DNA of 64,000 bases from the NCBI GenBank assembly GCA_001312325.1, contig BBDJ01000024.1:16922-80921 (forward strand), written 5' to 3'. This DNA comes from Lysinibacillus pakistanensis. GTDB taxonomy: Bacteria; Bacillota; Bacilli; Bacillales_A; Planococcaceae. The translations under genes were made by a program, and so were the position numbers. Positions 1 to 64,000 of the stretch are shown here, piece by piece. The notes below the pieces were generated by a model that had not been told where the DNA came from, made no database searches, and worked only from the letters and a program-made list of their open reading frames with translations. The stretch's first letter is position 1. Each line of letters starts with the position of its first letter.

Positions 1-1505
1 CCGGATATGGCTATAGATCTGAGCACCTTAAAAAAAGTTATTTCAAAAATCTGCAGATATTCAGTTTCAGGAATATACTTTTAATCAGCAGAAAGTACAT
101 TTCGTTACCTGTGATTCAATGATCGACCAACAGTTACTAAATGAAGTTATTATAAAGCGTGTTCAATATCTCTTTGACCATTTAGTAGACGCGCCGCTGG
201 AAGAAAATATTGAAAAGGAACTCCATATCCCAACACTACAAAAAGTTAAGAACAAAGAAGAGGCAATTACATTTGTCTATACCGGATTTCTTCTGCTTTA
301 TTTTGAGGAAGAGGACTTAATATATGCGAGTAATATTGCGAAAAAGCCTAATCGAAATCCTGAAGAAACGAGAATGGAGGTTCTTGTAAAGGGGCCTCGT
401 GATAATTTTATTGAGGATATACGGGTCAATATAGCAATTTTGAGAAAACGATTACCGACTAATTCTTTTTGTGTCGAAAAAGTAGAGCTAGGTAAGCGAT
501 CAAAAACAACCGTAGCCATTCTTTATTTTGATGATATTGTCGATATGGATATTTTACACGGCATTAAAAAGCAATTGGCATCTGTTGATACAGATATAGT
601 GTTCAGTGGGGATTTATTAATGGAACGCATTAACAAAAACTCTAAACTTTTCCCAAAATTTGATTATACTGGACGTCCTGATTATGCCATTCAAGCTTTA
701 ATCAGGGGGCGTTTTCTTATATTCGTTGATGGTGTATCATATGCTGTTATCACACCTGTAAATTTATTTCTATTGTTAAAATCGGCTGAAGATAATGAAT
801 ACCCTATTATCTTTAGTTCTGTTGAGCGTTTATTAAGGATATCTGGTATTTTAATTGGCTTATTGTTACCGGCATTTTGGTTAGCCCTGACAACCTACCA
901 TCAAAACCAGCTACCATTGCAGCTTTTAGCAACAGTTGTCCAAGCGAAAACAGGGCTCCCGCTCCCCTCTTCACTAGAAATGCTACTTATGCTATTAATG
1001 TTCGAATTATTCCGTGAAGCTGGTTTACGGCTCCCCTCTGTTATTGGAGGAACGATAAGTGTTGTAGGTGGATTAATTATTGGGGATGCAGCCATTCGTG
1101 CAGGTGTAACAAGTCCAGAAATGATAGTGATTATTGCCATCTCTACAATTGCTTCATTTACATTAGTGAACCAATCTCTAGTCACAACAATTAGCTTGCT
1201 ACGCATTGTTTTTATTCTTGCAAGTGGCTTTTTCGGTTTATTTGGATTTTTCGTCTCTCTATACGTAACACTTTTGTACTTATGTAACATTCGAATTTAT
1301 GGCTATTCTTACATGAATCTTGCCACAGATTTAAATTGGTCTACCATTAAAAAAATCCATTTTCCGACTTTCACCAAAAGGCTATACTGAACGTAATAAA
1401 GCATTGGCTCCACAGGATTATACACGAACTTCTTTGAATAGAAAAAAAGAAGAAAGAGAAAAATTTCCAATAATTAGAGAAAATAAAAAAACAAATCTCC
1501 CCTAG
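1..1505 (+). CDS. GerA-family spore germination protein, A subunit (5' end outside window)
   Basis: Membrane subunit of a germinant receptor in the spore inner membrane. The central part shows the GerA layout: a soluble N-terminal region with the family's F-V-D-G-V-S-Y-A-V segment, then several hydrophobic helices and a stretch rich in L-P-S-V-I-G-G. The open frame starting at 119 is not the true start: protein similar to the family's N-terminal part continues upstream in another frame, switching at a 7-A run near 30-36. At the 3' end another 7-A run near 1347-1353 gives an early stop at 1390; removing one A continues the charged tail to a TAG at 1503-1505. The B and C subunits would be expected next to it but are not downstream here. 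Confidence 0.85.
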
Positions 1506-1530
1506 ATACTCATATGGGAGAATTTATTAT

Positions 1531-1790
1531 TTATGTGTTTATTTCTACAAATTGTTCTTTAGATACTTCACCCTGACCCTTGCGAAGTTGAATATGGTGT
1601 AGCTTAGCGAATAGACCATTTTGCGCAGCTAACTCATCATAAGTGCCATCCTCTTCAATACCATTTGGTGTAACGACAAGAACACGTTCAGCATTGCGAA
1701 TAGTTGCTAATCGATGGGCAATCACCTTCCATCATGCCATTTTCTACCAGTGAAATAATGGTATCCACCAACGCTTTTTCACTGAAAGAG
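1531..1790 (-). pseudogene. C-terminal relic of an ABC exporter ATPase
   Basis: The frame 1531-1725 encodes the end of an ABC ATPase: the switch-region motif I-A-H-R-L-A-T-I-R-N, then a 'D-G-T-Y-D-E-L' segment and a short tail. Upstream, in a shifted frame to about 1790, a further stretch resembles the helix after the D-loop. Walker A, the signature motif and the membrane domain are absent, and the similarity ends abruptly. It looks like the 3' remnant of an MsbA/YfiC-type multidrug exporter. It probably yields no transporter. Confidence 0.7.
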
Positions 1791-1928
1791 GGGCTGTTCT
1801 ATAAGCCAACAACTAATCGGACAATAGTCCCTTTTTCTTTAAAAATATGCTAGCAAGAAATTTTTATGTTGTTTTATCTTGTCTAACTCATCTTTTTGTA
1901 TGGAATGCTTTAAGTTTTCAGTTAGTTA

Positions 1929-3194
1929 TTATTGAATTCTCTTCATTCTTTGATGTAATAATCCATCCGTACTGTTATTCTCACCGTAAATAAAATCCTG
2001 CATATAGTAAGTTAAATATTTTCCATAGTTACTTTGCGTATTTATTAATAATTCATCGACATAATATACACCTAAAGGAATACTATCTAAAATTAAACTA
2101 GCAGTTCCTGCATAAATTCCACAAGCTACTTGGAAGTATGTTGCACTAGTTTTATATTTTTTGAATATATCACTACTTTTCATTGAATTATACATATAAA
2201 TTTCCTTATCCTTGTATACTAAAAGAACACCAACAAGGTCCTCTCCTTCAACCTCTCCATAGGATGGATCAATAAGCTTTTGTTTCCAATTCCAAAGGTC
2301 ATCCACATTACTTAGATTTTTTCTAATTAATTCTGTTGTATATTCATTGACTCGATAGATAAATCCTATTTCCATATCATATAATTCACCTAATGTCAGT
2401 ACTTCTTCATGAGGCATAAGAGATCCGTAAAATTCCTTTTCTCCTAATTTTACCTTAAATTCAGTAGCATAGACATCATCGTATAAGTAAAGTGGTAAAT
2501 GATGCTGGACAAACATTGGATAGCTTAAAATTGCTTCATCCAGAAAACATTCTACTGACCAGGTAGTATAAATAGTTTTAGGCTGTATAAGATTTTTGTC
2601 TTTATAAAAGGAACTGTCATGTTCAAAAATGTAACAAGCTAATGGCGGATTACTTGAATTGTCTTTCAATAGTTTAATTGCCATCCATTGAACTACTCCA
2701 GGGTTCATACCAGAGCCAATAATCGCTCTTGTATTGGTAAAGGTTTCTTTCTTATCTTCAAATCGATAATATCGTTCAGTCAATGGGAAACCATATAAGC
2801 TTTCATCTTGATCAACCGCGGTGTTCTCTAATGCTGAGTTGATATAGTAAACACCAAGTTTATTACAACATTCTAGCATTTCAGTTGTATCAGCCCATGA
2901 TACATCAATAACTAATTTGGTGTTTGTTGATTGTAGATGTTTAGTAAATTTGGCTTTGTCACTTAGGTCAAATTGTAGGAGGGTCAATTTATCTATTAAA
3001 TTTGGAAACAAAGGATTATAATAATCTATTTTATTTTGATTGATATCTATTAAAAACAACTTTGAATTTTTAATAACATGATGGATTGGATCATTTTTAT
3101 CTATAACAGAATGATTAAGAATTGATAGGATTGACTTAGCAACACCACCCTTACTTCCAAGAATAGTGATTGAATATTGGTTAAGCTGTTCCAT
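1929..3194 (-). CDS. Saccharopine dehydrogenase / homospermidine synthase-like oxidoreductase
   Basis: About 421 residues. The N-terminus has a dinucleotide-binding beta-alpha-beta (I-T-I-L-G-S-K-G-G-V), followed near residue 60 by an acidic stretch after a beta strand (L-F-L-I-D-I-N). Mid-protein is the G-S-G-M-N-P-G-V-V motif typical of homospermidine synthase and saccharopine dehydrogenase-like enzymes. I chose the ATG at 3194 because an AAAGGATG sits at proper spacing; an in-frame ATG at 3224 has no ribosome binding site. The gene stands alone, with degenerate DNA on both sides. Substrate is not predictable: homospermidine-type polyamine synthesis or opine/saccharopine-type reduction are both possible. 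Confidence 0.7.
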   Translation of the reverse strand: MEQLNQYSITILGSKGGVAKSILSILNHSVIDKNDPIHHVIKNSKLFLIDINQNKIDYYNPLFPNLIDKLTLLQFDLSDKAKFTKHLQSTNTKLVIDVSWADTTEMLECCNKLGVYYINSALENTAVDQDESLYGFPLTERYYRFEDKKETFTNTRAIIGSGMNPGVVQWMAIKLLKDNSSNPPLACYIFEHDSSFYKDKNLIQPKTIYTTWSVECFLDEAILSYPMFVQHHLPLYLYDDVYATEFKVKLGEKEFYGSLMPHEEVLTLGELYDMEIGFIYRVNEYTTELIRKNLSNVDDLWNWKQKLIDPSYGEVEGEDLVGVLLVYKDKEIYMYNSMKSSDIFKKYKTSATYFQVACGIYAGTASLILDSIPLGVYYVDELLINTQSNYGKYLTYYMQDFIYGENNSTDGLLHQRMKRIQ

Positions 3195-3224
3195 GGCAAA
3201 ACATCCTTTTCTTGTAATTAACAT

Positions 3225-4640
3225 AGCTTATGAATTTTTGAATGAGTTTGCTTGTATGAAACAACTAGTTTCAATTGAAATACTATTACCTTACTATTTT
3301 TATTTACTAGTTTATTAATTTTCGATTTTTTTCTTAATTTATATAGCTAAATGATTGTAGTTTAATATACAATAATTTGAATTAAAGAATAATTTCGAAA
3401 ATAAGAATAGGAAGAACAAATAATGGAGGTATCATTATATCAATCATTACACTAAATCTCATTAACGTTGCATAAATAAAATTTGAATTTTCAGTTTATT
3501 TTTCCAGGATTTTCATTACTAAATTGAAGTTACCAAATCTAAGGTAGTAAACATCCATTTTTTCACAATGCATTCTGTGGCTGGTACGACAACAGCTGTA
3601 AACTTCTTAAGGGACACCCTTCTTTTTAATTTTTCTTATCCAGATATGGGCAGATTTCCATAATGCTGCTTTTAAGTAGCGGCTGATAAAGGGGGTAGTT
3701 TCACCACATTTACATGTAGATTATCCAGAAAAATAATATTTTTACCTGACAAAGCGTTTCCACAATATTTAACTGAGGTTTTTACACCGTCTTGGGATGT
3801 TACTTAATCTTCTTCATTAAAAAAATTTAACAAACCTTATTTTGTTATCTTTTTAATGTCATTGTTCACCACTTTTTTTAGAAACGGTATTCGTTTATTT
3901 TGGAAGAGTAATTTATGGAAACGGTTGGAATGTTTACCTTTCCTTTTTCTCGTATTTCATCCCTTATCTATTTTTGTACAGGTATTACATAATTTTAATT
4001 AAAATAAATGTAATAAAATATAAGCTGTAGCGTGTGTCGAGTTGCAGCTTTTTAATTTTCCCAAAGACTTAACAAGATCCACATATCTATAATGTCCTGA
4101 ACTTTATTTTTTTACTGACGGATAATGATAATTGCTTTCTTTAGAAATATGAGCAACACACTCTGCTATCATGATTTCTGTTTAACAATTCTTTGATTTC
4201 GTTAGTTTGTTCATAATTCAAAATTAGGTCATCAGATTAGACTGTTACAGTGCCTTGTGTTCCTTCCTTAACCTATCCACTACATGTATGATGGTGCTCT
4301 GTCAGGATGCGATTTTTTACATCTGCTCTTGCACACCCCAACCCTATTAATCAATGCTCACAACTCCAACAAGTTTTTTTCATTACTTTCAACTCTTTCC
4401 GCAAAATCCTCATTTTGTTTTGTTACTATATATTGCTCTCACAATATTAGGTGTTACTACTACGGTATTATATCTTGGTATATGGATTCGCTTTTGTTTA
4501 TAGATTCACTTTTAATACATTTTCTACTAAACAATTCACACTTTGCTTTTATTATTAAAGAAACTTGATTAATAAGACTAGTGAAAGTAAAAGAGTATTG
4601 CATATTATGAAAATGTAATCTGCAGATTATTAATCTTTAG
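3225..4640. other. 1.4 kb stretch without a convincing gene
   Basis: Very AT-rich and broken by stops in all frames. The only coding-like piece is a plus-strand frame at about 3803-3997, some 60 codons rich in Phe and Leu, followed by a hairpin with a T tract at 4021-4052. A minus-strand patch around 3560-3740 reads like a decayed protein but I cannot name it. The open frame 4284-4568 has unnatural composition and no ribosome binding site. I see nothing else. Confidence 0.4.
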
Positions 4641-4661
4641 TTTTGAGGAGGTGAAAATTAC

Positions 4662-5000
4662 ATGCCATTAACTACTGGTCCAATTGAAAATACAGGAAAT
4701 CTACCAGCTAATGCCTCTAGCGTTCGTATCAAAGTTCTCAATCTCACTGGAGGTTTACTAACAGGAGTAGTAAGGGTTTTCAGACTCAACGGCTCAAGAC
4801 AATTATTATCAACAACTCCTTTTGCTGCTAATGCTAATGCTTCTACTTTTGTAACTCCAAGTGTAAGTGCAGCTCAGTATGAAGTTGAAATTGTTCCTAA
4901 TCAAACAGGCGGATTATACAGCGTTTACGGGCGAACAGCTTCAGGTGTAATCATCGATGCCCAACGATTTGTGAACTCAGAATTAACTCCGATTCTTTAA
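4662..5000 (+). CDS. Small beta-rich protein of unknown function
   Basis: 112 residues, no signal peptide, no cysteine, rich in Thr, Val, Asn and Ala, with alternating hydrophobic residues suggesting a beta-sandwich. A strong GAGGAGGTG ribosome binding site sits 9 bases before the ATG. It is a single-gene unit closed by a terminator at 5028-5056. I do not recognise a family. The composition resembles small spore-surface or exosporium-associated proteins of Bacillaceae, but that is only a resemblance. Confidence 0.65.
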   Translation: MPLTTGPIENTGNLPANASSVRIKVLNLTGGLLTGVVRVFRLNGSRQLLSTTPFAANANASTFVTPSVSAAQYEVEIVPNQTGGLYSVYGRTASGVIIDAQRFVNSELTPIL

Positions 5001-5027
5001 TTTTATATACAGATTTTCAAATCGCGG

Positions 5028-5056
5028 AAGCCTTTTACTCAGTTATAAGGCTTTTC
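5028..5056 (+). terminator. Rho-independent terminator after the small beta-rich gene
   Basis: Inverted repeat AAGCCTT (5028-5034) and AAGGCTT (5047-5053) followed by a short T tract. Confidence 0.55.
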
Positions 5057-5062
5057 GTATTT

Positions 5063-5450
5063 TATCAATTCCCTTCCTGTACAATATATTTCTAATTGTT
5101 TATATTGTTTAGTTATCTTCATCAATTTTTCTTCCTTACTCTTCGTCTAAGCCTGAAACAGTTACGCCAAAGTTAGATTTATTTTCTTGACTCATCTTAT
5201 TGATGAATTCAGCTAAATACTATTGAAATTTATTTTCTGAAAAACCCACAACACTAACTAATGCATAATGTCCTTTTCATCCTTTCCCCTCCGTAACTTT
5301 ACTAATCCTATCTTTTTTTGTACCATTGTTTTTATTATAACTGGCTGACTTTACCTTTAATCACTATATCCTTAAATTTCCCCACTTATATCCAATACAA
5401 CTCGTTTTAATCATCCCAAAAGTATTTTTTTGCCATATTTTCATATTTCT
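5063..5450. other. AT-rich intergenic stretch, nothing recognised
   Basis: About 390 bases between the terminator at 5056 and the promoter at 5453. No frame of credible length, no ribosome binding site and no strong hairpin. It may hold decayed sequence. Confidence 0.4.
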
Positions 5451-5452
5451 AT

Positions 5453-5480
5453 TTGCATTTTATTTTAGAAGTGCTATAAT
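5453..5480 (+). promoter_or_regulatory. Sigma-A-type promoter of the riboswitch-terC unit
   Basis: TTGCAT at 5453-5458 and TATAAT at 5475-5480, separated by 16 bases. Transcription would start just before the manganese riboswitch. Confidence 0.7.
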
Positions 5481-5504
5481 TGAATTATAAAGAATTGAAT
5501 AGCT

Positions 5505-5695
5505 TTTGACATTATTGTCAAAGGGGAGTAGCTAGCAGATGTGAGTAATCCATCTGATTTCACATTCGTCATTACATGGTTTTTGGCCATCGGGTGTGAA
5601 GGCATATCTTAAATGATAAGATATTTTTTTCTGTATACATACAGTTAATCGCTTAGCAAGACCTTTGCCTATTTTTAGGCATAGGTCTTTTTCTT
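5505..5695 (+). ncRNA. yybP-ykoY manganese riboswitch with terminator
   Basis: The leader carries the hallmark AAAGGGGAGTAGC (about 5520-5532) and, downstream, a GCCATCGGG segment of the conserved second arm. CAAAGG at 5519-5524 can pair with CCTTTG at 5662-5667 to close P1. The same 3' strand is also part of a terminator: AGACCT (5659-5664) with AGGTCT (5683-5688), and TGCCTA with TAGGCA, followed by a T tract. This is the usual ON switch: Mn2+ stabilises P1, breaks the terminator and lets transcription enter the TerC gene. The pairing overlap is visible in the sequence; the ligand response is known for the family. Confidence 0.9.
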
Positions 5696-5769
5696 TTGCC
5701 TAAAATAGGGAAAGACTAAGTTAAAAGCAGTCATTCACTTCTATTAAAAGTTTAAAGGAGGAAACAAAT

Positions 5770-6531
5770 TTGGAGGCAATTTTATTTGAATACGCATGGG
5801 TACTCGTTGTATTAATTGTACTAGAGGGTTTATTAGCTGCTGATAACGCTGTCGTAATGGCTGTAATGGTCAAACATTTACCAAAGGCTCAGCAACAAAA
5901 AGCATTATTATATGGTTTAGTGGGTGCATTTATTTTCCGCTTTGCCGCGCTATTCCTTATCACAACACTCGTTAATTTCTGGCAAATTCAAGCTATAGGG
6001 GCTGCCTATTTATTATTCATGTCTATCAAGCATATTTATGATTCTCGGAAGGCCTCACAAAATCCAGAAGAAATTGAAGAGCCTAAAAAGAAATCTGGCT
6101 TCTGGGTGACTGTAATGAAAGTAGAATTAGCTGATATCGCCTTTGCAGTTGATTCGATTTTAGCAGCAGTTGCTATTGCAGTAACGTTACCACATATTGG
6201 AGATTTTGATATTGGCGGCATTAATGCAGGGCAATTTGCAGTTATGTTCCTAGGAGGAATTATCGGTGTGATTATGATGCGATTTGCAGCACGTTGGTTT
6301 GTGCGTGTGCTCGATAAATTCCCATCCCTTGAAACAGCTGCCTTCCTAATTGTTGGCTGGGTTGGTGTAAAACTAGCCGTCCTAACATTAGCACATGAAA
6401 AACTAGGTGTAATTCCACATGAATTCCCTCACTCCACTTTATGGAAAGTAACTTTCTGGATTGTGTTAGTCGGTATTGCCCTTGGTGGTTATTTAGTGGG
6501 TGTCAAAAATCAAAAGAAAAACACAAAATAA
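5770..6531 (+). CDS. TerC-family membrane protein, probable Mn2+ exporter
   Basis: 253 residues with 7-8 hydrophobic helices. It carries the TerC signatures A-A-D-N-A-V-V near residue 23 and D-I-A-F-A-V-D-S near residue 125, which supply acidic residues in the membrane. It resembles B. subtilis YkoY (MeeY) and YceF (MeeF). The start is TTG at 5770, placed by a strong AAAGGAGG. It lies directly behind a yybP-ykoY riboswitch, so expression should rise with manganese. In B. subtilis these proteins export Mn2+ and help metallate secreted enzymes. The natural terminator has been split by the insertion sequence downstream. Confidence 0.9.
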   Translation: MEAILFEYAWVLVVLIVLEGLLAADNAVVMAVMVKHLPKAQQQKALLYGLVGAFIFRFAALFLITTLVNFWQIQAIGAAYLLFMSIKHIYDSRKASQNPEEIEEPKKKSGFWVTVMKVELADIAFAVDSILAAVAIAVTLPHIGDFDIGGINAGQFAVMFLGGIIGVIMMRFAARWFVRVLDKFPSLETAAFLIVGWVGVKLAVLTLAHEKLGVIPHEFPHSTLWKVTFWIVLVGIALGGYLVGVKNQKKNTK

Positions 6532-6540
6532 AATATTTGA

Positions 6541-6560
6541 AAAAATCACCTAGAAATATT
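6541..6560 (+). terminator. 5' half of the terC terminator, split by an IS
   Basis: The sequence before the IS pairs with the sequence after it (about 8263-8281, ending in T6). With the IS and one TCGA copy removed, the site reads as one hairpin with a TCGA loop followed by T6, a normal terminator for terC. Confidence 0.7.
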
Positions 6561-6592
6561 CGAGGGCACTGAAAAAGTCCATTATTTAAATT

Positions 6593-6637
6593 AGGCAGTT
6601 GAAAGTTCGATATAATCGAACTTTCAACTGCCTTTTT
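6593..6637 (+). terminator. Left-end hairpin terminator inside the IS
   Basis: A perfect 18-bp stem (6593-6610 with 6616-6633) and 5-base loop, then T5. It lies between the IS end and the transposase start, so it should block transcription entering from terC. Confidence 0.8.
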
Positions 6638-6683
6638 ACTTTATAATAATGATATTAAAAGTAAGTATGTAGGTGATATCCCG

Positions 6684-8151
6684 ATGATTTCAAACCAAGA
6701 ATCTCTTCATCTTAGTCCGTTTATGGCCATATATGACATTGTTGTACCGAAGGATAATATGCTTCGGCAAATAAATGAACTTGTTGATTTCTCTTTTATT
6801 TTGGACGAACTGAAAAACAAATATTGTCTTGATAATGGACGTAATGCGGTACCTCCCATTCGCATGTTTAAATATTTACTATTAAAATCAATATTCGATT
6901 TATCCGATGTAGATGTGGTAGAACGTTCTAAATATGATATGTCGTTTAAATATTTTTTTAGATATGGCACCAGAAGACTCTGTCATTAATCCAAGTTCAC
7001 TAACGAAATTCCGTAAGCTCCGTCTCCAAGATATGAGCTTATTAGATATGCTCATTGGCAAAACTGTAGAGATTGCAATAGAGAAAGAAGTCATTAAAAA
7101 TAAAACAATAATCGTGGACGCCACCCATACAAAAGCACGGTATAATCAAAAATCACCTATAGAATTTTTACAAGAGAAATCAAAAAAATGTAAGAAAAGC
7201 TGTTTATCAAATCGATGAATCGATGAAAGAGAATTTCCCACCAAAGACAAATTCTAACGAAATAAATGATGAAGTGGATTACTGTCGTCAAGTCATCGAG
7301 GTAGTTGAATCTCAACCTCAAATTGAGATGATTCCAGCTGTAAAAGAAAAACTAAATGTCCTAAAAGAAGTGGTACAAGATTATGAGGAGAAGTTAAGTT
7401 ATTCGACAGATCCAGATGCACGTATTGGACATAAATCAGCGGATTCTTCTTTCTTTGGTTTTAAAACACATATTGCAATGAGTGATGAGCGAATAATAAC
7501 AGCTGCGATAGTAACTACTGGGGAGAAGAGTGATGGAAAATACCTTCAAGAATTAGTTGAAAAAAAGTAAAGAAACAGGTATGACCATTGATACAGTCAT
7601 TGGTGATACAGCCTATTCTGAAAAAGACAATATCCAGTATGCAAAAAAAAGAAGAATTCCAACTTATATCTAAACTAAATCCACAAGTCACGCAAGGTGG
7701 ACGAACAAAAGAAGATGAATTTGAATTTAATAAAGATGCTGGTATGTATGTGTGTAAAGCTGGTCACATGGCGATTCGCAAAGCACGGACAGGAAAGAAA
7801 AATCAAGGACAAAATCAAAAACATACGTATTATTTTGACATCGAAAAATGTAAAATATGTGCTTTCCGCGAAGGTTGTTATAAAGAAGGGGCAAAAAGTA
7901 AAACATATTCAGTTTCAATCAAATCTACTGAGCATAAGGAACAAGAAGCATTCCAAAACAGTGAAGAGTTTAAGGAGCTCGCACGTACTCGCTATAAAAT
8001 AGAGGCGAAAAATAGTGAATTAAAAAATAGACATGGGTATGACACGGCAATAGCTTCGGGTTTATTTGGTATGGAAATACAAGGTGCAACCGCCATCTTC
8101 GCTGTAAATTTGAAACGAATCATTACACTTTTAAAAGAAAAAAATAGTTAA
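6684..8151 (+). CDS. IS1182-family DDE transposase (read in several frames)
   Basis: About 480 residues when reassembled. Expected landmarks are present in order: an N-terminal helical domain, I-V-D-A-T-H-T-K (first Asp), D-P-D-A-R-I-G-H-K, I-G-D-T-A-Y-S (second Asp) and I-E-A-K-N-S-E-L-K (Glu region). The ATG at 6684 follows AGGTGAT. The frame is broken at runs near 6953-6959 (T7), 7184-7190 (A7), 7561-7567 (A7) and 7640-7647 (A8). Removing one base at each restores a continuous protein, so the element may be active if these are sequencing errors. Confidence 0.85.
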
Positions 8152-8160
8152 TGGAGAATA

Positions 8161-8207
8161 AAAAAGACAACTTCTTGTTCGAAATGAAACAAGAAGTTGT
8201 CTTTTTT
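8161..8207 (+). terminator. Right-end hairpin terminator inside the IS
   Basis: A 19-bp stem (8161-8179 with 8188-8206) ending in a T tract, just after the transposase stop. It has A and T runs on both sides, so it can work in both directions. Confidence 0.8.
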
Positions 8208-8338
8208 TAAAGTTAAACTCTTTCCACAATAAAAAAAACTGTATGTTTTTCAGTGACCTCGAAATATTCTGGGTGATTTTTTAATTGCTCTATATAAAGC
8301 ATTAGTATCTCAATATGAATTTGATAAAAAATGCTAAT

Positions 8339-8353
8339 TGAGAACAAATATCA
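8339..8353 (+). promoter_or_regulatory. Fur/PerR-like box upstream of ferritin
   Basis: TGAGAACAAATATCA matches the 7-1-7 Fur-family consensus TGATAATNATTATCA at 11 of the 14 specified positions. It lies about 40 bp upstream of the -35 element. A role in iron or peroxide control of ferritin is inference. Confidence 0.45.
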
Positions 8354-8391
8354 ATTGAGTTTTGTAGGGATTACTGTGAAAAATTAAATTT

Positions 8392-8421
8392 TTGTATGTC
8401 TGCCTCTCTTCGCTGTATACT
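8392..8421 (+). promoter_or_regulatory. Sigma-A-type promoter of ferritin
   Basis: TTGTAT (8392-8397) and TATACT (8416-8421) with an 18-base spacer, 45 bases before the start codon. Confidence 0.6.
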
Positions 8422-8465
8422 AGAAGCAAGCAGAAGGTATTTACTGCAAAGGGAGGAAAACTTTT

Positions 8466-8975
8466 ATGTTATCTGAAAAACTACACACAGCATTAAATGA
8501 TCAAATGAATTTTGAATTTTACTCCGCACATGCCTATATGGCGATGGCTGCTTACTGTACGGATCAAGATTATGATGGCTTTGCCAATTTCTTTTTAGTA
8601 CAGGCGGAGGAGGAACGCTTCCATGCCATGAAATTTTATAATTTCCTAAGTGATATGGGCTACCGTGCAACCATCCAAGGCTTTGAAAGTCCAGGTAACC
8701 ATTTCGAATCTATTTTAGATGCCTTCAAAACTGCACTTTCTCATGAAAAAGAAGTGACACGTCGTATTTACAATTTGTCAGACATCGCTTTAGATGAACG
8801 TGAGCATGCGACTATGGCATTCTTAAAATGGTTTATTGATGAGCAAGTAGAGGAAGAATCAACTTTCGACACACTAATTCGTAAAATTGAACGTATTGAG
8901 AACGACTCCAATGCTATCTTTATGCTAGATGCGGAATTAGCTACACGTACATTTACACCTGATGCTGAGGCATAG
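8466..8975 (+). CDS. ftnA: Non-haem ferritin
   Basis: 169 residues, full length for bacterial FtnA. It forms a 24-subunit cage that oxidises Fe2+ and stores ferric iron in the cytosol. All ferroxidase residues sit at the standard positions: E17, E50, H53, E94 and Q127. The ATG follows AAAGGGAGG. A promoter and a Fur-family-like box lie upstream, and a perfect 14-bp terminator follows. The gene is intact and stands alone. Confidence 0.95.
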   Translation: MLSEKLHTALNDQMNFEFYSAHAYMAMAAYCTDQDYDGFANFFLVQAEEERFHAMKFYNFLSDMGYRATIQGFESPGNHFESILDAFKTALSHEKEVTRRIYNLSDIALDEREHATMAFLKWFIDEQVEEESTFDTLIRKIERIENDSNAIFMLDAELATRTFTPDAEA

Positions 8976-9025
8976 AATTTCATTTAGCCTATTTTAAATG
9001 AAAATTTAATTTGGAAAATGCAAAA

Positions 9026-9068
9026 AGCTACTAAGTTTTTGATGGAAACTTAGTAGCTTACTTTTTTT
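9026..9068 (+). terminator. Ferritin terminator
   Basis: Perfect 14-bp stem (9026-9039 with 9047-9060), 7-base loop, then a T8 tract. Confidence 0.9.
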
Positions 9069-9094
9069 TAATACAGATGCAATTTTTTTTAGTT

Positions 9095-11171
9095 TTAATA
9101 AAAATTGCCATCTGCATAACCAAGAAATCCTACTTCTTCGTTCGGTTTTAATAACAATAGTTGTTCAGTACCCTTTAGGTAAAATAAGGGCGCATCAAAA
9201 TTGCTATACGGTTTTCCTAAATCTTTATACCATTTTTCATTCTGTTGTTTAGAATAAAAATCAAACGAAATAAATTCAATCGTATCGCTTATACCTATAT
9301 AAGAACAATAACGCGTCTCTATATCTTTTCCAGTACTATCTTTCAAATAATAAATATTACAGTCTATTTCACCATTTCCAGTTATGTACTGTTCCCTCTT
9401 AACTGGGTTTCCTAGCTTATTAACTACATCTTTTCTCGAAGAACCTAAGGTAATCCCATTTACTAAAAATACATTTTTTTTGTTTATCGATCTTAATGAT
9501 AAATTTATCCTGTTCAAATAATTCCACCAATGATTGGTTATGCTTTTCAGCAATCTCCACCGCTGACTCCCCGTTACTATTTACACTATTTAGATTTGCC
9601 TTATTTTTTTATTAGTACCTCAACAGTATTTTTATCTCCATTCAATATAGCTAAATATAACGGTGTTTGACCTTGCTTATTAAGTCCATTTAGATCTGTT
9701 CCCTTTTTCATTAGCTCAGACAAGAAAGTCATATCACCTTTTTTTATGATTAAGTAAAACATGGATAGCATTATTTCCATTTTCATCAACCTTATTGAGA
9801 TTTAGTCCTTTATCTATAAATAGTTGAACAATATCTTTATTTTGAGTAAGAATAGCCGTTTCATATGTATTTTGACCCGCTGCATTCTTTCTATTCAAAT
9901 CAATGTCCAGGTTCACTAAGTCCTTTAATAATTCTGTATTGTTTAACTGATGTAATAGGGCTACTTGGACTATATTATTTCCCTCATTGTCCACTTCTTG
10001 AGGATTTACTTTAATTTCATTAACAAGATAGTCAATCATATCTCTGTTCCCTATTTTCATTGCATAGTATAGAACCGTGTGTCCTTGCTCATTTTTTACA
10101 TTCATATCAACCCCAAATGGATGAAGCTCTTTTAGTATTTCATATTGGTTATTTATGACTGCAATATGTGCAAGTGTATTTTTTTTCTTTACCAACCTTT
10201 ATACTTCCTATTTCTTTATTCATTAATGACATAGCTATTTTTTTATTTGATAATTTTATAGCTTCACTTACAGAATTTTCACCGTCTTTATTAATAAAAG
10301 TAACTTTTGCACCGTTTTTAAGTAAAAATTCTATATTCTTTATATCTTCCATTTTAACGGCCTCAATTAAAGAGTTATTCTTATCTTTTAATAAAAGATA
10401 ATTATCCCACGAAAATGTAAACTTGGTGATAAAGCCAAAAACCGCAATACCGATAAGCAATAAAAGACTTATAAACATCGAGCAATACATAATGACTTTC
10501 TTCATTTTTTTTCTTATATATTTTATGCTGACGTTCTTTTTCTGCTAGTTCTTTCTTTTTATGATCTTCAATCTGTTTTTCATAGAATGTAATATTTTCA
10601 TTTATTGTTTTATCATTTCTATAATTTGAAAGAACATGATCTTTTTCTCTTTTGCATCGTTTACAGGTTTTCATATCCTCCAAGTTAAGACGTCCACATA
10701 TACATAACCATTTATCATTTATTATTTGTGAATAGTATTTTGCATCATTTCCTTCATGTGCTTTAACATAAGATAATTGCTTGGGGTTGTTAATTTCTTT
10801 TAGTTCTACTTCCTCTAGTTCAGTTTCCTTTTTAGACCATGTTGTTTCATCACTAAAGAGTACTTTATGAATGACTATATCCATTTTCCTTGTATGACGA
10901 AAATTATCTAATGGAATTTTTTCCCCGTTATCAAAAGGCTGGTTGGGCTTTATTGATTCCGTTAACTGCTGTGTGTATTCAAAGCTATTTGATTCCATCC
11001 CTACTGGCTCGCCAAATTGATCATAACAATAGACAGTGGCTTTAAAGCTTTTATACTTTTTTTTCTGAAATATTATTAAATCTAAATGAACAATAAACTT
11101 TACCTGTTTTTTTTACTTCTATATAACTGATACTCAAGCAATTCAACTGGACAATTTATATCAACTAACAT
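9095..11171 (-). CDS. Zinc-ribbon / transmembrane / ankyrin-repeat protein
   Basis: Reconstructed as one protein of about 690 residues. The ATG at 11171 follows AGGAGG. Order of parts: an N-terminal domain of about 150 residues of unknown type; a single zinc ribbon (W-L-C-I-C-G, then C-K-R-C); a charged coiled region; one transmembrane helix (I-S-L-L-L-L-I-G-I-A-V-F-G-F); about six ankyrin repeats with N-x-x-G-x-T/N-x-L/V-x-x-A spacing; and a C-terminal domain of about 110 residues beginning V-N-G-I-T-L-G. It is broken at seven A/T runs (near 11103, 11049, 10506, 10179, 9737, 9602 and 9472), and one base removed at each joins everything. Topology suggests the zinc ribbon and the ankyrins lie on opposite sides of the membrane. 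Function unknown. Confidence 0.6.
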
Positions 11172-11184
11172 TCTATTCCTCCTA

Positions 11185-11320
11185 TTAATTCAGCAACTCA
11201 AATTCTTCTTCTTGAGGCTTATTAGTATCATTCGCCTTTTTTTCCCCAGTACTTCATAACCTCTATTTCTTCCTTTTGAGATAAACTAATTATACTTGTT
11301 AGTGGTAGTACCAGTTTCAC
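11185..11320 (-). CDS. Possible small peptide upstream of the ankyrin gene
   Basis: With one T removed from the T-run near 11239, a 44-codon frame runs from a GTG at 11320 (behind GGGGGA) to a TAA at 11185, ending 13 bases before the ankyrin gene start. The N-terminus is hydrophobic and the tail charged. It could equally be the 3' end of a lost gene. Confidence 0.35.
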
Positions 11321-11412
11321 CAGAATTCCCCCATATATTGAAAAATAATAAATATTATATACTAATAACCCAATATTTACTATACATTTCAGGACCCTTG
11401 ATTGATTTTGAT

Positions 11413-11446
11413 AAAAAAAAAGAAACGCTCAAAAATGAACGTTTCT
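11413..11446 (-). terminator. Terminator of the anti-sigma gene
   Basis: AGAAACG (11421-11427) pairs with CGTTTCT (11440-11446). The minus strand then has a run of T. Confidence 0.7.
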
Positions 11447-11474
11447 CTCTTTTGAAAATATGGAAATATTACTC

Positions 11475-12774
11475 TTATTTCAAGGGTATATCTACTTTTT
11501 GTGTTCCCTCTAAATAGAGTTCATCTGTAATAAAAGAAAGACGAACTGGATTGGCAACTCCATTTAGATTCAATATTTCAATTTGCTCAGTCAGATAGTC
11601 ATTATTACTATTTATATCTTCACTTTCTGCGTCTACATCATAATCATTTGCATCTGTTGCATTCCCATTAAATCCTTTTATATAACTTGAGGTTGGTATA
11701 TTTAATGTCACCATTGGTTTTTCTACTTTAACTTGTAACCCTGGAATAGATGGCTTGGATACCACTTTGTTTTGATTAAAATCTACATCTATATAATCCT
11801 GTTCTTTTCCTACTATCAATACTTTGCCAATAGATAACGTTAACTTCTTGGGCTCTCTAAAGTAATTACTTTGCATATAGTACGTTGTTCCTTCATCCAC
11901 TGATCCTGTAGCAACTGTACCTCTATCGATTGCAGACCATTCCTCCCCTTTTTCATCCAAAATACGTATATCATCGAAATCAACAATTTTTTCCTCATTA
12001 TTGGGGTCAAGTGCGATTGTTACACCTGTACGAATTGGTGAAATAGAGACTGACTTTACCGTAATATTCTGTCCTTCGAAGCTCATTTTCTCATTCAATT
12101 CATAGATCTCTGCTTTCGCAATTCCTTTTTTTAAGTGCAAATGGAAACGTAAATTCAGTTTGTTTTTCATCCGCAAATTGTATATATAATTCAAATTGGG
12201 CATTTTCATAATTTATTGGGTCAAAGAATGTAACAATCAGATTGTCTTCAATTTGAAAAACTTTTTCCTCACGATATCGGTGAAAATCTACTTGGGCATG
12301 TACTGCTTCACCGTTTAATCGAAGCTCTATTTTCTCAGTAACTGAATCACTAAGATCCATTGGTGAAGAAATTTTATAGGGTAAAATCATCCCTGTTTCA
12401 TCGGCAATTACCCCCTGAAGTGTAAACGATAAGTCATTTTTGGTTTGGGTTTGCCCTAATTCCTCATAATAGTGATGATCAAGGATATCAGCAACACCTT
12501 TATCATACGTAATCATCTGTACAAGTGGTGCAAGACCTGGAATATTACTAACGACACTAGCAAAAGCGGGAGAAAAACGGATAGTTCCCACAAAAATCAT
12601 TAGAAGTGCACAGGTTAGAGCCATGCCTTTCCATATTTGCAGACGTTTGCGGTTTTCTTTTCGATAGCGACGGACACTTTCCATACGTGCCGCAGCTAGT
12701 TGATCATTTGGAACATGAATTTGTGCTAATTCCTGGACAAATGTATCATAGTCATACTTTTCTTCCTTCTTCAT
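11475..12774 (-). CDS. DUF4179-type anti-sigma factor
   Basis: About 430 residues. Residues 1-45 form a charged cytosolic segment that would hold the sigma factor; one membrane helix follows (I-W-K-G-M-A-L-T-C-A-L-L-M-I-F-V-G-T); and a large extracytoplasmic beta-rich part follows, typical of DUF4179/DUF5643 anti-sigma proteins. A T7 run at 12124-12130 splits the frame; removing one base joins the halves. Its ATG directly follows the sigma-factor stop (TAGATG), so the two are co-translated. Role: holds the ECF sigma factor inactive until an envelope signal arrives. The signal is unknown. Confidence 0.8.
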
Positions 12775-13252
12775 CTACAATTCCCCTTTCTCCTGAAAAT
12801 AAAGTCTTAGCTTTTTTAATGCCGAATGCAATCTAGATTTTACAGTACCTTCTGGTATATTTTGAATGGCAGCAATATCTTGATTTCTATAGTCATGAAA
12901 ATATTTTAGAAAAATAAGCTCCTGTTGCTCCTTTGGTAGTTTGGTAATGATATCCGTCATTTCAAAGCGGTCGTGGGTATGTACGTTTTCTTCAATCTCA
13001 ATATCTTCCTGCAAATGAAATCGCATACTTTTATTACGCATATCATGACAAACATTTAGTAAAATTCGAACAAGCCATGTACCAAAATAAGCTGATTCTT
13101 TTAATGTATGTTTCTTTTTTTTAAGCTTCGATAAGTAGCTTCTTGTACAGCCTCAATAGCATCATGCTCATTTTTTTAAATAGGCAAAGGCCATACGATA
13201 CATGGTCTGTTCATATTGTTTAAGTAAATATAAAAAAAGCTTGTTCATCCAT
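12775..13252 (-). CDS. ECF-type RNA polymerase sigma factor
   Basis: About 157 residues when joined. The N-terminal M-D-E-Q-A-F-L-Y-L-L-K-Q-Y begins region 2, and a clear region 4 helix-turn-helix lies near the end (I-P-E-G-T-V-K-S-R-L-H-S-A-L). The ATG at 13252 sits behind AAGGAG. Three homopolymer runs (near 13123, 13172 and 13232) break the frame, and one base removed at each restores it. It pairs with the anti-sigma gene. A TGAAC element upstream on the minus strand (around 13290-13310) could be part of an autoregulatory ECF promoter, but that is weak. Confidence 0.8.
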
Positions 13253-13325
13253 CTTTCTCACTCCTTACTACTAATTAGACTGTTGAAATGACTATATCGT
13301 TCATTTTAATTTTAGATTTCTTCAT

Positions 13326-13366
13326 AAAAAAAGAGAAACGTCAAAAATCAACGTTTCCCTTTTTTT
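13326..13366 (-). terminator. Terminator of the lactone catabolism operon
   Basis: GAGAAACGT (13333-13341) pairs with ACGTTTCCC, with an A7 run that reads T7 on the minus strand. It lies just after the Fe-alcohol dehydrogenase stop. Confidence 0.7.
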
Positions 13367-13368
13367 CT

Positions 13369-14550
13369 TTATAATTGGTGAGGCTCTCGCATTTCTCCAT
13401 CAAATGCAGCTCGATAAATCGTATAGATATCTTCTCGTTCTAGCAGCATCGGACTTCGTGCTAAGATTCTTGTTTGTTTTGTTGCATCGTCCGTTAATTG
13501 CTCTAAGGCATCTTCTGGTATATTAAACCCTTTTAAAGTAGAAGGAATATTAACATCTTGAACAAGTTGTTGTAATGCCTCTACACATTTATAGGAAGCC
13601 TCTTCTTGCGATAAATAGGCAGATGAGATACCCATTGCATCTAAAATATCCTTCATACGTTTTTCACAGCTTTGACGAATATATCCCATGACATATGGTA
13701 AAAGCACTGCATTGGAGTCACCATGAGCTATATGGAATTGACCACCTAATGGATAGGCTAGAGCATGTACACCTGCTACTCCAGCATTGAAGAAGGCCAA
13801 GCCAGCTAAATAACTACCATAGCTCATATCTGAACGTGCCTGCCTATTTTGTCCTTCATGGACAGCCGTGCGAATGGAGCCACTAATTAAGCGAATTGCC
13901 TGTAGTGCAAGGGCATCGGTCACCTCATTGGCATTGATTGAAACATATGCCTCAATTGCATGTGTTAAGGCATCTACACCCGTTGCAGCCGTTACCTTAG
14001 GTGGTAATGAAATCGTAAGCTCTGGGTCTACGATGGCAATATCCGCCAATAAATAGTCATGTGTCACAACGTCTTTTGTTGTTTCAAGCGACAACACAGA
14101 AATATTTGTCACTTCTGAGCCTGTTCCAGATGTAGTTGGAATTAAAATTTTGGGTAATCCTTTTTGTTCAAGTGTTTTTGTACCTGTTAAATTTAAGTAA
14201 TCTGCCACTTTTCCATCATGTACTGCTAAAACTGCAGCAAGCTTGGCTAAATCTAGAGCACTTCCGCCACCTAATCCGATGACTAGATCAAAGTGATGTT
14301 TCCTAGTAAAGGAAACTAGCTTTTCTCCAATAGCAAGTGGTGGCTCTGGAGCAATATCTGTATAAATCGTAGTCGCATATCCTTTTGAAAGCAAGGGTTG
14401 TTCGATTTTATCTGTTAACCCTAGTTCTTTTAAAAATGGATCTGTGACAATTAAAATATTGGTAGCTTTAAATCTTTCTACTTCAGGTAGAAGCTGATGT
14501 AAACATCCCCAGCCTGTATAACTTACAGGAGTAAAGGTTAATTTATGCAT
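13369..14550 (-). CDS. Iron-containing alcohol dehydrogenase, probable 4-hydroxybutyrate dehydrogenase
   Basis: 393 residues, intact, group III Fe-dependent dehydrogenase. Visible motifs: the NAD-binding G-L-G-G-G-S-A-L-D near residue 95; T-T-S-G-T-G-S-E-V; and metal ligands D (V-D-A-L-T-H-A-I-E), H (V-H-A-L-A-Y-P-L) and H (F-H-I-A-H-G-D). It is the last gene after an AHL-lactonase-like hydrolase and a semialdehyde dehydrogenase. That is the blcA/B/C set of Agrobacterium, in which this enzyme oxidises 4-hydroxybutyrate to succinic semialdehyde. The family call is firm; the substrate is inferred from context. Confidence 0.85.
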   Translation of the reverse strand: MHKLTFTPVSYTGWGCLHQLLPEVERFKATNILIVTDPFLKELGLTDKIEQPLLSKGYATTIYTDIAPEPPLAIGEKLVSFTRKHHFDLVIGLGGGSALDLAKLAAVLAVHDGKVADYLNLTGTKTLEQKGLPKILIPTTSGTGSEVTNISVLSLETTKDVVTHDYLLADIAIVDPELTISLPPKVTAATGVDALTHAIEAYVSINANEVTDALALQAIRLISGSIRTAVHEGQNRQARSDMSYGSYLAGLAFFNAGVAGVHALAYPLGGQFHIAHGDSNAVLLPYVMGYIRQSCEKRMKDILDAMGISSAYLSQEEASYKCVEALQQLVQDVNIPSTLKGFNIPEDALEQLTDDATKQTRILARSPMLLEREDIYTIYRAAFDGEMREPHQL

Positions 14551-14567
14551 AAATGATCTACTCCAAT

Positions 14568-15413
14568 CTATTCATAGTGACCTTCCGTCGATTTTCTAAA
14601 TGATTTAAACTGGACAGGATCATGACCAAACCAAACCTGTGAATTCGTTTCATTAGCAAGTCTGCGAATTCGTTCAACGGTAGAATTATAGCCAACCGAA
14701 TCATAAATAATTCCTGGTGGCTTCACAGGTGGACCAAAGCTTTCTGCTGTGTAAATGGCATCTGAAGCTAAAATAATACCACCCGTTTCAGGCATATTAA
14801 TATGAAGGCCAAGCATACCCCAAGCATGGCCACTGCCAAAATTCAATACTTGAATCCCTTCCGCAAGCTTCACGTTGTCCTCACCGCGTTTAATGAGTCG
14901 CCATTGTAGATTATTTTTAATCCACATATCAATGTCACCCCAAATATAGGCACCTTCTTTTACATTTCTTGCATAGGTTTGGAGTGTTCCATTGAATTCA
15001 TCTTCCTGTACAATAATCGTCGCATTGGTAAACAGTTCTAAGCAGCCTGCATGATCGAGATGCAAATGGGAAGCAACTACATATTTGATATCCTCAGGAC
15101 GAACGTTTAATTCTTCTAAACGATGATGTAAATAGCATTCTTCTGGCATATTAATAGGGAATGCTTTTTGTGTAAATTCTCCCCAACGCCCTTCAGGTCC
15201 CATCGAGTTTGGATTACATGCAGTATCAAATAAAATTTTGCCCTCTGGATGATCAATTAACACTGTATATACTGGAAATTCTACAAATTCATTTGGCTGG
15301 TTTGGATGATCGATAGTTGCTGGATTATGCATAGCAATCATATAGTTTTTATCCATTCGCATCGTACCATTGTCCATTACATACAATTTTGGGTGTTGTT
15401 TGATGATGTTCAT
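14568..15413 (-). CDS. Metallo-beta-lactamase-fold lactonase, BlcC/AttM/AiiA-like
   Basis: About 281 residues. The dinuclear zinc site of the AHL lactonase family is complete: H-L-H-L-D-H, then G-S-G-H, then S-D-A-I-Y (Asp and the Tyr three residues later) and F-G-H-D. These match AiiA H104/H106/D108/H109, H169, D191/Y194 and H235. I prefer the ATG at 15413, with GGAG at good spacing, over the in-frame ATG at 15428. It lies between the aldehyde and alcohol dehydrogenases. Likely reaction: opening gamma-butyrolactone to 4-hydroxybutyrate. Acyl-homoserine lactone hydrolysis (quorum quenching) is a possible side activity, as in AttM. Confidence 0.85.
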   Translation of the reverse strand: MNIIKQHPKLYVMDNGTMRMDKNYMIAMHNPATIDHPNQPNEFVEFPVYTVLIDHPEGKILFDTACNPNSMGPEGRWGEFTQKAFPINMPEECYLHHRLEELNVRPEDIKYVVASHLHLDHAGCLELFTNATIIVQEDEFNGTLQTYARNVKEGAYIWGDIDMWIKNNLQWRLIKRGEDNVKLAEGIQVLNFGSGHAWGMLGLHINMPETGGIILASDAIYTAESFGPPVKPPGIIYDSVGYNSTVERIRRLANETNSQVWFGHDPVQFKSFRKSTEGHYE

Positions 15414-15434
15414 TTTTCCCATCTCCATTCATGA

Positions 15435-16862
15435 TTAATTGTTATTCCAAATAACAAGCTTCATTTCTGTCATTTCCTCGATTGCATACTTAATGCCCTC
15501 ACGACCTGTGCCACTTTCTTTTACGCCACCATACGGCATATGATCTACACGATAGGTCGGCACGTCATTGATAAGGACACCTCCTACATGTAATGCCTTT
15601 GAAGCCTTAAAAGCAGTCTCTATCGATGGTGTAAAAATACCTGCCTGTAAGCCATAATGAGAATCGTTAACAGCTTCTATTGCCTCCTCTATAGTAGACA
15701 CTGAATTTACGATCACAACTGGTGCAAAAATTTCTTCACATGATACTCTGCTATGTGAGGATACGTTGGATAAAACAGTTGGCAGTAGAACATTATTTTC
15801 AATATGGCCACCAGTTATTATTTTTGCCCCTTCAGCAGCCGCTTCTTTAATCCATTGAAGGGCCCGTTGTTGTTCCGCTTCTGAAATCATCATGCTATAT
15901 CCGTTGTTTGGTCAAGAGGATCACCAATAATAAGCTGTGCTACTTTTGCACTTAGCTTTTCTAAAAACGCTTGCAACATACTTCCATTACATATATCCGT
16001 TGTAATGAGATACATACCTGACCTTGATTTGAAAATGCCCCCATTACAATTCGGTCCATCATCTGATCAAGCTGAACCCCTTCGTCAACAATCACCCCTG
16101 CATTTGAGCCTAATTCTAATGTTACCTTTTTTTAAACCAGCACGATTTCGTAATGAAATCCCTACAGCAGGACTTCCCGTAAACGTTATCATTTTTACAT
16201 TTGGATGTGCTAAAAATACATCTCCTACTAATTTCCCTTGCCCAGTCACTAGATTAAAAGCGCCTGCTGGTAAATTAGTTTGTGCCAATAATTTCGCTAG
16301 AAAATGGGCAGATAAAGCTGTTTGAGTAGCTGGCTTTAACACAATCGTATTACCCGCAGCTAAAGCTGGACCCACCTTATGCGCTACGAGATTTTGTGGA
16401 AAGTTAAATGGTGTAATAGCTGCAATAACGCCTATTGGTTCTCGGATTGTATAAGCAAAGCGCCCTTCTCCATTTTTAGAAGCGTCCATCGGAATCATTT
16501 CGCCAGATAAACGTTTTGCTTCCTCTGCTGCAAATTTATAGGTTTCAATCGTACGATCAATTTCAGCATAGGCATACTTTAATGGCTTTGCTGATTCTAG
16601 TGAAATAATACTAGCTGCTTCCTCACGATTTTCCAAAAACAATCTAGATAGATGCTCTAAAATTTCTGCTCGTTGGAACGCAGTTAAGGCTGCCATTTCA
16701 GAGGCTGCTGCTTGTGCACTTTCAATGGCATACTGTACATCCTGTTCAGTTGCATCGCAAACTGTGCAATTACCTCTTTCGAATAGGGGGCTTGAACCTC
16801 CATAAATTCGTCTGTCATTTGCCATTGTCCATTCATCCATAAGCCCCTTTTCAAGACTTCAT
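15435..16862 (-). CDS. Aldehyde dehydrogenase, succinate-semialdehyde type (frame broken)
   Basis: Reconstructs to about 475 residues with the ALDH motifs in order: I-T-P-F-N-F-P; the NAD fold F-T-G-S-P-A-V-G; the general base in L-E-L-G-S-N-A; and the nucleophile in N-Q-G-Q-V-C-I-S. C-terminal motifs follow, such as M-P-Y-G-G-V-K-E-S-G-T-G-R-E-G. The ATG at 16862 follows GAAGGAGTG. Breaks are more numerous and varied here: one extra A in the A7 run near 16129, and apparent single-base losses near 16853, 16761, 15985 and 15896. So this gene could be genuinely decaying rather than just miscalled. Context suggests succinic semialdehyde to succinate. Confidence 0.75.
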
Positions 16863-16881
16863 CACTCCTTCCTTCATTATG

Positions 16882-16923
16882 GTTACGTATTCATTTCTGA
16901 ATATAAAGAAATGAATACGTAAC
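16882..16923. promoter_or_regulatory. Perfect 16-bp inverted repeat between lacI and the lactone operon, candidate operator
   Basis: GTTACGTATTCATTTC (16882-16897) is exactly repeated in inverse at 16908-16923, with a 10-base AT spacer. It lies 20 bp upstream of the aldehyde dehydrogenase start, and neither side gives a convincing terminator for the operon. It is the natural place for a LacI-type or other dimeric regulator. The promoter itself is unclear. Confidence 0.55.
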
Positions 16924-16934
16924 ATTTTTGGTGT

Positions 16935-16964
16935 AAAAAAACAAACTGACATTTTATCAGTTTA
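16935..16964 (-). terminator. Terminator of the LacI regulator gene
   Basis: AAACTGA (16943-16949) with TCAGTTT (16957-16963), followed on the minus strand by T7. It overlaps the proposed lacI stop and separates lacI from the operon it probably controls. Confidence 0.7.
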
Positions 16965-17967
16965 TTTTCTTACACGTTGTATTTCTTGGGAAAAGTTTAA
17001 CAGATTCTGTTTGCTGTATGCAAGTACTTTTTTTTCTCCATGACCTCAAATAATTTTTCAATTGCCATAAATCCAAGATTTTTTTTCTGATTCTAAACCT
17101 ACCGTTGTTAAGGCAATAGAATGATGCTTACTAAGCTCGACATTATCTATACCTATTACGTTAAAATCCCCTGGTACCCTATAGCCTTGCGCTAAGCATA
17201 AATTTAATATTTCAATCGCTATAGCATCCGTCGCAGCACAGAAAGCAGTTGGTCGCTTTGGAAGCTGCACGATCTCTTCAAAAACTCGTTCAATATCAAT
17301 TTTATTGGTATTTGTAAAAAAAGACGGCATTGCTTTTGCATCAATCTGATGATCCTCTAAGGCCTTTTGAAAGCCTTATACCTTCCATAAAAGGTACTCA
17401 TTTCATGAGGACCACCAATCCAACAAATATCTCGATGACCTAAAGATAAAATATGATTTGTCGCGATATATCCAGCTTCTACATTATTTATCTCTACAAA
17501 ATGTCTATTTTCTTGATGCTTGCGATTAAACATGATAAAAGGTATGCCTAATTTTTCTAGCTTAAAAAAATAAAGGATCGGTATACAGCATAGACGATAA
17601 AATAATCGCATCAGCCTTCGTTTCTAAAACAGAATTATAAATCGTGTCTAAGTTATCCTCCGTTCCAAAATAAACATGAACTTTATAGCCCCGAGCATTG
17701 ACATAGTTAACAATTGCTGTTGTTGAATCAACAAAAAAAAGGATTGTGTAAAGGTCCTGAAATCAATGTAATTGTCCCTGTTTTTTGCTGAACAAGTGAT
17801 CTCGCTATATCATTTGGAATATAGTTTAATTCTTCAATCGCCCTCATTACCTTTTCAATTGTTTTCGGCTTAACTAACTCAGGCGTATTTATTACTCTAG
17901 ATACAGTTGTTTGAGAAACACCTGCATACTTTGCCACATCTTTTGAAGATACCAAAAAACCACCCAT
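16962..17967 (-). CDS. LacI-family transcriptional regulator of the lactone operon
   Basis: About 330 residues when joined. The N-terminus is a classical LacI helix-turn-helix: S-S-K-D-V-A-K-Y-A-G-V-S-Q-T-T-V-S-R-V-I-N. A periplasmic-binding-type core follows, with G-H-R-D-I-C-W-I-G-G, then A-A-T-D-A-I-A-I-E and G-I-D-N-V-E-L-S. The tail reads L-N-F-S-Q-E-I-Q-R-V-R-K in the restored frame. Breaks lie at A/T runs near 17735, 17566, 17077 and 17027, and one missing T near 17367. The start could be the ATG at 17967 or a TTG 12 bases later. It lies immediately upstream of the lactone operon and likely represses it, whereas Agrobacterium uses an IclR-type protein. Confidence 0.8.
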
Positions 17968-18061
17968 TTCATCTTTGTAAGCCTATTTTATACCATTACA
18001 GGGATAATGTTAATAGACAGTCATAGATGTATAATGAGTGATTTAACTTTTTGAAAGGTAT

Positions 18062-19282
18062 TTATTTTTTTTCGATCATACGGCATTGCTGCTTCACTCG
18101 CCTTAAAATTATAAACAGGTTTAATAACTTTGATTATATCCACCGTTTCTTCAATAGCCGATGTAATCTCTATCATTGGCTTGTAGGCCATAGGAGCCTC
18201 ATCTAATGTTTCTTCATTTACGGATGTTGTCCATATACCTTGCATTGTTTCTTTAAAATCAGCCATATTTAATGTCGCTTTAGCTGCTCGTCTAGAGTAC
18301 ATTCGCCCTGCTCCATGAGGTGCTGAGAAATTCCAATCCTCATTTCCTTTTCCCACACAAATCAGCGAGCCGTCTCTCATATTCATAGGAATGACTAATT
18401 TTTCTCCTTTATTGGCACGAACTGCTCCCTTTCGTAATGTCATGGTATCTGTATCAATATAGTTATGAATAGTATCAAAGGTTTCATTAAAATTCCAGCC
18501 CATATGCTGAGCTATTGTTTCAGCAATGATCCAACGATTCATTCGAGCATATTGCTGCGCGATTTTCATATCATGCATATAATCATGGAAAAACTCGCCT
18601 TCTAAATAAGCTAAGTCTTTAGGAACTAAAGGGTTTTGTTCTTTGTGGGCCTTTATCATTGCTTGTATTTCTTTGTGACGCCCCTGTTCTTTCAGCTCAT
18701 CAATCTTTACTGTTAAATCCTCTCGACGCAATGTTTCATAGGCTCTCTTTTGATGCCAGTTAGCTACTTTGGCGCCAACATATCGAGAGCCAGTATGAAT
18801 TAATAAATAATGGACATCGTTTTCGTCTTTTGCCAATTCGATGAAATGATTTCCTCCACCAAGTGTACCTAATGATAGATTGGTATATTCATCCTTTATT
18901 CCGCTCGCCTTAAATTGATTTCCTTCAAATTCTATAAATTGGCGTGTAGGTGAAACTTCAGGATGAACGTCCTGCCCACTAGGTACATAATCTCTAATAG
19001 TTGCATCCAGCTTAGCAAAATCAATAGCTGATGCATCCAATTCTGCTACAAAAACACCACAGCCAACATCAACACCGACAAGGTTAGGGACTACTCGATC
19101 TTGTAGCTGAATAGTTGTGCCAATTACACATCCCTTCCCTGCATGGTAATCTGGCATAATTCGAATTTTCGTGCCTGCCATAAAGGCTGATCTGTTAATT
19201 CTTGAATTTGATCAATAGCTGATGGCAGTGCGGTTTTAGCATAAATTTTCGCTTCTGTAAAACGTCCGTTCACAGTAATCAT
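18062..19282 (-). CDS. rtcB: RtcB-family RNA 3'-phosphate ligase
   Basis: About 405 residues. Motifs for the Mn2+/GTP active site are visible: G-V-D-V-G-C-G (Cys ligand), L-G-G-G-N-H-F-I-E, H-T-G-S-R and the guanylylation-region H-G-A-G-R. The start is the ATG at 19282 behind GGAGGG. One missing A near 19180 separates the first 33 residues from the rest, and the T8 run near 18065 shifts the end; with one base removed the protein stops after D-R-K-K. RtcB joins RNA ends with 2',3'-cyclic phosphate in RNA repair. No archease gene is adjacent. Confidence 0.85.
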
Positions 19283-19335
19283 AAAAATCCCTCCTCCCTA
19301 ACTATACGGACAAATACCATCATTTGTTTCAAATG

Positions 19336-19376
19336 AAAAATGTTCTAAAAGTTGACAATACTTTTAGAACATTTTT
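19336..19376. terminator. Bidirectional terminator downstream of the dynamin-like gene
   Basis: Perfect 16-bp stem (19336-19351 with 19361-19376) with A/T ends on both sides. Confidence 0.85.
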
Positions 19377-19384
19377 CTAGCATC

Positions 19385-21246
19385 TTACTCCTCATAATAA
19401 ATATCTAATTTTTTCGGTATGTCTGGAATATCATTTGATTTTACATCTGTTTCTATTAAACTTAATGCATAAATTGGATATTTATCTTGAACATCAAAAG
19501 GAATTGCAATGCTTTCCATCTTATTATTCATTTGGCTTCGTGCAAGAATACCATTATAAGATAAATCAATGCTCATAATACTATGGATTGTCTCTTTTAG
19601 CATTTCAAGGTCTTTTGCTTTAAGCGGCATTTGTCCATTTAATAAAAACGGCTGAATGTTTTCCTTAATATAGCCCTGTGCTTCGATTAAACAAGAAAAT
19701 TCATTTAATTTATTGGCATATAATTTTAATTGGCGTTTTTCTTTTGAACGCTGTTGATTGAGCTCTTGTACCTTTTGCTCAATGCGTTGCAAACGTTTTT
19801 TTCGTTAAATCCATTAGATAGCTTTGGATAGGATGAATAGCCTGAAGCATGATTGCCTCTGCTTCCTGTATTTTCTCAAACTGTTCAATACAAACAGCCT
19901 GCTGCTCATTTAGCTTATTCACACGTTCCTTGAAAAATTCATTTTGGGTATGCTGACCAAAAATTGCTTTCATTAATCCTTTTCCATGAATTTTTTTTAT
20001 GCTGTGCATCCAATCGATCATATTCACGATTATATTCGCTATACATATTGCGATATTCTCGAAGCACTTGCTGATAATGTATGGCCTTTTCTGTAAAGCC
20101 TTCTACAATGTTGTCCTGCAAATAGTCATTCTGAGAAATAGTTTGTAATAGCTGATATAATGTCTGAACATTTTTAAATACATTGGCGACATCTTCATAT
20201 TCTTGTTCATATTCTGTGACAATCGTTAAATCGCGTTGATAGCGAGAAAACTCATATTGAGTATCGCCTGCAAATTTTTCAATGTTCTCAACGGCAGATT
20301 GGAATGGATCACGTTGAGGAATCACAGTTAATTCAAAGCGAAATCGTTCTAGCCATTGCAAAAAGCGAATTAAAATAGCATACGTTTTTTTTATCACTAT
20401 TTTCTGCAACTCGATGAATTTGTGTGATTAATTGCTCATATTGGCTCTTATGCCATAGCTCATCATTATTAGTTTGTTGAGCCTTCAGTGCATTTGTTGC
20501 TGAGATAGGAATAAAATCACTGACTAGATGACCAAGTCGTTCTCTCTCCGAAAGAATAAACCCCTCTGTTTCTTCATTCGAATCTATCCCATTTATCACA
20601 CAATGTGGTTCAACACCTTTATTTTTTTAAGGTCTCCATTAATAATATTTCCGCATCAATGGCCATAGAACCTGAGCGTAAAACCCAAAAAATTTCATCC
20701 ACTCGATTAATTAATGACTCAGAGAAGTAAGCTCTTTCCCCACCGCCAGCTTCCAATGACACTGAATCAATAATTGTTACTGACTTTAATAAATCATTTT
20801 TTTAGATAAACCTCCAAGTAATCTAAATGCTCCCGTAATATTTCCGATGCGAAAGTATCACCAGTTGTCAGTAATTCAAGCTTACTCATATCAAATATTG
20901 CCACAACACCATCCAAAAAATAGGCTCTTATTTCTTCATGTTCGCCATATCGCAAAAATGTATTTACGCCAGTTGGATGCTGTTCACTCACAGGTAAAAC
21001 GTGACGTCCTAAAAGCCCGTTCACAAGTGTTGTTTTGCCAACACGCTCTTTTCCCACAATAAGAATCATCGTTTGATTATTGGCATCCTGTATAATTCGA
21101 TTAAGATGCTTAGCTGTGTCTTTTACATATGTATTCTGTACGATGATGCCATGCAATTGTCTTAAACGATCAACAAGCTGTGGTAAAATATTATTTGCTG
21201 AGGCTGTATTTTCGATTGGCAGGTTGTCAATGTTTGTCATCCTCAA
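19385..21246 (-). CDS. Dynamin-family large GTPase
   Basis: About 620 residues after joining five frame fragments at A/T runs near 20796, 20616, 20386, 19993 and 19797. The N-terminal GTPase shows a P-loop G-K-E-R-V-G-K-T-T, the G2 threonine in H-P-T-G-V-N-T, and a D-S-V-S-L-E-A-G-G-G switch region. The remainder is long helical sequence with heptad-like Leu and many Glu/Lys, fitting a membrane-remodelling stalk. Bacterial dynamins tubulate or repair membranes. This one is shorter than B. subtilis DynA, which has two GTPase units. No operon partner is seen. Confidence 0.75.
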
Positions 21247-21443
21247 AACCTCTTTTCGTATGTATCTATAAGTCCATTATAAATGATACGAATCCTTTTC
21301 TAATACATAGTACTAAGAAATATTGACAAAAAAAGGACAAAATACTTACATAGTGTCGTCAAAATTAGGAATTATATCATGTATATTTAATTATCTATTA
21401 CGTATATTATTCCCTATTATTGAGAAAATAAATTTTATATCTA

Positions 21444-22334
21444 TTATTCTTCTAATCCAGCCATACGTGCATATACCTCTCCAAGTGTTGGCATGCCAGC
21501 TTGAGCGCCAAATTTCTCTACGGATAAAGAGGCTGCAATGTTAGCAAAATATAGAGCCTGATCTAATGACTGACCTTCAACTAAAGCATAGGCAAGTGCT
21601 CCGTTAAACGTATCACCTGCACCTGTTGTATCTACCGCTTTTGTCATATAAGCTGGCACATGAATCTGATATTCCCCATCAAAATAGCGAGCTCCCTCAC
21701 TACCTAAGGTTATAATCATTTTATTTGGATATTTTTTTAAAATAGTGTCAAAATCATCGCCAAAAATTTCTGCACATTCTGTTTCATTCGGTGTAATATA
21801 CGAAATATCTTCCATCCATTGGACATCAAAATTAGCTGCTGGAGCAGGATTTAATAGCACAGGTATTTGGGCTTCTTTGCATAATTTTATGGCATAGGCA
21901 ACAGTTTCCTTGGGAATTTCGAGCTGTATAATGACCATTTGACTTTGCTGAATAATTTCCCTTGCCGCTTCGACCTGAGCAGGCTTTAACTCATAATTTG
22001 CGCCAGGCACTACAATAATGCGGTTATCTTGATTATAGATTAATATATTTGCAATCCCAGTAGGCACTGCCGTACTTTTAATGGCCTTAGTTTGAATTGA
22101 CTCTTGCGATAAAACCTTTCGTAGGGTATCACCAAAGCTATCATTGCCTACACAGCCAATCATTGAAACTTCGCTTCCAAGACGTGCAGCAGCAATTGCC
22201 TGATTGGCCCCCTTACCGCCTGGTGCCGTTTTAAACGCTGAACCAAAAATCGTTTCACCTTGCTTTGGAAAAGTATCCATTTGTACAACCAAATCCATAT
22301 TAAGACTCCCAATAACTGTAATCATCTTTTTCAC
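21444..22334 (-). CDS. rbsK: Ribokinase
   Basis: 296 residues, intact PfkB-family sugar kinase. Substrate loops G-G-K-G-A-N-Q-A near residue 39, N-P-A-P-A mid-protein and the catalytic D-T-T-G-A-G-D-T-F-N-G-A near residue 246 are all present and are ribokinase-like. It phosphorylates ribose to ribose 5-phosphate in the cytosol. No ribose transporter or RbsR lies beside it in this window, so it may be a stand-alone scavenging kinase. Confidence 0.9.
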   Translation of the reverse strand: MKKMITVIGSLNMDLVVQMDTFPKQGETIFGSAFKTAPGGKGANQAIAAARLGSEVSMIGCVGNDSFGDTLRKVLSQESIQTKAIKSTAVPTGIANILIYNQDNRIIVVPGANYELKPAQVEAAREIIQQSQMVIIQLEIPKETVAYAIKLCKEAQIPVLLNPAPAANFDVQWMEDISYITPNETECAEIFGDDFDTILKKYPNKMIITLGSEGARYFDGEYQIHVPAYMTKAVDTTGAGDTFNGALAYALVEGQSLDQALYFANIAASLSVEKFGAQAGMPTLGEVYARMAGLEE

Positions 22335-22477
22335 TACCTTTCATTGCTTATATTCTATCGAAAAAAACATGATAGGAACAAGAATAACGAGCGGTTTTTT
22401 CTCCCAGCTGAGCGGTTTCCCCTTACCCGAGCATTCACCATCCTCCATTTAACTAGCAACATCTAACTGCAATTAAA

Positions 22478-22512
22478 AAGACTGAAGACAATTGTACCTC
22501 GTCTTCAGTCTT
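22478..22512 (-). terminator. Terminator of the ilv-leu operon
   Basis: 12-bp stem AAGACTGAAGAC with GTCTTCAGTCTT, followed on the minus strand by T5. It lies 16 bases after the leuD stop. Confidence 0.85.
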
Positions 22513-22527
22513 AAGGAAAATCATCTA

Positions 22528-23118
22528 TTAAAATGCCATACGTTTTGCTTCGTAAGCAGCAATTTGTTCCTCGTATTTAATCGTTAAAGCAATTTCATCC
22601 CAGCCATTTAGTAATGTTTCTTTATAATAAGAATCGATGTTAAACTTATAGACGTTTCCATCTTCACCAGTTACTGTTTGAGCTTCCAGATTGACTTCCA
22701 TCATGTAAGGTTTAGCGAGACCCTTTGCTAAAATTTCATCACATTCTGCTTCAGTTAGCTTAATTGGTAAAATACCATTTTTAAAGCAGTTATTATGGAA
22801 AATATCTGCAAATGATGGTGCGATGACAACATTGAAGCCATAATCTAGGATAGCCCATGGAGCATGTTCGCGAGAAGAACCACATCCAAAGTTATCCTGT
22901 GCTACTAAAATTTTGGAGTTTTTAAATTCAGGTTTATTCAATATAAAATCTGGAATTTCATTACCCTGTGCGTCAAAACGCCAATGGTAAAATAAAAATT
23001 GTCCAAAGCCTGTGCGCTCAATTCGTTTTAGAAACTCTTTCGAAATAATTTGATCTGTATCTACGTTTTTACGATCAAGTGGCGTTATGACACTATTCAC
23101 GATATTAATTGGTTCCAT
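22528..23118 (-). CDS. leuD: 3-isopropylmalate dehydratase small subunit
   Basis: About 196 residues, intact. Motifs D-T-D-Q-I-I and the swivel-domain signature F-G-C-G-S-S-R-E-H-A mark the aconitase small subunit. With LeuC it isomerises 2-isopropylmalate to 3-isopropylmalate. I chose the ATG at 23118; an in-frame TTG lies six bases upstream. Last gene of the ilv-leu operon. Confidence 0.93.
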   Translation of the reverse strand: MEPINIVNSVITPLDRKNVDTDQIISKEFLKRIERTGFGQFLFYHWRFDAQGNEIPDFILNKPEFKNSKILVAQDNFGCGSSREHAPWAILDYGFNVVIAPSFADIFHNNCFKNGILPIKLTEAECDEILAKGLAKPYMMEVNLEAQTVTGEDGNVYKFNIDSYYKETLLNGWDEIALTIKYEEQIAAYEAKRMAF

Positions 23119-23149
23119 GTTCAATCATCCCTTCCGTGTAAAAACAAAC

Positions 23150-24559
23150 TTACACCGTTTCCTTTACAAATTCACGTACATCCACAAAATGTCCAGCAAT
23201 TGCTGCGGCTGCTGCCATTGGTGGTGAAACAAGGTGTGTACGAGAACCTGCTCCTTGGCGCCCTTCAAAGTTACGGTTGGATGTAGATGCACAGCGTTCG
23301 CCAGCAGGTACAACATCATCATTCATAGCTAAACACATGGAGCAACCTGATTCACGCCATTCGAAGCCTGCTTCTGTAAAGATTTTATCTAACCCTTCTG
23401 CCTCAGCTTGCTTTTTTTGTAGAATGGGAACCTGGTACAACGATTGCTGTGACATTATCATGTACCTTTCTTCCTTGGATGACACTTGCAGCCGCACGTA
23501 AATCACTGATGCGTGAGTTTGTACAAGAGCCAATAAATACGTGTTGGATATCGATGGATGTTAATGGTTGCCCTTCTTTTAAGCCCATGTAGGTAAGTGC
23601 TTTACGAAGTGCTGCTTTATCTGATTCATCCTCGTAATCCGCTTGTGTTGGAACAGTTCCTGAGACACCTGTACCCATTGAAGGATTTGTTCCCCAAGTA
23701 ATGATTGGCTCAATTTCTTCTGCTTTAATGATACGAACTGTATCATATGTTGCGTCCTCATCAGAAGCAAGGCTTACCCAATAGGCTGCCGCTTCATCAA
23801 ATTTTTCGCCTTGAGGTGCATATTTACGACCACGAATATAGTCAACAGTTATTTGGTCAGGTGAAATAAGACCAGCTTTTGCACCTGCTTCAATTGACAT
23901 GTTACAAATCGTCATACGTTCTTCCATTGAAAGCTTGTGGATAGCCTCTCCAGTGAATTCCACAATATGTCCTGTGCCAACGCCGATACCGAATTTAGCG
24001 ATAATTGCTAGAATAATATCTTTTGCAGCTATACCAACAGGTAGTTCACCTTCAACACGAATTTCCATTGTTTTTGGCTTATTTTGCCAAAGGGTTTGTG
24101 TTGAAAGTACATGCTCCACCTCAGACGTACCAATACCAAAGGCAATAGCTCCAAAGGCACCGTGTGTGGATGTATGGGAATCACCACAAACAATTGTTTT
24201 ACCAGGCTGTGTTAAGCCTAATTCTGGTCCAATAACATGAACAATGCCCTGATCAGGTGCCCCATTCCAGCTAGCTCGACACCGAATTCTTCAGCATTTT
24301 TAGCCAAAGTTTCAATTTGATTACGTGCAATTGGGTCATTAATCGTTGGTAGATTTTTAGTAGGGACGTTATGATCCATTGTTGCAAAGCTTAAATCTGG
24401 ACGACGCACCTTACGTCCGTTCATGCGCAGACCTTCAAAAGCCTGCGGAGAAGTAACTTCATGAATTAAATGAAGATCAATATATAACAGGTCAGGTTTG
24501 CCCTCTTCCTGATAAACAACATGTTTATCCCAAATCTTTTCAATTATATTTTTGCCCAT
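23150..24559 (-). CDS. leuC: 3-isopropylmalate dehydratase large subunit
   Basis: About 469 residues when joined. Begins [11 protein letters not shown]. The iron-sulfur ligands are in [10 protein letters not shown] (first Cys) and [10 protein letters not shown] (second and third Cys). One C appears to be missing near 24262 (C-A-C-C where the family needs C-A-C-C-C) and one extra T sits in the T7 run near 23412-23418. The ATG at 24559 follows AGGTGAAG. Forms a heterodimer with LeuD. Confidence 0.92.
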
Positions 24560-24575
24560 TGTCTTCACCTATTTC

Positions 24576-25676
24576 TTAAATGTATGTTGTCATAATGCTT
24601 TCCGAAACAAAGCTAGTATCAATCTCGTTAATTACTTTATCTGTCCATTCATTCGTAGATAGAATACGACCACCATCGCGAGCAAGATCTGCTGTGAAAT
24701 AACCATCATCAAATACTGCACTAACAGCACGTTCAATTTCCGCCGCTTCTTCTTTTAAGCCAAATGAATATTGCAGCATCATCGCCACAGAAAGAATAGT
24801 TGCCGCTGGATTTGCTACACCTTGGCCAGCAATTTCTGGAGCTGAGCCATGTACTGGTTCATATAGACCGAAATTATCGCCACGAATGGAGGCCGATGGT
24901 AATACACCTAAAGAACCTGTAATAACAGAGGCTTCATCACTTAAAATATCACCAAACATATTTTCAGTAACAACCACATCATAGTGACCCGGATTTGTAA
25001 TTAATTTCATCGCGACCGAATCGACTAAATTATGCTCAACCTGTACATCGGGATATTCTTTTTTCTTCGCTTCCACTACTTCACGCCATAGTCGACTAGT
25101 TTCCAGTACATTTGCTTTATCGACAGAACATAATTTACCTCCACGTAAGCGTGCTAATTCAAAGGCATTTTCAACAATCCGTTCAACCTCAGCCGTTGAA
25201 TAAACAGTTGTATCAATCGCACCATTTTCAGTACGCATACGTGGTTCCCCGAAGTATACGCCGCCTGTTAATTCACGTACAATCATTAAATCGACGTTTT
25301 CGGCAACTTCACGCTTTAATGGTGAAGCTTCAAGTAAACTCGGGAACGCCTTTACTGGACGTAGATTTGCAAATAAATCAAAATGCTTGCGAATACGCAA
25401 TAAGCCTTTTTCTGGACGTAATTCAGGTGGATTATTATCCCATTTTGGACCACCTACTGCCCCAAGTAAAATTGCATCACTGCTTTCACACAATTCAATC
25501 GTCTCATCTGGTAATGGATTATTGTGTTGGTCGATGGCAGCGCTCCGATTGTTGCATAACCTAAATGGAATGTATGGTTGAAACGTTTACCGATTACTTG
25601 CAATACACGTACAGCAGAAGCAACAACCTCTGGCCCAATTCCGTCACCAGGAAGTACTGTAATTTTTTTTCTCCAT
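24576..25676 (-). CDS. leuB: 3-isopropylmalate dehydrogenase
   Basis: About 366 residues when joined. The N-terminus reads [16 protein letters not shown], restored by removing one T from the 8-T run near 25663-25670. A missing G near 25543 separates this from the main frame. Active-site features include R-E-L-T-G-G-V-Y-F, the Lys/Asp region D-K-A-N-V-L, and [11 protein letters not shown] contacts lie in [12 protein letters not shown]. It oxidises and decarboxylates 3-isopropylmalate. The start at 25676 follows AAGGTG. Confidence 0.92.
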
Positions 25677-25728
25677 CGTCAAAACACCTTTCTTTGTATA
25701 GTGTAGACATACACTATTTTAGTAAAGA

Positions 25729-25754
25729 CTCTCATCTACAAATATAGATGAGAG
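25729..25754. other. 10-bp hairpin between the leuA relic and leuB
   Basis: CTCTCATCTA (25729-25738) pairs perfectly with TAGATGAGAG (25745-25754). No T tract follows on either strand, so it is not a standard terminator. It could be an mRNA processing or stability element ahead of leuB. Confidence 0.5.
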
Positions 25755-25823
25755 CCATCAATGTGAATGATACGAGGTCCATTCACTACCACTAATCTGT
25801 GACATTCACCAGAGGCTTAATGC

Positions 25824-27210
<1,387 letters not shown>

Positions 27211-27728
27211 CTATTTTAAAATAGAGAGCTGCGGATTTGAGATTTTTTTGTGTTTCTCGAACAGAAGCAGTTGCCCCTGTGCGAGTTAATTCTTTAATTC
27301 CATATGGTCGAATGAGTTCAATAAAGGCATCAATCTTATCTGGATGTCCTACAACTTGATATGTGACAACATTTTTTTGCCGTATCAATAATTTGTGGAC
27401 GAAATGGTTCAACAATTGAATTCATTTCCAATCGTAAGTTTGGTGGTGAAATAACTTTGACAAGCGCTAACTCACGTAACACGATTGATTTATCTGTTAT
27501 ATCATTGACCTTTAATACATCAATTTGTTTTGATAACTGCTTTACTAGCTGTTCAATTTTACTCTCATCTTCTACATTTACAACAAATGTCATTTTTGAG
27601 AAGTTCGGCTGCTCCGTATGACCAACTGTAATGGATTCAATATTGAATTGGCGTTTCATCAGCAAGCCCGTTACACGGTTTAATACGCCGCTTTGGTTAA
27701 TCACTGTTACTGTAATTACTCGTTTCAA
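27211..27728 (-). CDS. ilvN: Acetolactate synthase regulatory subunit
   Basis: About 172 residues when joined. An ACT domain begins at once ([16 protein letters not shown]) and a second alpha/beta domain follows. Breaks are at the T7 run near 27371 and the 7-base run near 27241, after which the protein ends ...Q-L-S-I-L-K. It starts with TTG overlapping the ilvB stop (TTGA), so translation is coupled. It binds IlvB and confers valine feedback inhibition. Confidence 0.9.
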
Positions 27729-29490
27729 TTCTTTTTCACCCCGATCATTTCATGTAAGCCTTTGCCAGGTGCTACCATAGGATAAACACATTCAAGCTGT
27801 TTAACACGACAATCAATTAATACTGGATCATCTGAAAGAAGTGCCTCACGGAAAATGCTCTCCGCTTCATCGATTGTATTAATACGATAACCCTTTATAC
27901 CATATGCATCAGCTAATTTAACAAAGTCTGGTTGGATTGGCATTAATGAAGATGAATAGCGCTCCTCATAAAATGTTTGTTGCCACTGGCGTACCATTCC
28001 AAGACAGCTGTTATTTAGAATTACCACCTTTACTGGTAGGTTGAATTCTTTTAATAGGGAAAGCTCTTGTGCAGTCATTTGGAACCCTGCATCTCCTACA
28101 ATAGAAACAACCTTTTTGTCTGGCTTCGCAAACTGGGCGCCAATTGCAGCTGGGAAGCCGAAGCCCATCGTACCAAGTCCACCAGACGTTACCCATCCAT
28201 GATCATTATTTAAGCGATAATATTGTGCAGCCCACATTTGGTGCTGACCAACATCCGTTGTGACAATTGCATCACCTTCTGTAATTTTATGCACAAGCTC
28301 TAATGCTTCCTGCGGTAAAACTTCCTTTTCTCCAGGGTCTTTGCAGTACCACAGAGGGTATTCATTGGCATGATTTCTCAAGTATGCAAGCCATTCTGCT
28401 GTATCAGGACCCTCAAAATCCTTTTTCAACAATGCTTTTAATGCTTCCTTTGCATCTGCACAATCGGGATATCAGTCGGTACATTCTTACCAATTTCTGC
28501 TGGATCAATATCAATGTGTATAATTGTTGCATTCGGAGCAAATGTCGCTAAATTTCCTGTTAGGCGATCATCAAAACGAGCACCAATATTTAATAATAAA
28601 TCAGATTTTGTAATAGCTGTATTCGCTGTAACAGTACCATGCATACCAGCCATTCCGATAAATAATTCATGTTCTCCATGGATGGATCCAAGCCCTAAAA
28701 GCGTGTTAGTTACTGGAATACGGTATTTTTCAGCAAATCTTGTTAATTCTTCACGTGCATCCGCAAAGAGTACACCAGCACCAGCTAAAATGAGAGGATT
28801 CTTTGCTAATGAAATTGCCTGAATCGCCTTTTGTATTTGTAAATAGTTTGGCTTATAGGTTGGTTGATAACCTGGTAAATAAATTTCATTTGGAGCTTGT
28901 GGCGGATTTTCCACATCAAACAGCATTTGAGACACATTTTTTGGGAAATCCACTACTACGGGACCTTTCCTGCCTGTATTGGCGATATGGAAAGCTTCTT
29001 GTACAATACGCGGAATGTCATTGACATCCTGTACTTGGTAGTTATGCTTTGTAATTGGTGTTGTAATTCCCATAATATCCGCTTCTTGGAATGCATCTGT
29101 ACCAATGACAGATGTGGCCACTTGACCTGTAAAAATAACTAACGGAATCGAGTCAATCATAGCATCCGCAATACCTGTTACTAGATTTGTTGCCCCTGGT
29201 CCACTAGTGGCAATAACAACACCTGGTTTATTGGAAACCCGTGCATAACCCTCTGCCGCATGGATCGCACCTTGTTCATGTCTAGTTAAAATATGACGAA
29301 TTGGATTTTTATACATTGCATCATAAATTTGCAGAACAGCACCGCCTGGATAACCGAAAATAATTTCGACACCTTGATCATGCAATGCTTGCACTAAAAC
29401 GTCAGCACCATCTTTCGCCTGATAGGTTTGTTCAGCCTTTGCTGTTGTTGCTAATTCTTCTTTTTCATTGATAGAAACATTCGCACTCAT
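27725..29490 (-). CDS. ilvB: Acetolactate synthase large subunit
   Basis: About 589 residues, thiamine-diphosphate enzyme. Clear features: the catalytic Glu region [22 protein letters not shown]; the TPP motif G-D-A-G-F-Q-M ending in N-N-S-C-L-G-M; and Q-W-Q-Q. A missing G near 28461 splits two frames. The ATG at 29490 lies 8 bases after AGGAGG. It condenses two pyruvates (or pyruvate and 2-oxobutyrate), the first common step of branched-chain synthesis. A T-box leader lies directly upstream. Confidence 0.93.
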
Positions 29491-29562
29491 CAAATATGCC
29501 TCCTTCTTCTTTTTCCTTTAATTTCACATTAGTGATGCGCATCAGTGAAGTATAACTGGCTG

Positions 29563-29594
29563 AAGGTCTCCTTAAGAAAATAAGAGACTCTTCT
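29563..29594 (-). other. Hairpin in the ilvB leader between T-box and start
   Basis: On the minus strand GAAG-GTCTC pairs with GAGAC-CTTC around a short loop, without a T tract. It lies between the T-box terminator and the ribosome binding site. Possible RNA stability or processing element. Confidence 0.4.
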
Positions 29595-29599
29595 GAAAC

Positions 29600-29955
29600 G
29601 TCGTCAAAAATAATAAAAAGCCCTTTTCTCCACACGCAAAGAACTACCTTACGTAGGGATGAAAAAGACTTTCCATGGTACCACCCTTTTTTTATAGCAA
29701 AAACTTGCTACCTCGTGAATAAATGAAAGCATTTATGAACCAATGCGAGTTTATTCGCATCCAATACGGTGTCATAAAACATTTATTCATTAATAACGAG
29801 CACTTTCGATTATGCCCGGAGCTATCTAATGGCAACTGCGTTTAATAGCTCACTCCGAGGGGATGTCGGATCTAGTTGTATCGCCGGCTTCCAGCACGAC
29901 CGGCTCTCTGGTAGATACAAGGCTCTAGAACCTTTAACCTCATCAACGTTTTAAC
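29600..29955 (-). ncRNA. T-box riboswitch upstream of ilvB
   Basis: The minus strand carries the T-box signature AAGGGTGGTACCATGG (about 29673-29688) in its antiterminator. A competing terminator stem follows, with a T tract near 29610-29620. Stem I shows the AGAGAG-CCGG distal region and a specifier-loop/GGAGT segment near 29850-29870. The best specifier guess is ATC (isoleucine, 29862-29864), but the local sequence is unusual and a base may be missing, so a leucine codon cannot be excluded. Uncharged tRNA would stabilise the antiterminator and raise ilvB through leuD expression. Confidence 0.9.
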
Positions 29956-29966
29956 ATATCAAATTG

Positions 29967-31637
29967 TTAAATTTTCATCACGCCACCTGTAGAAGCGTTG
30001 GTTACTAATTTTGAATATCTTGCAAGCCAACCACGTTTGATTTTCGGTTCAAATACTGGCAGTTTTGCACGACGTTCAGCTAAAACCTCATCTGAAACTT
30101 CTAAATTGATTTTACGATTTGGTAGATCAATTGTGATGACATCACCGTTTTCAACTAATGCGATTGGACCACCTTCTGCTGCTTCTGGTGAAATATGTCC
30201 AATTGAAATACCACGAGATGCACCTGAGAAACGACCATCTGTAATTAATGCAACCTTTGTGCCGAGACCACGGCCTTGAATAGCAGACGTTGGTGCGAGC
30301 ATTTCAGGCATCCCTGGGCCACCTTTAGGTCCTTCGTAGCGAATGACGACTACATGGCCTTCTTTCACTATTCCATTATCAATATTTTCTTGTGCCGCTT
30401 CTTGTGAATCAAAGACGATTGCCTCGCCTCTGAATACCTGAATAGAAGGGTCAACAGCTCCTACTTTTATTACAGAGCCTTCTGGTGCGATATTACCAAA
30501 TAAAACTGATAAGCCACCGACTGGGCTATACGGATTGTCTTTTGTACGGATAACTTGATCATTTGTGATGTGATAGTCTTTTACAAGTTCACCCATTGTT
30601 ACACCAGCAACTGTTTGGCGGTTTGGATGAATAGCACCCGGAATAGATGCTAATTCATTAATAATGGCACTAACGCCACCAGCTTTATTAATATCATCCA
30701 TTGAAATATCTGAAGCTGGCATAATTTTTGCTAGATATGGAACACGTTCTGCCACTTTATTGATATCTTCAATGTTATAGTCAATTTCAGCCTCATTAGC
30801 AATCGCTAGCGTATGAAGAACTGTGTTTGTTGACCCACCCATTGCCATATCCAGTGCAAATGCATCATCAATTGCCTCTTTTGTAATAATGTCACGAGGC
30901 TTAATATCCTCTTTAATCATACGGACTAGTTGTTTAGCAGCCTCTTTTATAAGCTGATGGCGTTCTTCAGATGTAGCAACAATTGTACCATTTCCTGGTA
31001 AAGCTACACCTAACATTTCCATTAAACAGTTCATAGAATTTGCTGTAAACATTCCTGAGCATGATCCACATGTTGGACATGCGTTATTTTCAATATCTAA
31101 TAGCTCTTCAGCTGACATTTTCCCTGATTTATGTGCCCCTACCCCTTCAAATACAGAAGTTAATGATAGTTGCTTACCTGTTGCAGAAGTACCGGCCTCC
31201 ATTGGACCACCAGAAACGAAAATTGATGGTACATTAGTACGAACTGCTGCCATTAGCATTCCTGGTGTAATTTTGTCACAGTTTGGAATGTAGAATACAC
31301 CATCAAACCAGTGTGCATTAATAACTGTTTCTGCAGAGTCTGCGATAATTTCGCGGCTTGGTAAGGAGTAACGCATACCAATATGCCCCATCGCAATGCC
31401 ATCATCTACACCGATTGTATTAAACTCAAATGGAATTCCTCCTGCTTCAATAATGGCTTCTTTGACAACATCAGCAAATGTACGTAAATGAACGTGACCT
31501 GGTATAATGTCGATGTAAGAATTACAAACCCCAATAAATGGCTTGCCTAGATCTTTTGCTTTTACTTTGCCTGTAGCATATAAAAGACTTCGATGTGGCG
31601 CACGATCTACGCCTACTTTAATCATGTCACTTCTCAT
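29967..31637 (-). CDS. ilvD: Dihydroxy-acid dehydratase
   Basis: 556 residues, intact. Conserved cysteines that bind the iron-sulfur cluster lie in [10 protein letters not shown] and [14 protein letters not shown]; the C-terminal P-E-A-A-E-G-G-P and active Ser region G-R-F-S-G-A-S-R-G are also present. It makes 2-oxoisovalerate and 2-oxo-3-methylvalerate. The ATG at 31637 follows GAGGGG. It is the first gene of the operon, upstream of the T-box, so its own transcription escapes tRNA control and should answer to the promoter, the cre-like site and the palindrome upstream. Confidence 0.95.
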
Positions 31638-31766
31638 TTTAAACGCCCCTCATTTATTGCTATGTTCGTTGCTATATACGAAATGTTCTGTCTATTTTGT
31701 TTTCGTCTATATGTTAACTGCCTGAAAGACAACTAACTGCTATAACGAACGTGTTAAATTGTTGTT

Positions 31767-31796
31767 ATCATAGTACGAAAAAAAAGGTCTCGTCAA
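31767..31796 (-). promoter_or_regulatory. Sigma-A-type promoter of the ilv-leu operon
   Basis: On the minus strand TTGACG (31796-31791) and TATGAT (31772-31767) with an 18-base spacer that includes an A8 run; if that run is one too long, the spacer is 17. Confidence 0.7.
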
Positions 31797-31809
31797 CAGT
31801 ATTTTTTTG

Positions 31810-31825
31810 AATTGTTTAAACAATT
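31810..31825. promoter_or_regulatory. Perfect 16-bp palindrome just upstream of the ilvD -35
   Basis: AATTGTTTAAACAATT is fully self-complementary and starts 13 bp upstream of the -35. It suggests a dimeric regulator. It does not fit the CodY consensus AATTTTCWGAAAATT well, so the regulator is unknown. Confidence 0.5.
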
Positions 31826-31842
31826 TAAATTATTTGTTTAAT

Positions 31843-31857
31843 TTGAAATCGTTTTCA
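31843..31857. promoter_or_regulatory. cre-like CcpA site upstream of the ilv-leu promoter
   Basis: TTGAAATCGTTTTCA fits the cre consensus WTGNAANCGNWNNCW at all specified positions. Its centre is about 90 bp upstream of the expected transcription start. In B. subtilis the ilv-leu operon is activated by CcpA from a cre at nearly this distance. Confidence 0.6.
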
Positions 31858-31996
31858 TGCTGATTAAGCATCACTTTTATCTCGTTTTGATAATTTTTTT
31901 GACATTTCGTTCAAATTTTAATTTTTCATAAATATCTTTATGTTGTCTTTCTATTACCTTGGAAGATGGGCAGAAGTCTACAGAATAGGATAGCGC

Positions 31997-33319
31997 TTAC
32001 AATGTGAATAATTTTCTTAAATAACCAGTAAAAAAAACATTATCTGGATCATACTGACGACGAATTGCTAAAAACTTTTCAATATCTGGATATAGTTCAT
32101 ACACATACCCAGCTGTTAAATGGTTTTGTTTTCCCCAATGTGGACGTCCCTTATATTTCTTCATCATCGTATGAATCCATTCAAAATAAGGTTCCTCAGG
32201 CATTCCTTTATACATATGAAAGGCAATAAAGGCAGATTCATGCCCCTGAGTAGGACTTAAAAAAACCTGCTTCACCAGCTGTAGTTCTACATTCCAATGG
32301 AAAATGAACATTAAAAAGCCCCTTTTTGAAGGTTGCATGAATCTCCTCCATACATGCTTCAAAATACATTAAGGGAATTGCATATTCACTTTCTTGGAAC
32401 TTTACGCTTCTAGGGGATGGGTAAATTTCATAACTAATGCCTGTTTTCTCCCCCTCTACAACATTTGCTGCAGCTATTTTACTCATCGCTCCACTTAATG
32501 AAGGCTTCCATTTACAAAGCTCAGACATTGCTAAAAATGCACCATTTTCTACTATTTGAAGTTTCATTATTTCAATTCTCCTGCTCCAATCACTCTGATA
32601 AACTGGGTCTACCGCATTCATACGTTTAACTTGTATGGTCTCACTACCAGGAAAATAAAACCATTCCACATGACGATGCTGTCGAATATCCTCGGCAAAA
32701 ATAGTCAGTCCGTTTGTCAGCGTATCCCTTGTGCCTATATAATGTAGGCCGTAAAGAGGTATTACTTTAATTGTCACCTTCACAAGCACACCAAGCATAC
32801 CGAGCGATACATGTAAAGATTCAGATAAATCATCCAAGCCTCTAGTATGCTCTTGATATGTCCCAGTACCGTCAACAAATCCCCATTTTGTGACTGTTGA
32901 AGATAGCGAGCCTAGTGTTACTCCTGTTCCATGTGTGCCTGTTGACACGGCTCCCGCAATGGATTGTTCTTGAATATCCCCCATATTACTTAGAGCAAAG
33001 CCATGTTTTGCAAGCGAAGGTCCAATCTCATATAAATAGGTTCCAGCCCAAAGTGTTGCCTCTTGCTTTTCCTCATTTACAGCTATAAGCCACGCATATT
33101 ATGTAAAGAAAGTGCGATATGCTCAGGCATTGCTACAGCACTAAAAGAGTGAGCGGCACCTGTGACACGGATTGTTTTTCCCGATTCACGCGCTTGCTTC
33201 ACTATTTGGACTACATCCTCAATCGATTGGGGTAAATACATCTCACCTGGATAAGAGATTACATTGCCAGCCCAATTTGTCCATTTCTCACCATTTTTCC
33301 ATTTCTCTATAGAAAACAT
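31997..33319 (-). CDS. FAD-linked sugar-1,4-lactone oxidase (ALO/GULO family)
   Basis: About 440 residues when joined. The FAD domain shows Y-P-G-E-M-Y-L-P-Q-S, then V-T-G-A-A-H-S-F-S, whose His is the usual covalent flavin site, and G-T-H-G-T-G. The C-terminal ALO domain has P-H-W-G-K-Q-N-H. Breaks: an apparent missing A near 33090 and an A7 run near 32261. It resembles B. subtilis YitY and D-arabinono-1,4-lactone oxidase. Its ATG overlaps the end of the upstream PLP enzyme by 13 bases, so the two are coupled. Substrate unknown. Confidence 0.8.
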
Positions 33320-34483
33320 TGCCCATCCCCCCTATAAGTATTATAAGACCCTAAATACTTGTCCCCTCGAATAGCATGCAGTTTTTGGAATCTTTCACAA
33401 AGCTCTCCTGCTTTTGCATGTCGAAAGTACAATGTGTCACCTACATTAATATTTTTATGCTTTACCTTAATCGGTGATTGAACTTCTCCTGCTCCTTCTA
33501 AACTAAGATATGAAAAAAAAGGTAGGCTCATAGAATACCGGTAAACGATCAGCACCAATTGCACCAGAGGCCGTATACCCTCCTCCGTGGCAAACAACAA
33601 TATTTTTTTTCTGGCTTCCTTGTTACTCTTAAAGCAAATCCAGCTGCCTTTTCAAGGTATAAATGCGTAAACTGATCAAACAATGCTGGGGCATAAAATG
33701 CAGAACCCACTGTTATTTCCGTTACTTCTCGCTGCTGTGCAGTATACGCCATACTCCCTGAACCACCACCATTGATAAAGCGTACTTTAGGAAAATACGC
33801 CTTTATATGAGCAATGGCTAATCGACGAAACTGAGTAACCTGTTTTTTAGCTTGTTGCTGCATAATGTCTATAATTCTTCCCTTTATAGCATTTACAGGT
33901 CGATTGCCCACCCAGCAATTTGTGCCTCATAGCCATAGCTCCTACGACCTCGATGTCTGGCTGTTGTTGTATAAATTTTAAGAACGGTGTTAAGGTCTCT
34001 AATGAATAAAGGGAAGAACGTTTTGTACCGAAATAAAGTAATTTAAAATCATTGGACACATTAATATCTATACATACCTGTACACGTACGCCAAGCTCTT
34101 GTGCTAGCCTAGCCAAAAATGTCACATGCTCCTCCTTATCCACCATAAAAGTGACGATTTTTCCTTCTTTTACGAAGTGTAATAACTGTCGTACTGACTC
34201 TTCTTCCATAACTGGATAGCCAAGCAATACATCGTCAAAATGCTGCTGCAATAAGAAAAGAGTCTCAGCAGCCGTAAACGTCATATATCCAACAGCATTT
34301 GGAAGGTTGTCGTATAAATAACGTAGTATCTCTACAGAACGAATTGATTTTGTAGCAATTCGGATGTTTTTTTTCTCTGCAATCATTGCGAACCGTTGCA
34401 ATATTTTTATCTAAAGCATCAAAATCTATCCAAGCAAAAGGCCGCTCTATTTCTTGAAAAGCGTGGTTAAATCTTGTTGTCAC
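33307..34483 (-). CDS. PLP-dependent amino acid deaminase/aldolase (DSD1, alanine racemase N-terminal fold)
   Basis: About 390 residues when joined. Begins R-P-F-A-W-I-D-F-D-A-L-D-K-N-I, and the restored frame gives the cofactor region I-A-T-K-S-I-R-S-V-E-I-L with the Schiff-base Lys. A G-G-G-S-G-S phosphate-binding loop appears further on, and a C-terminal D-serine-dehydratase-like domain (H-K-N-I-N-V-G-D) follows. Breaks at T runs near 34368 and 33601, an A8 run near 33513, and a missing G near 33907. The pair of this family with an ALO-type oxidase is recurrent in bacteria, but its joint substrate is not established. Confidence 0.75.
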
Positions 34484-34585
34484 CCAATCACTCCTTTACA
34501 TGTACTATGTATTTGACAATTGACTAAAAAAATTCCTTTTCATATCACGATTTCAAAAGTATTTCATATAATAGTTCAAGACAAC

Positions 34586-34630
34586 AAAAAAACAACCGTG
34601 GACATATCATCAAAATAGCCATCACGGTTG
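34586..34630 (-). terminator. Minus-strand terminator
   Basis: CAACCGTG (34593-34600) pairs with CACGGTTG (34623-34630), and the minus strand continues with T7. It would end the transcript of the small peptide at 34683-34790. Confidence 0.7.
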
Positions 34631-34682
34631 CTTTAGTTTTCGACAAGCATTAAACTCACCTTTCTATATTATTTTTATTAGC

Positions 34683-34790
34683 TTACGAGACAAAAATGAA
34701 ATCTGCTGCTATATTTAGCATCACTAGCAGATGTAAACCTGCAATAAGTAACCCTTGTCGATTTAAACGCTTCATAGCTGTCATATTCAT
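34683..34790 (-). CDS. 35-residue hydrophobic peptide
   Basis: ATG at 34790 behind GGAGAG; the product begins M-N-M-T-A-M-K-R-L-N-R and then forms one membrane-length hydrophobic stretch (L-L-I-A-G-L-H-L-L-V-M-L-N-I-A-A). A terminator follows at 34586-34630, so it looks like an independent unit. No family is recognised. Confidence 0.45.
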   Translation of the reverse strand: MNMTAMKRLNRQGLLIAGLHLLVMLNIAADFIFVS

Positions 34791-34940
34791 ATAGAACACT
34801 CTCCTTTTTTTCATATTATACTCACACGAAAAACAATTTTCAAACTATTCTTAATATTAAAATATAATCATTTTTCTGACAACCAGGCCCAAATATGGCA
34901 TGATTAAAGTGAAATTATACCTATAGGGAGAGTGGAAAAA

Positions 34941-35486
34941 TTGAGAAAAGCGTTATTAGTTATCGATTATACGTATGATTTTGTAGCCTCTGATGGAAAA
35001 CTAACATGTGGTGAACCCGGTCAAGTATTGGATGAAAAAATAGCATCCTTAATTGAACAATTTATTGCTGATCAAGAATTCATTGTTTTTGCCAATGATT
35101 TACATGAAGAAAATGATAGCTTTCATCCTGAAACAAAGCTATTTCCTCCACATAATATTCGTTGCACAAAGGGGCGCCATTTATATGGGCGAGTAGGTGA
35201 AATGTATAATCTTTACAAAGATAAGGTATTATGGCTTGATAAAACACGTTATAGTGCATTTGCGGGAACCAATTTATTCATATTATTGAAGGAACGTGGC
35301 ATTGAAGAAATTCATTTAGTTGGTGTATGTACGGATATTTGCGTATTACATACAGCTGTCGATGCTTATAATTTGGGTATTCCCACAGTTATTTATGCAC
35401 ATGGTGTTGCAAGTTTTGATGCTGCAGGCCATGAATGGGCATTACGTCATTTTGAACATACGCTAGGTGCAAAAATAGTTCAATAA
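34941..35486 (+). CDS. pncA: Nicotinamidase, isochorismatase family
   Basis: About 181 residues, intact. The catalytic triad is visible: Asp in L-V-I-D-Y-T-Y-D-F, Lys in L-D-K-T-R-Y-S-A-F, and the nucleophile in V-C-T-D-I-C-V-L-H-T. The stretch F-V-A-S-D-G-K-L-T-C-G-E-P-G closely resembles B. subtilis PncA (YueJ). It converts nicotinamide to nicotinate for NAD salvage. I prefer a TTG start at 34941 because GGGAG lies 10 bases before it; a GTG at 34932 is too close to that site. Confidence 0.88.
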   Translation: MRKALLVIDYTYDFVASDGKLTCGEPGQVLDEKIASLIEQFIADQEFIVFANDLHEENDSFHPETKLFPPHNIRCTKGRHLYGRVGEMYNLYKDKVLWLDKTRYSAFAGTNLFILLKERGIEEIHLVGVCTDICVLHTAVDAYNLGIPTVIYAHGVASFDAAGHEWALRHFEHTLGAKIVQ

Positions 35487-35530
35487 AGCCATTTCATGGA
35501 TTTGTAATAAAAACCATAGAAGCTAGGTGC

Positions 35531-35555
35531 GTTTAATATGCTCTATTCAGGGTAT
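35531..35555 (+). promoter_or_regulatory. Sigma-B-type promoter of the stress membrane protein
   Basis: GTTTAA (35531-35536) and GGGTAT (35550-35555) with a 13-base spacer, an exact match to the B. subtilis SigB consensus, 49 bp upstream of the start codon at 35604. Confidence 0.75.
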
Positions 35556-35603
35556 AACTAAGTAATCGCCATTATATCTTAATTTTAAGGAGATGAAGAG
35601 AAA

Positions 35604-35861
35604 ATGATTAGCTTCATTTGGTATTTAATCATCGGCGGTATTTTAGGTTGGTTAGCTGGCGTCATTTTAGGAAAAGATGTACCTGGCGGCATCATTGGAA
35701 ATATCGTTGCAGGGATTGTCGGTTCTTGGGTTGGTAGCATGGTTCTGGGCAACTGGGGTTGGAGAGTTAGTGATTTTTACGTATTCCCAGCATTAATTGG
35801 TGCGATTGTGCTTATCTTCATTGTAAGCATTATTTTAAAGAGTATGCGTAAAGCAACCTAA
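35604..35861 (+). CDS. GlsB/YeaQ/YmgE family stress membrane protein
   Basis: 85 residues, three hydrophobic segments rich in Gly: an initial I-I-G-G-I-L-G-W-L-A-G, then G-G-I-I-G-N-I-V-A-G-I-V-G and a C-terminal helix ending in basic residues. These small proteins belong to the general stress response in many bacteria; biochemical role unknown. A sigma-B-type promoter fits this. Confidence 0.88.
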   Translation: MISFIWYLIIGGILGWLAGVILGKDVPGGIIGNIVAGIVGSWVGSMVLGNWGWRVSDFYVFPALIGAIVLIFIVSIILKSMRKAT

Positions 35862-35870
35862 ATATGTAGG

Positions 35871-35898
35871 AAAGAGCCATCAATTTTGGTGGCTCTTT
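35871..35898. terminator. Bidirectional terminator
   Basis: AAAGAGCCA (35871-35879) with TGGCTCTTT (35890-35898); it lies between convergent genes and overlaps the transglycosylase stop. Confidence 0.8.
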
Positions 35899-36594
35899 AC
35901 TTTTTGTCATTTAACAGCACTGCTTGTTTCAACTCATTATGATAATCATTATATAAATTGAAATAATGTAACACCTTTTCAACGTATTCATCACTATGAT
36001 TGTACTGAAAAACAGCCTGTTTAACATCGCCATTTGCTGCCCCGTTTTTTTGATAAATAATTTGCCGCACTATAAATAGCATCCTCAATATCATATGGAT
36101 CTGCAATTCCATCTCCATTGGCATCCACACCATATCCACCGTATTTCTTTATGGCTTCTGGACTCATTAGCTCTGTTTTTGAAATATTTCCTTTCCCTAA
36201 ACCTGAACAGGAAGGATGTTTCCAGCCCACAAATGTACATGGCATAAATTGCATCGGACCTTCAGCACCTGCTGGGGAAACAAGAGATTTCATGGAGGAA
36301 AAGCGAGTTTCTATTCGATGATGGGCTGCTAGTAAAGTCCATGGCACACCATATTTCTCCTCTGCTGCTACATAAATAGGAATAAATTGTTCAGGAATTT
36401 TCATATCAAAATTTTGTTGAATATCTTCTATTGCCCGTTGTTGAGCGATTTTCTCAAATATCGGTAGTGTTTGAAGCTCCCTCCAGGCAAAAAAAAGCAA
36501 GGACATAAACTGTTATGGCTATTGGTACTAATAGTGCTATCACTCCCATTTGAACGGATGATGATAATGGTTTTTTCTTCATATTTTTCGTCAT
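35897..36594 (-). CDS. Membrane-anchored lytic transglycosylase-like protein
   Basis: About 230 residues when joined. Basic N-terminus, one membrane helix (G-V-I-A-L-L-V-P-I-A-I-T-V-Y-V-L), then a transglycosylase domain with the catalytic Glu in H-H-R-I-E-T-R-F-S and the G-A-E-G-P-M-Q-F-M-P motif, and D-A-N-G-D-G-I-A-D-P-Y-D with a N-Y-L-S-K end. Breaks lie at an A8 run near 36489 and a T7 run near 36044. The ATG is at 36594. It would cut peptidoglycan strands outside the membrane. Confidence 0.82.
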
Positions 36595-36764
36595 AATTCA
36601 CACCTAATTAAATTTTCTCTTTCTATATTACCAAATTTGTCGTTTTTTGTAGTCGTTTTTTTCAGTATATAATTTCCACTATTATAACAGTTGAAAAGAA
36701 CGGGAAAAATATAGTAAAATATATTTTGATTCATTTATATGGATAAATATTGGAGGAATTTGTT

Positions 36765-37155
36765 TTGTGGAAAGACTTTAAAGAGTTTGCTATGAAGGGC
36801 AATATTGTCGATTTAGCAGTAGCAGTGGTGATTGGTGGTGCTTTCGGTAAAATTGTTACCTCCTTAGTTGCAAATATTATTATGCCATTAGTCGGTATTT
36901 TAACTGGTGGTATCGATTTAACAGAAAGCTTTGTCTATGGCTCTGGGGATGCCACAGTTAAATTGGGTGAATTTTTACAGTCGATTATTGACTTTTTAAT
37001 AATTGCTTTTGCAATTTTTATGGCATTAAGAATTATGACCAAGTTTTCTCGTAAAAAAAGAAGAGGCAGTTGTGGAAGAACCAGCACCTGAACTAGATGC
37101 GAAGGAAGAGCTGCTAAAGGAAATTCGAGATTTATTAAAAAAAGAACAAGCCTAA
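36765..37155 (+). CDS. mscL: Large-conductance mechanosensitive channel
   Basis: About 130 residues. Starts with TTG at 36765 behind TGGAGGAA: W-K-D-F-K-E-F-A-M-K-G-N-I-V-D-L-A-V. Two membrane helices follow, the first with the G-V/I-I-G-G-A-F-G-K-I-V pore motif. An A7 run near 37053 breaks the frame; with one A removed the C-terminal helix ends E-I-R-D-L-L-K-K-E-Q-A. It opens under hypo-osmotic shock. Confidence 0.93.
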
Positions 37156-37162
37156 AATTTCT

Positions 37163-37209
37163 AAAGAATCTGTTCGCATTTCCGATTAGGAAGCAGGCAG
37201 ATTCTTTTA
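37163..37209 (+). terminator. mscL terminator
   Basis: Perfect 10-bp stem AAAGAATCTG with CAGATTCTTT around a 25-base loop, then T's. Confidence 0.75.
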
Positions 37210-37295
37210 CTTTTCCGTTTTATCTATTCCTCTTAAATGCTTCCCTTCCTCTATCTCCTACTATTCCTAGGTGATTTACCTTAAATAATCTAGCT

Positions 37296-37310
37296 AATTT
37301 TCTGAAATCA
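37296..37310 (+). promoter_or_regulatory. CodY-like box upstream of metI
   Basis: AATTTTCTGAAATCA matches the CodY motif AATTTTCWGAAAATT at 12 of 15 positions. It lies about 110 bp upstream of metI. No SAM-I riboswitch pattern is visible in this leader. Confidence 0.45.
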
Positions 37311-37418
37311 TCTTGTTCTTCTTTATCATACATGTTAAATTGGTAACAATTATTGAGAATATGGATCAAGAGAAAATTTGACTCTTTCCATGACTACGAT
37401 GCAGAAAAGAGTGACAAT

Positions 37419-38535
37419 ATGACAATCAACAGAAGTATTGAAACAAAACTTGTACAGCTTGGCAATTTAAGTGATCCAAGAACTGGTGCTGTCAGCCCGC
37501 CAATCCATCTATCAACAGCGTACAAGCATACAGGGATTGGTGAATCCACTGGTTTTGACTATACACGTACAAAAAAATCCAACCCGTAGCTTATTAGAAG
37601 AAGGAATCGCTGATTTAGAGGGTGGGGACATGGGTTTTGCCTGTAGTTCAGGTATGGCAGCCATTCAGCTAATTCTATCATTATTTAAGCCTGGAGATGA
37701 ATTGGTGGTGCCTGATGATTTATATGGAGGTACATATCGACTTTTTAATTTCTTCGAAGAGACATATAATATTAAACCTGTTTACTCAAAATTTGAATCG
37801 GTTGAACAGGTTGAGGCTTTAATCAATGACAATACGCGTGCCCTCTTCATTGAAACTCCGACAAACCCACTTATGCAGGAATTTGATTTGCAAACTTACG
37901 CGGAATTAGCCCACAAGCATGGTGTATGGTTAATTGTTGATAACACATTCTATACGCCATATTTCCAACGTCCAATCGAATTAGGTGCAGATATTGTTAT
38001 TCATTCAGCTACTAAGTATATTGGTGGTCATAATGATGTCTTAGCGGGTTTAGTTGTCGCAAAAGGCGCAGAACTAGCGGAACGTATTGCCTTTCTTCAT
38101 AATGGCAGCGGAATGGTATTAGGGGCAATGGATGCTTGGTTACTGATTCGTGGCTTAAAAACAATGCATCTTCGTCTAAAGCAGCACGATGCAAATGCTA
38201 AAGCAATCGCTGCTTATCTAGAGCAGGAAGAACTTGTAACTGACGTATTATACACAGGAAAAGGTGGCATGCTGTCCTTCCGTTTACAGAAAGCTGGGTG
38301 GATTGACCCATTCCTTCGTAACTTAAAATTAATTACGTTTGCTGAGAGCCTTGGCGGTGTTGAAAGCTTTATTACGTATCCTGCTACTCAAACACATGCA
38401 GATATGCCATATGAGGAACGTATTGAACGTGGTGTATGTGACCGTTTACTGCGTTTCTCAGTCGGAATTGAAGAGGCTGAGGATTTAATTGCCGATTTAA
38501 AACAAGTATTCGATATCCTTAGAAAAGAGGCATAG
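37419..38535 (+). CDS. metI: Cystathionine gamma-synthase / O-acetylhomoserine thiolyase
   Basis: About 372 residues, Cys/Met-metabolism PLP family. The PLP lysine lies in [10 protein letters not shown], with upstream E-T-P-T-N-P and V-D-N-T-F. An A7 run near 37573 breaks the frame between T-R-T-K and the N-P-T-R motif. The start ATG at 37419 has only a weak AAGAG. It overlaps in context with metC: the stop is two bases before metC begins. Together they route homoserine esters to homocysteine. Confidence 0.88.
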
Positions 38536-38537
38536 AC

Positions 38538-39699
38538 ATGAAGCAACGTATTGAAACAAGCCTAATACACGCAGGTGTTCGTGACGGCTACGCTAATAAA
38601 AAAAGGTGCCGTCAATGTGCCTATGTATTTATCATCGACGTTTCATCAGGAGAGTATTGATGAATTTGGTGAATATGATTATGCTCGATCAGGTAACCCT
38701 ACAAGGGATGCATTGGAAAAAGCAGTTACAGAACTTGAAGGAGGAGTTCGTGCTCATGCCTTTTCCTCAGGGATTGCCGCTGTGTCCGCAGCATTGATGC
38801 TTTTATCACAGGGTGATCATATTGTGATGACAGAAGATGTTTATGGGGGAACATATCGTTTCGTCACTAAAGTATTACCACGTTTTGGGATAACGCATAC
38901 TTTTGTTGATTTTACCGATTTAGCAGCTGTTGAAGCAGCTATCACACCTACAACTAAATTGCTTTATATGGAAACACCATCTAATCCAACGCTCGGCATT
39001 ACAGATATTCGTGGGGTAGTTACCTTAGCCAAGATGCATAATTGTTTAACATTTTTAGACAATACATTTATGACACCATTACATCAACGCCCACTTGAGC
39101 TAGGTGTAGATGTTGTCATCCATAGTGCTACAAAGTTTTTATCCGGACACTCTGATATTATTGCAGGATTGACGGTTACAGCTGATGAAAAGCTAGGACA
39201 GGATCTTTACTTTATCCAAAATTCATTCGGCAATATTCTAGGTGTACAAGATTCCTTTACACTACTGCAAAATATAAAGACGACTGATGTACGCTTTAGT
39301 CGCTCAGCGGAATCGGCACAAAAGATTGCAGAGTTTTTAGCTGCAAACCCTCTTGTCGAGCAGGTGTATTACCCTGGGCTTGAATCTCATCTAGGCTATG
39401 ATATTCATCGTAGCCAGTGCACAAGTGCAGGTGCTGTCCTATCATTCCGTCTGCCAAGCTACAAAGCCGCAAAAGCACTTGTAGAAGCGATGAAAATTCC
39501 TGTTTTCGCTGTCTCTCTTGGTGGCGTTGAATCGATTTTATCCTACCCAGCTAAAATGAGTCATGCTGCAATGGAGCCTGAAGAACGTGCAAAACGTGGT
39601 ATTACTGATGGACTATTGCGTTTCTCAGTAGGACTAGAGCATGTTGACGATTTAATCGCTGATTTCACCCAAGCATTAGAAATTGCTACGAAAGCTTAA
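38538..39699 (+). CDS. metC: Cystathionine beta-lyase
   Basis: About 387 residues, the same PLP family as its neighbour. The PLP Lys is in H-S-A-T-K-F-L-S-G-H, and the tetrapyrrole-like Y-A-R-S-G-N-P-T substrate motif is present. An A7 run near 38597-38603 breaks the N-terminus. It splits cystathionine to homocysteine. The ATG at 38538 follows the metI stop directly, so the pair is one operon, closed by the hairpin at 39712-39752. Confidence 0.88.
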
Positions 39700-39711
39700 A
39701 AATTAGTAACC

Positions 39712-39752
39712 AAAACAATCGCGTCTCTAACAACTAGAAACGTGGTTGTTTT
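39712..39752 (+). terminator. metI-metC terminator
   Basis: AAAACAA...CGT pairs with ACG...TTGTTTT around an AT loop, ending in T4. Confidence 0.65.
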
Positions 39753-39860
39753 AGCTTCATTCAATATGGCCTATCTTATTGTACCAAAAATTTTTTCATG
39801 TTAAGTTTAGCCTGAAATAGGCTATAGAATGTTCTATACATTAGTAGAAGCGCTATTAAT

Positions 39861-39906
39861 AAAGCTGAAAATTTGTAAACCTAGTCCCTCGCTAGTTTTC
39901 AGCTTT
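39861..39906 (-). terminator. Nudix gene terminator
   Basis: 11-bp stem AAAGCTGAAAA (39861-39871) with TTTTCAGCTTT (39896-39906). It sits just past the Nudix stop on the minus strand. Confidence 0.6.
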
Positions 39907-39933
39907 CCCCAAAGAATTCACTAACGGAAATAT

Positions 39934-40365
39934 ACTTAATGATTAACACGAGCCATTACTCGATACAAATAATCTCCATGCCCTTGTGCTAGCGTTACTT
40001 CCTGTTCATCCATTATCCAATAAAAGGAAAATACAAAACCTGCTTCATTTAATCCTGTAGGGTGATGCTGCCATGTATCTCTTTTTTTCATTCGTCGTTA
40101 GATGATAAAAATAGCGTTTTTGTAAAGCACCCGAATAATGATTAAAATAATCCTCAGCAATTAACCCCTTAACTGTTAAACGCGATAAGCCTGTCTCCTC
40201 AAACATCTCTCGGGTTACAGCTTCTAGCGGTGTTTCCCCTTCCTCTACTGTGCCTTTAGGAATTTGTATGCCTGCTCCTTCTGTATTTTGCTCAAAAACT
40301 AGCACCTGTAACTGCCCCTCATGCTCTCTCGTAATATAGCCAAATGCTTTTTCCACTACTTGCAT
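39934..40365 (-). CDS. Nudix hydrolase
   Basis: About 143 residues when joined. A complete Nudix box is visible: G-T-V-E-E-G-E, then R-E-M-F-E-E-T-G-L. A T7 run near 40084 causes a false early stop; with one base removed the protein runs on through Q-H-H-P-T-G to H-stop at 39934. The ATG at 40365 follows AAAGGAGATGA. Hydrolyses some nucleoside diphosphate linked to X; substrate unknown. Confidence 0.82.
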
Positions 40366-40440
40366 GAAGTCATCTCCTTTCATATATTTAATGTTACAAT
40401 AAATAGAAAAATTGGAATCTGCAGTAGAAAGTGTTGACAT

Positions 40441-40885
40441 TAATTATACGACAGATGCAAGAGAATGACATCTTATTCGTGCAAGAAGTTGCCAAGAGAA
40501 GCTGGCATAAACATACGAAAGCATCATCCCCTATGACATCCAGAATGTTTTTTTACAGGTTGCTTATAGTGCTGGGCGCTTAAAAGAACGTCTAGAGAGC
40601 AGTCCTTTTTAAGTTGCTATATTAGGAATTAATAGTAGATTTCCAATTTTTCAAATATAAAAAATGATGAAGCTGAGCTTTTGGCAATCTAATTCTTCCT
40701 GAAACACGGGCAAAGGTATTGGTTCAGCGCTACACAGCAAGGTATCCAAATGTTTTCTGAAATCAAGTTACTTATCGTTTGTGTAGAGAGGTAAAATATA
40801 AGAGGTATGAGCTTTTATCAAGCAAGAGGCTTTGTGAAAATAGCAGAGTGTGAAAATCTTTTCGGTGGGCATATATGTTAAACTT
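40441..40885 (+). pseudogene. Decayed GNAT acetyltransferase
   Basis: Readable pieces in three frames line up with one GNAT protein: R-Q-M-Q-E-N-D-I-L-F-V-Q-E-V-A, then A-Y-S-A-G-R-L-K-E-R-L, then I-K-N-D-E-A-E-L-L-A-I, and at the end M-S-F-Y-Q-A-R-G-F-V-K. The acetyl-CoA motif R/Q-x-x-G-x-G/A is lost, and many indels lie outside homopolymers. This looks truly decayed. Confidence 0.6.
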
Positions 40886-40891
40886 AGTTTA

Positions 40892-40929
40892 AAACTGTAA
40901 CGGAGCTAAAATTTACTCCGTTACAGTTT
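40892..40929. terminator. Bidirectional terminator
   Basis: Perfect 14-bp stem AAACTGTAACGGAG with CTCCGTTACAGTTT, between the GNAT relic and the convergent cupin gene. Confidence 0.8.
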
Positions 40930-40933
40930 GTGA

Positions 40934-41272
40934 CTAGGCAAGATTAATTTGCGTAGATTCGAGGATAAGTGCTGTTAATCCTGTGTCACTTCCAGATTCA
41001 TGTGCTTGTCCTGTTTGCCAAAACACACCCTCTCCAGCCTTTAAAAATATCTTCTCCTTATCTGCTCCACAAATCCATCCTTCACCTTGAATGACTATAA
41101 ATAACTGGGGAACAGGAGCCTCATGCATTCCAACGATACCACCCTGCTCTATATACATAAAACCAATACTCGTTGGTTCTACCGTTCTCATTATCCTCTT
41201 ATAGAAAGCGTCTACTGAATCATAATTTATAATTGGATTGGCAAACTTTTGTGTAAAATTAAATATTTTCAT
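40934..41272 (-). CDS. Small single-domain cupin protein
   Basis: 112 residues, intact. A cupin barrel is suggested by G-G-I-V-G-M-H-E-A-P-V-P-Q-L-F-I-V-I-Q-G-E-G and the later G-E-G-V-F-W-Q-T-G-Q-A-H-E-S, which supply His/Glu metal ligands. Could be an isomerase, dioxygenase or sensor; not assignable. Confidence 0.75.
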   Translation of the reverse strand: MKIFNFTQKFANPIINYDSVDAFYKRIMRTVEPTSIGFMYIEQGGIVGMHEAPVPQLFIVIQGEGWICGADKEKIFLKAGEGVFWQTGQAHESGSDTGLTALILESTQINLA

Positions 41273-41289
41273 ATTATTAACAATTCCTT

Positions 41290-41545
41290 TCCATTATCTT
41301 ACTTAAAAGCATTGCAAAATAACCCATGACTTCCCAATGTTTATTTTTACAATGTTTCTCAAGAATCCAAAATACAATTTACCGCTATTCCCCACCGAGA
41401 CCAATTGAAGCAATAATCGCCAATCAATCGCTTCCTGTGTGCGAGGGATTTGAGTCGCCATAATATAAGCCGTTTGTTACAAGTTGACATTCCAAATACA
41501 TATCGCCCTGAATGGTGTTGGATAACCGGCTAAGCGTTGAGTAAC
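41290..41545 (-). pseudogene. C-terminal relic of a YwqG-family (DUF1963) protein
   Basis: Pieces in shifting frames match the end of YwqG-like proteins: D-M-Y-L-E-C-Q-L-V-T-N-G-L-Y-Y-G-D-S, then D-W-R-L-L-L-Q, then L-Y-F-W-I-L-E-K. The N-terminal half is missing, and the frame changes several times outside long runs. Confidence 0.6.
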
Positions 41546-41731
41546 CATATCAACTACTCATATGTAAGAAAAAAAGTAGCTTAAATTCGCATTCATCTCA
41601 CCACCTATAGCGATGGGAGACTTCCGTATGCCGCTACGCTTTTGATACAAAAAACATTTTCTGAAAGAAGTTAAATCGGTCGAGTAAGGAGATTGCTATG
41701 ATGAAGTGTCAACTCGTTTTTAAATTGTAGG

Positions 41732-42269
41732 TTATGCTAATTCTTCCTGCGCAAATGCTAACAGCGTCCCATCTTCTTTCTTGAAATAAAAAGCAAGTGC
41801 ATCATAGCCATTTCTTTTGATTGTGTCCCAGTCTGCTGTTTCTCCGCTAATCAGTTGTACATAACCTTGGTCATCTATCTCATAGTCATCCTCTTCTTCA
41901 TCGAAATCAATATTATAAAAAAAATGATAATACAATCTCTGTTGCGGGCATGTTATATTTTTGAAGTGAACGATTAACACGTTGCTCTTCTGTATACTCA
42001 TCACAAAACAATGCATTATAGCCATGCATGGTCCCATCAAACAGTAAAATTTCCTCTGCTGTTAATGGGTCCTTTGCAACAATTTTAGCGGTTGTGCCTG
42101 TAATGAAAGGCATTACCTCTCCCTCAAGTGATAACATATCACCATAATACCAAATTTCAAATTGTTGATTGCCAGTGCAAGAACTAAGCTGTAATTGTGA
42201 TTCAACCTCGTTCAGATGTTGTACGTTTTCTGCAAATGGCTGTAAATATGTTGGAATTGGAATATTCAT
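41732..42269 (-). CDS. Acidic protein of unknown function
   Basis: About 178 residues when two frames are joined at the A8 run near 41918-41925. A very acidic linker (D-F-D-E-E-E-D-D-Y-E-I-D-D) lies in the second half. No signal peptide or membrane helix. The ATG at 42269 sits behind GGAGAG. I do not recognise the family. Confidence 0.6.
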
Positions 42270-42507
42270 TACTTTCTCTCCTTTTTAATTAACCTTATAC
42301 ACTATTATAATAAAAGGAAACATTTAACTTTATCTAATGAAGAAATATTATTCAACCAGAAGGCAGAGTTATTGTAAATGGTAATAATTATTTAATGATT
42401 CCAGGTGGGTATTAATAGAAACAGGAAAGACGTTGAAATTAATACTCTAAGCGCATAGTTTTTTTATAAAAGTCTCTACCTAGAATTTGATTAGCCAATT
42501 AATGAAA

Positions 42508-43025
42508 TCAAACCATCTTATACATTAAAACATCATCAATATATTGCTTATCATTTAACTTAATTTCATTGATTTTTCTTCCTTCCTCTACAAATCCCAT
42601 CTTTTTATAGAGAGCAATGGCACTTTCATTTGTTGAAAATACGCCAAGACTAATCTTTTCAATATACGGATTGCACCCAGCCCACTTTAGTAGCTGCTCA
42701 AGCAAGCATTTCCCAATGCCCAGACCACGATATTTTTTTTAATATCATCATGCCAAAGGAGCCTGTATGAGCTAATCGTTTTCGATTTGGTGATTGAAAC
42801 ACAAGCCAACCAACTATTTTTTTCTTGATATTGTGCGATTAAGATTAATTCTCGTTCATTTGCTAATTTTGCTTCTACCCATTTTTTTTGCTCACCAATC
42901 GTTTGCTGAAATTCCTCTAGCGTAGTGATTAAATAATCTTCTTCTGCTAAAACTTCACTCTGTATTGACAGTATATTTTCAGCATCCTCTTCAGTGGCAG
43001 CTCTAATTTTGATTTGTTCTGTCAT
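42508..43025 (-). CDS. GNAT-family N-acetyltransferase
   Basis: About 171 residues when joined. N-terminal I-K-I-R-A-A-T-E-E-D-A; after correction the acetyl-CoA loop R-G-L-G-I-G-K appears, then the late GNAT motif N-E-S-A-I-A-L-Y-K-K-M-G-F. Breaks at T runs near 42733 and 42821. The substrate could be an amine, an antibiotic or a ribosomal protein. Confidence 0.82.
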
Positions 43026-43112
43026 TTAGTATCTCTCCCTTCAAAAATGGCAACACAAATAGTCTCCTTATATGATATGGACATCAAGGAGACTAAATGA
43101 TTTTAATGATTT

Positions 43113-44114
43113 CTAGTCAGATATCTTTGGAAATTTTTTTAAATCATTTGCCAAAAACTCATTGGATAACCAAGCATTTGTTGTTTTGATATCCTCCATA
43201 AAATTGGAAAGAGAGGTTTTATCTAATTGACTAAATTGCTTTGAAACCTCTGTATTTTTAATGTTTTCTTGCCACTTACCATAATCTTTTATTTTTTTCT
43301 TGCACGAGATGTGGTTGATTTGTATAAATCGATTTAACCAATTGATTATATTCCCTGAATGCTTCCACAAGCGCATCTTTATCCTGTTTTTCAGTAGCAG
43401 CTACTATTTTATCTTTAAAGCTCTGCCATTTTTCAGGGTAGGCATCCTTTACTAAATCATCTATATGAATATAATCATCCGGTGCATGTACTAATGGACC
43501 CTTTTCAATTGCATATGAAACAGTACCATTGTCATTTTTCACGCCATTGACTGCAAATTTTGCAATTGTTGTCATAGCCTCCATAAAATCTTTTGCCTGT
43601 TTTCCCTCTAAGTAGTTATCTGCAATAAATTGCGCTTTTTCTAAACCAAGTGAAATCATGGCTTGACGCTGTTCTTCCGTCATATTGCAACATTATGCAC
43701 TAAGAGATTTTGAGATATTGTTGAATATGTAGCATCGAGTGCTTGCTGACTTGCACCTTTTAAGCTATTGACAAGTTTCTCGTTTGTTTGAATATGCGGG
43801 ATGATGATGGCAAGAACATTATGTTCAATTTCCTCATCCAATCGAGCCTGCTGTTCCGCACGAATAGCAAGCTGCTCCTCACTTTCTACATAGTTTAATT
43901 TCCCTCCATCCTTAAATATAGAGGCTATCTTTTGAGCTATCTCCTCTGGTGCCTCTTGCAATTGAATGTGAGAATCGAATAAACTACGTGCTTCCTTTCC
44001 AATTGTGACAACATCCTGATCTTTTTTTAAAACTTGAGGATTTCCATCTCCCTTAGACGGAGTATGGATAGTTTGCATAAAATTCACTGTATTTGTATAT
44101 GATGTTATTTTCAT
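43113..44114 (-). CDS. Conserved-looking protein of unknown function
   Basis: About 330 residues if read as one protein. The first frame (43680-44114) ends in an ATGA overlap with the second (43276-43683), and one missing A near 43682 would fuse them; a further A7 run near 43290 splits the last part. The sequence is helical, rich in Glu, Gln and Lys, without signal peptide. It starts M-K-I-T-S-Y-T-N. I cannot name the family; two overlapping genes remain possible. Confidence 0.55.
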
Positions 44115-44222
44115 TATAATCCCCTATCCCTTTTAATTTCGTTAGAGTTTATATCGGATTAATTACAAAATAATTGAAGATAAAAAAAATAATTGGGTCT
44201 ATTTTAGCTTACAAATTAAAAA

Positions 44223-44245
44223 AAACCCAGAATAAATTCTGGGCT
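44223..44245 (-). terminator. Terminator of the YpzG-like gene
   Basis: CCCAGAA with TTCTGGG around a short loop; the minus strand then reads a T run. Confidence 0.75.
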
Positions 44246-44271
44246 TGATGACACTTACTTTTCTAGCATGA

Positions 44272-44424
44272 TTAAAACTGTCGGGCCTTTGCTTCACTTC
44301 TCAAGATACGGTTGTGGAGAGTAATCTCCGTTTCACCATTTACTTGAGATTTAGAATGCTTAATCCTTGACCAGTTGCGGTGGATTTTTTGAGATTTGGG
44401 GTCTAATTGTTCAAACCTACTCAT
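44272..44424 (-). CDS. Small YpzG-like protein
   Basis: 50 residues, basic, starting M-S-R-F-E-Q-L-D-P-K-S-Q-K-I-H-R-N-W and containing K-S-Q-V-N-G-E-T, the motif I associate with the YpzG family of spore-formers. The ATG at 44424 follows GAGGAGGATGG, and a terminator lies 27 bases after the stop. Function unknown. Confidence 0.65.
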   Translation of the reverse strand: MSRFEQLDPKSQKIHRNWSRIKHSKSQVNGETEITLHNRILRSEAKARQF

Positions 44425-44624
44425 TTTCCATCCTCCTCATCATTATAGATTTCATAAGTGAAATCCGTTTTAGTATGACCTACGAATTAAAAATTATTCT
44501 TCCCACACTTTTAAAAGGCTCAAATTAATTGAATACTTGGTATGGTAAACAAATAATAGGAGGTTCCTCTAAATATATAATTAGCGTTTTATCCGGATAT
44601 AAATGTGTAAAAAAAGATCATTCA

Positions 44625-44864
44625 TTAAGATTTTTTTCTCTTTGAATATTTACCATCTTTCGAGTTGAATATATACATATTTTCTCTTGTGTATTTATAA
44701 TACATTCCTAATTGTTCCTTTATTTCATTTTCTTTAGACAAATCAATTACTTCAGGCGTTTCCTTCATTATTATTTTTTTAGCCTCTAAATAAGTAAAAT
44801 TAGGTAGATTAAAAAAAATAATAAAGCTTATTAAGACTAACCCTATAGGACAACTTAGTCGCAT
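44625..44864 (-). CDS. Small secreted or membrane-anchored protein, unknown
   Basis: 79 residues. The N-terminal hydrophobic segment (I-G-L-V-L-I-S-F-I-I-F-F) is a signal anchor, followed by a charged domain ending in basic residues. No family recognised; the ribosome binding site is poor. Confidence 0.4.
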   Translation of the reverse strand: MRLSCPIGLVLISFIIFFNLPNFTYLEAKKIIMKETPEVIDLSKENEIKEQLGMYYKYTRENMYIFNSKDGKYSKRKKS

Positions 44865-44922
44865 GATGAAACAGCTAAATCCTGTCTCGAACTATACAGT
44901 CACCTTTTTTTACCCGCAAAAA

Positions 44923-45013
44923 AAATCATAGTTATGAAGCACTAGTAGCCAATGTGCTAAGTCGTGAATTTCAACAAGAAAAAGGAACAAAGGGAATTAT
45001 CAGTATTACTTAA
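44923..45013 (+). pseudogene. IS3-family transposase fragment
   Basis: The frame N-H-S-Y-E-A-L-V-A-N-V-L-S-R-E-F resembles the S-Y-x-x-V-x-N-x-L-x-R-x-F segment ahead of the DDE domain in IS150-type OrfB proteins. Only about 30 codons remain. Confidence 0.45.
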
Positions 45014-45058
45014 AACAACAACCCTTAGCTAAGTTCATAGCTTTGGGTTGCTGTTTTA
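45013..45058. terminator. Terminator of the LacI gene of the hexuronate locus
   Basis: AACAACAACCC...AGCT pairs with AGCT...GGGTTGCTGTT; A/T ends on both sides. Confidence 0.7.
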
Positions 45059-46061
45059 GTTAGTTGAATCTCGATGAATGACTATCGGCTTAAAGCGATA
45101 GAGTTTTTTGTTCATCAGCTATCTGTTCTTTTTTTGATTTTTGCAAAGAGTAGTGAAGCAGATTTTTGAGCCATCGGTAGGATAGGCTGTTTTAATGTGG
45201 TAATCGAAGGAGTTAAAAAAATTTGCATAGGGCACATCATCAATAGCTATCACTTGTAAATCATTCGGTACACGTAAGTTTCGCTTTTTTATATAAATCA
45301 TTAATTCTTGAAAAATACGATCATTTGCAGCAATTATCCCTTTTGGTGGTTGTTCCAATGCAAATAATTGATCGAATATTTCTTCCATCTCTACTGGTTC
45401 ACCATTTTTAATGTATCGCTCATCAACTAACATATTTTTATTTCGAAGTGCTTGGCGAAATCCTTCTAAACGTTCTACACGAGGAGTAATTGGTAAGGCT
45501 AAAGATGTTGTGATAATGGCTAACGGGTGCTTTCGAAACGTTTCCACTGCCGTATTCATTGCAGAAAAATTATCAAGCAATACAGCTGGAATATCCACTC
45601 CCTCTATAAAACGGTCGATAAAAACGATTGGAATCGCTTGTTGGTGGAGCCTTACATACAGATTTTTGTTTTCTCCTGTTGGAAAAACAATCAAGCCATC
45701 CACCTGTTTTTCTAGTAAAGTTTCGATATGCTTTTTTTTCTTTTTTTTAGGATTATCCGCCGAATTACATACAATCATATGGAAGCCTTCTTTATCAAAC
45801 TCTGCTTCCAGTGCATTTATAATTTTTGTTGAAAAGTCATGGATAATATTCGCTACTATAATACCTATCGTAAAGGTAGATTTCTGTTTTAAGCTACGTG
45901 CCATTAAATTTGGACGATATTGCAATGCTTCAATAGCTTCTTCAATTTTCTTACGAGTCTCTACACTCATATATTCATATCGCTTATTCAAATATTGCGA
46001 GACGGTACTATTCGAAACATTTGCATATTGCGCAACATCGGCAATTGTTGTTTTTTTTCAC
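45056..46061 (-). CDS. LacI-family regulator, KdgR-like
   Basis: About 330 residues when joined. The N-terminal helix-turn-helix reads T-I-A-D-V-A-Q-Y-A-N-V-S-N-S-T-V-S after one base is removed from the T8 run near 46051-46058; start GTG at 46061 with GGAG upstream. The sugar-binding core follows (I-I-V-A-N-I-I-H-D-F, A-A-N-D-R, A-I-D-D-V-P). The end is broken at runs near 45220 and 45130. It lies at the distal end of the hexuronate operon and is the best candidate to bind the tandem operators at 55982-56006, as KdgR does in B. subtilis. Confidence 0.8.
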
Positions 46062-46118
46062 TAAAATCAATCTCCTACCTATTCCTTGGTATTAAATAGC
46101 ATAGCATATTTTGTTGGT

Positions 46119-46146
46119 TAATATAACTATTCAAATAGTTATATTA
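46119..46146. promoter_or_regulatory. 28-bp palindrome upstream of the LacI gene
   Basis: TAATATAACTATT (46119-46131) is mirrored exactly by 46134-46146 with a 2-base centre, 58 bp upstream of the GTG start. No T tract follows. It could be an autoregulatory operator. Confidence 0.45.
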
Positions 46147-46346
46147 GTTTCGGTAAATAAATGCCCTGTTTCTGCATTTCGTTTCTGCTCCATTTCACCA
46201 TGGACCAGGACTTTTCCAAACTTGGTGCTGTTGGCGTAATCATGTAATTCATAATCAGTTGCGAGATGTTAACACTCTGAGCTGTAACTTCTTAAACGAC
46301 TAATTTTTTTTAAAGTTGGTACAGAAATTCATAAAAAATCCTCCCA

Positions 46347-47353
46347 TTATTTAATATAGATTTGTGCTTTATTCGAATTGTATTGTTTTGCCTCAAAGTA
46401 AGAAATTGCTTCATCGAAAGCGATTTTTTTTGTTACATAGCCTTGTTTTATAGCGCCTGATTGCATATAGTTCATGACTGTCTGAAAATCTTCCAAAGTA
46501 GCATTTCGACTACTTTTCAGCGTTAATTCCTTTGAATGAAATTCAGGATCGTTAAATGTAATCGTCTTCTTCATTAAGCCAATAAATACTAATGTTCCGC
46601 TATTTTCTACGTACTGGAACGAAGATTCCATTGATTGTTGATTACCTGTTGCATCAAAGACAACTGTAGGAAGTTCGCCATTAAATTTTTCATGTAACTG
46701 TACCATTACTTCATAACTACCAACAATCACACCATCCGCTTCCGACCATGCCTGTCCTTCTTTTAAACGTTCTTCGTTCAAATCCATTAATACTGTTTTT
46801 GCGCCGCGTAATTTAGCAAACGTGCCGCTCCTAATCCAATTGGCCCTGCACCGATAACAAGTACCGTATCATTTTCTGTTAGATCCGAACGACGTACTGC
46901 ATGGGCACCAATAGCTAATGGTTCCACAATGGCTAATTGGTCACCTGACACAGCATTATCAGTAATTACAATACTGTCATCAACTACGATATATTCGCCC
47001 ATACCTCCATCCATGTGTACACCTAATACTTTCAAAGATTTGCAGCAGTTCGTTTGACCTCGACGACATGCAACACACTCTCCACAATGGATGTATGGAA
47101 TAACTGTTGCACGATCTCCTACTTGAATGTCCTTAACTGCTTCACCGACTTCTTCCACGATAGCAGCTAGTTCATGGCCTAACACTCGTGGATAACTAAA
47201 GAATGGCTGTTCACCTGCAAAAGCATGTGTATCTGTTCCACACACGCCAATATGTGTGATTTTTAATAGAACATCATGACTCCTTACAATACTTGGCTTG
47301 TCTACCTCACGTTCCACCATATGAAACGGTTCATTAATGATCAATTGTCGCAT
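46347..47353 (-). CDS. Zinc-dependent medium-chain dehydrogenase, tagaturonate arm
   Basis: About 335 residues. Catalytic zinc ligands: C in G-V-C-G-T-D, G-H-E, and the structural zinc cysteines in C-G-E-C-V-A-C-R-R-G-Q-T-N-C-C. NAD fold: G-A-G-P-I-G-L. One missing T near 46819 splits the frame. It lies directly after UxaB, and its start overlaps the uxaB end by 13 bases. Context suggests an L-galactonate 5-dehydrogenase (LgoD-like) feeding tagaturonate; that is inference. Confidence 0.8.
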
Positions 47354-48608
47354 ACTATTTCCTCCAATAATCTATGAATTGTGGATAATTGTTGAATCAC
47401 CTCGGTTGCATCACATTGGAAATGCTGTTCGATAAATTGTTGCATTGGCTTTGTCTGCCCCTGTTCAAAATGGTTATGGATATCAATCAATTTTTCGATA
47501 ACCTGATCGGATTCACGCATGGAAAAGCGTGTTGGATTCATTGCATATATCCCTAATGCTAAAGCTTGATAGTATATTTCTGTTTCAGCAAATGGAGCAA
47601 TACGTGTTTGCCACTTTGATAATTCATTTAATTGAATATCATATAGCTGATGCTCAATAAATGGATTTAAAAAAACGTTCAAAGACATCTTGCTGATAGC
47701 GTTCATCTACTTGGAATCGGTGTGTAAAATCGTTTGTTACTTTTTCAATAAAGGCTCGAACGTCTGCATTAGAAAATGCCTCTCTTACGGTTGTGTAGTG
47801 GAAAATTTTTCCAAATGCTGAAAGCAAAATATGACTACCATTTAAAATGGCGACTTTGCGTTTCTGATACATGTCTAAATCATCAAAAACAAAAGGCAAA
47901 TCAAGACTTGTTGGCCAATGTTTAAAAGGCTCTTTCTGATCAATCACAAATAAGAAATAGGGTTCACAAACTGTATATAAGGCATCCTTTCCCTGATACT
48001 CTTGTGGATATCCCATTACAATACGGTCTACTAGTGTATTACAAAAGGTTAAAGTAGCGAGCCATTTATTAAATGCTATAGGCATGTTCCAGTCTTTGGC
48101 ATGCTGTAGACAAATCGTTTTTAGTGTAGAGCCATTCTGTTCTATTAATTCCAGAGGCACAATTGCCAATTGTTTTTCACCTTGAAAATGATTGTAATAT
48201 TGTTCTAGAAAGACTGTTAACTTTGCTGCATAGCTTGTTGGGCAGGTAGTAGGATAAGGGATATTTTCATAATAAATTCCTGCCTCTGTTGTATTAGACA
48301 CAATCATCTCAAGTGTTTCTGACTGCGCATATTGTAAAAATGAATGCCAGTTCTCATATGGATGAATAGTATCTTGAATAACCTTAACAGTGGTTTCTTC
48401 TTCTATAACCTCACCATTTTTTAACCCTCGTTCCATGACAGTGAATTGCAACTGTTGTTCTTCCAGCTGTTTGACCGTTTTTCCTCTTGCTGTTGCTGCG
48501 ACTGAAACGATACTGCAAGGGACTTGTAGTTTTTCAACTGCCAGGTTAAAAAAAGCCTCTTATAAAATTTCCATCACCTATTTGCATAATTTTAATAGGA
48601 TGCTTCAT
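47341..48608 (-). CDS. uxaB: Tagaturonate reductase (altronate oxidoreductase)
   Basis: About 422 residues when joined. N-terminus K-I-M-Q-I-G-D-G-N-F-I-R-G-F-F, the NAD fold of the mannitol dehydrogenase family, then S-N-T-T-E-A-G-I and the C-terminal lysine region K-R-K-V-A-I-L-N-G-S-H. Breaks at T7 near 48552 and A7 near 47670. Reduces tagaturonate to altronate. The ATG at 48608 follows GGAGAG. Confidence 0.88.
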
Positions 48609-48620
48609 ATCATTTCTCTC

Positions 48621-50121
48621 CTACATCGTCACGCCATCTTTAAAAATAGCGATTTCTTTGAATCCATATTTCTCATTATTTGTTTGTACATCTCCTGACG
48701 CTAACGCTAAAATATAATCCATAAATTCATCAACTAAAACATCCATCGGTTTTCCATCCACTAATTGACCTGCGTTAAAATCAATCCAATTTCTTTTGCG
48801 CTCATAAAGTGGCGTATTTGTTGAAATTTTAACTGTTGGTGTCGGTCCTCCAAACGGTGTGCCCCTACCTGTTGAGAAAAGGACGATTTGGCAACCTGTT
48901 GAGGCAAGTGCGGTTGTTGATACAAGATCATTACCTGGGCCGTTTAATAAATGTAGCCCCTTTGTTGACATACGGTCACCATAATCAAGCACTTCTTTTA
49001 TCTCTTGGAATCCCCCCTTTTGAATACAGCCAAGTGACTTTTCTTCCAATGTTGTAATTCCACCCGCTTTGTTTCCTGGAGAAGGATTTTCATAGACAGG
49101 TTGATTATATTTAATAAAATACTGTTTAAAATCATTTACTAAATGCACAATCTCCTCAAAAACAGAGACATCTTTTGCACGTTCCATTAAAATCTGTTCA
49201 GCCCCAAACATTTCTGGAACTTCCGTTAACACCGTTGCACCACCTGCTGAGATCAATTGGTCAGAAAATACGCCAATCATCGGATTAGCTGTAATGCCAG
49301 AGAAACCATCACTACCGCCACATTTCAAACCAATTTTCAGTTCTGAAATAGGGTACGCTTGTCTTTCAAATGTCGTCACATAGTCAAAGGCTTTTTCAAG
49401 CAGTTGTTGACCCTCTTCCATTTCATCTGCTGATTCTTGAACATTTAAAAAGGCTACACGATCTTTATCATAATAGCCGATTGTTTTCTTAAATAGCTCA
49501 ATATAATTGTTCTCACACCCTAGCCCTAATACAATGACTGCCCCTGCATTTGGGTGGTGAATTAAATTAGCTAATATTTTTTTGTGTATACGTTAAATCA
49601 TCACCGAGTTGTGAACAACCATATGGATGAGCGAAATGCTGTACACCATCAAAATTGTCAGCCTTTAATAATTGATTGCCTAACTTCGCCAAATTTTCAG
49701 CTACTTTATTAATACATCCAACTGTATTAATAATCCAGATTTCATTCCGCACACCAACCTGACCATCTGTTCTAAGATAGCCCTTAAACGTGCGCTGTGC
49801 ATGACGAGGGTCGGCTATGGGATGTGTTTTTGGTTTAAATTCATAGCTTAATTCGCCTGTTAAATTGGTTTTCATATTATGTGCGTGAACCCAACTACCT
49901 GCTGGGATTTCTTCTGTCGTATGACCAATTGGGAAACCGTATTTTGTGATATGTGTACCTTTAGAAAGAGCTGTGGTGGCAATTTTATGCCCACGTTGTA
50001 TTGGCTGCTGTAACGTTATTTCTTTTCCATCCAATGGAAGTAAAAAGCCTTGAGGAAGATCACTCAAGGCTATGGCAACATTGTCCATCGGATGAATTTT
50101 AATAACTGTTTGATTGTTCAT
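48621..50121 (-). CDS. uxaA: Altronate dehydratase
   Basis: About 499 residues when joined at the T7 run near 49576-49583. N-terminal SAF-like domain, then G-Y-L-R-T-D-G-Q-V-G-V-R-N, G-L-G-C-E-N-N and G-L-K-C-G-G-S-D-G-F-S-G, which carry the iron/cysteine motifs of the UxaA family, and the C-terminal G-R-G-T-P-F-G. Makes 2-keto-3-deoxygluconate (KDG). Confidence 0.9.
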
Positions 50122-50142
50122 TTGAATCCATCCTTTCTATTT

Positions 50143-51416
50143 CTAAGCTATTTCTTTATGAACGATTGGTGTAACAAATTTAATAACTGCTAATGAAGCG
50201 ATGACCGCTAAGCCACCTGCAAGTAGGAAAGCCGCAGAAAACGTTCCTGTTTTATCTACCAGGAAGCCTGTTAAAGTTGGTCCAATAATCCCTGCCGTGT
50301 TTGCAAGGAAATGCATAAAACCACCAACAGACCCAACATATTTTGATTCCACCACATCATTAATAATGGCCCAGTAAATAGCCCCTGTTAAATATAAGAA
50401 GAAAACAGAGGTAGCAACAAGCGCGACAGCACTAACTGTTGTTGTTACAATACCTGCACAGCCAATAGATACGGCTGCTAAGAATAAGCATGTAACTAGA
50501 ACGACTTTACGAGAGAATAAAACACCCTTACGCATAAAGCGTTTATAGATGAAATCCGATACAATCCCACTCAATGCTAAACCTAAGAATCCTAAAATCC
50601 ACGGAATAACGGTTACGATACTCATATCTTTAACAGCCATGCCACGAGCCTCTACTAAATAGCTTGGGAACCAAGTTAAGAAAAAGAATAGGATATAGTT
50701 ATAGGCAAAGAATGAAAAAGCTGTAAACAATACTGTTGGTTGTTTTAAGTAGTAAGACAGTCCACGACTATGATTGATATCTTCTGCTGCAATTTCTAGG
50801 TTTGCCATTGGTTCTACATTTTCTTCTTTATTTGGCTTTTCTTTTACTACTTTAAACCACACAATTGCCCAAATAAATCCAAGAATCATAATCGCAATAA
50901 ATGAATATTTCCAGCCATATGCTAATGCAATATAGCCAACAATTGGACCTGCAATCGCACCACCAAGTGGCGTACCACTATTGGCTAGCCTACTACAGAG
51001 GCACGTTTATCTGCAGGGAACCAGTTATTCACCATTTTATTTATGGTTGACGACAATGGCCCTTCCGCCATACCAAAGACAATACGAACAATAATCAATG
51101 AAGCGAACCCAACGACTAATACCATTGCTCCACTGAATAAAGACCATACAATCATCGCTACAAATAGCGTTAACTTGGCACCAAATTTATCGGAAGCCAT
51201 TCCGCCTAAGAAGTTGAAAATGGCATACCCAACAGAGAAACTACTAAAGATAATCCCTAATTGTGTCGACGTTAGATGAATATCTTCTTGAATAAATGGT
51301 GCTGCAATCGATAATGCTGAACGGTCTAAATAGTTAATGACACCTGCTAAAAATAGCATGACAATAACAATCGTTTTGCCATCTCCAAAAATACCTTGTT
51401 GTTTCATATCATTCAC
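50143..51416 (-). CDS. MFS transporter, hexuronate/aldonate type
   Basis: About 424 residues, 12 hydrophobic segments. Early Y-L-D-R-S-A-L-S-I-A-A-P and M-A-S-D-K-F-G-A-K motifs match the anion:cation symporter family (ExuT/GudP/GarP). One T is missing near 50987, giving a false TAG in A-S-V-V-G-L. It lies inside the uronate operon and likely imports the acid sugar. Exact substrate open: galacturonate, glucuronate or an aldonate. Confidence 0.85.
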
Positions 51417-51443
51417 CCCTAAATTTGAAATAGATTCCCTTTG

Positions 51444-52279
51444 TTAAACGCCTGCGTAAGCCATAAATCCACCATCAACAGGAATCGTTACGCCAGTAAC
51501 AAATGCTGAGTATGTATCATCAGCTAAAAATAATAATGTCCCTAATAAATCTTGTGGTTTTCCAAAACGCTTTTGTGGTGTTGCTGTAATGATTTTTTTT
51601 CTGAACGTGCTGTTAGTGAGCCATCTTCTGTCAGCAAAAGATGACGGTTTTGTTCGGTAATAAAAAATCCAGGTGCAATGGCATTAACACGTAAACCTGC
51701 TTCTGCAAAATGCACAGCCATCCATTGTGTAAAATTATTAATCGCTGCCTTTGCCGCACTATATGCGGGCACTTTTGTCATAGGGGCATAGGAACTCATG
51801 GATGAAATGTTAATAATCGTCCCCTTCGTTTTCAGCAATGCTTCGCCAAAAACTTGGGAAGCTAAAAATGTTCCTGTAAAATTATTCGAGAATACGCTTT
51901 CAAAACCGTTTGGCGTTAATTCAAAGAAATTTGGTGTAGTTGATTCTTCTTTATATACTTCATCAGCAGTAATGGCATCTGGATGATTGCCGCCTGCTCC
52001 ATTAATAAGCACATCAATCTGACCATATTGCTGTAAAATTAATTGTCTCGCTGCTATTAATGACTCTTTATTTAAAACATCCACAGAAAAATTAATCGCT
52101 TCCCCACCATTTTCCTTAACCGATTGGACGACTGCTTCTCCTTTTTGTGCTGTACGATTTAAAATAGCTACTCGCATTCCTTGCTGGGCCAATTCCTTTG
52201 CCATCTCGGAACAAAGAACGCCACTACCACCTGTTACAACGGCTACTTTATTTTGTAATGCCTCATGCACCTTACTCAC
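51444..52279 (-). CDS. uxuB: SDR-type D-mannonate oxidoreductase (fructuronate reductase)
   Basis: About 277 residues when joined at the T8 run near 51593-51600. Short-chain dehydrogenase: nucleotide motif [15 protein letters not shown], catalytic S-S-M-S-S and Y-S-A-A-K. It resembles B. subtilis YjmF (UxuB), which reduces fructuronate to mannonate, and lies beside uxuA as there. Overlaps the upstream dehydrogenase by 8 bases. Confidence 0.82.
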
Positions 52280-53294
52280 CTACTTTTAAAATGACTTTAC
52301 GTACTTCATTTGGGTTTTTTTCTATAAATTCAAAGGCTTCTTTTGCTTCATGTAATGAAAAGGTATGTGAAATTAAACCTTGTTGCTGTAGCTTTCCAGC
52401 ATTGACAAGCTTGACTACGTTTTCAAATTGGAACGTTTGCAAACGCGACCCTTTTATTGACAATTCCTTTTTCGTAATTGGTAGAGGAGCAAGTTCAATA
52501 GCTTCCTCTCCAAAGCTAAGGACTACCACTCTTCCAGCAACTGAAACAGCATCAATAGAATTCTTAAAAGTTAGCGGAATACATACCGCATCAATAGATA
52601 CATTGACGCCTACTCCATCTGTCCATTGATTAACAGCCTCTAATAAATTTTGTTCATTTACATTGACAACTTCATCCGCACCAAGTTCTTTTGCGTAAGA
52701 GAGCTTAGCTGGATCCAAATCAGAAATTATCACTCGTGCATCCATTAATTTAGCCATCTTTAAAATGCAAATGCCAATCGGCCCTGCCCCTTGAATCAAT
52801 AGCGTCTCACCAGCCTGTAATTCACCACGATATACTGCTTGGGCGCCAATTGTATAAGGTTCGATTAAAACTGCCTCTTCTAAAGGAGTGTGGTCTGCTA
52901 CTTTATGCAATTGCTTTTCAGCCACAACAAAACGCTCTCGCATACCTCCATCTTCATGAACACCAAAAACAGAAAGCTGTTCGCAGACATTTGGTTGTCC
53001 TTTACGGCAAGCATAGCACTCTCCACAATAACGAATCGGTTCGACAACAACTTTGTCACCAGCTTTTAATCCTTGCACCTCCTGACCAACCTCTAACACA
53101 CGTCCAACAACTTCATGCCCAGGCACGCGAGGCAATGTCGCTAATGGATTCGAGCCATGATAAATATGCATATCTGATCCGCAAATACCAACATATTCGG
53201 TTTGAACGAGGACATCTGTTGGCTTTGTTACCACTGGTTCTGCTACATCAATTAAAGCCATTTCAAAAGGTTTGATTACTTGTAGTGCTTTCAT
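52272..53294 (-). CDS. Zinc-dependent dehydrogenase, RspB/YjmD-like, fructuronate arm
   Basis: About 340 residues, intact. Zinc ligands in [12 protein letters not shown] and [15 protein letters not shown]. It strongly resembles E. coli RspB and B. subtilis YjmD. Start ATG at 53294 behind AGGTGAC; the longer in-frame start at 53303 abuts the uxuA stop. Between uxuA and uxuB it probably oxidises L-gulonate to fructuronate; substrate inferred. Confidence 0.85.
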
Positions 53295-53303
53295 ACATGT
53301 CAC

Positions 53304-54362
53304 CTATTTCTTTAGATTTTCATAAGCATCCCAAAGACCATTTAAATACATAATGCCAAGTGCTCGATCATATAAACCATAGCCTGGACGACATTGTTCT
53401 CCCCAAATATGACGACCATGATCTGGACGTACATAGCCTTCATAGTTTTGATCATTTAATGTGCGAACAATATTTTTAATATCAATTGAACCATCAGATG
53501 TAAAATGCGATGTTTCAAAGAAACTACCATTTTCCGTAATTTTCACATTGCGAATATGGGCAAATGGAGCACGATATGCATATTTTTCAGCAATTGCAAC
53601 CATATCATTTTGTGGATCTGCTCCCATTGAACCTGAGCAGAACGTAAAACCATTTGCCACTGAATCAGAGATTTTAATTAATTTTTCATAGCTTTCTGCT
53701 CCCGTAATAATGCGCGGTAAGCCAAAGATGGAATACGGTGGATCATCTGGATGAATCGCCATTTGAATACCTGCTTCTTCTGCAACTGGTAAAATGGCTT
53801 GTAAGAAATAAGCTAAGTTGTCCCAAAGTTTGGCTTCATCTACTTCCTTGTACTGCTCGAATAATTCTGAAAGTCGGGCTAATCGTTCTGGTTCCCATCC
53901 TGGAAGGGTTAAATTCGAAGAAGCCCTTACTTCATTCACTAGTTCTTGTGGATCTAAATTCATTACCTTTTCCTTATCAAAATAGAGAGCCGTTGAGCCA
54001 TCTTCTAATGCATGGAATAGGTCTGTACGTGTCCAATCAAATACAGGCATGAAGTTATAGCAAATGACCTTGACACCAACCTCGCCTAGGTTGCGAATAG
54101 ATTGTTTATAGTTTTCAATATATTGATCACGTGTTGGCAATCCTAGTTTAATATCCTCATGGACATTGACACTTTCTACGACATTTGTATGGAATCCAAA
54201 AGAATGTATATAGTCAACTTCATCTTGAATGGCCTCTTTTGTCCATACTTCCCCAGCTGGTAGATGATGTAATGCCCAAACAATTCCTTTTACATTTGGA
54301 ATTTGTTTTACATCTTCTAATTTCACTGTATCATTGCCACGACCGTACCATCTAAACGTCAT
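53304..54362 (-). CDS. uxuA: Mannonate dehydratase
   Basis: About 352 residues, intact. TIM-barrel enzyme with M-T-F-R-W-Y-G, the metal-site cluster H-P-D-D-P-P, F-C-S-G-S and R-P-D-H-G-R. Converts D-mannonate to KDG. Also ATG at 54368 possible. Confidence 0.94.
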   Translation of the reverse strand: MTFRWYGRGNDTVKLEDVKQIPNVKGIVWALHHLPAGEVWTKEAIQDEVDYIHSFGFHTNVVESVNVHEDIKLGLPTRDQYIENYKQSIRNLGEVGVKVICYNFMPVFDWTRTDLFHALEDGSTALYFDKEKVMNLDPQELVNEVRASSNLTLPGWEPERLARLSELFEQYKEVDEAKLWDNLAYFLQAILPVAEEAGIQMAIHPDDPPYSIFGLPRIITGAESYEKLIKISDSVANGFTFCSGSMGADPQNDMVAIAEKYAYRAPFAHIRNVKITENGSFFETSHFTSDGSIDIKNIVRTLNDQNYEGYVRPDHGRHIWGEQCRPGYGLYDRALGIMYLNGLWDAYENLKK

Positions 54363-54380
54363 ATTCATCCTTACTACCTC

Positions 54381-55001
54381 CTAGTTTGATAGATTTTTCA
54401 TATACGCTTTTGCTTGAGCTACAACACCTTCATACCCATCTTTTGCAAATGCTTTATTTAAATCACTACCGATACCTACCGCGACCGCACCTGCATTTAA
54501 CCATTCATGCATATTAGCTAAACCAACACCGCCTGTAGGCATAATTGTGATATTTGGAAGTGGCCCTTTAACCGTTTTAATAAAGCTAGGTTCAAATTGA
54601 TTTCCTGGGAATAATTTAATAATGTCACTCCCACCTTCAAGTGCTGTCACCATTTCTGTAATGGTCATACACCCTGGTAGGTACGGTACACTATAGCGAT
54701 TGCAAAGCTTTGCAATCGCAGCATTATAGCTTGGACTAACAACAAACTTTGCACCGTTTAAAATCGCGTGGCGCGCAGTCTCTACATCCAATACTGTGCC
54801 TGCCCCAATTATTGCATCACTATGGCGTAATGCTTTAAAGGTTTCTTCAACAAATGGTGTTGTATACGTTATTTCAATTGCTCGAATGCCACCTGTAATG
54901 GCACCTTTTGAAATTTTTGTCGCTTCTTCAGGTGAACTTCCGCGAATAACAGCTACAACTTTCGCATCTGACAACGCTTTCAAAATTTCGATTTTTTGCA
55001 T
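54381..55001 (-). CDS. kdgA: KDPG/KHG aldolase
   Basis: About 206 residues, intact. Class I aldolase of the Eda family: V-V-A-V-I-R-G, I-E-I-T-Y-T-T-P, the glutamate-containing G-A-G-T-V-L-D, and the Schiff-base lysine in D-I-I-K-L-F-P. Splits KDPG to pyruvate and glyceraldehyde 3-phosphate. Start ATG at 55001 with GGAG upstream. Confidence 0.92.
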   Translation of the reverse strand: MQKIEILKALSDAKVVAVIRGSSPEEATKISKGAITGGIRAIEITYTTPFVEETFKALRHSDAIIGAGTVLDVETARHAILNGAKFVVSPSYNAAIAKLCNRYSVPYLPGCMTITEMVTALEGGSDIIKLFPGNQFEPSFIKTVKGPLPNITIMPTGGVGLANMHEWLNAGAVAVGIGSDLNKAFAKDGYEGVVAQAKAYMKNLSN

Positions 55002-55013
55002 TCCTGACAACTC

Positions 55014-55969
55014 CTAACGCTCAATTAGTTTTTCATCACCGATAAATTGTCTTAATTCTGGCAAGGATGGGAGCCCTTCATTGTCTCCCTTAATCATTGC
55101 TACCAATGCCCCTGCACCATTGGCTAAACGGAGGCGTTCTGGGATATCGTAACCATTTAAATAGCTATAGACATACGCTGCATCAAATGCATCTCCTGCT
55201 CCTACAGTATCATTGGCACGAATGGAAAAAGCTTCACGATCATGCTGTTCAGTAGTCGTATAAACAGTGGCGCCTTGTTCACCTTTTTTTCACAATAATT
55301 TCGTCTATTTTATAACTCTCTTGAACGTCTTTAACTGTACGCCCTTCAAATAAAAGTTCAAATTCATCCTGTCCTGTTAAAAGAAGATTAATAGATGGAT
55401 ACACTTTTTCGTATACAGCTCGGGCATCTTCGATAGTCCATAGTTTTAAACGTAAATTTGGATCAAAGGATATAGGAATATTTTTTTGCTTGTGCTAAAG
55501 CAATCAATTTCAATGCAACTTGAATGTTATGTTTACATACTGCTAAATACACGCCGCTAATATGTAATAAATCCACATCATCGAGCACTGACTCATCTAT
55601 ACGATCTTCTGTCAGCTCAAGTAAAGGTGATGGGTTGCGGTAATAAAACGATTTACCTGCCCCATCTTCCCGAATTTCCTTGAAGTAGATAGACGTTGGA
55701 ATATGTGGTGTTCGTAAGACATGTGATACATCAATCCCTTCACCACGCGCAAAGTTATAAATTAACTTGCCAAATTCATCGTCTCCAATACAACTAATCC
55801 ATTTTGCTTCCATATCTAAACGTGTAACACCTATCGCAAAATTTAATTCTGCACCACCCACAGCTCGCTCAAAGGAAGGAACGAAACGTAGAGGACCTGT
55901 CTTAGATGGATTAAAAACGACCATTGCATCCCCAATCGTTGCAATTCGTTTATTTCTCAATTTTTTCAT
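55014..55969 (-). CDS. kdgK: 2-keto-3-deoxygluconate kinase
   Basis: About 318 residues when joined. PfkB family: I-G-D-A-M-V, G-G-A-E-L-N-F-A, Y-Y-R-N-P-S-P, and the catalytic N-D-T-V-G-A-G-D-A-F-D. Breaks at T runs near 55483 and 55283. Start uncertain: ATG at 55969, GTG at 55978 or TTG at 55960, the last with the best-spaced AAGGGG. First gene of the operon. Confidence 0.9.
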
Positions 55970-55981
55970 CCCCTTCACAAG

Positions 55982-56006
55982 TAAAACGTTTTAGTAAAAC
56001 GTTTTA
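55982..56006. promoter_or_regulatory. Two tandem LacI-type operators
   Basis: TAAAACGTTTTA occurs twice, at 55982-55993 and 55995-56006, each a perfect 12-bp palindrome with a central CG step, typical of LacI-family sites. They cover the start region just downstream of the -10 element. The LacI protein at 45056-46061 is the obvious binder. Confidence 0.8.
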
Positions 56007-56009
56007 CTA

Positions 56010-56039
56010 ATACTAACATGATTTTTTTTAGTGTTGCAA
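56010..56039 (-). promoter_or_regulatory. Promoter of the hexuronate operon
   Basis: Minus strand TTGCAA (56039-56034) and TAGTAT (56015-56010), spacer 18 including an A8 run. Confidence 0.65.
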
Positions 56040-56116
56040 CAATAATCCGATTATTTAGATAGTTGGAAACAAAAGTGTTTACTAAAAAATAGTCTCTAAA
56101 GATTATAGGAATGCAT

Positions 56117-56160
56117 AAAAAACCCCGTAAAAGATAGAACTTAATCTAGCTTTTACGAGG
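56117..56160 (-). terminator. Minus-strand terminator
   Basis: CGTAAAAG...TAGA pairs with TCTA...CTTTTACG, then T6 on the minus strand. It insulates the uronate promoter from the diguanylate cyclase side. Confidence 0.65.
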
Positions 56161-56498
56161 AATATTCACTAATTATTGATAGTCCGAGCATACTTCAGGA
56201 GTTTGATCAAATTAGATGTTGCAGAGGCACCATCACTTGGGTGGCTGTACGATTGAATGTACAAAACATATACACAATCGTTATATATAAATTCATGATA
56301 TTTCTCAAGAAGAGGTTACCAAACGTATTGCTATATTGGAGAAATCATTGAATTTAGCTTAAGGAAATAAAACAAGATCTAAATAACAATAAGTTCGTTT
56401 GACTGTTTGGAAATGGGGCTAAAAGTGGGGCTAGTTTATATCTAATCCCCACTCAAACCGCTATATATAACAGTGCCTATTAGATTCTACTTAGCTAA
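56161..56498. other. Short stretch with no clear gene
   Basis: A plus-strand frame near 56293-56361 ends I-S-Q-E-E-V-T-K-R-I-A-I-L-E-K-S-L-N-L-A, which has protein character, but no start or family is evident. It may be the end of a lost regulator gene. Confidence 0.35.
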
Positions 56499-57963
56499 TT
56501 AAATGTTTGTACCTACTTTAGTGCTATCATACACTCTAAGTTGATTTCTACCACTTTCCTTGGCCATATAAAGTGCTTGATCAGCCTTATCAAGTAGCTC
56601 ATAAAATGTAGCAACATCGCTGGCTCGACCATATTGTGCAATGCCAATACTCACTGTTACATTGATCTTTACATGATCATTTGTGTATGGATTCGCTTCT
56701 ACATTTTCACGAACCCTTTCTGCTATTTTTATGGCACTTTCTATTGTTGTATCTGGAGATAAAATAACAAACTCCTCTCCCCATACCTTGTGATTAAATC
56801 CACTCGTCGTACAGAATTAGAAATGATGTTGGCACATGCTTTAACACCTCATCACCAATTAAATGTCCATAAGTATCATTAACCTTTTTGAAAAAATCGA
56901 TATCAATGGCTATACATGAACATGCATTTTCATCTTCTAAACATTTCTCAAAAACAAGCTCTCCCTGCTCAATTAAATAACGGCGGTTATAGAGCTTTGT
57001 CAACTGACAGGTTATCGATAATTCCTTCAATAAAATTGTATCCTGTCTGACCTTGGTGCTCATATCATTAAAGGATGAACAAAGCTCCTGAAATTCCTGT
57101 GCATAAGGTGCTAGCTGGTGTTCATTTATTTGATAATCATAATTTCCTTGTTGATTGATTGGCTTACTTTTCGCAAACACCCATTTACCGTTCATATCTT
57201 TATAAACATGAAGGTCATTTGCTGTATTATTGACAGCGAAATCAAGAATATGCTCATCCACTATAAATTGTTCAGATGAGCTATCATTGTTTCTCACATT
57301 TAACTCAGTCAGCATCATGCCATTCTGATTCATAATATAGGCATGTCCAAGAAAGCCGACTCTTGATTCATGTAGGTATTGGTTGATTATTTGGACATTC
57401 ACGGTTCCAAAAACTACGCCATTAAACTCTTGCTGCTCATTTAAAATAGGTGAGGCAAATGCAACAATTGGCTGATTGGTAACCTTACTGATAAAAATAT
57501 CTGTGATGTAGGGTTGTTGTGTTTTTTTTGCAATCTGAAAATACTCTCGTTTTTGTACATTTACACCCGTCCCATTTGTTGTAAGTTCTGTAACGGTATC
57601 AAATTGCACAATGCCATCTTTATTGACGAAGATCAAGTCAGTAAATCTGTTTTATCTTTGAAATCTTGAAAAAAAATCTTGTGCCTTTTCATAATGGTAA
57701 CCTTTTACAAAGTCTAAATTAGCAATAGTATGTATATCACTGGAACGTTCTGTTAACCAGCTTTCAAAAAAATATGTTTGAGCATTTAAATAATTTACCA
57801 TCTCTTCATTTTGGTGCTGAATAGTTTGTCGGAACTCAATGAAAAGCGTTGGAATAAATATACAAAGTCCAATGATAAAAGTAATGAGTATAAGTGCCCT
57901 ATGAAGCTGACCTCTTATCTTGTTTGGCTGTGGAATGTTTCTAAAAACCCTCAAAGTATTCAC
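56499..57963 (-). CDS. Diguanylate cyclase with extracellular sensor domain
   Basis: About 485 residues when joined. One N-terminal membrane helix (A-L-I-L-I-T-F-I-I-G-L-C-I-F-I-P), a dCache-like sensor (F-V-N-K-D-G-I-V, then F-A-S-P-I-L-N-E), a short coil and a GGDEF domain (T-K-L-Y-N-R-R-Y-L; D-I-D-F-F-K-K-V-N-D-T-Y-G-H). The signature reads R-Y-G-E-E-F, one glycine short of G-G-E-E-F. The second membrane helix expected after the sensor is absent. Breaks near 57667 (A8) and 56811. It would make cyclic di-GMP if active. Confidence 0.78.
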
Positions 57964-58052
57964 CTCGACCTTTTACAATAAAAAGTACTCTATTCATTAA
58001 AAATACCACAATCTAATGACTGTGGCAGTGAAATATTTAAGAGTTATTCCTA

Positions 58053-58301
58053 TTATTGAAGCATAATTTGAAGAATTGTAATAAATACAGCCGTGACGAT
58101 AGGTAATAGTTTCAAAGAAGTGTAGCCGACTGAGGATGAATAAATAGGCTCTAATGGATCTTTCGTAGGAGAGGCTAAATACTGGATAAAACGTTGCCAG
58201 CGACTTTTCTTATATGTGATTAGTTGCTCGGGAATCTCTACTTTATCTTGATCTAAGCTGTCCTTTAGCCATTGCTCCTTGTGAAACTCATTTTTAAGCA
58301 T
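58053..58301 (-). CDS. Small membrane protein, probable anti-sigma or partner
   Basis: 82 residues. Soluble charged N-terminal part, one C-terminal membrane helix (L-K-L-L-P-I-V-T-A-V-F-I-T-I-L-Q-I). Overlaps the sigma gene by 8 bases. Size, topology and position resemble YxlC/anti-sigma partners of SigY-type systems. No recognisable zinc-binding anti-sigma motif. Confidence 0.55.
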   Translation of the reverse strand: MLKNEFHKEQWLKDSLDQDKVEIPEQLITYKKSRWQRFIQYLASPTKDPLEPIYSSSVGYTSLKLLPIVTAVFITILQIMLQ

Positions 58302-58818
58302 CGAAATCCTCCTTTAGCTCTTCCTTTAAAGTCTTTATCGCATTATGTAATCTCGATTTAACGGTACCAAGTGGGATGGACAAGATTTGTGCAATTTCCT
58401 CCTGGGGCAAATCATGATAATATACAAGCAAAATAACAGCTCGTTGCTTTTCGGGTAATTGAAGTATAGCTTCTTGAACCGTTAATTTTTCATCAGCGGA
58501 TAGACGACGGCTTTCTGTTGGTACTAAAAAGGGAAAGAGTGTGCGCCACTTTTTGCGTCGATTTAATTTATTGATCATTAAGCGATAAGCGATTTGAAAT
58601 AAAAATGCCTTCACCGTTCCCTTTTGCTGATCAAAATCCTGCTTTATATATTGTAAACGCTCAAAGGTATCTTGTACAATATCAATGCTTAGCTGCTCCT
58701 CACGAGTATAGCGAAATAAAAAGCAGTACAGAGGCTCATACAAACGACTATAGAGCTGTTCAAAGCCCTCAATATCGCCATTTTTATAAACCTCCATCCA
58801 CTCCTCATTGCTCATCAT
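58294..58818 (-). CDS. ECF-type sigma factor (SigY-like)
   Basis: 174 residues, intact. Region 2 with D-I-V-Q-D-T-F-E-R and region 4 with the helix-turn-helix I-P-L-G-T-V-K-S-R-L-H-N-A-I-K. Its ATG follows directly on the stop of the upstream membrane protein. The operon also carries an ABC transporter, as in B. subtilis sigY-yxlCDEFG. Regulates envelope stress genes by inference. Confidence 0.85.
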   Translation of the reverse strand: MMSNEEWMEVYKNGDIEGFEQLYSRLYEPLYCFLFRYTREEQLSIDIVQDTFERLQYIKQDFDQQKGTVKAFLFQIAYRLMINKLNRRKKWRTLFPFLVPTESRRLSADEKLTVQEAILQLPEKQRAVILLVYYHDLPQEEIAQILSIPLGTVKSRLHNAIKTLKEELKEDFDA

Positions 58819-59188
58819 CTAGCTCATCCCCCAATGAGCCTTAATGGCCTTCATCGTATTTGAAACCCGAAATACTAAATAAAGGATGTCAACTGTAACC
58901 CATACCTGTGATTGATTTGTAAAAAAATTGTACATAAGGATTTTCGACTGTTTGACCAGAAGACACGAGCATGTTTAGTGACTGCACACAAAGTATCGTA
59001 TAAATAGATAAGACAATCGTTAATGTATCAAACACATTCCAGCGTAAAAAAAATAGTTGTTTTTTTTATAGTTAATTTTTCCATTCTCACGTACAATATA
59101 TTTTCGTTCTAGTGAAATAGCAATCACTATGATTACTACCATCATGATGCCTCCAACAATAAGAGACACAATCCATCCAATTCCCATA
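58819..59188 (-). CDS. Small membrane protein of the ABC-sigma operon
   Basis: About 120 residues when joined. Begins M-G-I-G-W-I-V-S-L-I-V-G-G-I-M-M-V-V-I-I with a first membrane helix; a second hydrophobic stretch comes later. T/A runs near 59051, 59061 and 58921 break the frame. It ends in TAG immediately before the sigma ATG. The place corresponds to YxlD/E-type proteins. Confidence 0.55.
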
Positions 59189-59195
59189 AAATCAC

Positions 59196-59946
59196 CTACT
59201 GACTGCTATATACTTTCTTTGCAATGGTAGCTAACACCAAGCTTAGAACAGCTAAAATTATACAATACTGATATTGCGGAAGCCATGTTTCGCCCATTAA
59301 ATTTAACGATACTTGCAAGCTATCATATAAATATAGCATCGGATTCCAAATTAGGAAAATAAAATAATCTTGAGGGTTTTTCTCCGCTAATGTTAAAAAC
59401 ATCGATGTCATTTGTATGGAAAACATAAATAACAACATAATTGGTACAAGCATACTTGTTGCCACTTTTTCATTTTTAAATAGACCTGCCAATATAAAGC
59501 TCAATGGATACAATGCCAGTAATACAAAATTACTCATTAAAATAACTAGCAAAAATGATGATAAAGAAATATCAATTATAAATGAGTAACCAGTGAGTAG
59601 TAACACTAAAAATAGATTTAATAATGCAAAGACACCAATTCCCATCCCTATATAGTAAGTGTGTGGCTTAATGCCTGTACGCTGCACCCATTGGAGGGTT
59701 TTATTGGCTTTCATATCAGCTAAATAGATTGTAGCACTAGAAAAAGAAAAGAAAAAGATTATCATAATTATAGAAATCGGTAAAAATTGACCTTTAATCA
59801 AAAATTCAAATGATTCTTCAGTCATCACGCTTTTAGCAAAAAAATGATACGGTCATAAACATAAATCCTGGTAACAAATTTCCAATAGCCATTCCTGGGT
59901 TACGAATACTTTCCAACATATACATACGTGCAATTTGCTTGATCAT
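59196..59946 (-). CDS. ABC transporter permease (YxlG-like)
   Basis: About 249 residues, six hydrophobic helices, ABC-2 type. One base removed from the A7 run near 59838 joins the N-terminal part (M-I-K-Q-I-A-R-M-Y-M-L-E-S-I-R-N-P-G) to the rest. Start overlaps the ATPase stop by four bases. Partner of the ATPase at 59943-60667. Confidence 0.8.
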
Positions 59947-60667
59947 CCTGTTTTTCCTCCTAAAATTTGACCTGTCACTTCGTAATAAAGACCTTCAATT
60001 CCCGGTAATCTTGCGTCAGTATATTTATGATAAAGCTCATCTTGTGTAGCATTTTCAATAATTTTACCCTCTTTCAGGATGACAATATAATCAAATAATA
60101 GCTCTAATCCTGCCACCTCATGGCTAATAATAATGAGCAATTTATTACGCTGACTAATTTCCTGCTGTAGGTAAAACATCAATTGCTTTTTCTTTGTTAA
60201 ATCTAAATCAGCAAATGGCTCATCTAATATGAGGATAGGTTTATTTAATAAGAAAGAAAGGTAGATAGATACTGCTTTTCGCTGACCGCCTGATGCATTT
60301 TTCATCAAAATATGATCATATGTTGATAACCCTAATATTTCATATAGCTCACCCAAATCAATCCTGTTGTTCGTCAATGTAGCAAAAAGAGCAATCACTT
60401 CGCGAATTTTAAGATGCTGATAGCTTGAAAAAAAATTGATATTGCAGCGCTACCTGCTCATGTACATTAACCGACGAACCATGGATTTGCATAGAACCCT
60501 CATCTGATTTTAGATCACCTGCTATACACTTTGATAATGTAGATTTTCCGGCACCATTTTGGCCTAGCAATAAATAGCAATTGCCCCATTTAAATGTAGT
60601 TGATACACCGTCCAGTACATTTACACCATTAAATTTTTTTCACAATATCCTTAACAATTAGTTCCAA
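59943..60667 (-). CDS. ABC transporter ATP-binding protein (YxlF-like)
   Basis: About 240 residues when joined. Walker A G-Q-N-G-A-G-K-S-T, signature A-S-G-G-Q-R-K, Walker B L-I-L-D-E-P-F-A-D-L-D, switch His in I-S-H-E-V. TTG start at 60667 behind GGGAGG. T/A runs near 60427 and 60636 break the N-terminal third. First gene of the operon; a TGAAC element upstream (60714-60725) may belong to an ECF promoter. Confidence 0.85.
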
Positions 60668-60810
60668 AATATAACCTCCCTTTTTGTATTTCACTCACTA
60701 TACAAACAGGGATCATAAAAAGTTCATTTTATTTTAAAAAAAAACAAAAAAAAGTTTTTTTTCTATCACCATAACGCACTCAAACCTTCACATTCAATTG
60801 AACAAGCATT

Positions 60811-60839
60811 AAAAAAAGCCCACACGCTTGTGCAGACTT
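60811..60839 (-). terminator. Terminator after the PNPOx-fold gene
   Basis: Short hairpin with CACA/TGTG core followed by T7 on the minus strand. Confidence 0.5.
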
Positions 60840-60882
60840 CATAGCTTCTAGCATACCGTAGAACGAGGAATTTTCTACTCTA

Positions 60883-61299
60883 TTACACTTCAAAGGTTTT
60901 GGAAGAAAAATTGTTATAGTATCTTCCAGACAAGCAGGTAAATTTTAATACACAGTAATCAGGATCCGTTACACCAAGTGGATAATAAAGTGTATCGCCA
61001 TCTTGCCAGATTAACTCCTTAGATGCCTGATCCTCTAACACTTCCATAGTTCCCTTGAACATTACCCCTTCAAAACGCTTTTGATCGCAAAAGTAAACGC
61101 TTGCCCTTTGTTCATGACGAAATTGGGCTACCCGCATAGAGGACGTATTCGTTGTAAAATAAAAAGCATGAAAGCCCTCCCTTACGCGTGGTGCAAGCAT
61201 GGCCTTCACTTGAGGAAACCCCTCATGATCGATGGAGCCTACGAATGCCGTATTTTGCTGTTCTAGCAGCCTGTTAACTGAATCCTGTAAATTGTTCAT
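60883..61299 (-). CDS. Pyridoxamine 5'-phosphate oxidase-fold flavoprotein
   Basis: 138 residues, intact. Split-barrel FMN-binding fold: A-F-V-G-S-I-D-H-E-G-F-P-Q-V-K-A-M, F-T-T-N-T-S-S-M-R and Y-F-C-D-Q. Such proteins are often redox enzymes or general stress proteins (YdaG-like). It lies just downstream of an HxlR regulator on the same strand. Confidence 0.85.
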   Translation of the reverse strand: MNNLQDSVNRLLEQQNTAFVGSIDHEGFPQVKAMLAPRVREGFHAFYFTTNTSSMRVAQFRHEQRASVYFCDQKRFEGVMFKGTMEVLEDQASKELIWQDGDTLYYPLGVTDPDYCVLKFTCLSGRYYNNFSSKTFEV

Positions 61300-61394
61300 T
61301 TAAGTATATACTCCTTTCTAATTCAATGGTCTAGAAATAGTATACGGAGCTTTGAAACTATCGAACAGTACCCACTTTTTCGTAAGTATCTTTT

Positions 61395-61756
61395 TTATTC
61401 AATGAATCCCCTCATTCTTAAGAAATCTTCCATTCCATGCTCCTGCATTAATTGAATGCCCACATTTTGCATAATTTCTACTGCTTCGTATAGTTTTTTG
61501 CCTCTCTCGCTTAAACGATACTCTACTTTTAATGGATATCCTTCAAAAGAGGTTTTTTTCTACAATGTTGAATTCCATTAAATCGTTTAGATGCTCTAAT
61601 AACATTTTTTTGAGTAATTCCTCGAATATCTTTAACAAGCTGTGAAAGAGATGCAGGTCCTTTGGCAAGTTGCCATAAAATCATAGGCTTCCATTTTCCT
61701 CGTGTTATATCGTGGGTTAATTCTAATGGACAAGTATATTGATCCCTCATTTTCAT
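61395..61756 (-). CDS. HxlR-family winged-helix regulator
   Basis: About 120 residues when joined at runs near 61601 and 61553. Core C-P-L-E-L-T-H-D-I-T-R-G-K-W-K-P-M-I-L-W-Q-L; the Cys is the usual redox or electrophile sensor of the family. The restored end is F-L-R-M-R-G-F-I-E. Probably controls the flavoprotein downstream. Confidence 0.8.
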
Positions 61757-61840
61757 TTATATTCTCCTCCACCATTCATTGTATTTTAATAGGAGCGTAT
61801 CATAAAAAGAGGTTGGAATATGTATATTTTTGTTAAATTA

Positions 61841-61885
61841 AAAAATGTGAGAAATCAACGTTTCTAAAAAAATTGATTTCTCACA
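61841..61885 (-). terminator. Terminator of the SRPBCC-EVE-MarR operon
   Basis: 13-bp stem TGTGAGAAATCAA with TTGATTTCTCACA, followed by T5 on the minus strand. Confidence 0.8.
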
Positions 61886-61925
61886 CAAATTAGCTTTTAC
61901 ATAAATATTTTTTTCATTAAAACGC

Positions 61926-62385
61926 TCACTCATCCACCTCAGCTTTTAACAGTGAGAGTAGTTCCTTGTTAAAGTTAGGTTGTTTATCCTGAAGAGGTTT
62001 AAAAAAATTGGGCATCCGTATTTTCAACAATTGGTAACGCTATTTTAATTTTATTTGACCCCTCTTCAGTTGGAGAAAGTAGTATCTCGCGCTTATCTAA
62101 AGGGTTTTTGTTTCTACAAATAAATCCTTTAGCCTCAAGTGTTCTGACAACATCTGAAACCATCATACCGTTTAATTTGGTAAAATCTGCTAGTCTTTTT
62201 TTGAGTAACCGTCTCACCATTTACATGTAGATAATCACACGCAGTTAATAGCACAAACTGGACATGCGTCAGATCTATCCTGCTCAGTTCCTTTGTAATC
62301 ATCCTTTGCCAAGCTTGTGTAACTTGCCATAATAAAAAAAACCTGAGCTTTCTTTTGGATCATTAAACTTTGATTTCCATTCCAC
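61926..62385 (-). CDS. MarR-family transcriptional regulator
   Basis: About 150 residues when joined at runs near 62333, 62196 and 62000. Winged-helix core: L-T-H-V-Q-F-V-L-L, T-Q-K-R-L-A-D-F-T-K-L-N-G-M-M-V-S-D-V-V-R-T-L-E and N-P-L-D-K-R-E. The start is likely a GTG at 62385 inside the end of the EVE gene. Last gene of a three-gene operon whose promoter carries two palindromes, so autoregulation is likely. Confidence 0.8.
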
Positions 62386-62809
62386 TAAAATCCACCCCCA
62401 TTGCATTTGCAATTGTTATAAAATCTTGTTTAGTTACTTCAAAATGTCCTCTACGAAATAATAAACCTACATTTGGGTTTTCAGATACAAATGTTAGTTT
62501 TGATTTGATACGTACAAAACTTACATTGTGGCAAGGCTGATACAATATGTCCAACCTGTAGGGAGTAAATTGAGGAGCCATTTTCACTTGATAAATATTC
62601 CCTGACTTGACCATTCCAATAGCCGTAAAGGCTTGAAGAGGATTTCCGTCTGGATATTTGGTTTTTGGCGAATAGTATATTAACCAATCTCCTGCATTCA
62701 TTCTCTTTAAAGGTGAATGTTTTCCATGACAAAGCTGTGCAAACCCATCTTTTTCCCCTATTTTAACATGTTCTTCGGATACAACCCCTATCCAAAATCT
62801 TTGCTTCAT
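62363..62809 (-). CDS. EVE-domain protein
   Basis: 148 residues, intact. Whole-length EVE (PUA-like) domain: F-W-I-G-V-V-S-E-E-H-V, G-D-W-L-I-Y-Y-S-P-K, and L-L-F-R-R-G-H-F-E. EVE domains bind modified bases in DNA or RNA. Overlaps both neighbours: ATGA with the SRPBCC gene and 23 bases with marR. Confidence 0.88.
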   Translation of the reverse strand: MKQRFWIGVVSEEHVKIGEKDGFAQLCHGKHSPLKRMNAGDWLIYYSPKTKYPDGNPLQAFTAIGMVKSGNIYQVKMAPQFTPYRLDILYQPCHNVSFVRIKSKLTFVSENPNVGLLFRRGHFEVTKQDFITIANAMGVDFSGMEIKV

Positions 62810-63237
62810 GAGATATCACCTCTAGCAAGTTGGTTTAAATTGGACATACTATTCGGAATGCCTTGTGTAATCATAGGGCCAATTTGATTCCCAATCATTT
62901 CAGCATTCGGTCCAGATAGGATTACACTATGAGTCACCTTTGTCTGTATGCCAAGAATTTCTATTTCATGACGAAAATCCATCTTAATGCTTAACTGTTC
63001 GAGAATTGTTGTATTGGTGAAAAGTTTATTTTCTTTTACTTCTGTAAGCGTAAATAGCAAAGGCTCCTGTCCCAAAAGTGTTAAATTCCCTGTTACCCCT
63101 TCTTCAAATGGCCCATTAATTTTTACTTCTAGTATACTACCGTCCCATTTTTTCCATTTATCAACACTATTATATAGCTTCCAAATAGCTTCTGGTGTTG
63201 CTTCAGTAATAATTGAATTTTCATATTTCCACATCAT
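62806..63237 (-). CDS. SRPBCC-family (START-like) ligand-binding protein
   Basis: 143 residues, intact. Helix-grip fold: S-I-I-T-E-A-T-P-E-A-I-W-K-L-Y, then W-K-K-W-D. Members bind hydrophobic ligands or act as cyclases or coenzyme chaperones. First gene of the operon. Confidence 0.8.
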   Translation of the reverse strand: MMWKYENSIITEATPEAIWKLYNSVDKWKKWDGSILEVKINGPFEEGVTGNLTLLGQEPLLFTLTEVKENKLFTNTTILEQLSIKMDFRHEIEILGIQTKVTHSVILSGPNAEMIGNQIGPMITQGIPNSMSNLNQLARGDIS

Positions 63238-63259
63238 TATTCACCCATTCTTAAATTAG

Positions 63260-63306
63260 TAAGTGCACTTATCAACAATAATAAGTGCGCTTATTATTAT
63301 TGTCAA
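63260..63306 (-). promoter_or_regulatory. Promoter with two MarR-type palindromes
   Basis: Minus strand TTGACA (63306-63301) and TATTAT (63283-63278), spacer 17. ATAAGTGCGCTTAT (63281-63294) sits in the spacer, and TAAGTGCACTTAT (63260-63272) lies just downstream of the -10. Binding to either would block polymerase. Confidence 0.8.
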
Positions 63307-63472
63307 TAAAATTTGTTGTAAAGGGAGTAGTCATCAACGTCTTCTCATAATTTTCCTTCTAAAGTACTAAATTAATTTAAACTAATTTTAACCTTGATAC
63401 GCTAGACTACTTTTAGGGAATATGAAAATTTTGTTGGATACTTCCCTTATCATTTTTTAGGAGGATATTCGT

Positions 63473-63961
63473 ATGAAAAAATTAGTTATTGGTAGCACAT
63501 TAGCGGTTGGCTTATTATTTGCAGGAGCAAACCAATCATCTGCAGCTTCCATTCAAGGGGTAGGTTATCAGGGGATGGCTCCCATTGATTTATCTTCTGT
63601 TGATTTAGAAACCGCTTTAAAAATGGTTCAACAGCAAAGAACTAACCTATTAGAAAGTCAATTACCAACACAATTGACAGAAGTTCAAACAAGAAATGAA
63701 CAACTAGCTGGTTTAAATGAACAGCTTAACCAATTGAACGCAGAAAAAGGAGCTACAACTGATACAGCTAAACAAGCAGAATTAGATGGGCAGCTTCAAA
63801 CAGTACAGAATCAAATCAATACATTAAGCAACTCACAGCAAATGGATATGCTACGCATCCAAAGTATGAACAGTAAACGAAATGAAGCATTTGATGCAAT
63901 GACAAATTTTGTGAAGAAAATGCAGGACAGCCGTTCCTCCATTCTCGGCAATATACGCTAA
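63473..63961 (+). CDS. Secreted coiled-coil protein, unknown
   Basis: 162 residues. Signal peptide M-K-K-L-V-I-G-S-T-L-A-V-G-L-L-F-A-G-A with a likely cleavage after S-S-A-A. The mature part is Gln/Leu/Asn-rich with heptad repeats (about residues 55-135), so a coiled coil. AGGAGG lies 9 bases before the ATG. No family recognised. Confidence 0.75.
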   Translation: MKKLVIGSTLAVGLLFAGANQSSAASIQGVGYQGMAPIDLSSVDLETALKMVQQQRTNLLESQLPTQLTEVQTRNEQLAGLNEQLNQLNAEKGATTDTAKQAELDGQLQTVQNQINTLSNSQQMDMLRIQSMNSKRNEAFDAMTNFVKKMQDSRSSILGNIR

Positions 63962-64000
63962 TACAGCTACGTGCATACAAAAATAGACTTGCCTTTAAGC

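Follow-up and report, generated by a model that had tools for sequence, protein, structure and literature searches.

On the minus strand of the window, by which we mean the whole stretch of 64,000 nucleotides analysed, a Lysinibacillus-like genome carries genes for a LacI-family regulator, an aldehyde dehydrogenase (ALDH), an AhlS-family lactonase and an iron-containing alcohol dehydrogenase (FeADH). This gene set, described in an earlier note on the same DNA with coordinates that fit, is real: The FeADH and lactonase frames are intact, and those of ALDH and LacI are frameshifted (Table 1). In G001, the nearest genome compared, with 99% nucleotide identity over positions 12700-19300, the latter two are intact as well; its ALDH matches PF00171 at 509 bits and its regulator carries the helix-turn-helix domain PF00356 and the periplasmic-binding-like domain PF13377, both above cut-off, which bears out the assignment to the LacI rather than the IclR family. 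The promoter-like element listed in Table 1 comes from a scan based on locus L001, which returned four such matches where 6.5 are expected.

Table 1. Genes and sites of the locus, in window coordinates.
Feature	Position	Strand	Remarks
Promoter-like TTAACA-17-TAAAAT	about 18013-17985		directly upstream of the LacI gene; position mapped from L001
LacI-family regulator gene	16957-17967	-	frameshifted in window; intact (335 aa) in G001
Operator-like site, LacI-proximal copy	16911-16926	.	one base short in window; intact in G001
Operator-like site ATGGTTACGTATTCAT, ALDH-proximal copy	16879-16894	.	inverted relative to the LacI-proximal copy
ALDH	15435-16854	-	frameshifted in window; intact (473 aa) in G001; predicted ALDH21-like succinic semialdehyde dehydrogenase (SSADH)
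AhlS/GcL-family metallo-beta-lactamase-fold lactonase (entry module)	14568-15428	-	intact ORF
Iron-containing alcohol dehydrogenase, predicted 4-hydroxybutyrate dehydrogenase	13369-14550	-	intact ORF; PF25137, PF00465

LacI-family regulators bind near-palindromic operators with a central CG and come off when a ligand is bound, and a nearly invariant, palindrome-like 16-bp site of this typical form lies between the regulator gene and the operon. Judged by the window on its own, the site is unremarkable (two matches with up to two mismatches versus 3.1 expected), and the case for an operator therefore rests on conservation. The site precedes all LacI-type AhlS operons of the family sample (26/26) and is found in 56 of 261 genomes of the host family, the reversed pattern in 0 of the 261; a motif search at order level returned the same 261 genomes as that at family level. 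A LacI orthologue lies within 300 bp at 55 of the 56 retrieved loci that match the site exactly. In Lysinibacillus loci the sites are paired and inverted, about three helical turns apart, the two copies of the window being spaced by 32 bp start to start. This inverted repeat resembles a terminator on the plus strand of L001, opposite to the operon, and a search of window positions 12000-24000 gave zero Rfam matches. We rejected a terminator or RNA element in favor of a DNA site, because the g2, g18 and Sporosarcina loci hold a single copy and L118 holds direct copies.

The association of lactonase, ADH and ALDH extends beyond this strain, a check that the earlier note had proposed: Within 4 kb of the lactonase, tblastn places both dehydrogenases in 41 of the 54 copies from the family and, outside it, at 10 of 16 and 11 of 20 loci; a Planococcus ALDH lying some 5 kb away from AhlS was left uncounted. 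Neither partner accompanies six of the 54 family copies, and the LacI-type regulator adjoins 26 of them. By luck a neighbor would be met at roughly 3% (ALDH) and 1% (Fe-ADH), rates that derive from 17 ALDH and 6 Fe-ADH matches in the 5.25 Mb of G001 and are applied to genomes that are not independent. The trio occurs in the orders ALDH-AhlS-FeADH, ALDH-FeADH-AhlS (L105-L108 and L118) and AhlS-FeADH-ALDH, and a step can be kept while its enzyme family is swapped, with Zn-ADH for Fe-ADH and three groups of ALDH.

The entry step is exchanged as well. At 19 loci with the same LacI type and the exact site, the lactonase is replaced by a permease, giving the arrangement PurT-like permease-ALDH-FeADH, and L262 and L263 show it with near, inexact sites. 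On the LacI tree the lactonase label changes seven times, at least six of these changes being forced by well supported branches, and none of the 90 lactonase loci examined has both permease and lactonase within 4 kb. The permease matches PurT (PDB 7tak, E 4e-109), its substrate here being deduced from the neighborhood alone; matches for PurT in the open-licence literature look unrelated, and no mention of DUF3360 was found there. Relatives 69 and 72% identical lie beside IclR, SSADH and FeADH genes on plasmids of Agrobacterium and Thioclava, respectively, and the Agrobacterium locus carries a lactonase too. We did not use as support the more distant relatives (<42% identity), which occupy nine places in eight genomes of the class; L268-L271, among these relatives, have no reference neighbor gene other than the permease. 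A plasmid copy from Fusobacteria has an Fe-ADH near and no annotated ALDH nearby, one on a Halomonas plasmid sits among acyl-CoA genes, and at L267 neither dehydrogenase is close by.

In the window the ALDH lies together with the Fe-ADH and the lactonase; GabD-like ALDHs are found only in sister operons, where they replace the window-type enzyme in six lactonase operons with this LacI type (L092, L093, L099, L100, L189, L191) and in one permease operon with the same LacI type (L261). The two of these seven that were scanned, L092 and L261, exceed the SSADH model TIGR01780 (cut-off 646.35) with 680.4 and 661.2; L264, where a permease is found together with a sigma-54 activator, scores 689, BlcA of Agrobacterium passes, and L246, L252 and L256 fall slightly under at 639-643. 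Among the outside loci counted with an ALDH, the enzymes of L257 and L258 are 35-36% identical to the SSADH reference, that of L257 scoring best as betaine-aldehyde dehydrogenase. The window-type ALDH has no TIGR01780 match at a limit of 1e-110 and lacks the two arginines of GabD, and its best NCBIfam model, lactaldehyde dehydrogenase, is missed (513.7 versus 650). Both arginines that align with residues 121 and 457 of ALDH21, their roles and the tag offset in the numbering being assumed, are conserved in all window-type (47 of 47) and all ALDH2-type enzymes (26 of 26). These acid-binding arginines could serve substrates other than succinic semialdehyde; we predict that the window ALDH is an SSADH of the ALDH21-like type. 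ALDH21 itself is an SSADH, according to excerpts of its description (PMC7823795). FeADH reaches 243.9 bits on the 4-hydroxybutyrate dehydrogenase model NF058672 (cut-off 500) and a higher 297 bits on the lactaldehyde reductase model (cut-off 523), below the cut-off in both cases.

Our preferred reading, to which we assign a probability of roughly two in three, is that the locus is a catabolic operon leading from 4-hydroxybutyrate to succinate, most likely LacI-repressed, with a lactonase or a permease as entry module. The LacI protein would bind the 16-bp site, an inverted pair in Lysinibacillus, and release it when a pathway compound is present, most likely 4-hydroxybutyrate or succinic semialdehyde. 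The lactonase would yield hydroxy acids by opening small lactones (gamma-butyrolactone, related compounds or both), and the fixed core of Fe-ADH and ALDH would convert 4-hydroxybutyrate via succinic semialdehyde to succinate; in sister operons the PurT-like permease would replace the lactonase, presumably importing the hydroxy acid. Of the route in the earlier note, the sequence from lactone through hydroxy acid and semialdehyde to acid holds up best, with gamma-butyrolactone a candidate for the physiological substrate. Succinic semialdehyde is favored because of the SSADH-model partners in sister operons and the permease common to blc-like operons. The same two observations point to a C4 acid and make it unlikely, although this is the alternative that we take most seriously, that the operon logic is kept for another substrate, namely delta-lactones or other hydroxy acids with an ALDH acting on a longer semialdehyde, as in 5-hydroxyvalerate to glutarate, or substituted gamma-lactones; in its favor, the window ALDH is not of the GabD type, and for the related lactonase AaL the kcat/KM with delta-valerolactone exceeds that with gamma-butyrolactone (PMC6062542). 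More broadly, it is about as likely as not that one LacI repressor and a near-invariant 16-bp operator govern 4-hydroxybutyrate oxidation across many Planococcaceae-type genera, the entry step having been swapped repeatedly between a lactonase and a PurT-like 4-hydroxybutyrate transporter shared with alphaproteobacterial blc-like operons.

The lactonase, by its sequence, is a member of the already described quorum-quenching family AhlS/AdeH/AidP/GcL: It passes the AhlS model NF047976 (548 bits, cut-off 475), matches a GcL structure (E 8e-164) and misses the AttM/BlcC model NF045700 (139.8 bits, cut-off 390). The complete metal site claimed earlier is present (H121-x-H123-x-D125-H126, H201, D223-x-x-Y226, H269) and invariant in an alignment of eight sequences. 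The catabolic operon context is what we add to this family; the word "operon" is absent from the main text of PMC5135098, PMC6240239, PMC6062542 and PMC7459623. AaL, a relative of known structure, cleaves gamma-butyrolactone with a kcat/KM of 1.4e5, its KM being highest for this substrate and its kcat/KM higher on C4-AHL and delta-lactones (PMC6062542). For AidP, described as a close relative of AdeH and GcL, no activity is reported on either gamma-butyrolactone or homoserine lactone (PMC6240239). A primary role in quenching the AHLs of Gram-negative competitors, with incidental neighbors, accords with the AHL degradation reported for AdeH from Lysinibacillus (PMC5135098) and for AidP (PMC6240239), and with five Planococcus-type family copies that have no ADH or ALDH; it is nonetheless improbable in view of the repeated co-occurrence of ADH and ALDH, the shared operator and the permease exchange on the LacI tree. 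AHL cleavage is a real activity of the AhlS/GcL family and is probably secondary here; signal-breaking by the lactonase is likely a side activity.

The frameshifts raise the question of whether the operon is decaying in this strain. The window ALDH is split into fragments at 15435-15893 and 16085-16840 and LacI into 17058-17330 and 17357-17611, several frameshifts that would suit true pseudogenes. Each of the 18 indels that separate the window from G001 over positions 12700-19300 falls in a homopolymer run of at least 2, however, and 12 of them in runs of at least 6; sequencing error is therefore the likely cause of the apparent breaks. Decay is very improbable, since the FeADH and AhlS genes, which hold no run of at least 6, are free of indels, neighboring genes carry indels too, and ALDH and LacI are intact in G001. 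Least credible is dedicated AHL catabolism, via N-acyl-homoserine to N-acyl-aspartate by oxidation of the primary alcohol, which is chemically possible for ADH and ALDH and agrees with a lactonase family that, in the excerpts considered, takes AHLs well, but which would leave the SSADH-model partners and the permease sharing unexplained and finds no recognizable conserved acylase beside or between the operon genes of the (partly annotated) Lysinibacillus loci.

The closest known system, blcRABC/attJKLM of Agrobacterium (gamma-butyrolactone to succinate), has the same three reaction types, a regulator beside the operon and a lactonase able, like the AhlS family, to hydrolyse AHLs; one Agrobacterium plasmid copy also encodes a permease closely related to the alternative entry module. 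It differs in its IclR-type regulator BlcR and in gene order, which is blcA-blcB-blcC and not, as the earlier note had it, blcA-blcC-blcB; the order A-C-B is that of the window. Because the ALDH shares only 34% identity with BlcA and does not belong to the GabD type, and the lactonase is only 33.5% identical to BlcC (FeADH, 40% to BlcB), the likeness to blcABC holds for the kind of pathway and not for a transferred blc operon. QsdA of Rhodococcus is a phosphotriesterase-like lactonase. The qsd operon (QsdA, QsdR) likewise links Gram-positive lactone catabolism to quorum quenching, with a TetR-type regulator and an acyl-CoA ligase unlike the window operon, as far as excerpts of PMC6476934 go; "alcohol dehydrogenase" and "aldehyde dehydrogenase" are absent from its main text. 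In the open-licence literature, none of the matches listed for a blcABC or butyrolactone operon in Firmicutes was relevant, and by title we found nothing relevant on a Lysinibacillus lactonase with dehydrogenases and no description of a 4-hydroxybutyrate or butyrolactone operon with permease and SSADH.

AhlS-family AHL lactonases have been studied as quorum-quenching tools with their native role left open, and operon context, operator and permease exchange make this role directly testable. The lactonase appears to be an exchangeable component of a compact operon under tight control, which probably feeds the cell by converting simple lactones and 4-hydroxybutyrate to succinate; if so, the "quorum-quenching" family AhlS/AdeH/AidP/GcL would at heart consist of lactone-catabolic enzymes. 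The same three features point to a candidate inducible promoter whose site is precisely defined and predict what a permease family transports. Should the predicted operator function, Lysinibacillus growing on 4-hydroxybutyrate or simple lactones would switch on its quorum-quenching activity, which bears on its use in biocontrol. LacI proteins, for their part, would gain another class of ligand in short hydroxy acids or semialdehydes: The non-carbohydrate effectors in a survey, taken from excerpts, are nucleobases, nucleosides and proteins (PMC4052901), and its main text has no hydroxybutyrate, butyrolactone, lactonase, alcohol dehydrogenase or Lysinibacillus. At L187 the same type of LacI regulator and the exact site in two copies stand before an Fe-ADH accompanied by thiolase, 3-hydroxyacyl-CoA dehydrogenase and crotonase-like genes, with no ALDH nearby, and L171 and L175 adjoin acyl-CoA-type genes; because of these neighbors, the regulator's ligand may differ or be broader.

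Beyond this strain, genes of the AhlS lactonase family are recurrently accompanied by an alcohol dehydrogenase (ADH) and an aldehyde dehydrogenase (ALDH), as a search for the four-gene neighbourhood raised in an earlier note revealed: An AhlS gene (E 1e-50 or better) was found in 53 of 200 family-sample genomes, in 54 copies (that of G157 at a contig end), and within 4 kb of it lie an ADH in 48/54, both an ADH and an ALDH in 41/54, and neither in 6/54 cases. A first outside-family set, comprising 16 of 36 loci after exclusion of 20 from Lysinibacillus, Sporosarcina, Planococcus and Planomicrobium records, has both partners in 10/16 and neither in 3/16 (L035; L040, a distant Acidisoma copy; and L041, truncated by a contig end). 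In a search of the class, 28 of 250 genomes were AhlS-positive, 21 of them outside the family; among the 20 of these counted, 11 have both partners and two neither, the excluded 21st (L266) having a Zn-ADH together with an ALDH of 36% identity. In the 5.25 Mb of G001, the closest genome compared, ALDH has 17 matches and Fe-ADH six, so that chance adjacency to AhlS would be expected at roughly a few percent. The related genomes behind these counts are not independent; gene orders and families nonetheless vary among groups, and the three reaction types stay constant while the regulator, the ADH family and the ALDH family change.

Gene orders of AhlS units
Arrangement	Occurrence
LacI-ALDH-AhlS-FeADH	Lysinibacillus, Sporosarcina
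LacI-ALDH-FeADH-AhlS	L105-L108, L118
LacI-AhlS-FeADH-SSADH	g2
AhlS-ALDH2-Zn-ADH, second Zn-ADH often in front	ALDH2 and Zn-ADH in 13 loci
Divergent PAS/sigma-54 activator with ALDH2-AhlS-FeADH or AhlS-Zn-ADH-SSADH	Outside the family

Some neighbourhoods hold further genes. At nine Planococcus-group loci (L020, L022, L024, L025, L027-L030, L032) AhlS lies immediately 3' of an aspartate kinase-like gene and adjoins oppositely oriented homoserine-pathway-like genes (both by eye), with FeADH present in four and absent in five. At L110 and L113 the Zn-ADH-type cluster is accompanied by look-alikes (by eye) of CoA-transferase III, enoyl-CoA hydratase, acyl-CoA dehydrogenase and PrpD, hinting at a different lactone substrate. 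G032 carries two AhlS copies (L074, L075), one of them on a contig of 329,482 bases.

The closest named records to the window's operon are from Lysinibacillus, its lactonase being 98% identical to that of Lysinibacillus sp. ZYM-1. Across 12700-19300, the window and G001, the closest genome compared, are 99% identical; all 18 indels between them fall in homopolymers, 12 in runs of at least six, and FeADH and AhlS contain neither such a run nor an indel. For this reason, we regard the operon as probably intact in nature, despite the frameshifts in the window. Homopolymer indels relative to G001 also break an ECF sigma/DUF4179 pair and an RtcB family frame nearby, and a dynamin-like gene at about 19385-21246 is likewise broken, as judged by eye; gene calls in this assembly thus warrant caution.

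Genes of the operon in the window
Gene	Coordinates	Strand	Reading frame
LacI regulator	16957-17967	-	frameshifted in window; mapped from intact G001 copy
ALDH	15435-16854	-	frameshifted in window; mapped from intact G001 copy
AhlS-family lactonase	14568-15428	-	intact
Fe-ADH	13369-14550	-	intact

The lactonase scores 548 bits on the AhlS model, above the cut-off of 475, and 139.8 bits on that of AttM, the attJKLM lactonase, below the cut-off of 390. Its best structure match is GcL (6n9i, E 8e-164), an enzyme of broad substrate range, far ahead of 2r2d (E 2e-69), which we take to be AiiB, and of the AiiA entries. The alignment confirms the full metal site that had been described for it. Together with AdeH of Lysinibacillus Gs50 (PMC5135098) and AidP of Planococcus (PMC6240239), both described as characterised AHL lactonases, these matches place it in an already known family. 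Gamma-butyrolactone is a candidate lactone for the operon. Among the related enzymes, AidP reportedly does not act on it (PMC6240239), and AaL is described as hydrolysing it, but with its highest KM (PMC6062542).

BlcA, the succinic semialdehyde dehydrogenase (SSADH) of the Agrobacterium blc operon, passes model TIGR01780 with 737 bits; the window-type ALDH fails it and is without the two arginines of GabD. Among solved structures, it is nearest to ALDH21 and three bacterial-type ALDH entries. Arginines aligned to ALDH21 positions 121 and 457, presumably with carboxylate roles, are present in 47/47 window-type and 26/26 ALDH2-type sequences. ALDH21 is described as an NADP-dependent SSADH (PMC7823795). 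A GabD-like enzyme takes the place of the window-type ALDH in six lactonase operons (L092, L093, L099, L100, L189, L191) and one permease operon (L261); L092 and L261, the two scanned, exceed the SSADH cut-off, and the other five are assigned by similarity alone. Outside the family, L246, L252 and L256 fall marginally below this cut-off, and the L257 ALDH resembles other enzymes more than SSADH. The FeADH is 40% identical to BlcB, the blc FeADH, as against 33-35% to FucO or YiaY, and fails the 4-hydroxybutyrate dehydrogenase model.

An operator-like site, ATGGTTACGTATTCAT in either orientation, lies between LacI and the operon in 26/26 family-sample AhlS loci of the LacI type: as an inverted pair in Lysinibacillus (spaced 32 bp start to start in eight genomes), singly in g2, g18 and Sporosarcina, and as two direct copies in L118. 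The window's LacI-proximal copy is one base short within a run of two C. The looser ATGNNTACGTANNCAT matches just the two operon sites in six of the eight genomes, with one extra match in G064 and two in G190; the reversed control pattern matches in G179 only. Of 261 family genomes, 56 contain the exact site and none contains the reversed pattern. Exact sites located elsewhere than at the 54 AhlS copies gave 30 further loci (the G157 site, at the far contig end, being left out). Of the resulting 84 loci 56 have the exact site, and at 55 of these a LacI orthologue, at least 45% identical, lies no more than 300 bp away, the exception being L167.

Under this LacI type, a permease can take the place of the lactonase. 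LacI, site, permease, ALDH and FeADH without lactonase occur at 19 of the 30 further loci; AhlS is present at three (L173, L189, L191), from genomes beyond the 200-genome sample, and neither gene at eight (L166, L167, L171, L174, L175, L177, L187 and L188, the last truncated by a contig end). In the class sample, L262 and L263 carry the permease set next to sites that deviate slightly, and L261 carries it with an SSADH. No permease was found within 4 kb of AhlS at 90 AhlS loci, some truncated by contig ends. A tree was built from 57 LacI sequences, of which 28 belong to lactonase loci, 22 to permease loci and 7 to loci with neither; it requires seven changes of the lactonase label, at least six of them forced by branches with good support, and two of the permease label. 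Lactonase and permease are not mutually exclusive per genome: They coexist at separate places in G006, G043, G118, G156 and G164, there with a Zn-ADH-type lactonase cluster, and G371 and G428 likewise contain both. L166 (1374-7207) reads LacI-ALDH2-166 aa-sodium:solute symporter-FeADH (50%), and its symporter may represent a third type of entry module behind this operator.

The permease (461 aa) matches 'PurT' (PDB 7tak, E 4e-109), and a Pfam scan of it gave nothing over cut-off. Relatives were found in 8 plasmid records, four of which were examined. In Agrobacterium tumefaciens MWF001 the relative adjoins genes for an SSADH (69% identical to BlcA), an IclR regulator (60% to BlcR), an FeADH (85% to BlcB) and a lactonase (94% to BlcC), and in Thioclava sp. 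FTW29 an IclR (42% to BlcR), an SSADH (72% to BlcA) and an FeADH (67% to BlcB); the other two of the four lack a permease-adjacent blc-like set. By gene neighbourhood, the permease would thus connect the LacI operon system to blc. A Rhizobium leguminosarum attL knock-out is said, citing unpublished data, to abolish growth on gamma-hydroxybutyrate (PMC4313370).

That the LacI ligand is a pathway compound is a guess, since L187, L171 and L175 pair the same LacI type and site with other acyl-CoA-type genes. At L187 (5003-11865), the second LacI gene of G180, accompanied by two operator sites, precedes genes for an Fe-ADH, a thiolase, a 3-hydroxyacyl-CoA dehydrogenase, a crotonase-like protein and a sodium:solute symporter. 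L171 and L175 have LacI-ALDH-FeADH and neither a lactonase nor a PurT-like permease; the genes beside it encode a GntP-type permease, an AMP-binding ligase and, by eye, an enoyl-CoA hydratase-like protein.
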